Source: Periplaneta americana (lineage: Eukaryota > Arthropoda > Insecta > Blattodea > Blattidae). From it: DNA of 64,000 bases. Numbering within the stretch: position 1 is the first letter of the stretch; each line of letters opens with the position of its first letter. The stretch spans positions 25,453,859 to 25,517,858 of the forward strand of contig NC_091130.1 of the NCBI RefSeq assembly GCF_040183065.1, given 5' to 3'. Of this stretch, positions 1-64,000 are shown one piece after another. Under the pieces are notes generated by a model. The model was not told the origin of the DNA. It worked only from the letters and a program-made list of their open reading frames with translations, and made no database searches. Position numbers and translations under genes: made by a program.

Positions 1-320
1 ACCTAGAGGACTCAAACTGAAGTAGACTGTAGAGAAAGCCGCTCAGTACCTCTGGTCGTAATTTCGGTTTGATTTATTGCAAAGTGTGAGTTCTGTGGAC
101 GAAACAATTTTTTTTTAGTACCAGAAGTAAACATTTCGTTCATTGATATATGTTTTCTAACACAAAACCAAGGAATAAAATCTTGTAAAGTAAAGTTGTA
201 GAGGAAACTTCAATGATTATTTCAAGCATTTTTCATTTAAAATATTTCATTTCTCAAAATTAAAAAAAAAGGTGAAAAGTGTTTCAAGGTACAACAGTCT
301 TCCCAAGTACCGGTATATGG

Positions 321-353
<33 letters not shown>

Positions 354-3272
354 GTCATTCTATATTATTCTATCGTAAAATATTTTTGTAATACCGGTAG
401 GCCTATTTTATTTGTCTCAAAGTTACCATAAAATTCAATGTTTCAGCTGACTGACTGACTTGTGCATTTCAGTACTCATTACGGCCGGCAGAGCGTGATA
501 ATTGTCACGAACGTCGATCATAATACACAGCCTCTGAACGTTCGGTAGAAATTCAACGTACAGATGAACGCAACCTAACGTAACGCAAACGAACGTCGAT
601 CGCAATCCCGGCCTTATTTATTGCATTCTCTATGAACATTGATAGATATCAAGATCCTAGCCATAGTAATTATCCATGACGACGACATTAAACTCATCGG
701 AAAAAGCATTTTTTTTTTTTCAAAAACTATAAACTTCCCACTGATATATTAAACTTTTTGTTATACTCAATATGATCAATTCACTCTGCAAATCTGCAAG
801 GTTGTTTCACTTCCACCCTGTATATATACGTAAATGTTTATCACACATTTTAATGGCAATCATATCAAATCATATTTTCTGTTTTGAATGATTTTCAGTC
901 ATCATGTTATAATGAATTATTGCTATTTCATTATCACTCTTAGCCCGGGCGAGGTCACTATACACAGTGCAGTTTGAATGTTTACCTAGGCTAGCACCAC
1001 ATTGGATTTCTCCTGTTATAGCTTTCGAGAGGAGTAAAATACCGAACTGAAGTGACAACAGGTGTTTTTTTAAGACCTGAAGCTTTCTTTTGATGCACCA
1101 TAATATATATAGTTTCTTTGAAAAAATGTTCATACCTGCTGTAATACTTCCTGGCCCTATTATGTTCAACTAGTTTTTGTACTGCAAACTACACATTTTA
1201 AGTTGTTTGGCGAAATACCTGCATTCAAGGAAAGGTTTAGAAACTTTCGAAGGAAAATAATAAACCTGAATGTGATTAGAAGTCTATCGATTTTACAAAG
1301 AGATGACAATAATTTATTATTCCATCATAAAACAGCTACTGGTCTAACAGATGTTTTATTTACAGAGTACTGTTTATTCTTCGAAGAAAATTCTTCTAGC
1401 AGGTAATAGCCAACATTTACAAAAGTCAACTAGAGAGACAAACTTGTAACCCTTTCCATTTTGGAGTCATTGCCATTTAAATTTAAACAAAATGCCCATA
1501 TAGTGACCAGTGCCAGGTTAAATTTATTTATTTATTAATTTATTGCAGTTCAGGACTTGGAATTGTACAGCTTTTGTAAATCATACCCTAACAAAGCAGA
1601 CATATTTATCTATATATTCTTATTTATGGTTTTAGAGTAGCTATTTAAAGTTGCCAAATTGCAATAATGAAATAATTTCACAGCCATTAAGCATAAAAAA
1701 TTATAAATATTAAAAAAGTAATGGTTGTCATAATAAAAATAAAATACTTGTGGACTTTCATTACAATAAGCTCTTCACATATTTTCTCATTCCTCGATGT
1801 AATTTATGTCTGAACTGAATTATTCAAATATTTATCTAGAAGTATGTACAGAAACATTTCCCTTATTTTACTAAAAACATGACGTAATGAAAATGCAGAA
1901 TAAATTTTCATAATACAATTACTTGAATATTTGATTTCTGAGTAATAAATCTTTAAAAACTTCTCTAAAACCACATTGAATTATTCTTATATATATAAAA
2001 AATATCGTGAGTTTACTACATACGCCACTGTCCATACACCACTCATGCTACCACAATGAAGAAAATAATTCATTTCTAAAACTACGTTAGTGAAAATAAA
2101 TAGTGTAACTACAGCAACAAATATTACAATATAGAAAATGTTAAAAATGACGAATGGTATCTGTAGAAACAAACAATTAATAAATAAAAAGAAATCAAAC
2201 TGAATTCTTGACAATACCATATTTCAAAGCATAGTCATGTTTTTAAGTCATTTATGAATAAAACAAAGTGATGAACATAAAATTTTATTATATGAAGAAT
2301 GCTGAAAAGAATTACAAAATGTGGCTAAAAGAACTTTTACTTCAACTAGCAAGAGAAAAATCTATAATAATTATATAAATTACATTTAACTACAGTAGTA
2401 CGAACATTTTGCGATTTTGGTGTAGAAAAATCCTAAATTTCAGAACAATATATTGGTTCAATTAACATGCTGACTCATGACTAAATAGGATTTTCTCCTA
2501 TTTTCCCCAAAGATGAAGTTGAAATACATTTGGAAACATTGGCTGTTTCTATGTCTAAAACCATGACACTATTCAAGAAAAAACAGTGAAAATCTTAAAC
2601 CATGCTTCAACAATATTACAGTACAGTGATTTTTTCTGGTCTTTAATTTAATTTAATTTGTTTAAATTGTTCATAGTTATACTAAGCACATTTCTTTCTC
2701 AAAATCAGTTTCAGCAATCTTAAAAATAGTAAAGTAAATGGAAAATCACATCAATGATACATAATTATTTTGAAAAATCTTGAAATGAATAACACACAGC
2801 AAATGAACTATTCTATCCATAAAATAAATTCTTTGACCCATTTAAAATGAAAACAAAATATTATTTTCTTAGAAAAAAAATCTTAAAATAGTAGGTACGG
2901 ATTATTAAAACTTAATTATATTTACAGTATATAACTATTAAGAATATATTTCTACTGTAATTACTATTGTCCATATGAAACCCGAACACCACGTGCTTAT
3001 GTCCACACATATATTATGAAAGAATAACCTCAAGCGGGTGATAAATATCATAGAAATTAATCAGAAGACAACATACCTGTAAAATGTAAAGATTATCAAT
3101 ATAAAGTATACATCACAGACTTCTGGACAAAGATCTTTCGTCTAAGTGTAACTCTGTAACTAGAAAATCACTTTAATACACAATACGATTTGATAACTTG
3201 ATAATAGAAAAATAAAAAAATAAAACTATTTATCTACTAAAAAACAATAAGAACTCCAATATCATTAATAAT
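1..3272. other. Intergenic AT-rich stretch without recognised gene
   Basis: No ORF here has family resemblance or credible exon structure; the longest open frames (99 and 77 codons, minus strand) are low-complexity. It holds an (ATT)n tract at 322-353 and a more GC-rich patch at about 480-616 whose two ends both carry GGCCGG in inverted orientation, perhaps a decayed MITE. The segment ending CACCCTGTATATA near 829 resembles the end of a common insect MITE. Nothing else is assigned. Confidence 0.5.
322..353. repeat. (ATT)n microsatellite
   Basis: About ten uninterrupted ATT units. Confidence 0.95.
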
Positions 3273-3499
3273 TAGACAGTGGATGCGGGATGACTTAAGG
3301 AAAAGTGAAGTTGTTTCGTATCAAAGTATATGGCACGTGCCGCGCCGTCCGTCTTTTGTGCACCTGGCGAGTACAGCAGCGTACATAACGAAGGAACCCC
3401 GGTCCGTTCATAGTAACATTGCAACGCAATGTGTGCAGTTGTGTTATCCTGCTCAAGTATTTAGTACGCGTTGAATAGTGTTGTGCTGATCCATTCATA

Positions 3500-3695
3500 A
3501 TGGCAAAACGTTAAATTCGCTCAGAAATACGACATGCAATTAAGAAGTATAAGGGTGACATTTTATGTATTAACGAAGACAATATAGTGTGTAATGTATG
3601 TAAAATTGAAATAAAAATCACAACAACTCAGGCTATAGAGAAACATTGCAACAGTACATCGCACAGGAAATGCGTTGAAATGAAATCTGAGGAAC

Positions 3696-3764
<69 letters not shown>

Positions 3765-3799
3765 TTAGTTGTGTGGGTCTAACGACAAGTGCAACATGA
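3500..3799 (+). pseudogene. BED/CGGBP1-like zinc-finger N-terminus of a transposase, broken
   Basis: An ATG at 3500 opens MAKR and then a TAA stop. The same frame stays open to the stop at 3797 and reads IRSEIRHAIKKYKGD, then C-x2-C (CNVC) and a histidine pair (EKHCNSTSHRKC), the spacing of a BED or CGG-binding-protein type finger. A serine run of about 22 residues, from (CAT)n read as TCA codons, follows and is not expected in the family, so it is probably a microsatellite expansion. The early stop and the missing catalytic domain make this a pseudogene. Confidence 0.6.
3696..3764 (+). repeat. (CAT)n microsatellite inside pseudogene
   Basis: Twenty-three CAT units in a row, read as poly-serine in the BED-finger frame. 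Confidence 0.95.
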
Positions 3800-4176
3800 T
3801 GCTCAGTACAAACATTCCTCTAAAGAAATTGAGTGAACCCATTTTAGAGGTTTTCTTCAGAAATTCTCTCGATACAAAAACTGTTTAAGCGATAGGCGAA
3901 GACGATTCAGCTTCGACAACTTACGAGAATATATGGTCGTTTACTGCAACGCTGGTAATTGCATCAATGATGACGAGGACTGAACCTTGCAAGGTATGTA
4001 CTACAGTACGTTATTTTTCTTTTCCTTTTGACTGTACGGAGATACAGTAGCATGTTGACGTCGTCTGTTTACGTTTAAAACCTGTTGAGCCAATGGTCTG
4101 AATGAAAAAAAAATGAAACATATAGTAAATGTGCACCTACATTTAATGATAAGTCATCCAGCATCCACTGTCTATT

Positions 4177-4177
<1 letters not shown>

Positions 4178-4243
<66 letters not shown>
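4178..4243. repeat. (AAT)n microsatellite
   Basis: About 22 AAT units adjoining the right TIR of the 3.3-4.2 kb transposon. Confidence 0.95.
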
Positions 4244-4477
4244 TGCACAAACACACTAAATCCCAAAAACCCATCACCTTTCAGCCATGCACCGAACAAT
4301 GATTACAATACAGTTCATAGTTTACTGAACTTTTGAAAGAATTCCATTTTCGTAACCTTCATTGAAAAAATTAAGTGAAATGAGAGAACAAATTGTTCGA
4401 AGTAACAGATGTGAAAATTAATTAATCACAACTAACAATCACATTAAAATAAAACGATAAGCAACAGATTGATAGCA

Positions 4478-4690
4478 CCCAGCGTAGCTCAGTTAAGACG
4501 TTTGTCTGCCGATTTGGAGATGCGCTCAGCCGCGGGTTCGATTCCCGCTTGGGCTCATTACCTGGTTGGGTTTTATCCAAGGTCTTCCCCAATCGTAAGG
4601 CAAATTTGAGGTAATCTATGGCGAATCCTCGGCCTCATCTCACTATCACCAATCCTATAGCCGCTAGGCTGACCAGATTTTTTAAACACT
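4478..4690 (+). mobile_element. tRNA-derived SINE (family 1)
   Basis: The head carries a pol III A box (TAGCTCAGTTA) and a perfect B box (GGTTCGATTCC, 4535-4545). The body reads CTGGTTGGGTTTTATCC, then TCTTCCCCAATCGTAAGG and GGCCTCATCTCAC. The same body recurs at 17684-17910 and, more distantly, in the 47, 55 and 62.7 kb SINEs. The head cannot fold as a functional tRNA with an intact anticodon arm. Confidence 0.85.
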
Positions 4691-5150
4691 GACAAAATGG
4701 ATCCCAGAATGTTATTCTACATTTTACAGAGCTATTCCACATGATGAAAAAGAAAATTAATGCCTCTCAGATGAGTAATTGCTTTGTTAGTTCGTACAGA
4801 GTCAGGTTCATAAATGAAGGGTAGGTACACGGGAAAAATGAACAAAGTCACATTTCCACTAAGGTTTAGATAATGATCTATTTTAGTTCATTACTGCAAA
4901 ATTTATTGTTGTTTCTACTTGAAATGAAGGAAATTATGAGTGTATCTGTGGTTTTAATTCTCCTTTACCACTTTTGTAAAAATAACACTAAAGTTTGTAG
5001 TAATACAGTGAATTAGATAACGACATCAGCCTTAAAGGAATTGTAACATTGTTCGTTTTTCCCGTGCACTCTTCAAATTTTATTTCCTATTTTTTGTCTT
5101 GTATTCATGATTCACTCAATTTTTTTCTCCACCAATGTCTTATTCTATGT

Positions 5151-5366
5151 AGGGGAGAGTCGGTTAGTATCAGACATCGGGTAATATCGGACGCTGAGTT
5201 TCTTTCATCTACCACACAATGATAGTACCTGATTGACATGGTTACGTTTCTGTGATGTCGCATAGAGAAACGTAACCATGTCATTCAGGTACGACCATAT
5301 GGTGGTAGATGAAAGAAACGCACTGTCCGATATTACCTGATGTCCAATACTACCCGACTCTCCCCT
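5151..5366. mobile_element. Fold-back MITE (hairpin)
   Basis: Nearly the whole 216 bp is self-complementary. AGGGGAGAGTCGGTTAGTAT on the left matches the complement of the right end CTCTCCCCT, and the arms meet at a small loop near 5258. TA bases flank both ends. No coding capacity. A transcript would fold into a dsRNA hairpin of about 100 bp. Confidence 0.85.
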
Positions 5367-6450
5367 ATATTAATCCGTGTAATCAATTTTTAAGTAGTAT
5401 GTACTGTATGTTGGTCCCAATAAATACATTTTGAACTTTCAAATACTTCATATCGCATAAAAAATCAAACAGGAAAGAAATTTTATGGAAAAGCAGCGTA
5501 TGTCCATTTTATTTTTATAAATAATTAATTTAGGACGAAACTATTACATGAAATGTTACATAATTTCATAAACATAATGATACCAAATGCCTAAACAACA
5601 TATGTGAAAATCACAGTCCTAAGTTCTATATTTCATGATTTCATGATTCATGTTTTTTGGCGCTCCTGAAAATTATGAAAATGGACATTCGCCCCTTTGC
5701 TTTTCAGGTACGGATTTCAGACAGAAAATGCAAATATTTCTCTGCTAAAACTTAAAGAAGGTCAACAACTTCTGAAATTGTTTATGTGTGAACAAACAAC
5801 ATTTTGAACAGTTAATTTTAATACCTTTATTAGTGTTGATACTAATTTTATTGACCTTCTGTCACAAATTCACAGTAATGTATGCCAGGAAGCAAGAGAA
5901 TGAACGTGATGTCTTTACCAGCATTCTAATGACTTAATAGTTTATTTGAAATGGAGTATTTATGATCAAGTTTTATGGCAGTTTTTCTAGGTCATGTGAT
6001 TCATGTTACTAGAATACACTGGCTGTCTCGCACGTTTTATGTATGCAATAAATTAAGTTTCATAACGCATCTAAAGTAGTGAGAGCACAGATTTTCCCAG
6101 ACTGTAACTTAACACACACAGTACAAACTAGTCCTTTACAAATACCACGTCTGTTGAGATACAAGAAAGGAGAAAATAAGAAATCAACTTTAAGACCAAC
6201 AAAGGTGCCTTAGCATGTTGTGTGTTACTGTTTTCGAACGCCTAAAAAGAGGCAAAAATGACTCATTCTAAGGAATGAGTTCATGATGACTAGACTGAGA
6301 AACTTCATGCAATTGTATGTTTTTATTGATTTCACATATTGAAAAAGTAAAAGTGGATCTTTGCCTATAATGGTTTTTATGTTCGATTGAAGTCAAATCT
6401 ATTTGCATAAATGCATAATTCGAGGGTTTTACCTTCAAAACACATATATA
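5367..6450. other. Unassigned AT-rich sequence
   Basis: No ORF above 60 codons, tRNA or repeat was recognised in this stretch. Confidence 0.4.
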
Positions 6451-7078
6451 TTTTTATGCTCGACCATGCCGAAATGTAGTAATTATACACCTGGTAGCAG
6501 TCCTTTAATGCATGTCATTAAAGTACAATTACTCATTAAAGTTCAGGTGTTCAGCCAATGACAAGTCAGCTTTGTACTGTTATATCGATTATTCTCGGAT
6601 ATGCAATTTTAAGACAATTAGCGAAAAGTCACGGAGGCTGGAAATCCAATACTGTCGCAGAAGGTTATATTCTGTTACTATAATAATTAGCGTTAATTGT
6701 AAATAATATTCAAATAAATTCAATTTGTCATCTCGTTTTTCAATTCTAAATCAATTTCCAGGTTATATCGGAGTAATCTTCATCTTATTCTCTGCCAAGG
6801 TCAATGACATTCGGCCTCGGAAAAAATCAATACTTTCGCGTCTGCGCACATCTCACAATTCAGGTCAGTTCACACATAACCATAAGAAGACCTAATTTTA
6901 AATAATTTTAAGTTAGAAATATGGTCGAGCATAAAAAGTCATATGAAACTTGCCTATAAAGGTAATTAAGACGCTCGTTTGAAAATTATGAAACTCGCTT
7001 GCACTCGTTTCAAAAACAAACATACTTGCGTCTTAATTACTACCATTATACGCTCGCTGCATAATGTACTATTATTCT
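6451..7078. mobile_element. Repeat with TATGCTCGACCAT inverted ends, copy 1
   Basis: TTTTTATGCTCGACCAT at 6451 is mirrored by ATGGTCGAGCATAAAAA ending at 6937. An adjoining palindromic segment continues to about 7078 (GGTAATTAAGACGCTCG with its complement). A second copy with the same layout lies at 52066-52769. A short ORF begins MPKCSNYTPGSS in both copies (one ATG is at 6466), but it matches no family I know. Probably a non-autonomous DNA transposon. Confidence 0.7.
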
Positions 7079-7619
7079 GCATATTTAAATGTGTATATTA
7101 ACATTTTTCCTGTTTTGCCTGATTTATTATCTAATTTAAAAATTTCTCTCTATCCAAGCAGCGGGATATGTACTCCAAGTTATAAATGGTGCCTTGTTCA
7201 AACCCAAAGGCCACACATATGCAGCTTGAAATGTGTAGCTCAGTTTTTCAGTAAACTTAAATTTTTTTTTCCTTGCAAAACTAATGGCATATTTAGAAAC
7301 ACATCACGCATTAGTTTTCCTATATCTTTACTACAAAAGAGAGAAAAAAAATTTATAACCATTGCATAGGCTACTTAAAAATAGAAATTTTCCATTGCCA
7401 CTATAAATATTTCATTTTTATTTAAAAAAGTATTCATTTAATCATAAAACCCATGTGCTATTTTGTTAACCACATTGTATAAAACATGCAGCAATAATTT
7501 CATGTTCCTATCATCAAAATTGTAAGAGCCTTTACACTTCGAACCTGACGAAATGTGCTGAAAAAAAAAGTGTGAGAAAATAGCTTGTAAAATTTACATG
7601 GAATTGAAGTTCAAGGGTG

Positions 7620-8205
7620 ACAACCCTCCACCCCCTCTATCTTCACGAAACAGATTAAAAATTGTGCAGTCAGCAAATTTGTAAAATTTTAAAATATCAG
7701 CAATCTGAAAAGATTCTTGTATGCATATTATAGAAGGCTTTTTGTCCTGAACTTCTTGCTTTAATAAATCCATTTTGTTTGTTAAAGACCTAGAGTTCCA
7801 TTGTAAAATTTTTAGAGTGTCTATATGTTTTTCGTTACCGTAATGTTGCCTTTTCGTTTTAATTCTTGGTCTTTAAATGTACTACCCAATGAGACACGGA
7901 ATTTATTCTTTTTAGCCCCATTTTTTATATTACAGAGAACGAATTTTGCTTCTGCATTGGACTGACACCATACTTCAATCCTTTTGGTATTATATTTGCC
8001 TCTTTGTCTCATTACATGGTTCTTTTCAATATTAAATTTGGCTCTGATTGACTGGACGGTGTGACTTTTGGTGTTCCAAATAAGTACTTCAGTACGATAC
8101 TTGACATCTCTCAGTGCAGTCCCTACCCAGAGATCCGATTGAGAGACTATTTTACCTCCGGAGAATTTTACACTGAGGGACTCCATGAATATGAACAATG
8201 AAAAA
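7620..8205 (-). pseudogene. LINE: ORF1 end and endonuclease start (inverted segment)
   Basis: Minus-strand ORF 8198-7821 (125 codons) is a lysine/arginine-rich ORF1-type C-terminus ending VTKNI. Just downstream, after a frame change, the sequence reads TLKILQWNSRSL, then DKKPSIICIQES and REDRGGGGLS. This is the start of an EEP-type (APE-like) endonuclease domain, with the N of the WN motif and the E of the QES motif visible. It is cut at the left target duplication, so no catalytic core or RT remains. Function as ORF2 start is inferred from the motif order. Confidence 0.7.
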
Positions 8206-8457
8206 AATATATTCTTCTATATTGTCCATCCACAAACCACAAAAGAAGTAAATTAAAATCATCAGTACCAGTTACAGAAGACACAGCCCTGCAGTATATA
8301 TTGACTACACCCCACCTTTGGCTACTAGCAACAGGCATCTATAATGAACACCGATCAAAATACCCCTCATTTCTCGTGAAAAACAAATGAATAGACTACA
8401 GTGGATTATAGGGGACTTTATGTTGTCAGCAAACAGCTGGATACATTAAGAAGATTG
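8206..8457 (+). pseudogene. LINE ORF2 C-terminus and 3' UTR
   Basis: Reads ILLYCPSTNHKRSKLKSS..., then LWLLATGIYNEHRSKYPSFL and a stop. This is the tail after the Cys/His knuckle of the ORF2 protein, whose fuller copy is on the minus strand at 41.1-41.6 kb. The 3' UTR ends GGATACATTAAGAAGATTG at the right target duplication. Confidence 0.75.
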
Positions 8458-8474
8458 ATTGAAGTTCAAGGGTG

Positions 8475-9498
8475 CAGCCCATTTATATATTGCGTACCCC
8501 ATATAAATAAGAGATTGCTGATTCATTTTTTTTTACAAGAAAACAAAAATGCGTTTTTTACTGAAAATGACCAAAATTTCACCTGTCACCCACTTAAGCA
8601 TATGAAATTTCATTAAAATAGGACTTAAGGATATAGAGGAATCAAATTTATAGAACACAAAAATTTTTAAAGATGGAAGGTGTATACAACTCCTTAAGAA
8701 TATATTCTGATGTGAAGTTCGTAACAGTGGGGGTGGAGGAGGGGAATCTCTGAATTCTGGGATAAGAAAAAGAAATTTAACTACTCACGCCATTAAATAA
8801 CATCTTTTTTTAATCTACCTCATTTGTCTTCAAATTAAGACTAAACTTCACAATAGTATCACATTTGCACACACACAACCAACAATAGTCTTTCTAGACT
8901 AAATTCTTGCCTGTGACATAAAAAAACAGACCGAGTTGGAAAGTCAAGTGTTTTCTTTTTTTAAAAAGTATGCAAGAGATAAAAACACAAAAACAAAACT
9001 TTATTTTGTGAGTATTCTGTGTAAGCTATTTCCATATAATTTATATTACAAACTGTCACTTACATCATTTTAAGTAAAACAAGTATTTTCATTATGTAAT
9101 GTATAGTTGTCGGTGTTTAATTTACATACATTTCAAATACACATTATCCTAGCAATTCAATCATTCACATCATTATTTTTTTATCCTGTTTCATTTTATG
9201 GCTAGCATTTAGAACTGATCTGAAGTTCTTTATGCCTGCTCTTCCAGCCACATTTGGTATCACGAACAATGCACATCTAGTATGGCAAAATTGAACAATT
9301 TCAGATTTTTTCATGTAGATCATTTCACATTAAAAAGTTTGTCATGCTATGGCGTCAATTCTGACTATTGTTACTGAGATTTAAAAGAAATCTGTTTGCT
9401 GTATGACATTATTTTCCATAGTTTAGGTTAGCTTCAGACTTTTAGAGGAGTGCTTAGTGAGCTATTAACAAGAATTGACGCTGTTACTATGATTTAAA
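8475..9498. other. Unassigned AT-rich sequence
   Basis: No gene, RNA or repeat recognised. Confidence 0.4.
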
Positions 9499-9500
9499 TA

Positions 9501-10154
9501 CAGTAAAACCTCGTTAATCCAGATCCCGATAAAAGATAGAAAAAGAAAAGTCCGTAAAAATAGGTAATGCGAGGTTTCAAAAGTGACTGGAAGTCAACAA
9601 AATGCACTGATCATATAGCTTCGCAATGGTTAAACACATTTGCACATTGTTTCACTCGTCACAATTTTAAAGTACACCACCACAGTCAATTTCCATTCTG
9701 CTGCTGTATCAAACATCTCGTTCTTTGATTATAACACATGTACATACTATTGTATATCGTATTTTAATCATTAAGAGATAACAATATAAAACGTTTTAAT
9801 GTGTTACCATTATATCTCATAAATAATGAACTCCAAATTGTCCGAACAGAATACAAACAATTATTTTACTACAATACTGCAGTAAGTATTTCGAGTGATA
9901 GGCCTACAGGTTTAAGTCCATCAGGCACATCATAATACGAGTAATTATCACGTATGTACTGTATTGTATTGCTTTACATTAATATGTACATTAGGTTGAT
10001 GCTCTTTAAATGTACAACAGACTTCATTTGTTTCTATAAACGGAGTTTTAATGTACTTCCTTCTGTTCTTTTAGGTTATTTCAGTTAATCTGGACTTAGT
10101 TAATTTGGACAACTTAACCTCTATTTAGTCCGGATTAACGAGGTTCTATTACTG
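9501..10154. mobile_element. pogo/Tigger-type MITE
   Basis: Starts CAGTAAAACCTCGTTAATCC and ends with the near-complement GGATTAACGAGGTTCTATTA before ACTG, with TA on both sides (9499-9500, 10155-10156). CAGT...AACCTC termini with TA duplication are typical of pogo/Tigger elements. There is no transposase ORF, so it is non-autonomous. Confidence 0.8.
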
Positions 10155-10407
10155 TATTGGTATACACTTTTTACAGCAAAAAACAATTAATTTTTTTATT
10201 CTGTTATATTAACATAAAATTTCTCATTATATTTAAACAAATTTCTTTGAAAAACAAAAAACTGTCTTTCATTCATTAGGGTAATTATACGATATTGTTA
10301 ATTTTCACTGAATTCTCTCGATTTTATATACAATGAGCACGAAAACTCTCATCCAGATCTTTTATAGGCTACTGTATAAGATCACGAATATTTTGTACAC
10401 TTCCATC

Positions 10408-10719
10408 TCAGCAGAATATCCAACATTACTCATTCCATGCATTGTAAGTACACATAAATGGCTCTTTGCAAAGGATATATTGAACTTTAAAGGTGTTCCC
10501 ATCTCACTTTAGTTTTGGTACAAGTTCAACGTGACTTCCTTTTAACAATGCTGAAGGATTAGGAAAAAAAAATATATTCAGTGTCTAATAATAAACATGA
10601 AGACTAATATTCTTATCAGTTACCAATGAATTTTACTAGTAATGGAGTTAAAATATAAATCCTTTCATACTCGCTTCCTAAATTATAGAAAAAATGTTTA
10701 AATATTCACATTTTTTTAA
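10408..10719 (+). repeat. Tandem duplication, copy 1 (split by transposon)
   Basis: From GAATATCCAACATTACTC to TTCACATTTTTTT this matches 13392-13710 closely. The remainder of copy 1 (CTGAAATACTTTATAATGTG...) is found after the piggyBac-like element, at 13343-13391. The two copies were therefore adjacent before the insertion. The sequence has no recognised function. Confidence 0.85.
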
Positions 10720-11063
10720 CCCTTAAGTACTGTGGACAGTCTGTTAGACTGCTCCCTATTTTCCCCATTCTCTATTTACCTTATCTTCAAGCCAATTCCT
10801 CTATTGCTTTGTCTACCTTTCAATTTGGATGAGTCCTACATCACAAGAAAGTGACGTGCGTTATCTCAATTTTTTCTCAAGCAATATTCAGTTCTGTTTG
10901 TTTGAAGCGGTCTCACAGATGTACTACAGTAGTTGTGTGCGTGTATTTCACATGCATGTTTTCGTTATTTCTTCTAATTTTTCAGATTGTTGCGTGGTAT
11001 AACTATCATCTCTACAGGCAAACAAGATGGAAAAGCAAGACCTTCTAGGTAATGTGGTTTCCA

Positions 11064-11899
11064 CAGGGGCGGCTCGCCCATAAGAGCTGCGGAGCTGCAG
11101 CACTCCCTGCTTTGTCAAGAAAATAAAAATAATTTTAATTTTAATTTGTAGAATAATTTTTTATAGCTTTTCTTAAGTAAACCGCTTTATATTTCATCTG
11201 GCCGGGAATATGTACTATTATCTTATGCATAATATTTTTGCGCATCGACTGTATTGGAATTGACACTGCATTCAAAGTCGTCCTGGGATCTGCAGGGTGG
11301 TCAGCTCATAGATAGTGTGTCTTGCATGGTCAGGGGGTAGAGAGGTGAAGGGAAGCAGAGGGAAACTGCAGCTGTTAAAACCCATATTTCGCTGCAGTGG
11401 CTTGCAGAGCCAGGCCACAAGGGAAGATCTTTCCTCTCCTCCCACACAACTATTTTAATGCTGCGTCATATGGATTCTCTATTCCCTTGAAACTTAATGA
11501 CAAAATGTTTATTTTCTCTTCACATACTTATTGTTGTAGAATCTTATCGAGTTAATACAACAAAATTAATATCCTCTTTTGCCTTATTATTATATATCCA
11601 GCCTCTTTAACTCAAAATGTTTGTGCGAGTAGAATCCTTTTGATATAGCATGTAAAATACGAAAAAGACCTCTTTCCAGTTTTAGAAAATTGTTGACTGT
11701 TCAGTATATCCGAGTGTTGCTTTGGTGTGACATCTTAGTACTGTAACTTAACCAGTGCAAATGTGCAAGCATTAGTGTGTGTGAATTACAGAATATTAAT
11801 TTTTCTCAACTTTCCCTTGCGGAGAAGATTGAAGTGAAATTTGTATATACCAAAATCTACTGCAGCGCCCCCAATCCACAAGTTCACGAGCCGCCACTG
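11064..11899. mobile_element. hAT-like non-autonomous element
   Basis: Ends are CAGGGGCGGCTCG and the complement of CGAGCCGCCACTG. The flanking octamers are GGTTTCCA (11056-11063) and GGTCTCCA (11900-11907), a one-mismatch 8-bp target duplication as expected for hAT. No transposase ORF. It is nested in the piggyBac-like element. Confidence 0.85.
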
Positions 11900-12587
11900 G
11901 GTCTCCATGTCTGAAGAGAAAAAACAAATACTCATGCTCTCGATATGGAGTTCCTATTTGCTTGGAGTACTCCAGGAAAATTTGTGCGAGGTGTTTGCAC
12001 GAAAATTGAGTGGTCCATGATGGAATGCAGTGTTATAAACAGTGTTGTGCTTTGTAGTAAAAAAAAAAAAAAAAAACCTGGAGTGTGAAAAGTATGTTTT
12101 TCATACAGTAAACATTGCCTGTTCCAGGAAACTGAACAATAACTCGACAAAATATTTCACTGACATGTTGAAGTGCAGTAAATATTAGCATTATATTCTG
12201 AATTCTTATTATTTTGACAATACAAAATCATGACAATCGTTTAATAAACTTAAAAATGAAAATGTTGGGAAAAGCAGCAAATCTTTACTGCATTTTTTTG
12301 TTATTTTCATTGTCTGTAATTGTTTTAGACTATTAAAAATTTCCAAACGACTTATATTTACATACAGTATTATAATATTCTGGAGTCATGTATCAATGGT
12401 CAGTATGCTGCAGATATACATAATAAATTCTTATTTTATAAATGAGGGGTTCACAACCTGACTGGACCAAGTCCTTCTGGAATAATTTTGAGAAACTGAG
12501 TCTTAAAGTTCCTGGTTCATGCTTAGCAACCTTCACCTTCCATAGGAAATGCTGCCCTCTGTGGAGTAACAATTTCAAGGAAAAATT

Positions 12588-12664
12588 GTTCCGGGGCCGG
12601 GTATCGATCCTGGGACCCTTCGCTTAGTGCGCGAATGCTCTTCCGACTGAGCTACCCCAGGAAC
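12588..12664 (-). repeat. tRNA-like SINE head (minus copy)
   Basis: Reads TCCTGGGGTAGCTCAGTCGG...GATCGATACCCGGCCCCGGAAC on the minus strand. The acceptor and T arms can pair, but the anticodon loop lacks the invariant U33 context. It recurs at 13005-13081, so I call it a SINE head and not a tRNA gene. Confidence 0.75.
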
Positions 12665-13004
12665 TATACACGACACCGTCACAATTTTCCTTTGTATCCA
12701 CACGACTCAAATGAGCTGACAAGACGCCAGAACTCAACTATGAGTGCACACAAATACTGTGTGACTTAAATTGCGGCCCCAGAACAATTTTTTTTTCCTT
12801 GAAATTATTCAAATCTGCTTTACAGGGAGCTACTACCTGAAAGCCAGATTTGTATAGTACATTCGTTACTGGAGGTACGTTAATAGAAAGGCACAATTTA
12901 AGTCACACAAGTATTTGTGTGCACTCGTAGTTGAGTTCTGGCGTCTTGTCAGCTCATTTGAGTCATGTGGATACAAAGGAAAAATTGTGACTGTGTCGTA
13001 TATA

Positions 13005-13081
13005 GTTCCTGGGGTAGCTCAGTCGGAAGAGTGTCCGCACGCTAAGCGAAGGATCCCGGAATCGATACCCGGCCCCGGAAC
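13005..13081 (+). repeat. tRNA-like SINE head (plus copy)
   Basis: Same unit as the minus copy at 12588-12664, with substitutions in the D and anticodon arms. A box GTAGCTCAGTCGG and B-box-like GAATCGATACC are visible. Confidence 0.75.
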
Positions 13082-13391
13082 AAGTTTTCCTTGAAATTAT
13101 TCAAACCTGCTTTACAGGGAGCTACTACCTGAAAGCCAGATTTGTATAAATGGACTTTATTATGGCAATGAATAAATATAAGTTTTCTTCATCTGAGATT
13201 GTATTAATCCACAAACTGATTACTGGTGGACTTGATCCACTCTGGTTGTGAGCCCCTCAAATATACAAAATAAACAGAGGTCTCATAGACCCCTCCATAG
13301 TAGTTGCGTGACAATAACTGTCCATAGTACTTAAGGGGTTAACTGAAATACTTTATAATGTGATCATATTTATGAAACATCAGATCAAGTG

Positions 13392-13766
13392 ATAGAATGT
13401 CCAACATTACTCATTCCGTGCATTGTAAGTACACATAAATGGCTCTTTGCAAAGGATATAATGAACTCTAAAGGTGTTCCCATCTCACTTTAGTTTTGAT
13501 ACAAGTTCAATGTGATTTCGTTTTAACAATGCTGAAGGATCAGGGAAAAAAGTATTCAGTGTCTAATAACAAACATGAAGACTTTAATATTCATATCAAT
13601 TATCAAAGAATTCTACTTGTAATGGAGTTGAAATATATATACACATCCTTCTGTACTCGCTTCCTAAATTATAGAAAAACATTTTTAAATATTCACATTT
13701 TTTGAACTGACGTACTTCATAATGTGATCATATTTAAGAAACATCAAAACAAGTGATACAATTTAT
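13392..13766 (+). repeat. Tandem duplication, copy 2 (intact)
   Basis: Contiguous version of the unit split at 10.7 kb. Both copies include TGGCTCTTTGCAAAGGATAT and CTCGCTTCCTAAATTATAG. The point where copy 1 is broken corresponds here to CACATTTTTTGAACTG. Confidence 0.85.
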
Positions 13767-13956
13767 GTAATTTCATTCCTCAATACAGATAAGAACAAAG
13801 ATTACAAACCTGCAAAATAGATGCCTCAGTGAATCCTTTATACATAACTCGCATACAATCCGTAGGAACATGATTCTCCATATCACAAATAAAACAGCCG
13901 TGTACAAACACGCACGCACACACAAGTAGATACAAAGATTAAATGAACTCTGACCT

Positions 13957-14220
13957 CTATGAGACAACAAAATAACGCAAGTATGAAGAGGTGTGGCACA
14001 TTTCATTTCCACAGGCACTGATGTATTCTTCTGTATGACCATCATACTGCCCACACACATTAAGCAATATTTGGCAACAGTCAGGACTGTTTAACAAAGT
14101 AACATGGAGTATTGACAAGCATTGAGGTGAAAACTCGAGGCAGTTCCATTCTTCAAGCTCACATACAAAACAACTTTGTTTTTGAGAATACCAAATCTGG
14201 ATGCAATCAGACACTTGCAT
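13957..14220 (-). CDS. Unidentified cysteine-rich ORF
   Basis: An 87-codon open frame rich in Cys (SCFVCELEEWNC, NSPDCCQILLNVCG). Just upstream a coding-like frame, LGARTLNQGLDKVKKAKTFCK, ends at a TAG four codons before the ATG, so the two could be parts of one decayed or intron-containing gene. I recognise no domain or family. It may be an exon or retrocopy of an unknown gene, or chance. No splice sites were established. Confidence 0.2.
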   Translation of the reverse strand: MQVSDCIQIWYSQKQSCFVCELEEWNCLEFSPQCLSILHVTLLNSPDCCQILLNVCGQYDGHTEEYISACGNEMCHTSSYLRYFVVS

Positions 14221-14637
14221 GAACGTCTATTTACAGAATGTCTTGGCCTTCTTCACCTTATCCAGGCCCTGATTCAATGTTCTTGCACCAAGTACATGTG
14301 CTCTGTATGGCAGAACCAAACATATGTAGTTAATATCGCAATAAAATTGTTAGCTTAGCTCAAAATTTTTGTAATCCATACCCAATTAGGTTTTTTTTTT
14401 ATCTTCTCTATGATTTATTACTAAATTTCTATCCTTAAGCAGCATGATTTGTAATGTCATAATTGTAACATCACTCTGATTATAATAATTGCACAATTTT
14501 GATTTCAAATCATACTCAGTCTTTTCTTGTTCATTGTACTGCTGACTCTTTGGTTTGTTTTTGGGCCCTGATGCTGCTATTCCTTTCCATAAGGGTAAGT
14601 GCAGGCACTAGCACTTTTGGAATAACTACAGTGTTAC

Positions 14638-15705
14638 TCCGATTACAAACTTGAATAACTACCGTTAGGAGACACTTAGAAACATGATATTGGTATCAAT
14701 GGAAAGAGAAACTCAAATATTTTTTGTTATGTTGGTGAACCTGTCGCATATTTATTAATTTCGTTGCTAGGAGACCATATAACAGAAAAATGGCTGCAAA
14801 CGAAGACAGGAGGGCATTTTGTGTGCTAGGTTTTCACATATCCCAGTCTGTTGTCACTGTACAACGCAATTTTAAAAGAAGATTTGGTGTTGATCCACCC
14901 AGTGGGCCCAGTATCCGTAAGTGGTACGATGACTTCAAAACGAGGGGATGCATCTGTAAGCGGAAGTCAACCGGTCGTCCATCAGTAAGTGAGGCAAATG
15001 TGGAGCATGTGAAAGAGTTTCACACGAAGTCCACAGAAATCCACCGTAAAAGCCAGTAGAGAATTAAACATCCCTCAACAAACTGTGTGGAAGATTTTAT
15101 GGAAACGTTTGAAGTTCCATCCATACCGTCTGCAATTGTTGCAGGCTCTGAAACCAGACAACAAAGCCAAGCGACAGTCTTTCTGTGAGGAGACGCAACT
15201 CAGAATGGAAACTTAAGGTTTCATCGAATCATTGGAGTTTAGTGTACTGGCCTCCACGTTCCCCCGACCTCACTCCTTGTGATTTTTTTCTGTGGGGTTT
15301 TATAAAATAACAAGTGTATCAGCCAGCATTGAGGATCTTTGTGTCCGCATCACAGAGGCCATTGCACTGGTGGATGGTCCAATGCTACAACGAGTATGGC
15401 AGGAAATTGACTACAGACTTGATATGTGTCGTGTGACACAAGGAGCTCACACTGAGCACATGTGACTTACAGTTGTGAACCAAATGTTTCTCTTTCTGTT
15501 TCACGTTTTTCAGTGAAAAAATTAAAAAATTGTTGGAGTTTCTGTTGATACCAATTTCGTCTTTTCTAATGTTTGCTGATTTAAGAGTAGCACATGTGAT
15601 TTAACCGAATGGATAACAAAAAATATTTGAGTTTCTCTTTCCATTGATACCAATATCATGTTTCTAATTGTCTCCTAACGATAGTTATTCAAGTTTGTAA
15701 TTGGA
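14638..15705 (+). mobile_element. mariner-like element (DUF4817 type), internally deleted
   Basis: TIRs of about 90 bp, TCCGATTACAAACTTGAATA on the left and the complement on the right, share GGAGACAVTTAGAAACATGA-like sequence with few mismatches. Inside, the N-terminal HTH part (14790-15210) and the C-terminal end (about 15240-15464) of a transposase remain; the middle, with the first catalytic aspartates, is gone. Confidence 0.85.
14790..15464 (+). pseudogene. DUF4817/DDE transposase remnant
   Basis: Starts MAANEDRRAFCVLGFHISQS. The HTH region (GVDPPSGPSIRKWYDDFKTR, then GRPSVSE) is typical of the insect mariner relatives annotated as DUF4817 plus DDE_3. A +1 shift near 15020 moves the frame to SRELNIPQQTVWKILWKRL and HPYRLQLLQALKPDNKAKR. 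After the deletion, WPPRSPDLTPCDFFLWG (third catalytic acid region) and a C-terminal tail remain. Stops and shift show it is dead. Confidence 0.8.
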
Positions 15706-16362
15706 AAGATCATTTATAATAACACTGTATATTATGTTTTAGACCTTGCAACCAAAATACAGAATGATCCACTTAATGTTGTAACGACTCCTATATAATA
15801 TATATATATATATATATATGTCATATCTGCACAGCTTATATTCAGCAGTGTCCATGTCAATATTAATAACTGTTTAGGAAAAAAAGTATGAAAACTGTTT
15901 TATTTCACTGTGACTGTGCCATAAAATGAAATAAACTTGATCACCTCTCAAATGTTATCAAGAATTATATTTCAGTGATATTAAAAATGAGTAACTTGCG
16001 CATTATATCAATCTGTACAATAAAACAGCATGGAGGGATTACTTTATACGGTATGCACCAAAACAAACAATACTGAAGTTCTCGCACTGATATTGCTCAT
16101 GTACGTATCGTATCCATGGTGAAGTCTGTTTATCTGAACTCACTGTTATATTGTTGATACATAATATAGTCAAAATTTGCTAAAATGGTTCTCACAACTG
16201 AGGAAATAGTAATTTATGATACAAGTTCGTGAAGTGGGTAGTATTTTGACAGGAATGTAGGTTTGAGAAACAGGGTTTGCCGAATTTCTCAAATACACAA
16301 TTGTCAAAATACAACTTCACGAAAGTGTACCATAAAATGTTTTTTTTTCTTCGATAGCCTCA
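15706..16362. other. Unassigned sequence with short inverted repeat
   Basis: Holds a (TA)n tract near 15799-15820. Near 16225-16325 CGTGAAGTGGGTAGTATTTTGAC is partly mirrored by GTCAAAATACAACTTCACG, a short hairpin. No gene recognised. Confidence 0.45.
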
Positions 16363-16647
16363 AATTGAGGACCGTTTTTGCAAAACTTGCTAACTGAAAA
16401 AACTAAATTTTACAGGAGAGACAAAACACTATAGTAAGCAAGTTTTGCTGTATCTCTCACTTACAGCAGAAAGCAAGTTTTGAAAAAAACGATCACACTT
16501 TGACACACTACAATGAAGAGAAATAACCCAATTTTATTAAGACGCTTTGAACATCATGTAGAGGCCTCCCTTATGTTAACAAATCCATCAAAATCTCAAT
16601 TTTGCAAATTTTGCAGTTAGCAAGTTTTGCAAAAACAGTCCTCAATT
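16363..16647. mobile_element. MITE with about 30-bp TIRs
   Basis: AATTGAGGACCGTTTTTGCA at the left is complementary to the right end TGCAAAAACAGTCCTCAATT, continuing as AAACTTGCTAACTG. A third internal copy of the GCAAGTTTTG motif lies near 16435-16475. No ORF. The superfamily is unknown. Confidence 0.8.
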
Positions 16648-17218
16648 ATTACTTCACGCACACTATGCTCACTTTACGCACTGGTGTTGAAGAGGCTCAC
16701 TTCACACACTGCTAACAGTGCGTGAAATTGCACTTCAGACACTATTGTAGAAAAAAGTGTTTATTATAGAGTATTATTTCCATTCATAAAAGCTAGGACA
16801 CGATTAATGGTAAGGAAATAATAGCGTTTTACCTATTTTGTAAGGACATGGACACTCTTAAATCTAACCACAGCTTTTACTTTAGTCTTTAAGAAGGGAA
16901 ATAGACATTTTCAGTCCAGACACCATAATAAACTTGTAAAGAAACAATTACTCTTGATTACAGCACAGCCAACTCATTCTCACTAAGAAGTTTGAAACTA
17001 CTGAACTAATTTTAAGGTAGTGTTTTATAAATATCTGAGCAATTGAAAGAGCATTCAATATTACACCTATGAACACTTGAAAAACTGAGAAGATATTTAA
17101 AAATAAATATATACATGTTTTTCAGGACGAAATTAAGAACTGAGAGAAAGGAATATTACAGTGTGCCTCAATTTTTTAACCATTCACTTCCAGATAATAC
17201 TGGTGATGTTGTATATTA
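16648..17218. other. Unassigned sequence
   Basis: Begins with short related motifs (CTTCACGCACACT, CACTTCACACACTGC, CACTTCAGACACT at about 16651-16745), a degenerate local repeat. The rest is unassigned. Confidence 0.4.
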
Positions 17219-17676
17219 ATCTCCTTGCTGTGTATTGTATATACTTTTGTATAGCCTAAATTGTTTGCTATGTATTGTATATTCTTTTGTATAGTTCAAC
17301 TGCTTGCTGTATATTTTATATACTTTTGTATAGTTCAACTGCTTCCTATGTATTGTATATACTTTTGTACAGTTCAAATGCTTGCTATGTATTGTATATT
17401 CTTTTGTATAGTTCAACTGCTTCCTATGTATTGTATATACTTTTGTACAGTTCAACTGCTTACTATGTATTGTATATTCTTTTGTATAGTTCAACTGCTT
17501 CCTATGTATTGTATATACTTTTGTACAGTTCAACTGCTTGCTATGTATTGTATATTCTTTTGTATAGTTCAACTGCTTGCTATGTATTGTATATACTTTT
17601 GTACAGTTCAAATGCTTGCTATGTATTGTATATTCTTTTGTATAGTTCAACTGCTTGCTATGTACTGTATATTCTT
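17219..17676. repeat. 39-bp minisatellite, about 12 units
   Basis: The unit (CTATGTATTGTATATTCTTT and TGTATAGTTCAACTGCTTG) repeats every 39 bp. Two variants (TATATTCTTTTGTATAG and TATACTTTTGTACAG) mostly alternate, suggesting a 78-bp higher-order unit. Because 39 is divisible by three, several frames on both strands stay open for about 140-158 codons as 13-residue repeats. I regard those frames as by-products and not as genes. Confidence 0.9.
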
Positions 17677-17683
17677 GTAGAGC

Positions 17684-17910
17684 CACCAACATAACTCAGT
17701 TGGCCAGTTGGCAGATTCACTTGTCTGTTGATCCAGATCTGCGCTTGGGCTTGGGTTAAATTCCCACTTTGATTGTTTACTGGTTGGATTTTTACGGAGG
17801 TTTTCCCCAATTATAAGGCAAATGTCTGGTAATCTACGGCGAATCTTCAGCCTCATCTAATGTTGCCAAGAAATTGTGCAACTCTTGATTTGTTCCACAT
17901 CTTAAATCTT
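17684..17910 (+). mobile_element. tRNA-derived SINE (family 1), degenerate head
   Basis: The body TACTGGTTGGATTTTTACGG, TTCCCCAATTATAAGGCAAA and GGTAATCTACGGCGAATC matches the SINE at 4.5 kb. The B box is mutated (GGGTTAAATTCCC), so this copy is probably not transcribed by pol III. Confidence 0.8.
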
Positions 17911-17960
17911 CAATGTTAATGTAATGGAGTACAATAAATGAAATTAAATGAAAATGAACA

Positions 17961-18200
17961 TATGAAGGGTTCAGAGCCACAGTGGGCCAAGCGCCATTTA
18001 TTAAAAACGGAGAAAGCAAGAGTTAAAGTTAAGTGAATACCATAGTTTAATGAAGATTGACATATTTAGTTTTAATGTGTATACTTTATTTTACTTGCTA
18101 TATGTTTCTATTAAATTATGGTAACAACTTCATTTTAACCCTTGTTTTCTACGGCTTTAGTAAATGGTGCTTGGCCCACTATGGTTCTGAACCCTTCATA
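17961..18200. mobile_element. MITE with about 75-bp TIRs
   Basis: TATGAAGGGTTCAGAGCCAC at the left matches the complement of the right end (TATGAAGGGTTCAGAACCAT), continuing as AGTGGGCCAAGC. A related copy of its right half lies at 59648-59810. No ORF. Confidence 0.8.
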
Positions 18201-18277
18201 TATGCTCATTGCACTGCTTATGTTTAAAAAGTGCTACTGTAATAAGAAAAGATCATTTAACTAGATTTGGTTTCACC

Positions 18278-18852
18278 TGGACGGGTACAGTAATGCGCAA
18301 AACTCGTGTTTAAGGTTGACTGACAATCTGCATAGACTGCATCAGTTGCCTCTTCACACTCAAAAGCTCGGCATATGGTGTGCCATGTCTCAAAAGAGAA
18401 TTTTTATTTGCTTCTTACACACGACAATCAATAGTGAACGTTATCCTCTGTTGGTCAGACCATTCTTTGATTCTCTGACAGATGAGGACAAGGAAAAGAC
18501 ATGGTTGTTTCAACAGGACAGTGCAACCACTTATACTACTCGTGTGACCTTGGCATTTCTGAAATCGGTGTTACCAGGGTGCATCATTACCACGCCACTG
18601 TGGCCACCCCGATCTCCCGACCTCACACCACCTGACTTCTTCCTCTGGGGATACCTGAAGTCAGCAGCATACATAACTCATCCACAAACATTGGATGAAG
18701 TGCAGATCGCCATTCAAAGAACTGTGGATAATATTTCATGCGTAATGCTTCAGAGCGTGTTTGGAAACATGATCAAAAGGGTGCACCATTTTCAAAATCG
18801 TATGTACTACCTCCGTGAGTTGCGTGACTTTCTAATCACCCTGTATTTTTAG
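18278..18852 (+). pseudogene. DUF4817-type mariner transposase, C-terminal half
   Basis: A 178-codon frame (18316-18852) and a few codons before it. Visible are LGIWCAMSQKRI, FQQDSATTYTTR (second catalytic Asp region, normally QQDGATAH), WPPRSPDLTPPDFFLWGYLK (third acid) and a C-terminal tail MYYLRELRDF. The N-terminal HTH half is absent and no TIR was found, so it is a 5'-truncated remnant. It is a different lineage from the 14.8 kb copy, judging by its sequence. Confidence 0.8.
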
Positions 18853-19045
18853 TATTGCCTAAAAAAATGTGTATTACATTCAGAAAGAAATAAAACTTTT
18901 CCCTTTTATAATATCTGCTCAGTTGTTCAAACATTACAGGACATAATTTTGCGTTTCTTCATAAACATAAAACACTATCTTAAATTAGTCTACCGAAAAA
19001 ATATAGTAATTCAAAATTCAAAATAATTTTAAATCCCTAAAACTT

Positions 19046-19081
<36 letters not shown>

Positions 19082-19861
19082 CACCACTTTGTCCCAAAAC
19101 AATAGGGATCAACACTGCAATCTCTCTGTTTTCAACTGTTTCATTTCAGTTGCTGTGGCAACATTTATTTCGAAATGAAACAAATCAAAACTATTCAGAA
19201 ATGTAGCAAATTCAGCGGTATTGCTACTATTGTATTTCTGTGTTAGTTTTACAGACAAACTGGATCAAATTTGTATTGTTGATATAGAGATTTAGCGGTT
19301 TTTATAACTCTCACAGTGGTAAAACAATCTCTTATTATAAGGATATTATATAAATTCAGCGAATTTTGCATTATTTTATAGCAGGTTTTCAAGAATCGAG
19401 TTGACATCACTGATTCAGACTATTCACGATGGAAATTCTGAACATTCAGATGAGTCTCTTCTGAATTAAGCTACTGGAGTCTCTAATATGTGAATTAACC
19501 ATAGCTTACTAGAATGTATGCTACATACATAAGATTCTGGAAACAAGTGATTAAATTAAAGGACTATGGACCATGACATTATGGCATCATTTTCATTCAA
19601 TCAAGAACATAAAACTGTAAAGCTCTTAAATAACACTTAGTAAAATTAAATTATGAATATCATAGAAGTATCGCTGTCTACTACAGACAAAGGACGAAGA
19701 TTTTGAATCAAGTAGTAATGAAGACGTCAAAATCCAGAATTCACTATTTTATAGGACGGGTGTCCATACAAAAAACCATAACTCTATAGGGTCTGGAACA
19801 GAAAATGTTAATAACTAATTTATTTTGAATCTTGCGTACACCACTTTTAACACTTGAATAT
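18853..19861. other. Unassigned AT-rich sequence with poly(A) tract
   Basis: Poly(A) of 28 at 19050-19077. No gene recognised. Confidence 0.45.
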
Positions 19862-19914
19862 AATTAATTGATGAACTAGTGGACTTACTTGTGTTAAATA
19901 TGTAATATTTGTCC

Positions 19915-19957
19915 GGCTTACAGATGTTTCAGTGCTTCATGCACCATCATCAGAGCC
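19915..19957 (-). ncRNA. Hammerhead ribozyme motif, left arm
   Basis: On the minus strand: stem I GGCT, core CTGATGA, stem II TGGTGCATGAAGCACT (5 bp closing a short loop), GAAA, stem III CATCTG, then TA before AGCC, which pairs with GGCT. All core nucleotides match the hammerhead consensus; the predicted cut is after the A of TA. Stem III has lost the perfect palindrome seen in the right copy. Confidence 0.75.
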
Positions 19958-19959
19958 TA

Positions 19960-20130
19960 CTAGATCGCGGCATCATCTCGAACTTCTCTGCCTGTTAGGA
20001 GGGTGTGTTTTATTTTTGGAAGGTGTTGAAGTGTGGAGTCGAATAGTGTGTGTGTACTGAAATTGATCTGTGTGTTGAGGATTTGATCGGGGTGTGTTTT
20101 AGTGTGTTTGTATATTTTGTATTGTTCTAG
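19960..20130 (-). pseudogene. Penelope-like ORF, C-terminal fragment (left arm)
   Basis: Open in one frame for 56 codons, from LEQYKIYKHTKTHPDQILN to GREVRDDAAI and TAG. Upstream the frame is closed. The same peptide tail is repeated in the right arm (20263-20418), with substitutions. The LEQYxIYKH motif is typical of the tail following the endonuclease domain in insect Penelope-like proteins, by recollection. Confidence 0.6.
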
Positions 20131-20262
20131 TGTGTTGAGTTTTTGGTTCTAGGGTTTTGTGTGTGTAGGATTTTCATGTCCGTATTTATGTTATTGTATG
20201 TATGGTTAGCATTGGTTATGTGATCGGCGTATGTAGATGTATTGTGTCCTCTGGTTATAGCT

Positions 20263-20418
20263 ATATACAAACACACTAAAACACACCCCGATCAAATCCT
20301 CAACGCACAGATCAATTTCAGTATAAACACACTATTCGACTCCACACTTCAACACCTTCCAACAATAAAACACACCCTCCTAATAGGCAGAGAAGTTCGA
20401 GATGACGCCGTGATCTAG
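20263..20418 (+). pseudogene. Penelope-like ORF, C-terminal fragment (right arm)
   Basis: Reads YKHTKTHPDQILN to GREVRDDAVI and TAG, the mirror-image partner of the left-arm fragment. It is truncated at its 5' side by the junction of the two arms. Confidence 0.6.
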
Positions 20419-20420
20419 TA

Positions 20421-20463
20421 GGCTCTGATGATGGTGCGTGAAGCACTGAAACAGCTGTAAGCC
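20421..20463 (+). ncRNA. Hammerhead ribozyme motif, right arm
   Basis: GGCT (20421-20424), CTGATGA (20425-20431), stem II TGGTGCGTGAAGCACT, GAAA (20448-20451), stem III CAGCTG, TA, AGCC (20460-20463). Predicted cleavage is after 20459. The self-complementary stem III CAGCTG is what is known from Penelope-type hammerheads that act as dimers. The motif lies two bases after the TAG stop of the element's ORF remnant. Confidence 0.8.
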
Positions 20464-20516
20464 GGACAAATATTACATATTTAACATGCGTAAGTCCACT
20501 AGTTCATCAATTAATA

Positions 20517-21544
20517 ACACTAATTTTTTAAGTAAAGCTTATTTTGTTGACAAAGTTTCAGTAATTTCAAAAGTATTCTGGATTTTGAATAATTCATATA
20601 ACAGATCGACGAAACATTTAAGTGAATCACTCTGTATAAAAATCTATATATTTATAAGTAAAAATGTGGAACTATATTAATTCTTCCAGCAGTACTGTAT
20701 GTTGCTTGAATTACTCTGGTTAGCATGAAGAGTAGCCCTTGTACTGTACCTATCTCGGAAATGAACCTCCTCTCTTCGTACAATTATCCATAATATTTTA
20801 CAGTAAATAGTTTGCAATATATATTATGGCACAAAAAACTCGGACAAGAGTCATATAGTAACAAAACTTGAGTTAGAATATGTACTAAAGAACTCTGTGA
20901 TACAAGTATTGTTAATGAGGCTACTAAATTTTGAAGTGAAGACAATATCTAAACATTTTATTTTTCACAAAGAGAAATCTTGATAATAAGGTATTTTTTG
21001 TTTGAGGTTAAATTGACCTCTCCACAGGTATATTTACATTACTATCTGAGGTCTGTCTGCACATACAAGGGACAAGCAATAATAAGTTCCCCAGGACTGT
21101 TAATTCTAGATAAATTTACCTACAGTTTCAAATTTTATATTATGAGTTACTTCGTAATTTCCTTTACAGATGTCATTTATCAGTGGTCTGGTCTGAAACT
21201 CATGTATGCACAGTATGTCTGAAAGAGAATGCACGGTGAAGCAAGCTTGCATCATTACTTGTTGACAGCATGGAAGATGTGCATAGGGTTTTTTTTTTTT
21301 TTGCATTAACGAAATACGCAAAATGTTGAAAACTTGACTGCATTCGCAAAAAACCACAAATCTCACGAAGATAATCTAGAAAACGAATGACTAAAACTGA
21401 AAAATGTCGCGAAATCTAATGATTTTAACGAAATTACTTCATAATCACAAAATTAATACTTGAAAACATGTTTTCCTCTACAAAATTCTCGCGAAATCAA
21501 GCAGATGATAATTTCAAATAAAACAAAAAAAATTGATGAATTAA
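20517..21544. other. Unassigned AT-rich sequence
   Basis: No gene recognised. Short open frames on both strands lack any family resemblance. Confidence 0.4.
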
Positions 21545-21596
21545 ATACTATTACAGTCACAATCATGCCATGGTATGAAAGAAAAATTTCACAACC

Positions 21597-21680
21597 TCGA
21601 GCAGGAATCGAACCTGCAACTTCCTGGTCTCCAGTCAGGCGCTCTACCACTGAGGTATCGAGTTCGTCTCACGCCAAAGA
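21597..21680 (-). repeat. tRNA-like SINE head (minus copy)
   Basis: Minus strand reads CGATACCTCAGTGGTAGAGC, then GACTGGAGACCAGG and B box GGTTCGATTCC (21604-21614). It is part of a dispersed repeat, and the anticodon arm is not canonical, so it is not called a tRNA gene. Confidence 0.75.
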
Positions 21681-22014
21681 CTCGGAATTATCCTTTCATA
21701 CTGGCGACTCTGTTATAGAATACTGTCCATAGCGTCTGATTTAGTCAGCACTACTTATGGCTGGAAAGAAACTTTACAAATGTAATTTTCATCTTACGAT
21801 GTTTGGGTGACGTAAAAATGGCATGATTGTGACTATAATAGTATTTAATTCATTAATATGTCACATCAACGGACGTATATACGTCACCCAAACATCGTAA
21901 GATGAAAATTACATTTGTAAAGTTTCTTTTCAGCCATAAGCAGTGCTGACTAAGATCAGACGCTATGGACAGTACTCTATAACAGAGTCGCCAGTATAAT
22001 TCCGAGCCTTTGGT

Positions 22015-22092
22015 GTGAGACGAACTCGATAGCTCAGTGGTAGAGCGCCTGACTGGAGACCAGGAAGTCGCAGGTTCGATTCCCGCTTGAGG
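22015..22092 (+). repeat. tRNA-like SINE head (plus copy)
   Basis: CGATAGCTCAGTGGTAGAGC with an intact A box, and B box GGTTCGATTCC at 22073-22083. Better preserved than its inverted partner at 21.6 kb. Confidence 0.75.
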
Positions 22093-22215
22093 TTGTGAAA
22101 TTTTTCTTTCATACCATGGCATGATTGTGACTATAATACTATTTAATTCATTAATATGTCACATCAACGGACATATATACGTCACCCAAACATCGTAAGA
22201 TGAAAATTACAAAAA

Positions 22216-22870
22216 AATTGAATTTGGCTGTCTTCTGAAGCTTTACGTCAGCTGTAAACAATGATCCTACAATTTCTTTGCAGAGACCGAGGAATTTGCA
22301 TTAGTTTGTTCTAATTTACAACCTCTTTGAATCAACATGTCTTTGGATGCTATGGTTTCCTGTCTCAAACATTCATAGTGAGAGAGGATTTTTCGACATG
22401 TATAGGTATTTTATTTAATCAATGAGTTAGTTTGTCATGTTCAGTGTGAAAACTATTCTCAATCTTTATATTCAAGAGCAGAATAGTTAAACCAGTGTAA
22501 GATTTGCTACTTGGGATCACACTGAACTTAACCAGGTTTGTGGATTGGTCAGAGTACTTTTTATAAATATGTGTAAACTGATGTTAACCAATGACTGACA
22601 GAGTAGGCTTATTTTTGAAGAAACATTTTATTTATGTAATTTAATGTTCATAATATTTAAAGTATCAGGAAATTTGTAGCAATTAAAATTAACAATATTT
22701 CTGCATGTTGTTATTTAGTTAACTGCCCAAAGACAAGTCTGAACCCCACAAGTGACACCTACAAGGCATCACTCCTGAAGCAACTAGGTAGTTCCTTTCT
22801 CCCTCCATCGCACACATCGTTGACTAGTTATGCATTACACTACTCAGACTTCAGATTTTACATGTCATTG
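22216..22870. other. Unassigned sequence
   Basis: No gene, RNA or repeat recognised. Confidence 0.4.
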
Positions 22871-22872
22871 TA

Positions 22873-23519
22873 CAGAGTGTTCGCCTACGGGTGGGGCCAG
22901 GAAAGCGGCCTGCCTGCGGTGTCTATCCGTAAGCTTCCGCTTTCTATACTATACTCTGTAGAGTTTTAATTTTAAAAGTTTAGCAGCAGTAAAGACTGAT
23001 GTTTTTGAAACACTAACTTCCTGTGAAACACGTCTTAGAGATTTATTAGCAGAGCGTGTAAATGATGCACTGATTTCATCAATTTTTTCTCCTGTCAATA
23101 CTCTTTGTTTTCGCTTAGGAATTGTAGCATTTATCGACCCTGTTGTCCTTCATTTGTTAAGAAGACGTCTAACAGTTTCTCTACCCTGAATTGGAGCACC
23201 CAGATATTTCACTTCAAATTGCCTACACACCTCTCTACATGACTATGTTTTCACATATGCATCATACATAAAAGCTCTCTGTTCAAGCGTGAATTCTGCA
23301 TTTTGCATTGTTAACAAATTTTACACACACGCTGAATATTTATGCAACTGTGTCAAGAAACTGCACTGTATGTGTTAAATACTACAACATCTAGCTCACA
23401 ACTGATAACTTGTCGACCTTGATGTCCTTGATTGTCGAGCGTGTCTCAACAACTGCGAGCACAAAGCGGCGTATCAGTACATGCCGCTTTCCTGGCCTCA
23501 TCCGTAGGCGAACGCTCTG
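22873..23519 (-). mobile_element. mariner-like element (DUF4817 type), deleted
   Basis: TIRs CAGAGTGTTCGCCTACGG and the complement of CCGTAGGCGAACGCTCTG sit between TA dinucleotides (22871-22872, 23520-23521) and extend about 40 bp, including GCCAGGAAAGCGGC. The minus-strand interior starts MQNAEFTLEQRAFMYDAYVK at 23308 and continues with GRETVRRLLNK, KQRVLTGEKIDEI and SLRRVSQEVSVSKTS, the HTH half of the family. The catalytic half is missing. Confidence 0.85.
22960..23308 (-). pseudogene. DUF4817 transposase N-terminal half
   Basis: The helix-turn-helix region is readable but broken by stops after DAYVKT and LLNK. The element runs into its right TIR before any DDE motif. Confidence 0.75.
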
Positions 23520-23967
23520 TACATAATATTAATTTCGTATACCATAGCCTGACTGATATCAGGAAATATTAACACAAACTTTCATATTTCCACGAAATAT
23601 TCACCGAAATAATGATAAAACAAGCACAAAAATAAAGGTAAATGATCACCACAAAATCATATCCATAGGTATGTGCATCAGGAAATGAAATTCCCACTAG
23701 TGTCATTGAAGTAAACGGAAAAATATCAGTTCACTTGCAAAGATTGAAGATTTTCGCTGGAAACATCCACTGTGCAAGTCCAATTTGACTTAATCTTTTT
23801 CCCAAATTAAAGGACTTCAGAGACCACCATTTTTGTATCAACAAAACAATCGAAAGAGACAGGAATTTCTTGCCTACTTTTTGCAGCAACTTTTGAAAGG
23901 TTGTTGGAGTGGTGGGGAAAATTCCTGAGCACTTAGAGTAATTATATGGAGATGCAGTTAAAAATAC
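23520..23967. other. Unassigned sequence
   Basis: An open frame on the minus strand (23970-23731, 79 codons) has no recognised family. Confidence 0.35.
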
Positions 23968-24890
23968 CATCTTCTACATTGTAGGCCCGAAGGCCTGTTC
24001 CAGTTCAGAGAGAATCTCTCCATCTGGTTCTAGGATGACCAATATCTCTATGACCTTTTGGTTTATAATGTAGAATCTTTTTACTTATTCTATTAGAATC
24101 CATTTGCATTATGTGATCATACCAGCTTTTATTTAAAATAATTTTTTCATTTATGTTAAATATATTTAGCCTATTTCTAGTTTCATTATTGTTCACTTGA
24201 ACAAGTAAAGTGAGATCAGCAACTCTTCTTAAAAACTTCATTTCACTTGTTTCAATTTTCCTTCTGTCAGATCAATGCCCAATTCTCTGAACCATACAGT
24301 AGCATTGGGACATCCATCACTTTATAAAACTTGAGCTGTGTGGCGATTAGGGTATTGTTTCTCAGAGTTCTATGTATTGTATTACACATATGTTGAAATT
24401 TATACAGTTTATTTGGGTTTTGTTTCTCAGGGTTCTATGTATTGTATTACACATATGTTGAAATTGAAGAGTCCACTGCAAGAATGACGGATGTCATTTG
24501 GAATACATTTTGCAGGAGAAGCAATTGAAAGTTTGAAATGCTTAGCGCTCAAAGCTTAACTGTGATTTTCCGATCGTTATTGGACAATGACTATCAGTGT
24601 TAATGCCATATAACTCTGTATGTACATGCTATATGTCTTAAGCTATGCACTGACAGTCTTGGTTCATTTTCGACAAGAAAGTGACATCCATCATTCTTGC
24701 AGTGGACTCTTCAATTTATAGTTTATTTGTAAGATCATTCTTCCTGTCATATATGATACATCACACCCAAGATAATTAAAATGAGAAACTTGTTCTATTG
24801 GTTCTTTATTTATAATTATTTTTGACCTGACTGGTTGCTTACCTTCAAAGACCATTACTTTAGTTTTACTGTTTTATAGTTGAAATTATG
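23968..24890 (-). pseudogene. LINE reverse transcriptase C-terminal part, interrupted by MITE
   Basis: Minus strand, 5' to 3': KTKVMVFEGKQPVRSKIIIN, QVSHFNYLGCDVSYMTGRM (24890-24720), then a MITE, then MKFLRRVADLTLL...NRLNIFNINEKI and KGHRDIGHPRTRWRDS (24241-24005). This order (post-RT region to 3' end) is that of a common insect non-LTR retrotransposon. A local duplication of GTTCTATGTATTGTATTACA lies at 24367 and 24434. The RT core is missing. Confidence 0.75.
24464..24714. mobile_element. MITE inserted in LINE
   Basis: TTGAAGAGTCCACTGCAAGA at the left and its complement at the right; about 33 bp of TIR with one mismatch (ATGACGGATGTCA versus ATGATGGATGTCA). The LINE sequence resumes on both sides. 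Confidence 0.85.
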
Positions 24891-26920
24891 TAATGGGATA
24901 ATGTAAAACTGTAATATGTAAATAAATGTTAGTTAATTTAGCAGACCTGGGAAACTTATATAACTCGTTTTCAACAAGATAATATCATATAAATGTGTCT
25001 GATTTTCTTTTCTGTCTCCTCATCCTCATAAAAAAAATCTAAAACTGAAAACTATACCTAAAGGACATTGCCTTTTGTGTTTCAAAACATAAACCACACT
25101 TTTTATTCCATTTAATTGCTACAATAATGCGGAAAAAAGCAAGCTTTAAACAACAAGAAGTTCCCGATTCCGAGACATAAGTTCTTACCAACAGCATTTA
25201 AAACAATGCATTTTAAGGCTTGTACAAAGATACCGCAATAACCCAACAACTTCAAACAACTTAACACAACTATTGTTCCCTGTTGAATCAGATTCTGGAC
25301 TCTGCCATCTTATATAAATGTTAACACCGATCAAAGGGAAGTAGAAATGGTATCAATTACGGAAAATACATTATCTCTGGGAAGCTCGACAAAGGTCTTC
25401 CTCTGAAAATACCATACTGCATGCTCAACGATGCAAACAAAAGGGCCTGTGAGGCTTTTATAACATAAACGTTCTTACAGATGATGCTTCCATGGACATA
25501 CTATGCACTAGCTACGTTATCCATTCAAGGCTTACTTGTACGTAATGGAATCCACTTCAAGTTAGTAATGAGATCCAGTATAGTCCACGGAAGAGATAAA
25601 TCGTTGTTCCAGTGTACCCTGTTTCATTAAATGTTCATAACACCAAGAAGCTTATTGGTACATTACTCAATTCAATTGATAATGACCATCTGTCAATAAT
25701 TTAAGTTTATATTTTTACTGGAAGTATTCCATACAAGTACGCAACTACCCAGATATGCCAGCTTAATACTGTGGGTCTTTGACGTTACACGTCCTTTTGA
25801 GAGGATTCTGAATAAAATACAGATGTAGGCACTACTTCAAGCAAGGTTTTTCGAAAATGCCAGGGTATCATATCTTTGTGAAAGGGTGAATATTCTGAAA
25901 TGGACAAATATGAATAACAAAACTGAAAAAAATATATTATATTAAATTGTGTACTTTTTTCCTCACATTGGTTACATTTGCCTCTATTATTAAAGATTCT
26001 GGTATCAGTTGAGCTTAAAAAAAAATTTTATGTGAGATTTTCTAATTTAAAAAAAAACCAAGGGATTGTTGTTATCTTTCCCTTACAGCCCATTGTTTAA
26101 GGTATTTTCTAAACTTCTGTACTTCAGATTTCACTTGTCTTCGAACATTTCTTTTTTCACCATGTTCACCTCTCATCACTACCAACCGTTAAAATTTACC
26201 ACATGAAGCAAAATTGTCTTTTGTGTAGCTCTTTTATTTCGAGGGACCGGCATTACGAAATTTTTGAGGACAAACTTTACGTTAAAGTTGTGTCCTTTCA
26301 GAATTAAACAAACAACAATTCCTGTCTTTCATAAGTATTTTAACTATTTATTTTTATAATCTTGGCCGAGGAAATAAAATCAAATCGAAATATTCCGAGA
26401 AAAACTTAGTAAAACAGAGTAAAATGTAGTTGGGGACATAGGGACTGTAGTTACATTTTGACGTTTTTTTAATTATACATTTTAAAATTAATCCTTTTAT
26501 GCTTTGTTTCCAACTAAAACATGTGAGAGTAAGTTAATTAAACGCAGAAGTAATCAGTTAACATTTTCAAGAAACTCCTTAAATCAGCCGGGATGTACAT
26601 TCACCCATTTCAGAATATTCACCCGAAAGCAAATGAGATGTTCATTAGCAGGGACCTGAAAATTTCGCATTTGCGAAATCCACGAATTTTTTAATTGTGG
26701 GGTAGAAAGTATTTTTCATTTGCAAGGTGATTTGGCATGATTTTCTAGAAGAATTGAAATTGCGAAAAAAAAAAAAAAAAAAGGCATGATTTTCTAGCAG
26801 AATTGAAACTGCGAAAAAATGCGAATTTCCCATCAAATTCGCGAGATCACGAGAAAAATGCTATTTAATAGCGATTTATCAGTAAAATGCTACTTTTCAA
26901 GCTAAAAGCTCATTTATATA
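24891..26920. other. Unassigned AT-rich sequence
   Basis: About 2 kb with no recognised gene. It holds poly(A) near 26764 and a local duplication of AGGCATGATTTTCTAGCAGA-like sequence around 26735-26830 (GCATGATTTTCTAG twice). Confidence 0.45.
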
Positions 26921-27653
26921 CAGGGTGATTCACGAGGATTTACCGCCACTTACGGAGCTGATTTCCAAAGACATTCTGAGCAAAAGATGTCATATAAACA
27001 TGTGTCCTAATTTTAATATTTTCGGAATTACACTAATTTGAAGTTGTTAGTAAAACATCTTTTTTCTTTAGTTTTAAGGGTAAAAGAATATTACAAATAG
27101 AGAATGAACTATTAAGAAGTATCATTTCTTTAATTGGCTAGCGTTCTGAAACTAAAGATGTGTTGTTAATTACTTTGTACAGATTTTGTTTTTCAATTTT
27201 TAACTAAAAATTACATTATTCTTAAGTACTTATCAAAACAATTGTTACAAATCATACAACTTTAGAAACTTGATTGTTTACAGTTTAATTCTGCATCGTA
27301 ATGCACAGTCTTAAAGAATTTACAAGAGTGGCGTGATTTGCAACAATTTTTGTGATAAATGTATAAGAAAAATGTAATTTTATAGTTAAAAATCGAAAAA
27401 AAAAAAAAATCTGTACGAACAACTATGAAATTCACAACACATTTTTAGCTTCAGAATACTAGCTAATTAAAGAAATGATACTTCTAAATAGTTCATTCTT
27501 TAAAATTAAAGAATAATGGTATTTTACAAACAACTTCAAATTAGTGTAACTGAAAATATTGAGAATAAGACCCATGTTTATATGACTTTTTTGCTCAAAA
27601 TGTCTTTTAAAATATGCTCTGAAAGTGCCAGTAACTCCTAGTGAATCACCCTG
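26921..27653. mobile_element. Fold-back DNA element, 733 bp
   Basis: CAGGGTGATTCACGAGGATT at the left is answered by CTCCTAGTGAATCACCCTG at the right, with TATA on both sides. The arms remain similar over most of their length (TCATTTCTTTAATTGGCTAG versus the complement of CTAGCTAATTAAAGAAATGA). CAGGGTGATTC termini with TA targets are frequent in insect mariner-type MITEs. No transposase. Confidence 0.85.
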
Positions 27654-28066
27654 TATATACAACAGAATTATAGGCACTTTTTAAGTCGATTGGATGAAGC
27701 TACATACAAAGATATATTTTCCGAAACTGCTCAGTCAGCACGTCTGTTCTTAGCAAGAAATCTCAACAGAAAATGTGCACTGTCTCGACAATGGTTAATT
27801 TGCGGACCAACGTGTATTGGAGCTTCTTTGCTTGGGTTAGTTTGTACTGTAAATTATTGACCATCATTTTTTAAACATCCTGTATAAGTCAAGGTACCGT
27901 TAACATAAATGGTTTCAGTAATAAATACACAAGTTATGCCCTCAACATCGAATTGATGCTGTCAAAATAATTTTGAAGTTGTGCTTACTTTTTAGTTTAT
28001 CCTGTTGACACCAATAGTGTATACTGAATTAATAAATTATTTCGCATATGCGTTATTTCGTATTTG
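27654..28066. other. Unassigned sequence between fold-back elements
   Basis: No gene recognised. Confidence 0.4.
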
Positions 28067-28070
28067 TTAA

Positions 28071-28777
28071 GGGGTTAGGTACAGCTTACAACAGTAAATT
28101 TTTTGGAAATATTCAACATTTTTTTCCTCCATTACTGTATATTGTACAATAATTAAATGTTTAAAACACTGTCCCTCTGCTATATGAAAAAAAATATATA
28201 TATTTTTACGATTAAAATTTTTTTTTTTTCAAAATTCAAAATGGTGGCAGTTCACTGTGCAGTGATGAAGCGTTTCCCTCATAACTCATAAACTTCTTAA
28301 CTTTTTCATGTTCTCTCTCTTTTATTTTATTGCTGAAACTAATGTTTACAATATCATGCTTTTCAACTATTCCTTATAAAATAATATATTTTTTTTATTT
28401 TGTGTTAGAAGAAAATACTGATATCTGACCATTTTTTAAAATGAATTTATTTTTTATCAGACAATCTATCAAAGGCAGAGAAGTGACCTCGCATCATATT
28501 GTAGATATGACGTGCATAAATACACACAAAAAATTTCATCACAGAATCTTGGATAGTTTTTTAGTTATGTGGGAAACGCTTCATCACTGCACAGTGAACT
28601 GAATTTTGGAAAAAAATGTAAATAATTTTTTTTAAATGTTAAAAATATTTTTCTCATATAGCAGAAGGATAGTGTTTTATACATACTTATTTTCATTATT
28701 GTACAAGATACAGTAGTGGAGGAAAAAAAATGTTGAATATTTCCAAAATTTTATTGCTGAAAGTTGTACCTAACCCC
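28071..28777. mobile_element. TTAA-flanked fold-back element, 707 bp
   Basis: GGGGTTAGGTACAGCTTACA on the left pairs with TAAGTTGT-like right end TTGTACCTAACCCC, flanked by TTAA (28067-28070, 28778-28781). The arms match over about 230 bp, including TTCACTGTGCAGTGATGAAG and its complement. The TTAA target suggests piggyBac mobilisation; that is an inference. Confidence 0.8.
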
Positions 28778-28938
28778 TTAAATATGTTCCTTTACACACT
28801 CCTTACAATGCCCTGCTCAAAGTTCAAAGAAAAGTGGCAATCAAAATTTACAGATATTGATAGAATTCAATGATACTGGGTTGCAACCAGCCTCGTGTCC
28901 TATGGTCAGAGCTTCTGGTTACAGGAATTTTTATTTAA

Positions 28939-29888
28939 CTCTTCAGTACTCACACGGGGGACACCTGTCAACTAGCATATTTCTTTTCATTGCTGTATTT
29001 CCTAGAAAGTGTTTACAATGTTGAAACTATAGGTACCTTCAAAACCAAGCTCACATAATAACATTCTTTAGTTTCATTCTTGGAGTTGCTCGTATAACTT
29101 GTGTAGCTAAGATTTTATTCTTCTGGGTGACAATTGTCACTTTTTACGATTTCTGCAAAGTTTCGGTAAGCATTCATTATCACTTTTATGAGTTATATAC
29201 TATATCTTTAAGGATAATTTGTTATAATGAATTTCGAAGGATTATAGATCTACGTTTATCAGATTCCTTCAGAGATTAGAAGGCGTTCTCAAGTATTACT
29301 AGGAATTCAAGAATCCGCTACACCATCCCCAGAATAAAGAAATGGATCCAGGGGCTGTTGTTACCAATTTACCAATGTGGTAGGTCTCGAGACAAAACAA
29401 CTAGAAATGGTATATGAAATGTTCAAAACAAACATCTGTCCTGACCATTTGAGGGATATCGTGCAAAATTCTTGTAAATAACTAGGTATTGTAAAGACAT
29501 GTCTGCAGAAAGCATTCAGAAATAAAGACTTCAGGATAATCCAAGGACAATAGGACACAAGCTATTCAGGTATTATTGTATACAAAGATTTTCACAACAA
29601 AGCAAGGATTATAAACGTGCTTCCAGTGTCAATTTTTTTAGGTAAATGTAGAAAGTATTTTAAATTTAGACAAAAATACTTATTAATTATAAATGAACTA
29701 ATTCTGTTTCAAAACTACTTTTATATTTATAAATAAACTGTGTATACTCTGTAGTAACACATTTATGTAACCATTCATATTGAAAAGAATTTTCAAATTC
29801 ATTCTCTAAAGCAAGAAAATAACTTAGATGACAGCTGTCCCCCACACGATTGAATACGTTACAAAAAAGTATGTGAGAACTGGGGGGA
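28939..29888 (+). mobile_element. Possible piggyBac-like remnant
   Basis: TTAA flanks at 28935-28938 and 29889-29892. The left end reads CTCTTCAGTACTCACACGGG, and the right end on the other strand TCCCCCCAGTTCTCACA, with GGGGGACAGCTGTCA further in matching GGGGGACACCTGTCA on the left. Between 29250 and 29560 a broken coding region (RRSQVLLGIQES, VVGLETKQLEMVYEMFKTN) might be transposase; I could not confirm the family. Confidence 0.5.
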
Positions 29889-29892
29889 TTAA

Positions 29893-30428
29893 ATGGAATT
29901 TTTCCTGTGGTCGTTCACAGCATGGAATTTAGGTTAATTTTAGATAAGACCTCTCCTGGCACCCATAATCATATATTTGGTTATCCTATTACATAATCTT
30001 GCACGACCAGAAATGGGTTCATTCTAAAATGCTTGAGCATTGCAAACCAGCCATCCATTTCACGAAGAGAGCTAGTAAATAAACGCCATAAGAATGATGA
30101 TGGGACAAAAAAAATTACAAAAATAATATGAAAGCTTTTAATGTTTGTTTTCAGTTCATATAAAAACAAATATTTTTTTAACTATAAAGGTCGTAGTATT
30201 GAGAAAAATTTGTCAGATTGCAGTACGCACACAAATTCCACAATTTGGTATATCTGGCCGACATCTACGGCTGACCACTAGGATCCAGAATACAAAGCAG
30301 AGGTTAAATTAAAAATAAGATATGATTGCGGAGAGAATACGGAACAATGATAAATTTAAAAATAAGACACAATTTGATTTCGGAAAAACATGAGAAGAAA
30401 ATACATTGAAGAGCAATGAAATGAAGTA

Positions 30429-30433
<5 letters not shown>
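29893..30433. other. Unassigned sequence
   Basis: No gene recognised. Confidence 0.4.

Positions 30434-30470
<37 letters not shown>
30434..30470. repeat. (TA)n microsatellite
   Basis: About 19 TA units directly after the 3' end of the minus-strand LINE fragment, perhaps its tail. Confidence 0.9.
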
Positions 30471-30473
<3 letters not shown>

Positions 30474-30720
30474 CGTAGTATTATACAAATGACTGTGTAA
30501 AATGGATAATGAATCTCTCAATACCATTAGACAAATTTTGTTAATGTCCTCATTAGAAAATTTAAGAGAAAGGAGAATGGTTTTAGTTAACTTAAATGAA
30601 GTTCCCCTAGCACCAAAAAGAAGTCCTTTCACTTCCCATGTATTAATATTCATTCTGTATCTCACTGAAGTGAGGAATACATGAGTTGTAAATAGACTTC
30701 TTTTCATCATTAACGTTATT
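30471..30720 (-). pseudogene. LINE 3' coding end, possibly REL-endonuclease clade
   Basis: The C-terminal part of a 124-codon frame reads NINTWEVKGLLFGARGTSFK, then DINKICLMVLRDSLSILHSH and a stop just before (TA)n. The VKGLLFGARGT motif resembles the end of insect elements with a restriction-like endonuclease (R2/NeSL/Hero group); the 60.7 kb fragment has the related MIGARGTIPRSTVN. The family name is from memory. Confidence 0.5.
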
Positions 30721-30754
30721 GGCTTGTTGATTATCCTTCTCAAAATGGACAGTG

Positions 30755-31030
30755 GGGTCAAGAATGAGGCTTCTTTGATTTTCTTTAAATTATTTTGAGT
30801 AACACAATTTGCCAAATTTTCCAACTCAATATTAGAACAAATCAAATTAAGACGTACGATATAATATTTTCAAATTAAATAAGGAAAGACTAAGAGGACA
30901 CTGCATGGGAAACCAGAATAAACAAAAGTACGAATACTAAAAATTATAATCATCTGTCCGGAAAGTATCCAGCCATTTTGAATATCTTGAGAAACAGTGC
31001 AGCAGTCTTAACGCACATGTGCTTTCACTT
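30755..31030 (-). repeat. Degenerate third copy of the DCAF11 terminal-exon region
   Basis: On the minus strand the intron-like part (AGATATTCAAAATGGCTG..., AGTATTCGTACTTTTG..., TTAATTTGAAAATATTATAT) and the exon start (GTTGGAAAATTTGGCAAATT) match the region 32007-31740. Here the WDG codons have become TGA GTT GGA, and the polypyrimidine/CAG acceptor is degraded (CTAATATTGAG). It lies downstream of the functional last exon in the transcript direction, so it is probably a dead duplicate. Confidence 0.75.
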
Positions 31031-31472
31031 ATGATTCAAGATTATGAGGGCTAATTAGGTATTAGATTTACACATTCTCTACTAGAGAAAAAAATCAATC
31101 TTGTACAAACAAGTATCTACCTAGATATGCTGCATACAATACAGATTCCCAGTTCATACAGTACAGACTCCCAAAATTTTCAGCATTAATTTCCAATAAT
31201 GATGCGAAAAATGCACCAATAAGCTTCCACATCACTGAAAAAGAAGTAAAATGGTTGTGCAAAATATAAGTTAATTATGTTCTAAAGACTAGCAATTAAA
31301 CAAAACGTCAACATCCCTGTAGGACATCCATGGAAACATCATTCTCGTAATGTCCAATACTGCTCCATTCTACATATGAGCAAACTTCGAAAAAAAAGAT
31401 TTGTCTGTTTCACTGAAAAGTCATGTGTCAACTCACCCACACCACAACACCACCAGTGGTTGGTTACACAAG
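31031..31472 (-). other. Putative 3' UTR of DCAF11
   Basis: Sequence after the TGA at 31473-31475 in transcript direction. I see no AATAAA on the minus strand in this stretch, so the cleavage site is undetermined. Confidence 0.4.
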
Positions 31473-31670
31473 TCAACAGCTTGTGGTTCGCTTCTGTTCA
31501 GTTCCTTCTTGTGACTTCTGCTGCCGCTCTCGCTGTTGGGCAATACGACGGCTGCGACGGAGACCTCTAATATTATTGTCATCATAATGGATCAGGAGCT
31601 CGGCCTCATCACCTTCCATCTCTGATTTCGATTTTCCAGTATAAAACCATTTCCCAAGTGTTCCATCCCA
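31473..31670 (-). CDS. DCAF11: DCAF11 terminal exon (main form)
   Basis: Acceptor CCCTTTTTTGACAG; 65 codons and a TGA. Starts WDGTLGKWFYTGKSKSEMEG, closing the propeller, then a charged tail ELLIHYDDNNIRGLRRSRRI, AQQRERQQKSQEG. The RRSRR basic stretch could be a nuclear localisation signal (inference). I prefer this exon as the main end because the tail is longer and ordered in codon use, but no transcript evidence is available. Confidence 0.9.
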   Translation of the reverse strand, partial: WDGTLGKWFYTGKSKSEMEGDEAELLIHYDDNNIRGLRRSRRIAQQRERQQKSQEGTEQKRTTSC

Positions 31671-34600
31671 CTGTCAAAAAAGGGGGGAAGCAGGAGAATT
31701 ATGAGTAATTTTATCTTCATATGGAAAATGGAGCTCAGAGCCAATGTCCTCCGAATTGTCGGTGTAACACCATTTGCCAAGTTTTCCATCCCACTGTTAG
31801 AACAAACCAAATAAAACCACTTTTATATAGATATAAGATACAACATTTTCAAATTAAATGTGGGAAAATTAAAAGAAGAATGAATGGGAAAGCAAAATAA
31901 ATGAAAGTACGAATACTGTGAACATTTCTGTGGGGACACATGACATCTGTCCTGAAAGTATTCAGCCATTTTGAATATCTTCAATACCAGTAGCACAGTT
32001 TTCACGTAACTTTGTAACCAATGAGAAGAGACTTTCTGTGCATGTGCGAAGTAACTTTCAATATATTTTAAAATTTTTTATCTAAAATGAGGATAGTGCA
32101 GCTGGGGTTATCTAACAATTTTGGCAGCATTTTCCGAAGTTTATATTTTTCTCTGCAAAGTGTAGGCTACCATATCTCTGCTTATAGCAGTTAGATTTAT
32201 TTCAAATTTTCTTTGTGTATTTAGTTGGTATTATAGCATAAATTGACACAGTTTTTTTTAATAATAGTTTTTAAAGCATGCGGATGACGTAAATATGTTA
32301 GGAGAAAATCCACAAACGATTAGGGAAAATACCATAATTTTACTTGAAGCAAGTAAAGAAATAGGTTTGGAAATAAATCCCGAAAAGACAAAGTATATGA
32401 TTATGTCTCGTGACGAGGATATTGTACAAAATGGAAATATAAAAATTGGAAATTTATCCTTTGAAGAGGTGGAAAAATTCAAATACCTGGAAGCAGCAGT
32501 AACAAATATAAATGATACTTGGGAGGAAATTAAACACAGAATAAATATGCGAAATGCCTGTTATTATTCGGTTGAGAAGCTTTTATCATCCAGTCTGTTG
32601 TCAAAAAATCTTAAAGTTAGAATTTATAAAACAGTTCTATTACTAGTTGTTCTTTATGGTTGTAAAACTTGGATTCTCATTTGAGAGAGGAACATAGGTT
32701 AAGGTGTTTGAGAATAAGGTGCTTAGAAAAATATTTGGGGCTAAGAGGGATGAAGTTACAGGACAATGGAGAAAGTTATACAACACAGAACTGCACACAT
32801 TGTATTCTTCACCTGACATAATTAGGAACATTACATCCAGACGTTTGAGATGGGTAGGGCATGTAGCACGTATGGGCGAATCCAGAAATGCATATAGAGT
32901 GTTAGCTGGGAGGCCGGAGCGTAAAAGACCTTTGGGGAGGCTGAGATGTAGATGGGAGGATAATATTGAAATAGATTTGAGGGAGGTTGGATATGATGAC
33001 AGAGACTGGATTAATCTTGCTCAGGATAGGGACCAATGGCAGGCTTATGTGAGGGCGGCAATGAACCTCCGGGTTCCTTAAAAGCCAGTAAGTAAGTAAG
33101 TTTCTAAAGCAGATTTCTTGAAAAATATAGCAAAAAATGAGATAAGAATTTACATATTAAAAAAAAATTAATAAAATATTATTATTTTTTAAAACTCTTC
33201 CATCAGATTACTTATTAAGAGTGTCAGAAATAAGCTGTAAAAGTTTCACTGTTTTACTCCCGACAGTTTTAGAGAAAAGGTACAGTAAATATCACTAATT
33301 TAACATGTGTTAAGATAGGAGGTTCCTAGTCCCCTTAAGAGAACTTCGGGCCATATCTATGGCTAAAGTGCTAGAGTATTTATCTTCCATACAGGCAACC
33401 CAGGCTCGATCCCCAGTCAAGTCACAAAGGAATTTGTGGTAGACAAAGCAGATGTTGTATAGAGTTTTTCTCGGGGTATTCCCATTTTCCTCATTTGTTC
33501 CACCAACCTCCACCTCATTTCATCCATCATCTCCAACAAAAAATAGACACAATACAGGTTTCTTATGCTGACATAAGGACTTGGGGCATCGTGTCCTTTG
33601 GAATTATCAGGCTACTTGTCTGTGATGGGACATAGCTCTATCAGATGCTGAGGTATGGTGGCCCACCCATCAACACCAGATTCGCAAATAATCAGAATTA
33701 TGATGGATAAACTCTGTATTTGAATGTAAATTAATATGTGGAAGAAGTTTTCAAAAGAGGCACTACATGGCAAAGCTATTTAGTTGTACTTTGCTGGTAG
33801 AGGTGATTCAGCTAGCGACGTCAGCCCTGTTGTCTAGTGCATGCTGAAACGTGATTTTGTTGGTTTGTAAGAGTTTTTTGTGTTGTCAAGAAAACTTTAG
33901 TGGGGTTGTGTTACGTTATGCCTGGTCCGTATTTACCAATATCATATTACTGTCTTTGTGTTAGTGCTGTGTATATAGAAAATGTGAAGTGATAGAAAAA
34001 AATATTGTATTGTATTGTATTTATTAACATTCCATGGTATTCATACACGCTTACAGCTAGAATATGGAACAAGTCAAAAAACTTAATACTATTATAAAAT
34101 TTTAATTTATAGTCACAGTCTAGATGAAATATATACAGACGAGGTTTACAATATAGCCTAATAGTACAACACAAAGTTTTAGTATCAATTTCATGAAGTG
34201 TTATTGAATGTCATGAATTCACCTACAGAATAGAAGGCGTGAGAAATTAGGTACTTCTTTAATTTGGCCCTAAATAATCTTATGTTTTGAGTTTCATTTT
34301 TTATATCGATAGGGAGGCTATTGAAAATTTTTACTGCCATATAACGCACTCCTTTTTGATAGCATGATAGACTTGCCGATGGAGTATGAAAGTAATTTTT
34401 TTGACGTGTATTTATGCTATGAACTGTTGAATTAGTTACAAAGTTTTCACGATTACATACAAGGAAGATTATTAATGAAAAGATATACTGACAAGCCATG
34501 GGCATTATTTGTAGTTTTTTTAAAATAGTCCTACACGATTCCCTAGATTTGGCACCTACTATTATTCTAATTACTCTTTTTTGTAATAGAAATATATTGT

Positions 34601-37600
34601 TACTATCTGTGGAATTTCCCCAGAATATTATTCCAAAACTCATTACCGAGTGGAAGTATGCAAAGTATATTGTTTTTAAGGTATTGATATTTACTATCTT
34701 TAGCATAGATCTAATAGCAAAACAAGCTGAATTTAGTTTGGGGGTAATTTCTTTAATATGATTTTTCCAATTTAACACATTATCGATTTTTAAGCCAAGA
34801 AATTTGGTTGTTGTTTCTAATAGGGATCTATTATTAATTATTGCGCTAGAAATTTGCGATGTTGAATTTGGACAAGATTTAAATTGAATTATGTTAGTTT
34901 TGTTACAATTTAATACTAATTTATTGACTGAGAACCAGTCACATATTTTGAAGAGAATTTCCTCTGTTGAAGATTGGAATGTGTTGGAGTTATTGGCTGT
35001 AATTACTATACTTGTGTCATCTGCAAGTGATTTCTTTCACCGAATTCAGCACCCAAAAATTAGATACATCCACCCATTTTCACACCAGATACACCAAAAA
35101 AAAGTTTAAATTTGTCGACTTGTGTTATTAATGCTAATTCGGATCTAATTAAATGTCATTTCGGTTATATATTCTTCTTCTCACATACGTTTTTTTCTTC
35201 AGAACCCCATAAAAACGTATAAAGAAGTTTTATTGTATTACTTACATTAACAACTGCTGTCAGATAATGCAATGATGTCTTCTAAATCTGTGTCAGCTAA
35301 AATCTCCAATTTTCAAAGGTTTCCCTCATTTGTGGGTCCCCCCGCCCCGTTCCACTCCTCCAGGGCTGCTTTTGCCATGCTGTTCTCTTGGAAATGTTAG
35401 AGCACGATAAGAAATGGTGTAATCATTTATTCTGACTTGAGTAGACTAAACACCTTGTTAAGCTGCAGTGACATATGGAAAGGTACCACAGGGCACAGAT
35501 TGCATCTACCAGAGTCGACATTCATCAAAGCAGGATTGAATTGTGTTATACAACTGTCTATACTCCGAAATACAGTGAAACCTCTCATTTACGGACACTG
35601 AAGGGACATAACAATCTGTCCGCATCTGGGAGGTGTCCTTTATTGGGAGGGAGGCTCCCCAATCTAACAGTAAATTTATAATATGCATTATGTATGCCTT
35701 CACACTTTAAATTAAATGATTTACTGTAGTTTAATTATAAATACAGTCTATAGTGCTACAGTAAATTCTTTGCAACTCTGAACTATTGTAGATAAGACCG
35801 ATAGAGGAAAATACAGTACTGTGCCATGCAATTGCATTCTAGGTCTACAGTTATGCAGTACTGTAATTTACAGTTTTCAACTTAACCTTTACGTTCAGGC
35901 GCCATGTCTCTCGAAACAGAACAACTGATTGAAGTGAAGAGAATAATCCTACTAACCCTATCATGTGTCAAATACAATTTCCCGATCGCGGAAACCTTCG
36001 ACCTATCAGACAGCTTAAATTTTATGACTGTTTATCCACCCACTTCCAGCTAACAAGGGGTAGCCGGCTGGGCTAGTGGTAGCCTACGAGACTCTTATTG
36101 TCTTCTTTCATGTTAAGGAATTTCTGTACAGTTCTCAAATCTAAATTTTCCATTTTTGCAACACATTAGGTTTTGAAATCCAAGTTCTGACCGCAGTCAG
36201 GAGGTAAAGCAAGCTTTAGGACTGTGAAACAGCTGTCCGTGTCCGTGTCTGAGAGTGTCCGTAAACGAGAGTTAAATTTATCATTATTTCTATATTATAT
36301 CAGTTGGGACATAAAAATTTGTCCGTATATGAGGAGTGTCCGTATCTTGGTGGTGTTCATAAGGAGAGGTTTCACTGTAATGCCTATTAGAAACGTATTT
36401 TAAAACATTAATTCCATTTCCTGATACTCCTTTCTGTAATGTTATATATTTTGAAGTAAAATATATTTTAATGTGGAAACTGACATGAAAATAGGTGTGT
36501 ATTTGAACGAAAACAATATCATATTATGGAACTATGTTTTCTCATGGCACATTATCAAGTTGTTCACTGAAATCCTTCTACCAATATTTTGCATTTGTTC
36601 ACATCAGGATTATAAATACAGTTAACATGTATGGATGGATAGTATTTAAAAACATATGCATACACACGATTGAAACAAAAAGCAAAATAACACTCTCGGA
36701 ATAACACAACAGAAAAACACAATCACACTGAAACTCCCTGGCTAAGTTATCCTAAGTCAGTTGCTCTTTGCTATAGCACATGGAGATGGTAATGATATTC
36801 GCCTGCAAAGATACTATCCTGACTCTAATGAAGGAGTTAATTACCTCAGTGAGAGTAAGTATTGCAGTATACAAAACTTACCGACGTGCTAACAATTTCA
36901 GGTCTGTGAGGATGCCATGACACATCACGTACACATGCTCTGTGTCCACTCAGTGCAGAATGAACTCTCCCCGTGAGCACATCATAAACTGGAAACAAAA
37001 GTTACTTTAAGTTAAATTGAATATTATCTCCTTCATTTGGAAATAATATTAATAGTTTATTTTAATCACCTGTAACTTTCAAGAGTGTCCCTCGAACTAC
37101 ACATCTACAGCATGATTACAAAAGAATACCCCAACTTTGAAAGACTATATTTACAATAACAACCTGGGTTCACCGTTCTCTTCAATAATTACATAGTAAA
37201 GTTTAATTTTGATTACAATAACTTCAAAAAAGTTTGATTTTCATTTCACAAATATTCAATGTGACCATCACGAGAAACCCAAACAATAACAACTCTATAA
37301 TTAAACTCATCCCACACTCTTTGTAGCATGTCCGGCATTACTGTTAGGATGGTTGCAGATTTTCGCATTTTTAGTTCAATATTAGCTTCCCATACACTGG
37401 TCACAGAAAAACTACACGACATGGTGTGCGGTGAGTTCCAAGACAACTTCCTCCTGAACAACTAGGGAGTTTGCTATGTAGAGTTCAAAAGGAAGTTCGA
37501 GGAGGAATGTGAGGGGTTTCTTTCAAAGATAATAACTGGAGATGAGACTTGGCTGCATTATTTTTATCACAAGAGTACAAGATATCTCTATCATTACCAA

Positions 37601-40600
37601 CACTAAAGAAAGCCAAAGTGGTGACATTTGCAGGAAAGATCAAGGCCATCCAAATTTTTTATATTCAAGGAATAGTGTATCAGCATGTTGTACCAACACA
37701 CGCAACTAGAATAATACTACAAAAGTATACTGAAGATTTTGTACATCTTGATTACACAACTTTTAATACTATATCACTTCGGAAAACATATTTGTGTCTT
37801 TCACGTGTTAAATTTTATTACCTTGTTAACATGTTAAAAGGCACCAAGACCAGCAACAGTCAGTTCTGAAGATAGCCAATAGCAGGCCGAAACATGTTAA
37901 CAAGGTAATAAAATTTAACACGTGAAAGACACAAATACGTTTTCTGAAGATTTTGAATGATGATGTCACGCAAAAATGACTACATCTCAATGCAAGATGA
38001 ATGGATGCTGCACCAAGATAAGGCATGGTCCCACAACATTAATAAAGTTACGGAATATCTCACTAAATAAACGTGAATGTACCCTATCATTCTCAATACA
38101 TTCCAGGCTTGGAAACATTTCATTTTTTTCTGTTTTCGAAGTTCAAGAAACACCTTCGTGGAATGCACTTTCAGAATTCAGAAATAATAGTGATGACTGT
38201 GGAGGAGATTCTGAAGGACATATCAAAGAAGGGTTTCTGGCACATCTTTGAAGATTGGTATAAGCTCTGGAACAAGTGCATTATAACTAATGAGGACTGC
38301 TTCGAGGCAGGTGAGCACTAAAACCCATTTCGGCAAGCATTACTTTCTATAAAGACTGCACATTTTAATGCCTTTCTTGGACAAGAAAATTCATCTTATA
38401 ATAATCATCATTCATGGAAAAATCAAATGTTTCGAATAAATATTTTTACATTATGCAAAAATAAGGGAAAAAAATGCTCAAAGAGAAGAATAATACAGGA
38501 GCCAAGAGACTGTTAAAAATTAGGGGTAAATACGGGAGGGTTGGCAACCCTAGTTAAAGCCCTCTCTACAGACTGTTCCTGTAATTTGTCTTGAAAGCAT
38601 GAATAATGCCTAAATCCAAAGGCTGCAATTTGCTTGTACAGTTGGCTGGCAAAAATTCCAACTGAATATTTCTTAGGTTTAAGGTTTGAGGATGGGCAGG
38701 GCACTGATCAGTATTACCGTTGGCTGTAAATGTGCAATGTTGACGACACTGAAACTCATGATCAAAGCACATCTGTTAGATTACAAATACGCCATTTAAC
38801 TTCCTAACATTTGAGACGCCATTTTGTGCACTCACAGCAATGTAAATTGCGGGAAATTTGAAATTACGTTAACACAAATGCGAGGTATATATAACATTAT
38901 GAACATATGAAAATTTATGGGATCCAAAAATTGATGGTGTAAATGGCGGGGAAAATGTAAATAGCCAGAACGTAAAAGTGGGATTCTACTGTATGTCAGT
39001 ACAGTGAAAACATAAAAAATCTGAAAGTTAGAATTTATAAAACAGTTATATTACCAGTTGTTCTTTATGGATGTGAAACCTGGACTCTCACTTTGAGAGA
39101 GAAACATAGATTAAGGGTGTTTGAGAATAAGGTGCTTAGGAAAATATTTGCGGCTAAGAGGGATGAAGTTACAGGAGAATGGAGAAAGTTACACAATGCA
39201 GAACTGCACGCATTATATTCTTCACCTGACATAATTAGGAATATTAAATCTAGATATTTGAGATGGGCAGGGCATATAGCACGTATGGGCAAATCCAGAA
39301 ATGCATATAGTGTGTTAGTTGGGAGGCCGGAGGGAAAAAGGCCTTTGGGGAGGCCGAGACATAGACGGGAAGATAATATTAAAATGGATTTGAGGGAGGT
39401 GGGATATGATGATAGAGACTGGATTAATCTTGCTCAGGATAGGGACAAATGGCGGGCTTATGTGAGGACAGCAATGAGCCTCTGGGTTCCTTAAAAGGCA
39501 GTAAGTAGTAAGTAAGTATCTATTTGTATAAGAAATCTATCATCCATAATATCACGAGGTGCCATGTACTTTCCCAATATACACTCCACAGAGTACTATA
39601 CTTACTGACTATTCTCCCTGCTGCACACCCTGTGTATATGTACCGCTGGCCCGTTGTGAACTCTGGTGAGAAATGACATCTTACGAGAGTCTGGAGTACT
39701 GAGTGACCCCGATATGTCATCACAGATGTATCACCCTCTAAATTCTTCTTAGGGTTGCATACTGTAGGAACCAAAAAACATATGAACTCAATATAAATGT
39801 CACGAAATCACATTTATATAAAATATGGGACACAGCAATACAATACCAACTCACATTTCTTAGGCACTTTCTGCCATCGATAATCCCAAGTTTGATCTGA
39901 TACTGCTTTTCGGGTATTGTTTTCGCCAGTTCTACCTGAAAAGACTCGTACATCCCATAATTTAATACTCTGATCTTTACAATTTGAAATAAGGTGTCGA
40001 CCATCTCCACGAGGGTCAATATATGTTATTCCATCCATGTGACCAGCCAGAATACCAACCGGTTTCGGGTGTGATTCGCTCAGAGTTCTTCTATCCCACA
40101 CCTGAAACCATACAGCATAAAATCAGTTCACCTTCAGTAACAGACAAAGTAAAAGACAAAATCAGACATGTTTATTTGCCTCGAAAATAATAGAGTGGAT
40201 TCTCTGTAGTAGTTCTTAATCCAGCTGTGCACAGAACTTAGGTCAGAATTTTTCAGAAAATTACATCAAAATAGAAATTGTGGTAAGTAAAAGCTTTTAT
40301 CAATCTTCTTAATGTATCCAGCTGTTTGCTGACAACATAAAGTCCACTATAGTCCACTGTAGTCTATTCAGTTGTTGTTTTTCACGAGAAATGGGGGGTA
40401 TTTTGATCGGTGTTCATTATATACTGTTTTCGCTGTAAGAAAAATAATGTAAACATAAGCACGATGCTGTCATATCCATGATTGGCTCCCAGTCGAAACA
40501 CTCACATTACGCAGGAGAATATAGTTCGTATTTGGAAACCATAATCTTATATTATGTGAAAATAAAAAATTGAATTCTAGTTGTTAAATACGATGAAACA

Positions 40601-43600
40601 TATAACCTCGCTCATATGTATAACGCTATGTAAAAGAAACGCTACTTTTATATTTTGTTGTGTGCTATGAACGCGGATGAATACCAACAGTAATACCGAG
40701 GTAGTCTGTTCCTGTAACAAGCTGGCATCACTTGAGCTCGTAGTTGTTCATGTAAGCACGTGGTACTGAAGTATGGCTTCTGCATCCTCGGTGTGTGTGG
40801 TTATTAATCATAAGTGTGGAAACCCTCTCAAAAGCGGACAAAAACAAAATAGTCTTAAGTGTATATATTAAGTTAAGTGAGTTTTAATTACAGTAATTAT
40901 AAAAGTAAATGTTTCCTAAGCAAATGAATGCATAGTAGTGAGGTTAGATCTACTTGATGGGTAACGGGAAATGTTTAACATGGAACAGGATGTACAACAG
41001 TAGGCGGGAACATGTACTGAGAATCTATGGCGCCAAACAGTGGCCAATGAAGCCTCACTTCAGTCACGTGCTATTGTTTATATTAGGATTTTTCTTACAG
41101 CGAAAAGATTATAGATGACTGTTGCTAGTAGCCAGAGTTGGGGTGTAGTCAATATATACTGCAGGGCTGTGTCTTCTGCAACTGGTACTGATGATTTTAA
41201 TTTACTTCTTTTGTGGTTTATGGATGGACAGTAGAGAAGAATGTGTTCCAGATCTTCATCATGATTATTACACCACAGACAAGTAGGATTATCAGAAATG
41301 TGAAATCGGTGTAGGTACAATTGAGTGACAATGTGACCTGTTCTGGCTCTTGTTAAAAATGTTTCAACATGTCTGGCCAAGTTTTTGTACATTTCCAGGT
41401 CATTTGGTTTCTTTTGTACAGACTGTAAAATTTTTCCTTTGTCAGAAGAGAGCCAATTGTTGATCCATAGGTTTGTAAAATGAGACTTTACTGAAGCAAA
41501 AGCATTTGATAGAGATATCACTTGAAGAGGTCTTGGTTGCAAATATGTTGCCTGTTTTGCAATATTATCGACTTTCTCGTTTCCAGGTATACCACAAGCT
41601 TTTATAAGTTCCCACATTAGGCTACTAAAAAATAAACGCAACTGAAACTGTATATCTGCAGTAAATCTACACTATTTATGGTGAAAGACTCCATTTGAAA
41701 TCTCCTGTTAAGCACTTCAACTTTTAAAGGCTTGGTGCATAAAACTTATACATAAATTTGTAAAAAATGTCAGATGAATTTTTTATAATGCTTTTCCAAT
41801 GGATAAAATGTAGTATGTGAACTATAAACATACATACCTTGCACAAACCATCGTCACCACCACTGTACAGTATCTGTGAAGTGCTGTCAGCAAAAGCAAC
41901 TGTATTTACATCGTCATCATGTCCCTCTATCTGAGAAAGAAAAGAAATGACACATTATTGCACATATTATGTGTGTTGTTCCCTGAGGTTTAGTACCGCC
42001 TCGAGACAATATGGTAAACGATTTTGGATATTGATCAGTCATGAAATATGGTTTAGAAAGAATCATTTTCACTTATTTAATTCTATTGTACTTGGCTATT
42101 GAGATAATTAGCTGGCTCATACAGTATCCAGCGACAGTCGAGGCACCAGGAAGTCTGAACTTAATACCCTTTGAGATAAGTTACGTAAGCTGCCCTGCCA
42201 TGAGAATGTACATGTGAACATGACAGGGGAAGTATCTTTTCCTTTGTATGGATGCGTGTGATTGCAAGTGACATCAGGAAGCGTCATGCAAATCTAATTG
42301 AAGACAAGAAAGATGTATTGTTGGTGGATTTCATGGAACAAGGCAATCAATTAACCTTGCATTCATATTTTCACTCACCAGTACATTTATTTAATAATGC
42401 TTTCGTATATTCAATCAAGTGTACTAACTCTCTTGTACATTCACTCGTAAACTCACTCACTCACACACCAAGTCAATTGTACATTAATTCATTAATATGT
42501 ACACTCACTCATACACCTAGTCAACTGTACACTCACTCACTCACTCACTCGTTCACCTACTATATTGCAAACTAACTCACTTATACACTCAGTCAATTAT
42601 ACATTCACTAACAATTGTACACTCATTCATCCACAGTTAATTGTACTTACTCTCATATATTCACTAACTCAATCGTACACTCATTCATCCATCCAGTCAT
42701 TGTACACTCACCCATACTCTCACTCAATCACTCACTCGTCCATGCAGTCAATTGTACACTCATCCATACATTCACTCGCTCAATCGTACACTTAGTTAAT
42801 TGTACAGTTAATTGGTAAGATCGAGTCAAACCTAAGTTACTGGCATTCTTACCACGCCATGAGGTTGCCCCGTGATGGACAGCACATTGGCTTTTCCCTA
42901 AGTCGTTTCCTATAAGCATGTCATAGGTTATAATGCGTGGATTTGCTTTGTTAATTATTTGCACTAAGCCGAGACAACTCTGTTGGCACTTTGGATTGTC
43001 AATCTCAGTGAGTTGCCTAAACTGTATTGAGGAAGACGTATTTTCAACCAGTTACACAATACAGCAACGCATTTTCCTCATTACAAAATCTCTAGCAGAG
43101 AAGTCGTACAAGTTGTGTTTATATTTTGGACATTTCTTAGTACCAAAGACAGAACCTGTTTCTCGCCACTGATTTAATAATTTAACACACTGTTTCAAAC
43201 CACTTGATTATCCGACACAATTTATTTATTCTGAATTCCAAGTACTAAAAATTGAGCAAATATATAAACATACATTACTAACTTATTTTCACAAAAATCG
43301 AATGAATTTTATAACTGAAAAACATATACATAACACCAGAAGAAATGTCCCAACTCTTTTGGCAGAACCTAAATGCCACACTACAGCTGGATTAAGACAT
43401 AGTAGGAATTATGGACCAAGACTATACAATTCAGTATTGAAAAATAATCCAGACCTAAGCAATTTACACATTCTTAAGTTTAAAAATAAAGTGAAAATGT
43501 TTGTATGATATTTGATAAATTTTATTATAATTTTTTTAAATGTTACTAGCATTATATGGTACTAATTTTTATTGTATTTATCTGATGCATGCACCCTATA

Positions 43601-44178
43601 AGATAAAACATTGTAATAAATATAAATAGATCATTTTCTTAATTAATAACAGTGTATATCTCCAATAAATGATTTTCTTAGCATCGCCACAGATACACTT
43701 GATTGTACTTGTCTCTATATCTTGTCACTAGAAAGTTCTTGAAATTTATATTTTCCCCGCCATTCATAAAATATTTTGATATGATACCTCTTGCACAAAA
43801 GGAGAGATCTATAACTGAAACTCGATTAATATATTTCAGTATTATTTGTATTCATCCTGGTAATAATGAACAGTTTGACTCGTAGACATTTTGTTTTTCA
43901 GCATTAACTTCCCATGATTTTACGAGAAGATTCGAAGAGAACGGCAGTTACGTAGACTTTCGGCTCCCCCTACTACCATTAATGCACAACACAATGTCAA
44001 TACGGCGGTTGCTGTCGTCTGCTATACAACGAACTTTTCTGTTGATTTTCGAGTTCGGCATTTTTTTCCGGTTATTATATGCTTATTTAAGTTGTGTTAA
44101 CTCTCGCTAGTGGTTTTATATTTTATTTTATCCGTCTTAGTATTTATTTTATTATTGTAAATATTTTTGTTTTATCAC

Positions 44179-44237
<59 letters not shown>

Positions 44238-44284
44238 AATTATTTTGTATTACAATCTTTGTATCATTTCTGTCACGATTATTC

Positions 44285-44331
<47 letters not shown>

Positions 44332-47300
44332 TTATTGTTACTATTATTTATATCATCAGCATTATTATTTGAACCCTGTAAAATTTATGTAGACTACTGG
44401 ACTGTACCCGAGCACGAGCATATGCTCATTTCAGGTATCTATTCATATGTATTCAATTCAAATGTAAATTGTAAATAAATTTGAATTTGAATTTGAATCA
44501 ATGATTGTGTAAGACAAAACGTTTCATAACCACTTGTTCTTGTAGTACTATCTATGGTTGAAAATACGTCTTTTTCAATACAGAAAACAACTCACCAACA
44601 GAGACCGACAATGCAAAATGCCCGCAGAATTGTGTCGCCAGCTTAGAGTAAACAATTAATTAACAAGGCAACCCATGCACTGTGTCCTGCACTGGAAAAC
44701 CAGGAAAATCCAATGTATTGCTCGTCAAAAAGCAATTTTGTGGTGTGGTAAGAATGCCGATAACTTAGGTTTGAATACCTCTGAATTAAACAATGAACGA
44801 CAGTAGACATGACAATAGTCCAACACTATGATAACCAAAGCTCCACTGTAAATGTTACCTACCCTCAAAGCTCTTTGGTTGCATTCCCTATCATAGACAT
44901 ACAAAAAGCCATCATTGGCACCACCGAGTATCTCTCTTCCATCTGATGAAAATACTAGTGAAAATATGCAGAACCGTCTTTCTTCAGGACAAAGTGGAAG
45001 AGCATCTTGATTCTCAGAGTCTCCATACAGTCGAACAAGATGAACTAGAAAGAACCAACAATGTTACTAAGCATTTGCACACTTCGCCTAGCGTCTATGT
45101 GAAGTTAATATTTATGGAAATTATACTATACATTAATATTATTTCTGACACTTATGTGAGCTACTACAAGAAGCATGTTCATAATGATGCAAGCAAGGAT
45201 ATGAACAATCTTATTCTAGGCCAGGCATGTCAATTGATGCCCACAGGAGCAAGCGTGCGCTTTAGAGCCCAGGAGAGCCTGAGCGCTTTACTGCAGAAAG
45301 GAAAGAGACAGACGAAAGAGGTGATATATGCCGCTTGGTCGAGCTATATTCAGGGATGGCCAGCACTGATTCAATAGATAAAGGGAAGAGAACTTATTAA
45401 AACTGTATCCATGTTAATTTTTAGATTTGCCTGAGAAGTATAATTGCATTATAAGAATGTAAGTTTTAATTTTAATGCTCATTTTTCACAAGTTTGATTT
45501 TTTTATTCAAAAGAAATATTTTCTCAACTTTTCGTATAGAAAAGTGAAATTTTGAGGTATAGGCCTATTTATTTAGTAGCCTTACAGAATGTTTTCGTAA
45601 ATCTAATATATCGATATACCTATTACTGAAGATAGTGTATTGAAAATTCTGAAAATATTCGCATGGAAATTGTTTGTAAGAAAATGAATTAACAAAGCAA
45701 CTACTGTTACATCATAAGCAAAAGATACGTGTCCATGTGTTGTAAAAATGTCAGCTCTATAGCTTCAGCAGATTTCGAGAACATAATTTAACATTCTGAT
45801 GATAGGAAGTTGCTCACAAATATCACCTTAAAAGCATAATGCGATAAGAGTTTTGTTATGTAATATTAGTTACACTTAAAAAGGATACAGTACCTAGGTA
45901 ACTTTGCTTTGTACTGTAATATTGTTTTTATTAGTTTATTGATTACTTTTGTAAGGCTAAAGATACCATCAATATAAAGTCCAACTTATCATGTCATACT
46001 CAATCTCTTTCTTTGGAATATCACTTTCTTTATGAATGATGTGTTTCATCCACTTAATACAGTATAATATTATACTACTATGGAATTTAAGTGAATATTC
46101 CTTCTTAACTCTCTATTATGTTATTAAGATTTAAAACACAAGTCCAATATTAAGAAATCAGTGTTAGTACTTTTGTTTTACAGACAATATAGATAATATT
46201 AAACAGAAAGAAGCCATATAAAAATAACGACATAAAATTTCACGTTCCGTTTGAAGTTTGTGCACCACTGTTTTCTTAATCCAACAGGTTGCTTATTCAT
46301 ATACACAACCCTTCCTCTTTCCATACTTAGCGCTTGCTGCCCGCGCACGACGTCAAGGTCAGAAAAATGCGCTTGCTTTGACATCACTATAGGCTGTGAA
46401 GTTGGAGTCAGGAGCTAATTTTTAGAGAGAAAGTAGGCTCATGAAGAGAGCCAAAGGAAGAGGGGGGGGGGGGGAACAACGATAAATGTAACAAAAACGA
46501 AATAAAAATGAAAACAACAAAAAAGAGAGAAAAGAGGAGAAAAAGATAAAAAAATAAAAGGTAGCAAGGAACAAAGAGCAAAAGAAAGAGAGAAAATATT
46601 AATCACAGGAAAAAGAAAAAAGTACACAGAGAACTATACTACGTTCCACAATGCCTGACAGGCGACATAAACATTGCTGGCAGAGGAAGGGAAAAATATA
46701 TTTTATTGCTATTTAACCAATGACAGATGTCACATTCCAGACTTACAGTATCTTGAAGTTGGGTGGTCTGAAGGTCCTACCTCCCCCCAAATTCAAGATA
46801 AGCCTGAAATGTGACCTCTGCCATTTGTTGAATAGCAATTATCCTTCTCTCTTCCTCTGTCGGCAATGTTTACGTCGCCTGTCAGGCATTGTGGAACAAA
46901 GTACAGTAAAACCTCGATAAAACGCGCCCGCTTATTACGCTATCCTGTGTAATACGCTTTTTTTGTCCGGTCCCTGCACATTTCATACATAACGCCTTTA
47001 TATTTATTTTAGTAGGTTATTTTACGATGCTTTATCAACATCTTAGGTTATTTAGCGTCTGAATGAGATGAAGGTGATAATGCCGGTGAAATGAGTCTGG
47101 GGACCAACACCGAAAGTTACCCAGCATTTGCTCATATTGGGTTGAGGGAAAACCCCGGAAAAAACTCAACCAGGTAACTTGCCCCGACCGGGAATCGAAC
47201 CCGGGCCACCTGGTTTCGCGGCTAGACGCCCTAACCGTTACTCCACAGGTGTGGACACGCCTTTATAAAATACCCCGTTTGTTGCGCTCAAGTCCCGCAT

Positions 47301-50300
47301 AATACGCTGTTTTTGTGGAATATTTTCGATGTCATTTTCAGCAATGTACTGTAACAGCAATGAAACATCTTGGTCACTGAACTCACTGGTGCCATTAACC
47401 TGAAAAGTACTGGTATTCGACCCTTTACCTGCGCATTTAAACCTTCATACTTCATACCTTAGTATACCCCACCCTCTTGTTAAGCTCTCTTACTCGACTC
47501 CTTATCTGTGTGGTTAAAGCCTACATACAGTTACAAACCTCACCCTCTTGCTAACCCTCTGTCTCAAACAACATTCCTCACACAGTCGTAATAAAATTCT
47601 GGAAATTTTTGCTGGGCAGTTTGTTGTCCTTTAGTGTATTGAAGTGTCTGTGAGTGTGATTACAATGAGTGTTAAACGAAAAGTGCTTTCTGTATCGAAA
47701 AATTGGAAATCTTACGAAAGTACGATGAGAACAGTACTCTTACTCAGAAACAACTCTCTGATGCATTAGGAATCCCATCATCGACATTAAGAACGATAAT
47801 AAAAAATCGCGACTCAATCACTACAGCTGCGACGTCAGGAGGATGTAATTGCAGAAACTGAAGTGTGGTAAACATGAGGACTTGGAGAACACGCACACGG
47901 CAAACAACTATAAATGACTTTTTTTCGAAAGAATTAAGTACAGTACATATTGTAAAATGTCTTTGACGTACAGTACAGTAATTACATAATGGAGTAATAC
48001 TGTATTACCTTTCATGAATCATGTATTTCAATAAAGAAAAATGCTAATATATACTGTATATAAGTCAAAATTAGTATACTACCTAACACGCGGTCCCGGT
48101 TAATACGCGGTTTACACCCGGTCCCTTGAACAGCGTCTTATCGGGGTTTCACTGTATACAGGAATGGAAAAACTGAAAAGAAACCATAAAGAGACAGAAA
48201 GAAACGAAAGGGAGGAGTAAAGAACGAAAGAAAGAAAGAAATAAATAAAGAAAAGAAAACAACAAGACAGTTTATACTCACGGCATTCTGACCAGCTGGA
48301 GTAAACAATATAACTTCCATCAGGGCTGAAAGCTGTATCTAGCACACTCCATCCCACATCCCGGGCCTGAATTGTCTTCAATAGTACAAATTTATCTTCA
48401 GCCGTCATATACAATCTCAAGTTCCGATCTGAAGGAAAAAACACATGAGTGTGTGTTTCTTTAGTATACAATTCGATTCAGTTTTTAATTCGTAAAAAAT
48501 AATCCCTCACAACCCCACTGGAGTTGCTTTGAATATTTAGCATCAAGGGTCTCAAACATAAAGCACATTCAAACCTTCAAGAATATTTCTGTAACATAAT
48601 ATTCACATTCTTTCTGCTGCTTACACAAACTGAAAGAGCAATCTTGATAAAGCAAAATATCACGCACAGTACTGCATCTGAGTTCACGGAAAGATAATTA
48701 TCCACATGCATGATTTTGGAGTTAGGTTAATGGCAATATTTGGATCTACGCATATTTGAGAGAAATTCTTTTCACATATGAACATAACGAAATCTTCTAT
48801 AAGGTCAAACATAAGCAACAGAAACTTGAATTCTGCTCTGCGACTTCAGAAATCAAATTTTATCTCAAGAATCGCGATAATAACTCACAGCAAATGTTAA
48901 ACTGCTTTTTGTAATAATAATACTGTGTAAATTATTACAATTAAAAAGTTAATTTTATAAAAGCAATTGATTAATAATTTATTTAATGCAGAAATTGTTG
49001 TCAAAAAGTTTTACATTTATACAGAGGGTCGTACTGAAAGTCATGAGCAACCCATTACTATAATTCCAATTTCAACAATGTAACAAAACAAATGATCATA
49101 ATCTACAGACTTTACACTATGTATTGACATATTATGACGTCATTAGCTTCTAACACGTGATAACAGGCAATGTTTGCAAAATGGTCGACAACGACTGTGT
49201 GCTGTCATTGAATTCCTTATTAAAGAGAAAAAAATCTTCTGCTGAAATTCACCTCAGGCTTCAGCATGCATACAGAGATGTGTGCATGGGCGTCAGCAGT
49301 GTTAGGAATGGGTGAAACATTTCTAAGACGGGAACAAGAGCATCCAAGATGAGCCTCGTAGCGGTCGTCCTCAAACTGCCTTCACAGAACGCAACAAGGA
49401 AAGAGTTGATGAGTTCTGGGATGCATTCTTGTTGAATTTCCTGAACCTGGAGAGATACTTTTGAAGCTCCATTGTGCATTGCGCGAGAAACAACATGAAA
49501 AGAAGATACTCCTGCAACATGATAATGCGCAGCATCACATTGCTCCTGTCACCATGGAGAAAATCAGGACAGTTTGGTGGGAAACTCTTCCGCATCCTCC
49601 CTACAGTCCCGACTTGGCACCCTCCGACTACCATATTTTCAGTTCTAAAGGAACAGCTGCGAGGCCAACCCTACATCAATGTCTTCAGGAAACTGGAGCG
49701 GACTTCTACCACAAGGAAATTTACGAACTTACAGAATGGTGGAAAAAATGTGTGCAAAGAAATGGAAGCTATGTTGAAAAGTGATAGAAAAGTCTGTAGA
49801 TTAAAGTGATACACCTGGTTTGTCTAAAAAATAACAATTAATATTTATAATAATGGATTGCTCACGACTTTTAGTATGACCCTCATATTATTGTATATTC
49901 TATTGCAGCAACTGAGACATTTAATTCATTTACTTTCCTTCAGTGGTTTAGTTTGAACGTTCTACTGTGTTATGTTGTTATGATTAAAATTACAATTTAA
50001 AATCTGTGACCAGGAGGAAAAAGGTCTTAAGTCAGTTTTTTGTGAAAATGAAATTTTTATATATTCTGAAAGCAGAAACAATTCTCTACAATCTGGTAAA
50101 ACGGCTAAAGTCAAATGAGACTCCTGACTGGATTTATAGAGCATTACCAAATGTCCTAAGTACTTTTTCAATCGAGCACACACAGAATAAAGGACTTAAG
50201 TATATTTAATACTTTATTCCTTACAAACCATCACATGTTTACTTTCCATGCTTCCCTATTAAAAAGGTCTAACTTGTATTTTAGCCATTTTAGCACATAC

Positions 50301-53300
50301 TGATGCCCTTTCCTTTTAAAACTTTAAGCACTAGGGTAAACAGTCCTATAATTGTGTAAGACTCATTTTGCATTCCTAATAATTTACATTTCTCATTTAT
50401 TTTGACATGTAAAAGGTCTTATGTTTAATAGTCCCTTCTACTCAGTTTGGCTTCTGATCTTAAAAGGGCTTAAGTGTGGCTATTTTTGGAAATAATCAAG
50501 AAAATTGTTAAATGAGCAACATTATCTATTTTAGAAGAAATATAAACAAATAATATCCAGGAAAAACTTAATTAAAAAAACTCTATAATTGACACCAATT
50601 TCAATCTTTCTACTGCTTTCCTGAAAAGTATAAAATTTTTACTTAAGACCTTTTTCCTCCCGGCCACAGAAATAATTCAAACAGATACTGGTAATTAATC
50701 TGTTATATTTAGCAATATGCCACTTCATAAATATTAGCATTATTTATGCTTTAAACAGGTGTTAATACAAAATGTTATGATAAAGACAGATAGAAAGAAA
50801 AGGAGAAAACAACGATGAACTGGTATTCTCTCTCTTTCCATCAAACCTGTTTTCAAGTCCCCCACTCTTTTTGTGTGCCCATGCCTGATGTAACCTATTT
50901 AAAAATTCATATTCTATTTAATATACTGAATGTAAACATAAATACATATGTCTGAGACCCATGATTAATTAACTAAAATTAAATTTTAACAAAAATATCT
51001 GCATTCACCTTGACAAGCGCTCAGAAAGTAGTTGCCATCTTTTGAATACTGTCCACAGAAAGCTTTACTGTGATATGTAGCTACAGTCTTCATCTTGTTT
51101 GGGATGTAATGGTTGGTGATTTTACAGCGATCTCCACGGGTGAAGGAACTTCGGCCAAACATCCCTCTCTAAAATATGAAACATATGCCTTTCTCTGAAG
51201 TCCCCCCACACTTTGTACACACTTCCTATAGTATATAAGTTTTGACTCGATTAAAAGAACCTCCAAGTAACAGAAAAAACATTTTTTTCATAAATTATTC
51301 AGAAATGAAGCCCAATAAAATGCCAAGATAATAATTTACAATGTTCTCAGTTTTGTAACTAATAAATTGTAAATGCTTGAAACATGAAGGACCTTCCAAA
51401 ATAAATAAACACGCCTTAAAAAAAAACAACTTTTTTTGTCATGTAAAGATATAATTAAAAAACCGTTAGTAGACTTAAAAAACAAACTAATACGTTTACA
51501 TGAGTCACAAGCTACAAAAATGAGTATATTTGTAGAAACTTTAGGGAGAAAAAATCCTGCAAAAAAGTTAATACAATGTAGATAAGGTAAAAGAATTCTT
51601 GTTACTGCAAATCATCTTTATTTTCTGTGAAATGAAAGCTTTTTATCCCTTTTATAAATCTGTAATTCAGGAATTCACTATTAAAAATAATAAGGGATAA
51701 TTTTCTTAAAAAACATACTCGATTGCAACTTTTTACGAGACAACCATCATTAATAGCCTGGGACAAAGAATAAACATAAAATAATGTTGGAAATTATTTT
51801 TATGTATGAATTATTTCCTTCATTTAGCCTCTAAAACAGAGCAATGAAAATTATTTACGTATATTTTACAAATACTAATATAATGTTGCATTCGTTATGG
51901 TTCCAACGACAAAAAGCAAAAGACAATTGTACAGAAAATATTTTTCTCTATTTTATTTAACACAGTCACTGTTTTCTTTATAAAGCTTCAAAAGCAAAAT
52001 TAATATATGAATGCCAGTGTTGGGGGGGGGGGGGGGTAAAGAATTTTATAAACATTACGTATTTTTTTTTATGCTCGACCATGCCGAAATGTAGTAATTA
52101 TACACCTGGTAGCAGTCCTTTAATGCATGTCATTAAAGTACACCTACTCATTAAAGTACAGGTGTGTTCAGCCAATGAAAAGTCAGCTTTGTACCGTTAT
52201 AAAACCTCTGCCAATGACAAGTCAGCTTTGTATCGTTATAAAACCACAAGTATCGATTATTCTCGGATATGCAATCGAAAGAGAATTAGCGAAAAGTCAC
52301 AGAGGCTGGAAATCCAATACTGTCGCAGAAGGTTATGTTCTGTTACTATAATAATTAGCGTTAATTGTAAATAATATTCAAATAAATTCAATTTGTCATC
52401 TCGTTTTTCAATGTCTAATTTAATTTCAATGTTATATCAATGTTAATATTTAGTTTACTCTGTAGGTTCTTATAGGCTATCAAGGTCAATGTGGACATCT
52501 GTTCCTCGGAAAAAATCAATACTTTCGCATCTGCGCACATCTCACAATTTACGAGGTAATGCTCAAGGTCAGTTAGATACAAATAAAATGAATAATTTCA
52601 AGTTAGAAATATGGTCGAGCATAAAAATTCGTATGAAACTCGCCTATAATGGTAATTAAGAAGCTCGTATGAAAATTATGTTTATGAAACGAGCGCAAGC
52701 GAGTTTCATAAACATCCTTACTCGCTTCTTAATTACTATCATTATAGGCTCGTTGCATAATGTACTATTATAAAAGGGCAAAAAAATTAAATAACAGAAC
52801 TGAAATCCTTCTACATTATTATGAATTTTATCTCCATAAAATTAATAAAAACAAATAATACACAAACAGCATTAAAATAAATTGTATGTATTTTATGAAC
52901 ATTATTAATGTTTTACTCATAAAACTTCTAAAAATAGAAATATACAGTCACAATAGTGTTAAAATTTATTATACTCTGTATAAACATTATGCATGTTTCT
53001 GAACTTGCTATACAATTTTGTTTTACGGTAAAGAATAAATGGTGTTGAACATTTTTCATAAATGCTTTATAAACATGAAAACTTCAAGAAAAGAAAAATA
53101 CAATTTTTTAAACATATTCTGTAGCAACAATTTTTTTATCTACAGTCTCTCAGAATATCTCATCGAGGTTCAAATCGCAACTGCGTTATATTAAATTTAT
53201 GCTAAATCATTTAATAAACAACGCTGTGAAGTTATTCAAGGAAGTCATCCTCAAGCAATTTAGACACTTAACTTTGATCTCTCTTTAACCTTGATATGTA

Positions 53301-54133
53301 TCAGTGAATATGGCAGGCCACATCTGGCCTGAATAAGCACCATCCCTGACTTCTTATGCAATATCTGCATTATATTCGTGCTTAGTCATACCTCTCTAGC
53401 AGTAATCATTGCTGCGATGGAGTTTGGACGTTGATGGCCAGTGGAATGTAGGAGACCACATGCTTGCTGAGTGACCAAGCTAACCTCACTTTTCTGCAGA
53501 GAAAAAGAAACAGAGGCGATGGTCAACAAAAACACACTCAAAGCAAGTAAATATAAACAAACAAACTACACACGATTATGACATTACAAGTACTGTTGCA
53601 ATTTCTTACTTTTGTAATGTCCGATGATAAATGGATAAATGAAAAATCCAAAATAATTTAAGAAATTTCGTTTTAAAATGCTTAAGAATCAAAACTTAAA
53701 GACTGGTAAATCCACAGAGATTTGATGTAATACAACCACATAACACATAAAATATAATATAGTGATAGATTTATTGATATTAGTTCACAAAAGTACAAAA
53801 CTTAATAATTAAAAAAAAAAAAAAGATCTATATACAAAAGTAGTTATACATAATAAATATACAATTTCCTAAACTAATTAATTTATCGCAAATCTCAGTA
53901 ATTTATTGGTTCAAACTTGCACTTGTCTGGTTTTAGTGCATGTTTAAACCAATCGTAATAATCATTAATACTTTAAACCTTATTTATCTGCTCCTGTCCA
54001 CAATTTACTACCAAAAATATTTTTAAATCAATTATTCTTTTGTTTTTACTTTAAACATCTAAATTTATTCTATAACTTTCGTATTTAACATAAAATATAA
54101 TAAAAAATCCACAACAAAGTATACGAAATCATA

Positions 54134-54177
<44 letters not shown>

Positions 54178-54330
54178 CAAATTCATTAATTTGACATGTA
54201 TTAAGTCTTTACTGGCCTGCATTTCTCAAAATTATTTAAGATGTGCCTACTTTTCTTTCTTTCAATCGATAATCCAATATGCCTTAATTTTCTGGAAAAA
54301 TGGTACCAAAATTGGAAGCGCCTTGATTTT

Positions 54331-54374
<44 letters not shown>

Positions 54375-57300
54375 ATTAGAATTTTATTTAAATCGAACTA
54401 TGTTGAACATTGTCGACCACGTTTCAGACAATCACAGTTATGAACAGTCATAAATTTGTATATATGTGTGTGTATCTAATGCCTACCCACTTCACTTCCG
54501 TGATTCGGGTTCCGCATATTGCGGATAGATGGCAGGACTGTGACCCATTTTCAATTTGTACACACTTCGGCAAACCACACTATACATGATGTGTATCTGT
54601 GAAGAATTATATCGTGTACTAGGCTGCATGTATGTGCAAGTGTAGTGTATGGAATGGGTGAGGATGATGGTGAAGGTGAGGAAGGGAAATCCAGTGCCGA
54701 CACATAGCCTACTCCTTTCAAATAGCACCAAGGGGACTGCCAGGCTTAACGTCCCTGTCCGATGGACGAATCACTGTCAACAGCGACATAATTATGTCTT
54801 CTCTTCATATGCACTACGGAGAGATTTGGGGTTTAACCCAAGCATATTGGTGCACAATTTAGTGATTAGAAGTTGTGCACCGCCAGCTCTCCTAGTCCTG
54901 AGGCAGAAATTTTACATGAAAATTTCTGACCCTGCCGGGAATCGAACCTGGGCCGCCTAGTCTGGAGGCAGACGAGCTACCATAGAGCTATCTCGGCAGA
55001 CAAATTTGTATACTAGTACTTTACACTCAACATAGCTAATATCGACAATGACTCATTAGTGGCCAATATACATGATCATGAAATTATAAATAGTGACAAC
55101 TTAATATCCCATACTGTAGATAACGTAAGAGCAACACAAACTTTTCTGTTATGGGGATGAAATTATATAATAAGCTTCCGAGTCAATATTATAAGTTACT
55201 AAACAATAGCTTCATAGCTAGATTTTATAATTGGTTATTAAATAATGCTTTTTACTCTATTGGCGAGTTTTTTAAACCAAATTTGCATGAAACTGCTTTT
55301 TAATAAATATGTTTGATTACCTCTAGTTACAATACATTAAGGGTGAAGTGTTTTTTATTCATTTTTTATAGTTTCAAAATATTTCGTGTTTTCATTGTTT
55401 TAATTAAATTTTACTGTTTCCATTATATTTGTGTTTTTGAAATGTATTATATGTTTTTCAATGTATCTGTGATGAAGCCTATTACTGTATGTTTTTTTTT
55501 TAATTTTATTGGATTATTTTACGATGCTGTATCAAATCTAGGTTATTTAGCGTCTGAATGAGATGAAGGTGATAATGCCGGTGAAATGAGTCCGGGGTCC
55601 AGTACCGAAAGTTACCCAGCATTTGCTCGTATTGAGTTGAGGGAAAACCCCGGAAAAAACCTCAACCAGGTAACTTACCCCAACCGGGATTCGAACTCGG
55701 GCCACCTGGTTTCACGGCCACACACGCTGACTGTTACTTCACAGGTGTGGACTGTATGTCTAATGGACTAATAAATAGAATTGAATATTGCTGTTTTAAT
55801 CTACATAGTGTTCTGAAATAATTACCGTACCCTGATTTCAGACTTATTGCTTTCCACTGATGTCCTTGATTTGTGATTCTCCTTTGTAAGCGAGACGGTG
55901 CACTCTTAAGGTTTTGGTGGCTATGTGCTTCAGTTCCTAATCCCACCAGTAGGAGCGCTGTAGCTATAGAATATGTGAAATGGCTTTGCTACAGGAAAAG
56001 GTACAGTGTACACTGTAAAAATTTCACGAGAGGATCCTTGCGAGGGGAGTATGGTCCTTGCGGGGTAAGAGGAGATGGTAAGCTAGTAACTCAACACTTC
56101 GGAAGGAGCAGGTGGATGGGGATCTTGTTATTGGCTGACTGGGACAAACAAGGCTCAGTCATTAGTTGGCCAATCCTGTGTTGGGGGTTGGTTGTAATTA
56201 GTTGGCCAATCCTGTGTTGGGGGTTGGTTGTAATTAGTTGGCCAATCCTGTGTTGGGGGTTGGTTGTAAGAGTGGGGGGGGGAAAAAGTCGCATTCCTTA
56301 ATCGGATCTCCTCCTGAAATGCGAACAAAGGAAGTGAGTGGGCAGCACCACGCTAGACCTACAGTCCCATCGCTCCAATTTCTGGCAGCCAATCGCGTTG
56401 CAGGTCGGCTACATTTAAACGTGTGCGTCTTGTGATTTGCTGATGAAGACGTTATTCATTTCTTAAGGCTCGATAAATACTTAATATAATCGCCCGCCAT
56501 TTTGGCTCTTTCGTTGGGGTTCGCAGAAAGCACACGAAGACGTTATTTGCCGTTCAATTATTTGCTGAATTACAGTGCGTTTGATTTATTATCATAGGAA
56601 CTATGACATGATAATGTTTAACTGTGTGGCAAATAGATTCCTCGTATGGTAGCTCGGCAACGAAAGAACAAAAATGGCGAACAATACTACCTACCTAGAC
56701 TTTATAGAGCCTTCACTTCCTAAGATGTAAGCAAAGAAGAGGAGTCACGCCGGGTGAGTGGAACATGGAGAAAGAATGAGGGAAATGAATAAAGTGAAAG
56801 GAAAGAAAAGAGAAGAGCAACAAGAATGTGAAGAACGAAAAATGAAGAGAACGAGAGGAATAAAGGAAGAGAAGGAAAAATACGAAGAAGGGAAGAAGAG
56901 GATCACAGATTCATAGTAGGAGAAAGACGATTAAAAAGGAAGAATTAGGATTAAGGAAAAAAAAAAGGAGAAAGATGATGAGCAGTAAGAGAAAATAAAA
57001 GATAAATAGGGAGGGATCGAGAAGTTAAGAGCAAAAAATAAAGAAGGAAAATAACTGGAATAATAAAAAGTACAAGATAAAGACTAAGAAAGGAGAAATG
57101 TCACTCATGAAACATGAGAATGAAGAAAAAAAGAATGGGATCAGGCAATATGAAATGTTTATTTGTGAATTATTTCTATTATGCTGTATTAAATTCATTT
57201 GTTTCTTCAAAATCCCACTACTAGACAATGCAAGAAAACCAGACCATTTCTACCACAGACTGGATTCACTTCCCAACTGCCAAACTGTGCTAAATATCAT

Positions 57301-57470
57301 CCCGTGAGTAACATGACACAAATTGAGTTTGTCGGTTTGCAGTTAGCCAGATACTTACATCAAGCTCTTTAGTGTTGGGCTTCAAATCCATCATCTTGGG
57401 TGGAGTTGCAGCTGCCACAAATTCATCGTCACTTTCATCTCGGTCAGATGAAATTATATGCACCTGACCA
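31473..57470 (-). CDS. DCAF11: DDB1- and CUL4-associated factor 11 (WDR23) gene, 5' end not found
   Basis: Ten exons: 57470-57359, 53493-53392, 51168-51009, 48428-48282, 45044-44863, 41930-41838, 40101-39855, 39761-39606, 36988-36882, 31670-31473. All introns are GT-AG and phases agree; joined length is 1504 nt, about 500 codons, against 546 in human DCAF11. Family hallmarks in order: GQVHIISSD, KAFCGQYSKDGNYFLSACQD, ARDVGWSVLDTAFSPDG, REILGGANDG, GHDDDVNTVAFAD, VWDRRT, NCKDQSIKLWDVR, QTWDYRWQKVPKK, MTYRGHSVLQTLVRC and ACVRDVSWHP. The seven-blade WD40 propeller carries WDxR (DWD) motifs that bind DDB1. Known role of the family: substrate receptor of CRL4 ubiquitin ligase; the worm ortholog WDR-23 restrains SKN-1/Nrf. 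The starting exon and acidic N-terminus are missing, and transcripts could use a second terminal exon (31793-31674). Confidence 0.95.
31674..31793 (-). CDS. DCAF11: DCAF11 alternative terminal exon (duplicate)
   Basis: Acceptor TTTGTTCTAACAG precedes TGG GAT GGA, in the same phase 0. It encodes WDGKLGKWCYTDNSEDIGSE then LHFPYEDKITHNSPASPLF and TGA: 39 residues. Its stop is followed at once by CAG, the acceptor of the other terminal exon, and its last codons (TCCCCCCTTTTTTGA) are that acceptor's polypyrimidine tract. Using it would yield a protein with a short acidic tail lacking the basic C-terminus. The open frame and intact acceptor argue for function, but a recent dead duplicate is possible. 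Confidence 0.65.
   Translation of the reverse strand, partial: WDGKLGKWCYTDNSEDIGSELHFPYEDKITHNSPASPLF
32277..33081 (+). pseudogene. LINE reverse transcriptase 3' half, family ending in (GTAA)n
   Basis: Begins at HADDVNMLGENPQTI (YADD active-site box with Y changed to H) and runs EASKEIGLEINPEKTKYMI, FKYLEAAVTN and VRIYKTVLLLVVLYGCKTW. Two single-base losses between 32680 and 32715 then shift the frame to HRLRVFENKVLRKIFGAKRD, RRLRWVGHVARMGESRNAYR, GRPERKRPLGRLRCRWEDNI and a stop. AAAAGCCAGTAAGTAAGTAA follows. It is 5' truncated. Further fragments lie at 39.0 and 58.2 kb. Confidence 0.9.
33340..33710 (+). mobile_element. tRNA-derived SINE (another family)
   Basis: A-box-like TGGCTAAAGTGCTAGAG and B-box-like GGCTCGATCCC, with a body including TTTTTCTCGGGGTATTCCCA and TCCACCTCATTTCATCC. 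The head is degenerate; boundaries are approximate. Confidence 0.65.
34005..35035 (-). pseudogene. jockey-clade LINE, 5'-truncated
   Basis: Minus strand: LADDTSIVITANNSNTFQSS (RT active site, YADD changed), then NKLVLNCNKTNIIQFKS, FLGLKIDNVLNWKNHI (35035-34760), and a 195-codon frame with FAYFHSVMSFGIIFWGNS, LQKRVIRIIVGA and YMAVKIFNSLPIDIKN down to 34191. The 3' end is an (ATACA)n-type tail near 34005. The same family gives the fragments at 43.2 and 54.2-55.3 kb. Confidence 0.9.
35573..36377. mobile_element. pogo/Tigger-type MITE in DCAF11 intron
   Basis: CAGTGAAACCTCTCATTTAC at the left, complement of GAGAGGTTTCACTG at the right, TA on both sides (35571-35572, 36378-36379). Internal GTCCGTATCTTGG and GTCCGCATCTGGG are subterminal repeats. 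No transposase found. Confidence 0.85.
36882..36988 (-). CDS. DCAF11: DCAF11 exon
   Basis: Acceptor TTTGTTTCCAG, donor GTAAGTTTTG, phase 1 to 0. Reads YDVLTGRVHSALSGHRACVR then DVSWHPHRPEIVSTS. The next residues must be WDG, completing the last blade. Confidence 0.97.
37130..37461 (-). pseudogene. DUF4817-type transposase C-terminus
   Basis: The minus-strand frame reads MPDMLQRVWDEFNYRVVIVW then VSRDGHIEYL and a stop. This is the closing motif of the family (compare the 15.4 kb copy). The catalytic part is missing, and the region abuts the mariner remnant beginning near 37460 on the other strand. Confidence 0.7.
37460..38330 (+). pseudogene. mariner transposase remnant, split by hammerhead-bearing insertion
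   Basis: Readable pieces in order: FLSKIITGDETWLHYFYH (first catalytic Asp in GDETW), KVVTFAGKIKAIQIFYIQG, then after the 202-bp insertion MQDEWMLHQDKAWSH (HQDxA motif), FFLFSKFKKHLRGMHFQNSE and ILKDISKKGFWHIFEDWYKL. Several frame changes and stops. The order is that of irritans/Mos-type mariner transposases. Confidence 0.85.
37742..37943 (+). mobile_element. Palindromic hammerhead-bearing element, copy 1
   Basis: Flanked by CTGAAGATTTTG at 37730-37741 and 37944-37955, a perfect 12-bp target duplication in the mariner gene. Arms TGTGTCTTTCACGTGTTAAA and the complement flank a centre with a decayed hammerhead core (CTGAAGA...GCAGGCCGAAACATGTTAAC). Closely related to the copy at 57520-57716. 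I infer Penelope-like origin from the ribozyme and the head-to-head arms. Confidence 0.75.
38520..38991 (-). mobile_element. Tigger transposon fragment
   Basis: Minus strand: CPAHPQTLNLRNIQLEFLPA then NCTSKLQPLDLGIIHAFKTN and YRNSL, the DDE domain of Tigger/pogo transposases (the normal LPPNTTSxxQPLDxGII). Its terminal repeat CAGTAGAATCCCACTTTTAC ends the element at 38991, next to TA. The left half of the element is not present. Confidence 0.85.
39015..39494 (+). pseudogene. LINE 3' coding end, (GTAA)n-tailed family, copy 2
   Basis: An open frame reads NLKVRIYKTVILPVVLYGCE, TWTLTLREKHRLRVFENKVL, RRE-type tail WINLAQDRDKWRAYVRTAMS and a stop, followed by AAAAGGCAGTAAGTAGTAAG. It aligns with 32590-33081 and is less damaged. 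5' truncated. Confidence 0.9.
39606..39761 (-). CDS. DCAF11: DCAF11 exon
   Basis: Acceptor TGGTTCCTACAG, donor GTAAGTAT, phase 1 to 1. Reads CNPKKNLEGDTSVMTYRGHS, VLQTLVRCHFSPEFTTGQRY and IYTGCAAGRIV. Confidence 0.97.
39855..40101 (-). CDS. DCAF11: DCAF11 exon
   Basis: Acceptor ATGGTTTCAG, donor GTGAGTTGG, phase 0 to 1. Reads VWDRRTLSESHPKPVGILAG, HMDGITYIDPRGDGRHLISN, CKDQSIKLWDVR and QTWDYRWQKVPKK. It holds two WDxR boxes (VWDRR, LWDVR), the residues that dock WD40 receptors on DDB1. Confidence 0.98.
40299..41630 (-). pseudogene. LINE ORF2 C-terminus (RNase H end and Cys/His knuckle), interrupted
   Basis: 187-codon frame: CGIPGNEKVDNIAKQAT (end of an RNase H domain), FLTRARTGHIVTQLYLHRF, CLWCNNHDEDLEHILLYC (Cys/His knuckle C-x2-C-x4-H-x4/5-H-x4-C), LWLLATVIYN. 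A 680-bp DNA element then interrupts; the 3' end resumes at 40426 with NEHRSKYPPFLVKNN-like codons and finishes GGATACATTAAGAAGATTG. Same family as the 7.6-8.5 kb LINE. Confidence 0.85.
40427..41106. mobile_element. DNA transposon nested in LINE
   Basis: Ends TTTTCGCTGTAAGAAAAAT at both sides in inverted orientation. The LINE is interrupted at the ATTATA site, with ATTATATA (40415-40422) and ATTATAGA (41108-41115) as a probable 8-bp duplication. No transposase recognised; hAT is a guess from the duplication length. Confidence 0.75.
41838..41930 (-). CDS. DCAF11: DCAF11 exon
   Basis: 31 codons in phase 0. Acceptor CTTTCTCAG, donor GTATGTATG. Reads IEGHDDDVNTVAFADSTSQI, then LYSGGDDGLCK. Confidence 0.97.
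42430..42815. repeat. Degenerate minisatellite (ACTCACTC / AATTGTACA motifs)
   Basis: Irregular alternation of ACTCACTCA blocks with TCAATTGTACA blocks gives long open frames full of SLTH/VHSL. It is a simple repeat in a DCAF11 intron and not a gene. Confidence 0.8.
43196..43640 (+). pseudogene. jockey-clade LINE 3' end
   Basis: Reads IYKHTLLTYFHKNRMNFITE, HIHNTRRNVPTLLAEPK, GLRHSRNYGPRLYNSVLKNN and KFKNKVKMFV with a stop, then a UTR to about 43640. Only the C-terminal 100 codons remain. Confidence 0.8.
44179..44330. repeat. Two (ATT)n tracts
   Basis: About 44179-44234 and 44286-44330. Confidence 0.9.
44863..45044 (-). CDS. DCAF11: DCAF11 exon
   Basis: Acceptor GGTTCTTTCTAG, donor GTAGGTAAC, phase 1 to phase 0. 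Reads LVRLYGDSENQDALPLCPEE, then RRFCIFSLVFSSDGREILGG and ANDGFLYVYDRECNQRALR. Corresponds to a WD blade with the ILGGANDGxLYVxDRE block. Confidence 0.97.
45045..46643. other. DCAF11 intron, unassigned part
   Basis: Between 45225 and 45375 is a more GC-rich patch starting CAGGCATGTCAATTGATGCC and ending GGATGGCCAGCACTG that looks like a hAT-type MITE without clear duplication. A purine-rich strand begins at 46440 with a run of 14 G at about 46471. Confidence 0.4.
46644..46896. mobile_element. Fold-back MITE, about 253 bp
   Basis: TTCCACAATGCCTGACAGGC at the left is mirrored by GCCTGTCAGGCATTGTGGAA at the right, and the arms match almost to the centre (AAGTTGGGTGG). Situated in a DCAF11 intron beside a Tigger element. 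Confidence 0.85.
46904..48154 (+). mobile_element. Tigger/pogo element with SINE insertion
   Basis: CAGTAAAACCTCGATAAAAC at the left and complement of TTATCGGGGTTTCACTG at the right, TA flanks (46902-46903, 48155-48156). Inside, an ATG at 47665 opens MSVKRKVLSVSKN; after a one-base shift it reads YDENSTLTQKQLSDALGIPS and TLRTIIKNRD, the psq/CENP-B-type N-terminal HTH of Tigger transposases. The DDE part is deleted. The element contains a SINE at 47003-47256. Confidence 0.85.
47003..47256 (-). mobile_element. tRNA-derived SINE (family 2) with 11-bp target duplication
   Basis: ACGCCTTTATA at 46992-47002 and 47257-47267 flanks it exactly. On the minus strand: head TCCACACCTGTGGAGTAACG, B box GGTTCGATTCC, body TTACCTGGTTGAGTTTTTTC and CATTATCACCTTCATCTCAT, end ACGATGCTTTATCAAC reversed. 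Other copies are at 55493-55751 and 62691-62948. Confidence 0.92.
48157..48281. other. Purine-rich intronic tract
   Basis: GAAAGAAACGAAAGGGAGGA-type sequence on the plus strand right downstream of the exon at 48282. In the transcript it is a pyrimidine tract next to the 5' splice site. It resembles tracts at 46440-46640 and 56750-57145. Confidence 0.6.
48282..48428 (-). CDS. DCAF11: DCAF11 exon
   Basis: Acceptor TTTTCCTTCAG, donor GTGAGTAT, phase 1 to phase 1. Reads DRNLRLYMTAEDKFVLL, then IQARDVGWSVLDTAFSPDGS and YIVYSSWSEC. The ARDVGWSVLD motif is diagnostic for the family. Confidence 0.97.
49024..49884 (+). mobile_element. mariner element, internally deleted
   Basis: TIRs GAGGGTCGTACTGAAAGTCA and the complement of TGACTTTTAGTATGACCCTC-like right end (about 33 bp), with TA-rich flanks. 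In DCAF11 intron between the exons at 48.4 and 51.0 kb. Confidence 0.9.
49181..49784 (+). pseudogene. mariner (Mos/irritans type) transposase remnant
   Basis: ATG at 49181 (MVDNDC), then, after a shift, IEFLIKEKKSSAEIHLRLQH and AYRDVCMGVSSVR (HTH). A deletion removes the first catalytic Asp region. The second part reads ILLQHDNAQHHIAPVTMEKI and PHPPYSPDLAPSDYHIF (catalytic HDNA and SPDLAPSDYH motifs) and ends in YVEK. Multiple shifts and stops. Confidence 0.85.
49885..51008. other. DCAF11 intron, unassigned part
   Basis: No repeat or gene recognised. A short motif GACCAGGAGGAAAAAGGTCT near 50010 is echoed in reverse at 50650 (AGACCTTTTTCCTCCCGGCC), so 50005-50670 may be a decayed inverted-repeat element; GTCTTAAGTCAG and CTTAAGACC accompany it. 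Confidence 0.45.
51009..51168 (-). CDS. DCAF11: DCAF11 exon
   Basis: Acceptor ATATTTTAG, donor GTGAATGC; ends in phase 1. Reads RGMFGRSSFTRGDRCKI..., then YHSKAFCGQYSKDGNYFLSA and CQ. This is the entry to WD blade 1, with the CGxYSKDG signature highly conserved in DCAF11. Confidence 0.95.
51169..52065. other. DCAF11 intron, unassigned part
   Basis: AT-rich, ending in a G-run at about 52022-52036. Nothing recognised. Confidence 0.4.
52066..52769. mobile_element. Repeat with TATGCTCGACCAT inverted ends, copy 2
   Basis: Second copy of the 6.45 kb repeat in a DCAF11 intron. It keeps the inverted ends (52066 and 52627) and the palindromic appendix (GAAACTCGCCTATAATGG to 52769). It differs by an internal tandem duplication of about 37 bp (AAGTCAGCTTTGTAYCG twice). 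Confidence 0.75.
53392..53493 (-). CDS. DCAF11: DCAF11 exon
   Basis: Phase 0 on both sides, 34 codons, acceptor TTTCTCTGCAG, donor GTATGACT. Reads KSEVSLVTQQACGLLHSTG then PNSIAAMITARE, matching the pre-propeller helix region (LATGQLG...MLHQRE in human). Confidence 0.9.
54333..54373. repeat. Poly(A) tract, 41 nt
   Basis: Uninterrupted A run inside LINE coding sequence. Confidence 0.95.
54463..55001 (-). mobile_element. SINE (family 3) with 11-bp target duplication
   Basis: AAATTTGTATA at 54452-54462 and 55002-55012 flanks it. Minus strand: GTCTGCCGAGATAGCTCTAT head, B box GGTTCGATTCC, and a long body of about 440 bp with CAGGGTCAGAAATTTTCATG. It lies inside the jockey LINE. Confidence 0.9.
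55493..55751 (-). mobile_element. tRNA-derived SINE (family 2)
   Basis: CTGTATGT duplicated at 55485-55492 and 55752-55759. B box on the minus strand is GTTCGAATCCC; body as in the 47 kb copy. Confidence 0.88.
56161..56268. repeat. 36-bp tandem repeat, three units
   Basis: ATTAGTTGGCCAATCCTGTG followed by TTGGGGGTTGGTTGTA, three identical units. Contained CCAAT (as CCAATCC) motifs are probably incidental. Confidence 0.95.
56750..57145. repeat. Long purine-rich tract in intron
   Basis: Almost 400 bp of A and G on the plus strand (GAAAGGAAAGAAAAGAGAAG and similar), pyrimidines in the DCAF11 transcript. Confidence 0.8.
57359..57470 (-). CDS. DCAF11: DCAF11 exon (first one found)
   Basis: Acceptor CTTTTCAG before 57470, donor GTAAGTATC after 57359. 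Begins with one base of a split codon, then GQVHIISSDRDESDDEFVAA and PPKMMDLKPNTKELD. GQVxII matches the RRGQVRL segment of human DCAF11 (around residue 50), so at least one 5' exon, with the start codon, is missing. Confidence 0.9.
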
Positions 57471-57549
57471 CTGAAAAGAGAGCAAAATGCACATAGTCAA
57501 CATTGAAACAAAACAAAAATGTATTACGTATTAAATTTTATGTTACCTT

Positions 57550-57588
57550 GTTTACATGTTTCGGCCTGCTATTCGCCATCATCAGAAC
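57550..57588 (-). ncRNA. Hammerhead ribozyme motif (second family)
   Basis: Minus strand: GTT, CTGATGA, stem II TGGCGAATAGCAGGCC (GGC/GCC), GAAA, self-complementary stem III CATG, TA, AAC. Stem I is only 3 bp (GTT/AAC), so activity alone is doubtful; dimerisation through CATG is conceivable. All core bases are intact. Confidence 0.6.
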
Positions 57589-57589
57589 T

Positions 57590-57628
57590 GTTCTGATCAT
57601 GGCCAATAACAGGCCGAAACATGTTAAC
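57590..57628 (+). ncRNA. Decayed hammerhead motif, opposite arm
   Basis: GTT, CTGATCA (core G changed to C), TGGCCAATAACAGGCC, GAAA, CATG, TT, AAC. The core mutation should inactivate it. Confidence 0.55.
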
Positions 57629-57842
57629 AAGGTAACATAAAATTTAACACGTGAAAGACACATAATACGTTTCCCAAAGCGATATAGTGTTAAAAGTTGT
57701 GTAATCAAGATGTATAAAAACAAAAACATTTAGGGAGTTCAAACACCCGTATCACAAAACAAAAACATTTTGGGAGTTAAAACACACACAACTACAGTTA
57801 ACAATCCTTTGCAATCAAAGAAATATTTAATACCCACTAGTG

Positions 57843-58048
57843 CAGGCCTGCAGAACTCGAAAAGTAGGGGAACTATGACGTCAGCCTCACTCCACTTCTA
57901 CTGGGGATGATCGACTTCCGCCCCGAGAATGAATGTTGATGCAGCCGAGCGTAACTAGAACGCCGTGACCGCACAGGTACAAAATGTGGGTGGTGTAAGA
58001 AAGGGGAGGAAAGCAGTCGCTCTCAAGAGCTACAGTTCTGCAGGCCTG
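57843..58048. mobile_element. hAT-type MITE, 206 bp
   Basis: CAGGCCTGCAGAACT at the left and its complement at the right, with the octamer CACTAGTG at 57835-57842 and 58049-58056. Unusually GC- and CpG-rich inside, so it could be mistaken for a promoter island. Confidence 0.88.
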
Positions 58049-58120
58049 CACTAGTGCAAAGTCATTTTTAAAGCTATCACAATCACCATCCTTTACGAAT
58101 TTAAGTTTCCATTTCGACTC

Positions 58121-58167
<47 letters not shown>

Positions 58168-58280
58168 TGAGGGAGGTGGGCTATGATGGTAGAGACTGGA
58201 TTAATCTTGCTCAGGATAGGGACCAATGGCGGGCTTATGTGAGGGCGGCAATGAACCTCCAGGTTCCTTAAAAGCAAGTA

Positions 58281-58347
<67 letters not shown>
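58121..58347. repeat. Two (AAT)n tracts flanking a LINE 3' end
   Basis: AAT units at 58121-58167 and 58280-58347. Confidence 0.9.
58168..58271 (+). pseudogene. LINE 3' end, (GTAA)n-tailed family, copy 3
   Basis: Only the last 34 codons: REVGYDGRDWINLAQDRDQW, RAYVRAAMNLQVP, stop, AAAAGCAAGTAAATAATAAT. It shows the tail grading into AAT repeats. Confidence 0.85.
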
Positions 58348-58501
58348 TAATATTGCTAGAACAAAAATACATATTTTAACAAAAAAAATCATTATAGAAC
58401 TCCCAGAAAAAAAATTAATTTTAATTTATGATTTTAATAAAACGAATTCTCTCTCTGCAGAGGCATTTTTTTCATTCTGTTATCTTCTAGTTCCCATATG
58501 T

Positions 58502-58823
58502 TTTTTTTTTTCCGTTGTTGGTAACTCTATAGCATATATTAGATGCTTTATGGTTGTGCTAACAGATGGAGTTATTCGTCAACAATGTGACGCTGAAACG
58601 TGTGTTCAGGTTACTGCCCAGCGACAGTCCTGATGTATTTTTATATTTGTGATGATTGGTTAATTAATATTAACCCGGCACACTCACAATCACACTCGCA
58701 TTCATATAAATTTCCAGACTCTAGACACCCAGGGAATTATTCTTCTTCACTGAGAGCCGAGCCCGGGAATCGAACCCGGGACCTCCTGATCTATGCTGAC
58801 CAACAGACCACGGAGGCAGTCAG
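58502..58823 (-). mobile_element. SINE with 11-bp target duplication
   Basis: TTCCCATATGT (58491-58501) and TTCCTATATGT (58824-58834) flank it. Minus strand head: TGCCTCCGTGGTCTGTTGGT and B box GGTTCGATTCC in a perfect tRNA-like T arm (CCCGGGTTCGATTCCCGGG). Confidence 0.88.
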
Positions 58824-59409
58824 TTCCTATATGTCTGTATAGGAAATGCAACTGTATTGCAGGTTCACAGTTTTAGCCTACATGTTTTGCATTTAGTTAA
58901 TTCCAATAATTCAAGAAATGCCATAATTTTAAATTCGCTACCATTTTTCCCCTTCATACATCAATGACCGGAAAGCTGTATAAATTTACTTGTCCTAATA
59001 TATTACTTTTAATTACAATTTCGAGGTCTACAGACTTTCTAACTCTGCTTCTGATTTGTAAAAACGGGAACTCCAACAACGGAACACAGAAAATGCTAGA
59101 TTACAATGGGCAACCAGACAGAGAATGACAAGTCGGCTATTCATGCTATCACAAGATGCTATTCGGAAACGTTACTGCTCGCAGATCCAATCAGATTGCA
59201 CACAATACTGCATTTTAATGAAGCAGCGTCTGTGACTATTCAAATGGTTATGAACCAACTCTATGAAATGAACACACAAAATACTCCTTCGTAGAAAGCC
59301 CAACATGAACAGTAATGGCAAATATATATAATTTATTTCCAAGAAGTAGTCTGCCCAGGCATCCTGGGTTGCCAAAGACACAGAATAACACACATATAAG
59401 AATAACTAG

Positions 59410-60555
59410 CCATACCCGTGCGCTCCGCTGCACCCGTTAGAAATAAATAAAAAGTAATTACATAATTAAAATAGGACATTTGATCCAGGGAACATTCGTA
59501 TTTGATAGAAGGATAAATCGTTTAATATGTTACTTCATTTAAATTGCATCCAATTAATTAAAATGCTATCATTTTGGTCCAGAGACACTCATTTGGTGCA
59601 ATGACAATTCCTTTAACATGTTTCTTAATTGTTACTACATGCAACCATAGTTTAATGAAGATTGACATCATTTAGATTTAATGTGTGTATTTTATTTTAC
59701 TTGTTATAGGTTTCCATTGAATTATGGTAATAACTTAATTTTAACCCTTGTTTTCTACGTATTCAGTAAATGGCGCTTGGCCCACTATGGTTGTGAACCC
59801 TTCAAATAACTTAAGTTATATTATATAATATTACATATTATATTGTATTATATTATATTATATTATATTATATCAGAAGTTATTGTAATAATATTATAAC
59901 ATTATGTCCATCTAGAGAAACTACACTTTCCAATGGTGAAATAATAATTAATTATACAAATCGGTTAATTTAGCTTCCGATATTACTTCATACAAACACA
60001 GAAACATTCTCTGTAGGCTATCTTTCATAGCTTTCGATTGTTGTGTCCAAGGCCCCTTATAGACGAAGTCATTTGTTTTTTAATTCATTACACGGCCTTA
60101 GATGGCAGTTATTTTAATTTTAAAACTCATCTCATTAAATATCAGTCCTATCAAAATTTTTCAAGGAATAAAACTTATCGGAAATTATTTTTAAAGAAAC
60201 TTTTGTTATGTAACATTTTTCACAAAAATCAATAATAAGCGAGATATTTCGATTTATTTAATTCAGGCCCTCTTATAACCCCCCTTTTAAATAATGTATT
60301 TTGAATGCCATATAGCCTAAAATCTAAGTTACAATGAACTTAGTTTATATTCCAATTTTCATCGAAATCCGTTCAGCCATTATCGCGTGAAAAGGTAGCA
60401 AACATACATACAGACAGACAGACATACAAACAAAATTTCAAAAAAGCGATTTTCGGTTTCAGGGTGGTTAATTATATATGTTAGGACCAAATATTTTTGG
60501 AAAATCGAAAATTACCAGAAAAATTTCGGCTACAGATTTATTATTAGTATAGATA
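59410..60555 (+). mobile_element. About 1.1-kb interspersed repeat of unknown class
   Basis: Starts CCATACCCGTGCGCTCCGCT and ends TTTATTATTAGTATAGATA, with CCGTTCAGCCATTATCGCGT and CATACATACAGACAGACAGA near the 3' side. These boundaries are familiar from repeats in several insects, by memory. A MITE half copy is inside (59648-59810). The small ORF at 60038 has no known family. Confidence 0.5.
59648..59810 (+). mobile_element. Half copy of the 18-kb MITE
   Basis: Matches 18035-18200 (CCATAGTTTAATGAAGATTG to GGCCCACTATGGTTGTGAAC). The left TIR is absent. Confidence 0.8.
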
Positions 60556-60679
60556 ACGATTACAGTAAAATAGATGAGTCAAATTGAAATGTGAACTAGG
60601 AGCTTAAATTTAAGAAATAATAAATTTGTACATATATTTCAACAATCACACACTAACGGATGGAAAGAGGGGAGGGGGG

Positions 60680-61110
60680 GATTATGATATTCCGTATAAA
60701 TGATTTTTCAGAATCGCCACAGACCCTTTAATGCTAGAAGTAATTATTTTTGGAATGATGTCATGGATTCCAAATGTTCTGATAGTGTTTACAGTTGATC
60801 GTGGGATGGTGCCCCTCGCTCCGATCATTAAACCATGTACTTCCCAGGTGCCTTCTATCTGATATTTTTCTCTGAAATACGGAATAGTAGGCTCCTAAAT
60901 TTGTTGTTTCTCTATGCTGACCTCAGATGGTTGGGTCTGGCTCATCTCAAATCTAACAGTTGGGTCCATATAAAGCCTTTACTATTAGTCTTGTCTAGAG
61001 CCACGATGTCCGCTCTTCTAATTCCGCCGCCTTCAGACGGAACGCAGTGCACCTCTTCATGGACCTCGAAGGATCTTTTTCTAAGGGCTTGTGCTGTTAG
61101 TTTTCGGATG
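60680..61110 (-). pseudogene. LINE 3' coding end, possibly REL-endonuclease clade
   Basis: Minus strand in two frames: YIRKLTAQALRKRSFEVHEE, GGGIRRADIVALDKTNSKGF, then PTVRFEMSQTQPSEV-like codons, YSVFQRKISDRRHLGSTWF in one frame and VHGLMIGARGTIPRSTVN and IHDIIPKIITSSIKGSVAIL in another. RRADIVALD resembles the PD-(D/E)xK-like domain region of R2-type elements. Several shifts; family from memory. Confidence 0.6.
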
Positions 61111-61111
61111 T

Positions 61112-61130
61112 AATGATGATGATGATGATG

Positions 61131-61164
<34 letters not shown>
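61112..61164. repeat. (ATG)n/(AAT)n microsatellite
   Basis: Six ATG units grade into AAT units. Confidence 0.9.
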
Positions 61165-61165
<1 letters not shown>

Positions 61166-61480
61166 TAGCTTTAAAAGCAATAGTGTACCAGATTACTCTA
61201 AATAAGCATTTTCCCTACCATTTATGCCTACTGTTTTCTTCCTGGCGATTTTTCTTCTGTAACTTTCTTAGTCAAATATTGTCGACTCCTGATAATTCGC
61301 GGTAATTAATGCATGAATTTTCGCGAAATATCGAAAATCGCGAATTATCCATAAACTTTGTTTTATTACTGTATTCAGACAGGTTTAATTTCTAAAAATA
61401 CACTTCAAAATCCAGTGCAAAATGTGAAACAGTGCAAAAACATTTTGAAACAATATAATATTAGACAGAATGATCCACTT

Positions 61481-61865
61481 AAAGGCCCATTCACAATGGA
61501 AATTAAACATAACCTTAACATAAACACAGAAGTTTGCGCCCAGGCTAGCAAATGGGATCATTCACAATGATTCATATAAACATTGACATAAACATTACCG
61601 TAAGACGTTAACATGAAAGTTTGCAAACTCCAAACTTTCATGCTTATGCTTACGTGATTTGCAAACAGAACACAATCGTGGAGCGCTGAAGTATACGACA
61701 GAATATGAGGAAAAGCCGTCGTTGTTATGTTTCCATGGTTACCAAGTATGTTTGCTGTTATGTTTATGTTCCCATCGTGAATGATGGTATGACTTCTTGA
61801 TTTTACCGTAACGTTTATATAATTAACGCTTACGTTATGTTTAATTTTCATTGTGAATGAGCCTT
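61481..61865. mobile_element. MITE with subterminal repeats
   Basis: AAAGGCCCATTCACAATGGA at the left and the complement of TTCATTGTGAATGAGCCTT at the right, flanked by TTA/TAA bases. Internal copies of ATTCACAATG in both orientations (near 61557 and 61775) and the palindrome GAAAGTTTGCAAACTCCAAACTTTC stand out. No ORF. Confidence 0.85.
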
Positions 61866-62144
61866 AACTCATTCACCTCCGATAGCGTGTGAAATATTTC
61901 AGATATACACAAACCGACATAAATTAAATTACATCGAAGGGGACACGTAATGTACCTATTTTTTTGTACATGAAAAAATTTTTAAGATATTTGAGTCAAC
62001 TTTCTATTTTTAATGGGAACCAACTATGTTTTGTATTGCAAATAATGCGTTAGCTTTGTCTAATAACAATTGGCTAATTTAGTGACTGAATGTTACGGGT
62101 AAGAGAAACACAAGTAATGTCTGACCAAGGATCGAATAGATGGA

Positions 62145-62257
62145 CACCCTGGGTGGCGCAGCGGTACCGCGCTGCCTTCTGTGCCCGAGGTAGCGGGCCC
62201 AGGTCGATGGCATTTAAGTATGCGTCGTTAAATAAAACATAATTTTCAATTTTTTTT
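62145..62257 (+). mobile_element. Compact SINE, 113 bp
   Basis: TCGAATAGATGGA (62132-62144) and TCGAACAGATGGA (62258-62270) flank it. Starts CACCCTGGGTGGCGCAGCGG (A-box-like TGGCGCAGCGG) and ends TCGTTAAATAAAACATAATT plus T-run. B box is poor (GGTCGATGGC). Confidence 0.8.
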
Positions 62258-62690
62258 TCGAACAGATGGAGGACAATTCTGGTTAGAGTTGTGTGTCAAT
62301 TAAATCGCAATCACAATGCACTGTATATTTTAATACTATGGAAATATTGCACATGGTGAAGTGAGACATAAAATTTGTGTATAATAAACAATTATTCTCA
62401 AAACACAAAATCTCCGGTGTGCAATCAGATTTCTCGCCAATGTCTTATCGTTCAATTGTCCAGCACAGAACTGAAGACATAAGGATTGTATTGGGTAGTG
62501 TACAGTACTATGGGTGTGTTCGATCTTCAATTATGTCAACATTATGAACCAGACATAAGGAAGAGTGCATCAGACATTGTTTATGTTTACTCACCGGTGA
62601 TATTCAAATAGTCTGTAACGCAACATTTGCAATACAAAACATAGTTGGTTCTCACTTAAAAAAGAAAAAGTTGACTCTAATATTGTTTTT

Positions 62691-62948
62691 ATTTTATTTT
62701 TATTGGGTTATTTTACGACGCTGTATCAACATCTAGGTTATTTAGCGTCTGAATGATATGAAGGTGACAATGCCAGTGAAATGAGTCCGGGGTCCAGCAC
62801 CGAAAGTTACCCAGCATTTGCTCGTATTAGGTTGAGGAAAAACCCCGGGAAAAACCTCAATCAGGTACCTTACCCCGACCGGGATTCGATCCCGGGCCAC
62901 CTGCTTTCGCGGCCAGACGCGCTGACCGTTACTCCACAGGTGTGGACA
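62691..62948 (-). mobile_element. tRNA-derived SINE (family 2)
   Basis: Third copy of the 47 kb SINE; B box GGATCGAATCCC on the minus strand. The flanks CTAATATTG and ACAATATC are a possible weak duplication. Confidence 0.88.
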
Positions 62949-63034
62949 ATATCTTAAAAATTATTTCATGTACAAAAATACATTACGTGTGTAATTTAAA
63001 TTGCAATTGTCGGTTTGTACATATCTGAAATATT

Positions 63035-63344
63035 CATCCTGCCTAGGACTCGCGTTACGGAATGCGCGCTGGTTCGAGTCCTCATGGGGGAAGAAATTTT
63101 CTCATGAAATTTCGGCCAGTGTATGGGGCAGGTGCCCACCTAGCATCGTGATGCACTTGGGAAGCTACAATAGGTAGCGAAATCCGGCTGCGAAAGCCAG
63201 CTATAACGGCTGGGGGGATCATCGTGCAAACCACACGATACCTCCATTCTGGTTGGATGATCGTCCACCTCTGCTTCGGTATGTGGACGTGAGGCCAGCA
63301 GCCGGCTGGTCGGTCTGGGCCCTTCACGAGCTGTAGCGCCACGG

Positions 63345-63382
<38 letters not shown>
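63035..63382 (+). mobile_element. SINE with (ATT)n tail
   Basis: tRNA-like head (GACTCGCGTTACGGAATGCG, B box GGTTCGAGTCC), a GC-rich body with GGCAGGTGCCCACCTAGCAT and an (ATT)n tail at 63345-63382. Inserted in the right arm of the large inverted repeat. Confidence 0.85.
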
Positions 63383-63402
63383 CGGAGGTGAAAGAGTCAA
63401 GT

Positions 63403-64000
63403 GAGCCATCCTGAATAGTACTACTGCAGTGGGACAGAATCTTAAAACAAGGAATACAAGTTTTACAAAATATCATAAGGAGACACTAGTTTATACACAT
63501 TTTTGCTAGTTTCTTAGAGGATTGTTCATTTTTTCCGATTTTATATTGCAAATTTCTTAAGACGAAGGGAGAGAGCGTAAATCTAGTAAAAACGGAAATG
63601 AAAAGTTATTTCGCCCCCTTCAAAGAAGAGTCGCGAATTTCCCCCAAAGCGAATTAACCGAACGCGAATTAACATCAAAATAATTTACTATTCTTCCAAG
63701 CACTTTGTTATGATTGGTCAAGTTACATCTCCTCAGATTCCTCTCCGAGTTAGCGGTTTTAACTACCAGACGACATGGAGTAATTACACTACTGGATTAG
63801 CTAAACGCTTGTGAAATAGCTGTTGTCTATTCTAAATTAGTGTAAGTCGACCATTATTTGAGTGAATGTGGGACGCAAGCGAACTATGATTGTGATGTTG
63901 ACAAATTCTGATAAGCTGATATAGCTCGCGCAAGGAACGATTACCGAAAAGCAATGGTGGGGCTGCTCTCTGTTTTGACGTGTGTATGTAGACACGCTGA
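63403..64000. other. Unassigned right edge
   Basis: GCGAATT-rich motifs near 63630-63690 echo GATAATTCGCGG at 61290, possibly ends of an older element. No exon matching the DCAF11 N-terminus was found. Confidence 0.35.

Follow-up and report, generated by a model that had tools for sequence, protein, structure and literature searches.

Two in-phase 3′ splice sites in the last exon of cockroach DCAF11 and a possible choice between acidic and basic C-termini

In the DCAF11 gene of the cockroach Periplaneta americana, one donor is followed by two acceptors, A and B, that open homologous frames in the same phase, and the stop codon of the first frame is embedded in the acceptor of the second. At a probability of roughly 60%, our reading of the sequence is that a tandem duplication made A and B two alternative 3′ splice sites and that acceptor choice yields DCAF11 with either an acidic or a basic tail. 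Two C-termini, one with an acidic tail of 28 amino acids and one with a basic tail of 54, are likely. A third copy, C, absent from the earlier note that drew attention to the locus, lies nearby and is dead; its presence suggests that an extra exon is being kept by selection, and with the dead copy adjacent, selection can be tested within a single genome. We infer the use of both acceptors, to which sequence constraint lends indirect backing, and likewise any functional difference between the tails, such as the effect on substrate choice or localisation that the earlier note put forward as a possibility.

The gene and its upstream exons

The window is the whole stretch of 64,000 nt that was analysed, and all positions refer to it. 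The minus-strand gene is DCAF11 (WDR23), as the earlier note had it. With phmmer its protein matches 9ptu_A, 'DDB1- and CUL4-associated factor 11', at an E value of 4.7e-107, this being the sole PDB sequence at E of 1e-30 or below, and the best match along the WD40 region is DCAF11, as for an orthologue of DCAF11/WDR23. The exon 40101..39855 starts with VWDRR, and so with an instance of WDxR, given as the DDB1-binding motif of DCAF11 in the available part of PMC13373504. The PDB names the 9ptu chain DCAF11, whereas that same part of PMC13373504 states that an experimental structure of DCAF11 has yet to be reported. Seven coding exons, from 51168 to 36882, form one continuous frame into either end (Table 1), and this set stops short of a resolved 5′ end of the gene.

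When DCAF11 peptides were compared with the cockroach's own genome, four of five matches were exons of the DCAF11 locus; the fifth lies on C2, with 41% identity, and we take it to be another WD40 gene. Retrocopies of the mRNA were looked for because one would reveal which junction is used, and none was present among the genome matches of two peptide searches (2 and 5 matches). No relative was confirmed among 11 pattern matches in viral contigs and 131 in genome contigs.

A LINE remnant with a zf-RVT domain (Pfam E 7.5e-08) occupies 41671..41084 (minus) of a DCAF11 intron, and the last intron has open frames at 35036..34197 (minus) and 32268..32684 (plus) that by eye resemble pieces of reverse transcriptase; the former has no Pfam match at E 0.001.

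Table 1. Features of the DCAF11 locus, in the order of transcription
Feature	Positions	Strand	Remarks
Upstream coding exons	51168..51009, 48428..48282, 45044..44863	minus	AG acceptors, GT donors
Upstream coding exons, continued	41930..41838, 40101..39855, 39761..39606	minus	AG acceptors, GT donors
Penultimate coding exon, IYDVLTGRVHSALSGHRACVRDVSWHPHRPEIVSTS	36882..36988	minus	donor TCG/gtaagt, phase 0 exit; phmmer alignment to 9ptu_A
Intron segment upstream of A, common to C	31801..32006	minus	about 60 nt at 32006..31945 are a dispersed repeat
Acceptor A and pyrimidine tract (...ttggtttgttctaacag)	31794..31815	minus	13 of 19 pyrimidines; in-frame TAA at -6 to -4
Copy A, 39 codons and TGA (WDGKLGKWCYTDNSEDIGSELHFPYEDKITHNSPASPLF, then stop)	31674..31793	minus	0 unique changes in the 40 nt from -7 to +33
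Branch-point candidate CTCAT, yUnAy-type	31701..31705	minus	A at -32 of acceptor B; motif match only
Acceptor B and pyrimidine tract	31671..31692	minus	16 of 19 pyrimidines; in-frame TGA at -6 to -4
Copy B, 65 codons and TGA (WDGTLGKWFYTGKSKSEMEGDEAELLIHYDDNNIRGLRRSRRIAQQRERQQKSQEGTEQKRTTSC, then stop)	31473..31670	minus	2.2% of 1733 CAG sites are followed by 65 or more open codons
Possible 3′ UTR intron, 202 nt, GTGAGT donor-like	31235..31436	minus	acceptor 15 of 19 pyrimidines; consensus match only
Copy C, decayed: intron 3′ end, acceptor and about 30 nt of the exon of A	30799..31013	minus	exon-equivalent start 30828

Two acceptors in one terminal exon

After the phase 0 donor at 36882 the exon may start at 31793 (A) or at 31670 (B), both in phase; acceptor A reads ...ttctaacag/TGG GAT GGA and acceptor B ...cccttttttgacag/TGG GAT GGA. 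Two AGs with pyrimidine tracts thus follow one donor, as expected of a pair of alternative 3′ splice sites, and the duplicated starts, with their positions, acceptors and phase, are in the sequence as the earlier note described them. The last letters of copy A are TTT TGA CAG, whose CAG forms acceptor B. As had also been noticed, the segment from 31692 to 31671 serves twice, as the last codons, TGA stop and next CAG of copy A and as the pyrimidine tract and acceptor of B. The branch-point candidate for B falls within the coding sequence of copy A.

The two ends had been described as alternative terminal exons three bases apart. The three bases hold from the stop of A to the first codon of B, but not as a splice distance, the acceptors being 123 nt apart, and the gap of 3 nt holds no separate poly(A) site for A. 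Alternative last exons have by definition a poly(A) site each, though exceptions exist; here neither AATAAA nor ATTAAA occurs between 31473 and an ATTAAA at 30142. Since copy A runs straight into the CAG and B, entering acceptor B directly after its TGA with no intron between, A and B are not separate exons but a pair of alternative 3′ splice sites within a single terminal exon, and a transcript spliced to A would have B in its 3′ UTR. Tandem duplicated exon substitution involves two complete, mutually exclusive exons with introns of their own, which A and B are not, and homologous alternative segments, which they are.

Frame A consists of WDGKLGKWCYT and 28 further residues of net charge -5, and frame B of WDGTLGKWFYT and 54 further residues of net charge +2, or +7 from RGLRR onward, which bears out the contrast drawn earlier between an acidic and a basic tail. 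Both supply the final WD40 motif, WDGxLGKWxYT, and together with the preceding exon both exceed the Pfam WD40 cut-off of 27 (A, 27.8; B, 29.3). The pattern W-D-G-x-L-x-x-W-x-Y is common to the cockroach ends and to human DCAF11 (WDGNLRLWQYR), and we take it to be strand c of the last blade, so that either end could close the propeller. Joining 36882 to 31793 would complete the propeller with the A version of the motif and a short acidic tail, joining it to 31670 with the B version and a longer basic tail, and both forms should fold as full propellers that differ in the tail. The two outcomes would be mutually exclusive because the stop of A is the -6 to -4 triplet of acceptor B: with A in use B would lie in the 3′ UTR, and with B in use all of A would be intron, giving B its branch point and pyrimidine tract.

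Origin of the coupling between stop codon and acceptor

A core of 51 nt (-9 to +42) is 80% identical between A and B, and its score was reached in none of 500 dinucleotide-preserving shuffles; the first comparison had scored 71, where the best of 200 plain shuffles scored 44, and CAGTGGGATGGAAMACTTGG, with up to 3 mismatches, is found twice in the window and on average 0.00 times in 100 shuffles. The distal part (GAGCTCC...TCTCC), up to the start of the pyrimidine tract of B, also aligns as DNA (5 of 2000 shuffles reach the score). Beyond WDGxLGKWxYT the two protein tails match no better than chance (an equal or higher score arose in 1308 of 5000 shuffles), and the homology of the tails is for that reason read from the DNA.

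The simplest history that the sequence suggests would be one tandem duplication in which about 123 nt spanning the junction of last intron and last exon were copied, with a repeat unit of about 22 nt of intron end and about 100 nt of exon that fills the spacing between A and B. The frame of A would have been closed from birth by a stop carried in the downstream acceptor B. Stop and acceptor would be coupled because the duplicated border unit carried an acceptor with a stop at -6 to -4, now TAA in A and TGA in B, and phase and acceptor sequence would account for the seemingly elaborate design. The earlier note had called the coupling unusual. Of 200 CAGs with a pyrimidine-rich tract in the window, just 6 do have a stop at -6 to -4, A and B being two of the six, and none of the seven other acceptors of DCAF11 has one, but the cause of the coupling would on this history be a simple one. 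A common origin of the two pyrimidine tracts we infer from the geometry and the shared stop and CAG rather than from alignment, since the tail of A does not align beyond chance with the end of the intron that precedes A (score equalled in 1250 of 2000 shuffles). Duplication of the 51-nt core only, with the tail of A being the old intron end before B, is disfavoured, as the tail DNA of A and B still aligns.

A decayed third copy and the constraint on A and B

Copy C, at 31013..30799, repeats 32006..31764 at 72% identity. Its acceptor CAG has become TAT, its first tryptophan codon TGG has become TGA, and what was the WDG frame now reads a stop followed by VGKFGKLCYS. Continuation of C into copies of the tail of A or of B is not supported, shuffles reaching the scores in 351 and 1412 of 2000 cases respectively. 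The starts of the two segments (32006..31945 and 31013..30953) are a dispersed repeat of about 60 nt that may have contributed to the A/C duplication. In the genome search 35 of at least 39 matches fall wholly within query positions 1-63, two reach position 73, and the last two are C and A themselves, while 31943..31801 gave matches at A and C only; a second search gave at least three matches besides A and C, all within query positions 1-71. A transposable element behind the whole A/C similarity is thus rejected, only the first 60-odd nt being dispersed, and the neutral divergence was for the same reason recomputed with the repeat part removed.

Over the 40 nt from -7 to +33, unique changes number 0 in A, 6 in B and 7 in C, and one further site differs in all three; over 43 nt the counts are 1, 7 and 8. 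The start of A has thus changed more slowly than that of C (0 of 7, one-sided p 0.008; with 43 nt 1 of 9, p 0.02). Outside the dispersed repeat, A and C differ at 29 of the 115 sites of their common intron sequence (K 0.31). From this a neutral A would be expected to show about 6 changes in the 40 nt, and the probability of none is 0.002; the lower estimate, with the repeat kept (32 of 154 sites), gives 0.008, and across both estimates the expectation is 5 to 6 changes. These figures concern 40 nt only, with limits chosen after the alignment had been seen and a comparison framed after C had been found. The start of A is probably under selection. The constraint in A is seen only in the acceptor and the WD40 strand, and not in its tail. 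Conversion between A and B could partly have kept A unchanged, but at six of the 40 sites A agrees with C and not with B, an argument against recent conversion in this segment.

These counts weigh against the idea that the protein is made from acceptor B only, A being a decaying duplicate, rarely or never used, like C but unbroken. Such a reading would accommodate the short tail of A that reads through a pyrimidine tract, its unremarkable frame (at least 39 codons stay open after 10.7% of CAG sites) and the richer pyrimidine tract of B; yet neutral decay would hardly have spared A in just those 40 nt where C has its 7 changes, or have left the acceptor, the WDG..L..W.Y residues and the frame intact, and we regard it as unlikely.

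Still less likely is a regulatory role in which form A is non-productive, a candidate for nonsense-mediated decay that lowers DCAF11 output. A GTGAGT begins 36 nt after the stop of B, where the chance of one is about 2% given 39 GTRAGT on the minus strand of the 64 kb, and a pyrimidine-rich acceptor would end the possible 3′ UTR intron of Table 1. Such an intron would place the stop of A (31674) about 240 nt, and that of B 36 nt, before the junction, making A transcripts candidates for decay. Against it, the intron is known only by its fit to the splice consensus, conservation of WDGKLGKWCYT would not be required of a poison exon, and insect nonsense-mediated decay is less dependent on exon junctions.

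The changes in C and B differ in where they fall. All five unique changes of C in the first 33 nt, in the codons for W, D, L, W and T, alter the amino acid or make a stop, and they strike four of the six residues shared with human DCAF11. Of the four in B, two are synonymous and two are at residues that also differ in human DCAF11, so that the changes of B strike none of the six shared residues (W1 D2 G3 L5 W8 Y10; chance 0.069). An open frame as long as that of B is rare among the 1733 CAG sites, which were taken from both strands with the exons of DCAF11 itself excluded, and the GC content of copy B (0.475) is coding-like beside those of the upstream exons (0.438) and the last intron (0.345). 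As B has nearly as many changes as the dead copy, the case for it is made from the positions of its changes and from its open frame, and these suggest that B is probably constrained too. The greater change in B (6 against 0 in A, one-sided p 0.016), with a count near that of C, leaves some room for the view that acceptor A, the first in the transcript, is the main or only one used and B a fossil in the 3′ UTR, but with 65 codons open, the conserved residues spared, coding-like GC and a pyrimidine-rich acceptor this is the least probable of the three.

The preferred reading, two functional alternative acceptors, can be carried a step further, in a form that we hold more doubtful than not: a C-terminal switch of the cockroach lineage in the CRL4-DCAF11 receptor, in which acceptor B contains the stop of A, so that splice-site choice alone would pick an acidic or a basic, possibly nuclear-targeting, tail. 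Should both proteins be produced, a short duplication at the border would alone have given the gene two C-termini that exclude each other, thanks to the stop codon that came with the acceptor.

Comparison with known systems

Exchange of a tail by alternative 3′ exons, and tandem duplicated exons, are already known; for DCAF11 isoforms, DCAF11 in insects and duplicated terminal exons or acceptors, the matches listed in literature searches, a minority of the hits for the broader queries, hold no description of the event in DCAF11. The KRAS 4A mRNA carries 4B as 3′ UTR, much as B would lie in the 3′ UTR of A. In the available part of a preprint (PMC9882654) the alternative 3′ exons of KRAS (4A/4B) and CDC42 are described as keeping the folded core and swapping the C-terminal tail, and the cockroach arrangement resembles them in its alternative 3′ ends with a common core. 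It differs in that their alternatives are separate exons, whereas in DCAF11 a single exon has a pair of acceptors, the second of which closes the first frame. The same part of the preprint calls KRAS 4A and 4B homologous exons and suggests that 4A came from the exon of another gene, in contrast to A and B, which would have arisen by tandem duplication in place (PMC9882654).

Tandem duplicated exon substitution events are a recognised class in which, according to the part of PMC9741552 consulted, homologous segments are kept by selection and core residues are conserved, and A and B share with them both the homologous alternative segments and the conserved core residues. Here, unlike in that class, the unit is a partial exon, and exclusion would come from the order of the acceptors; the main text of PMC9741552 has no occurrence of last, terminal or final exon, of stop codon or of splice acceptor.

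Closest by family are the isoforms of DCAF11 itself. Human isoforms 1 and 2 differ at residues 45-70 and in nuclear enrichment (available part of PMC13373504), and the human isoforms, like WDR-23A and WDR-23B of C. elegans, differ near the N-terminus and in localisation (available parts of PMC13373504 and PMC6692315). The cockroach forms would likewise differ near one end of the protein, but where the human and worm isoforms vary near the N-terminus, here it would be the C-terminus. If the proposal is true, DCAF11, whose known isoforms differ near the N-terminus, would have a second, C-terminal way to vary, the counterpart in the same gene of the N-terminal variation of worm and mammal.
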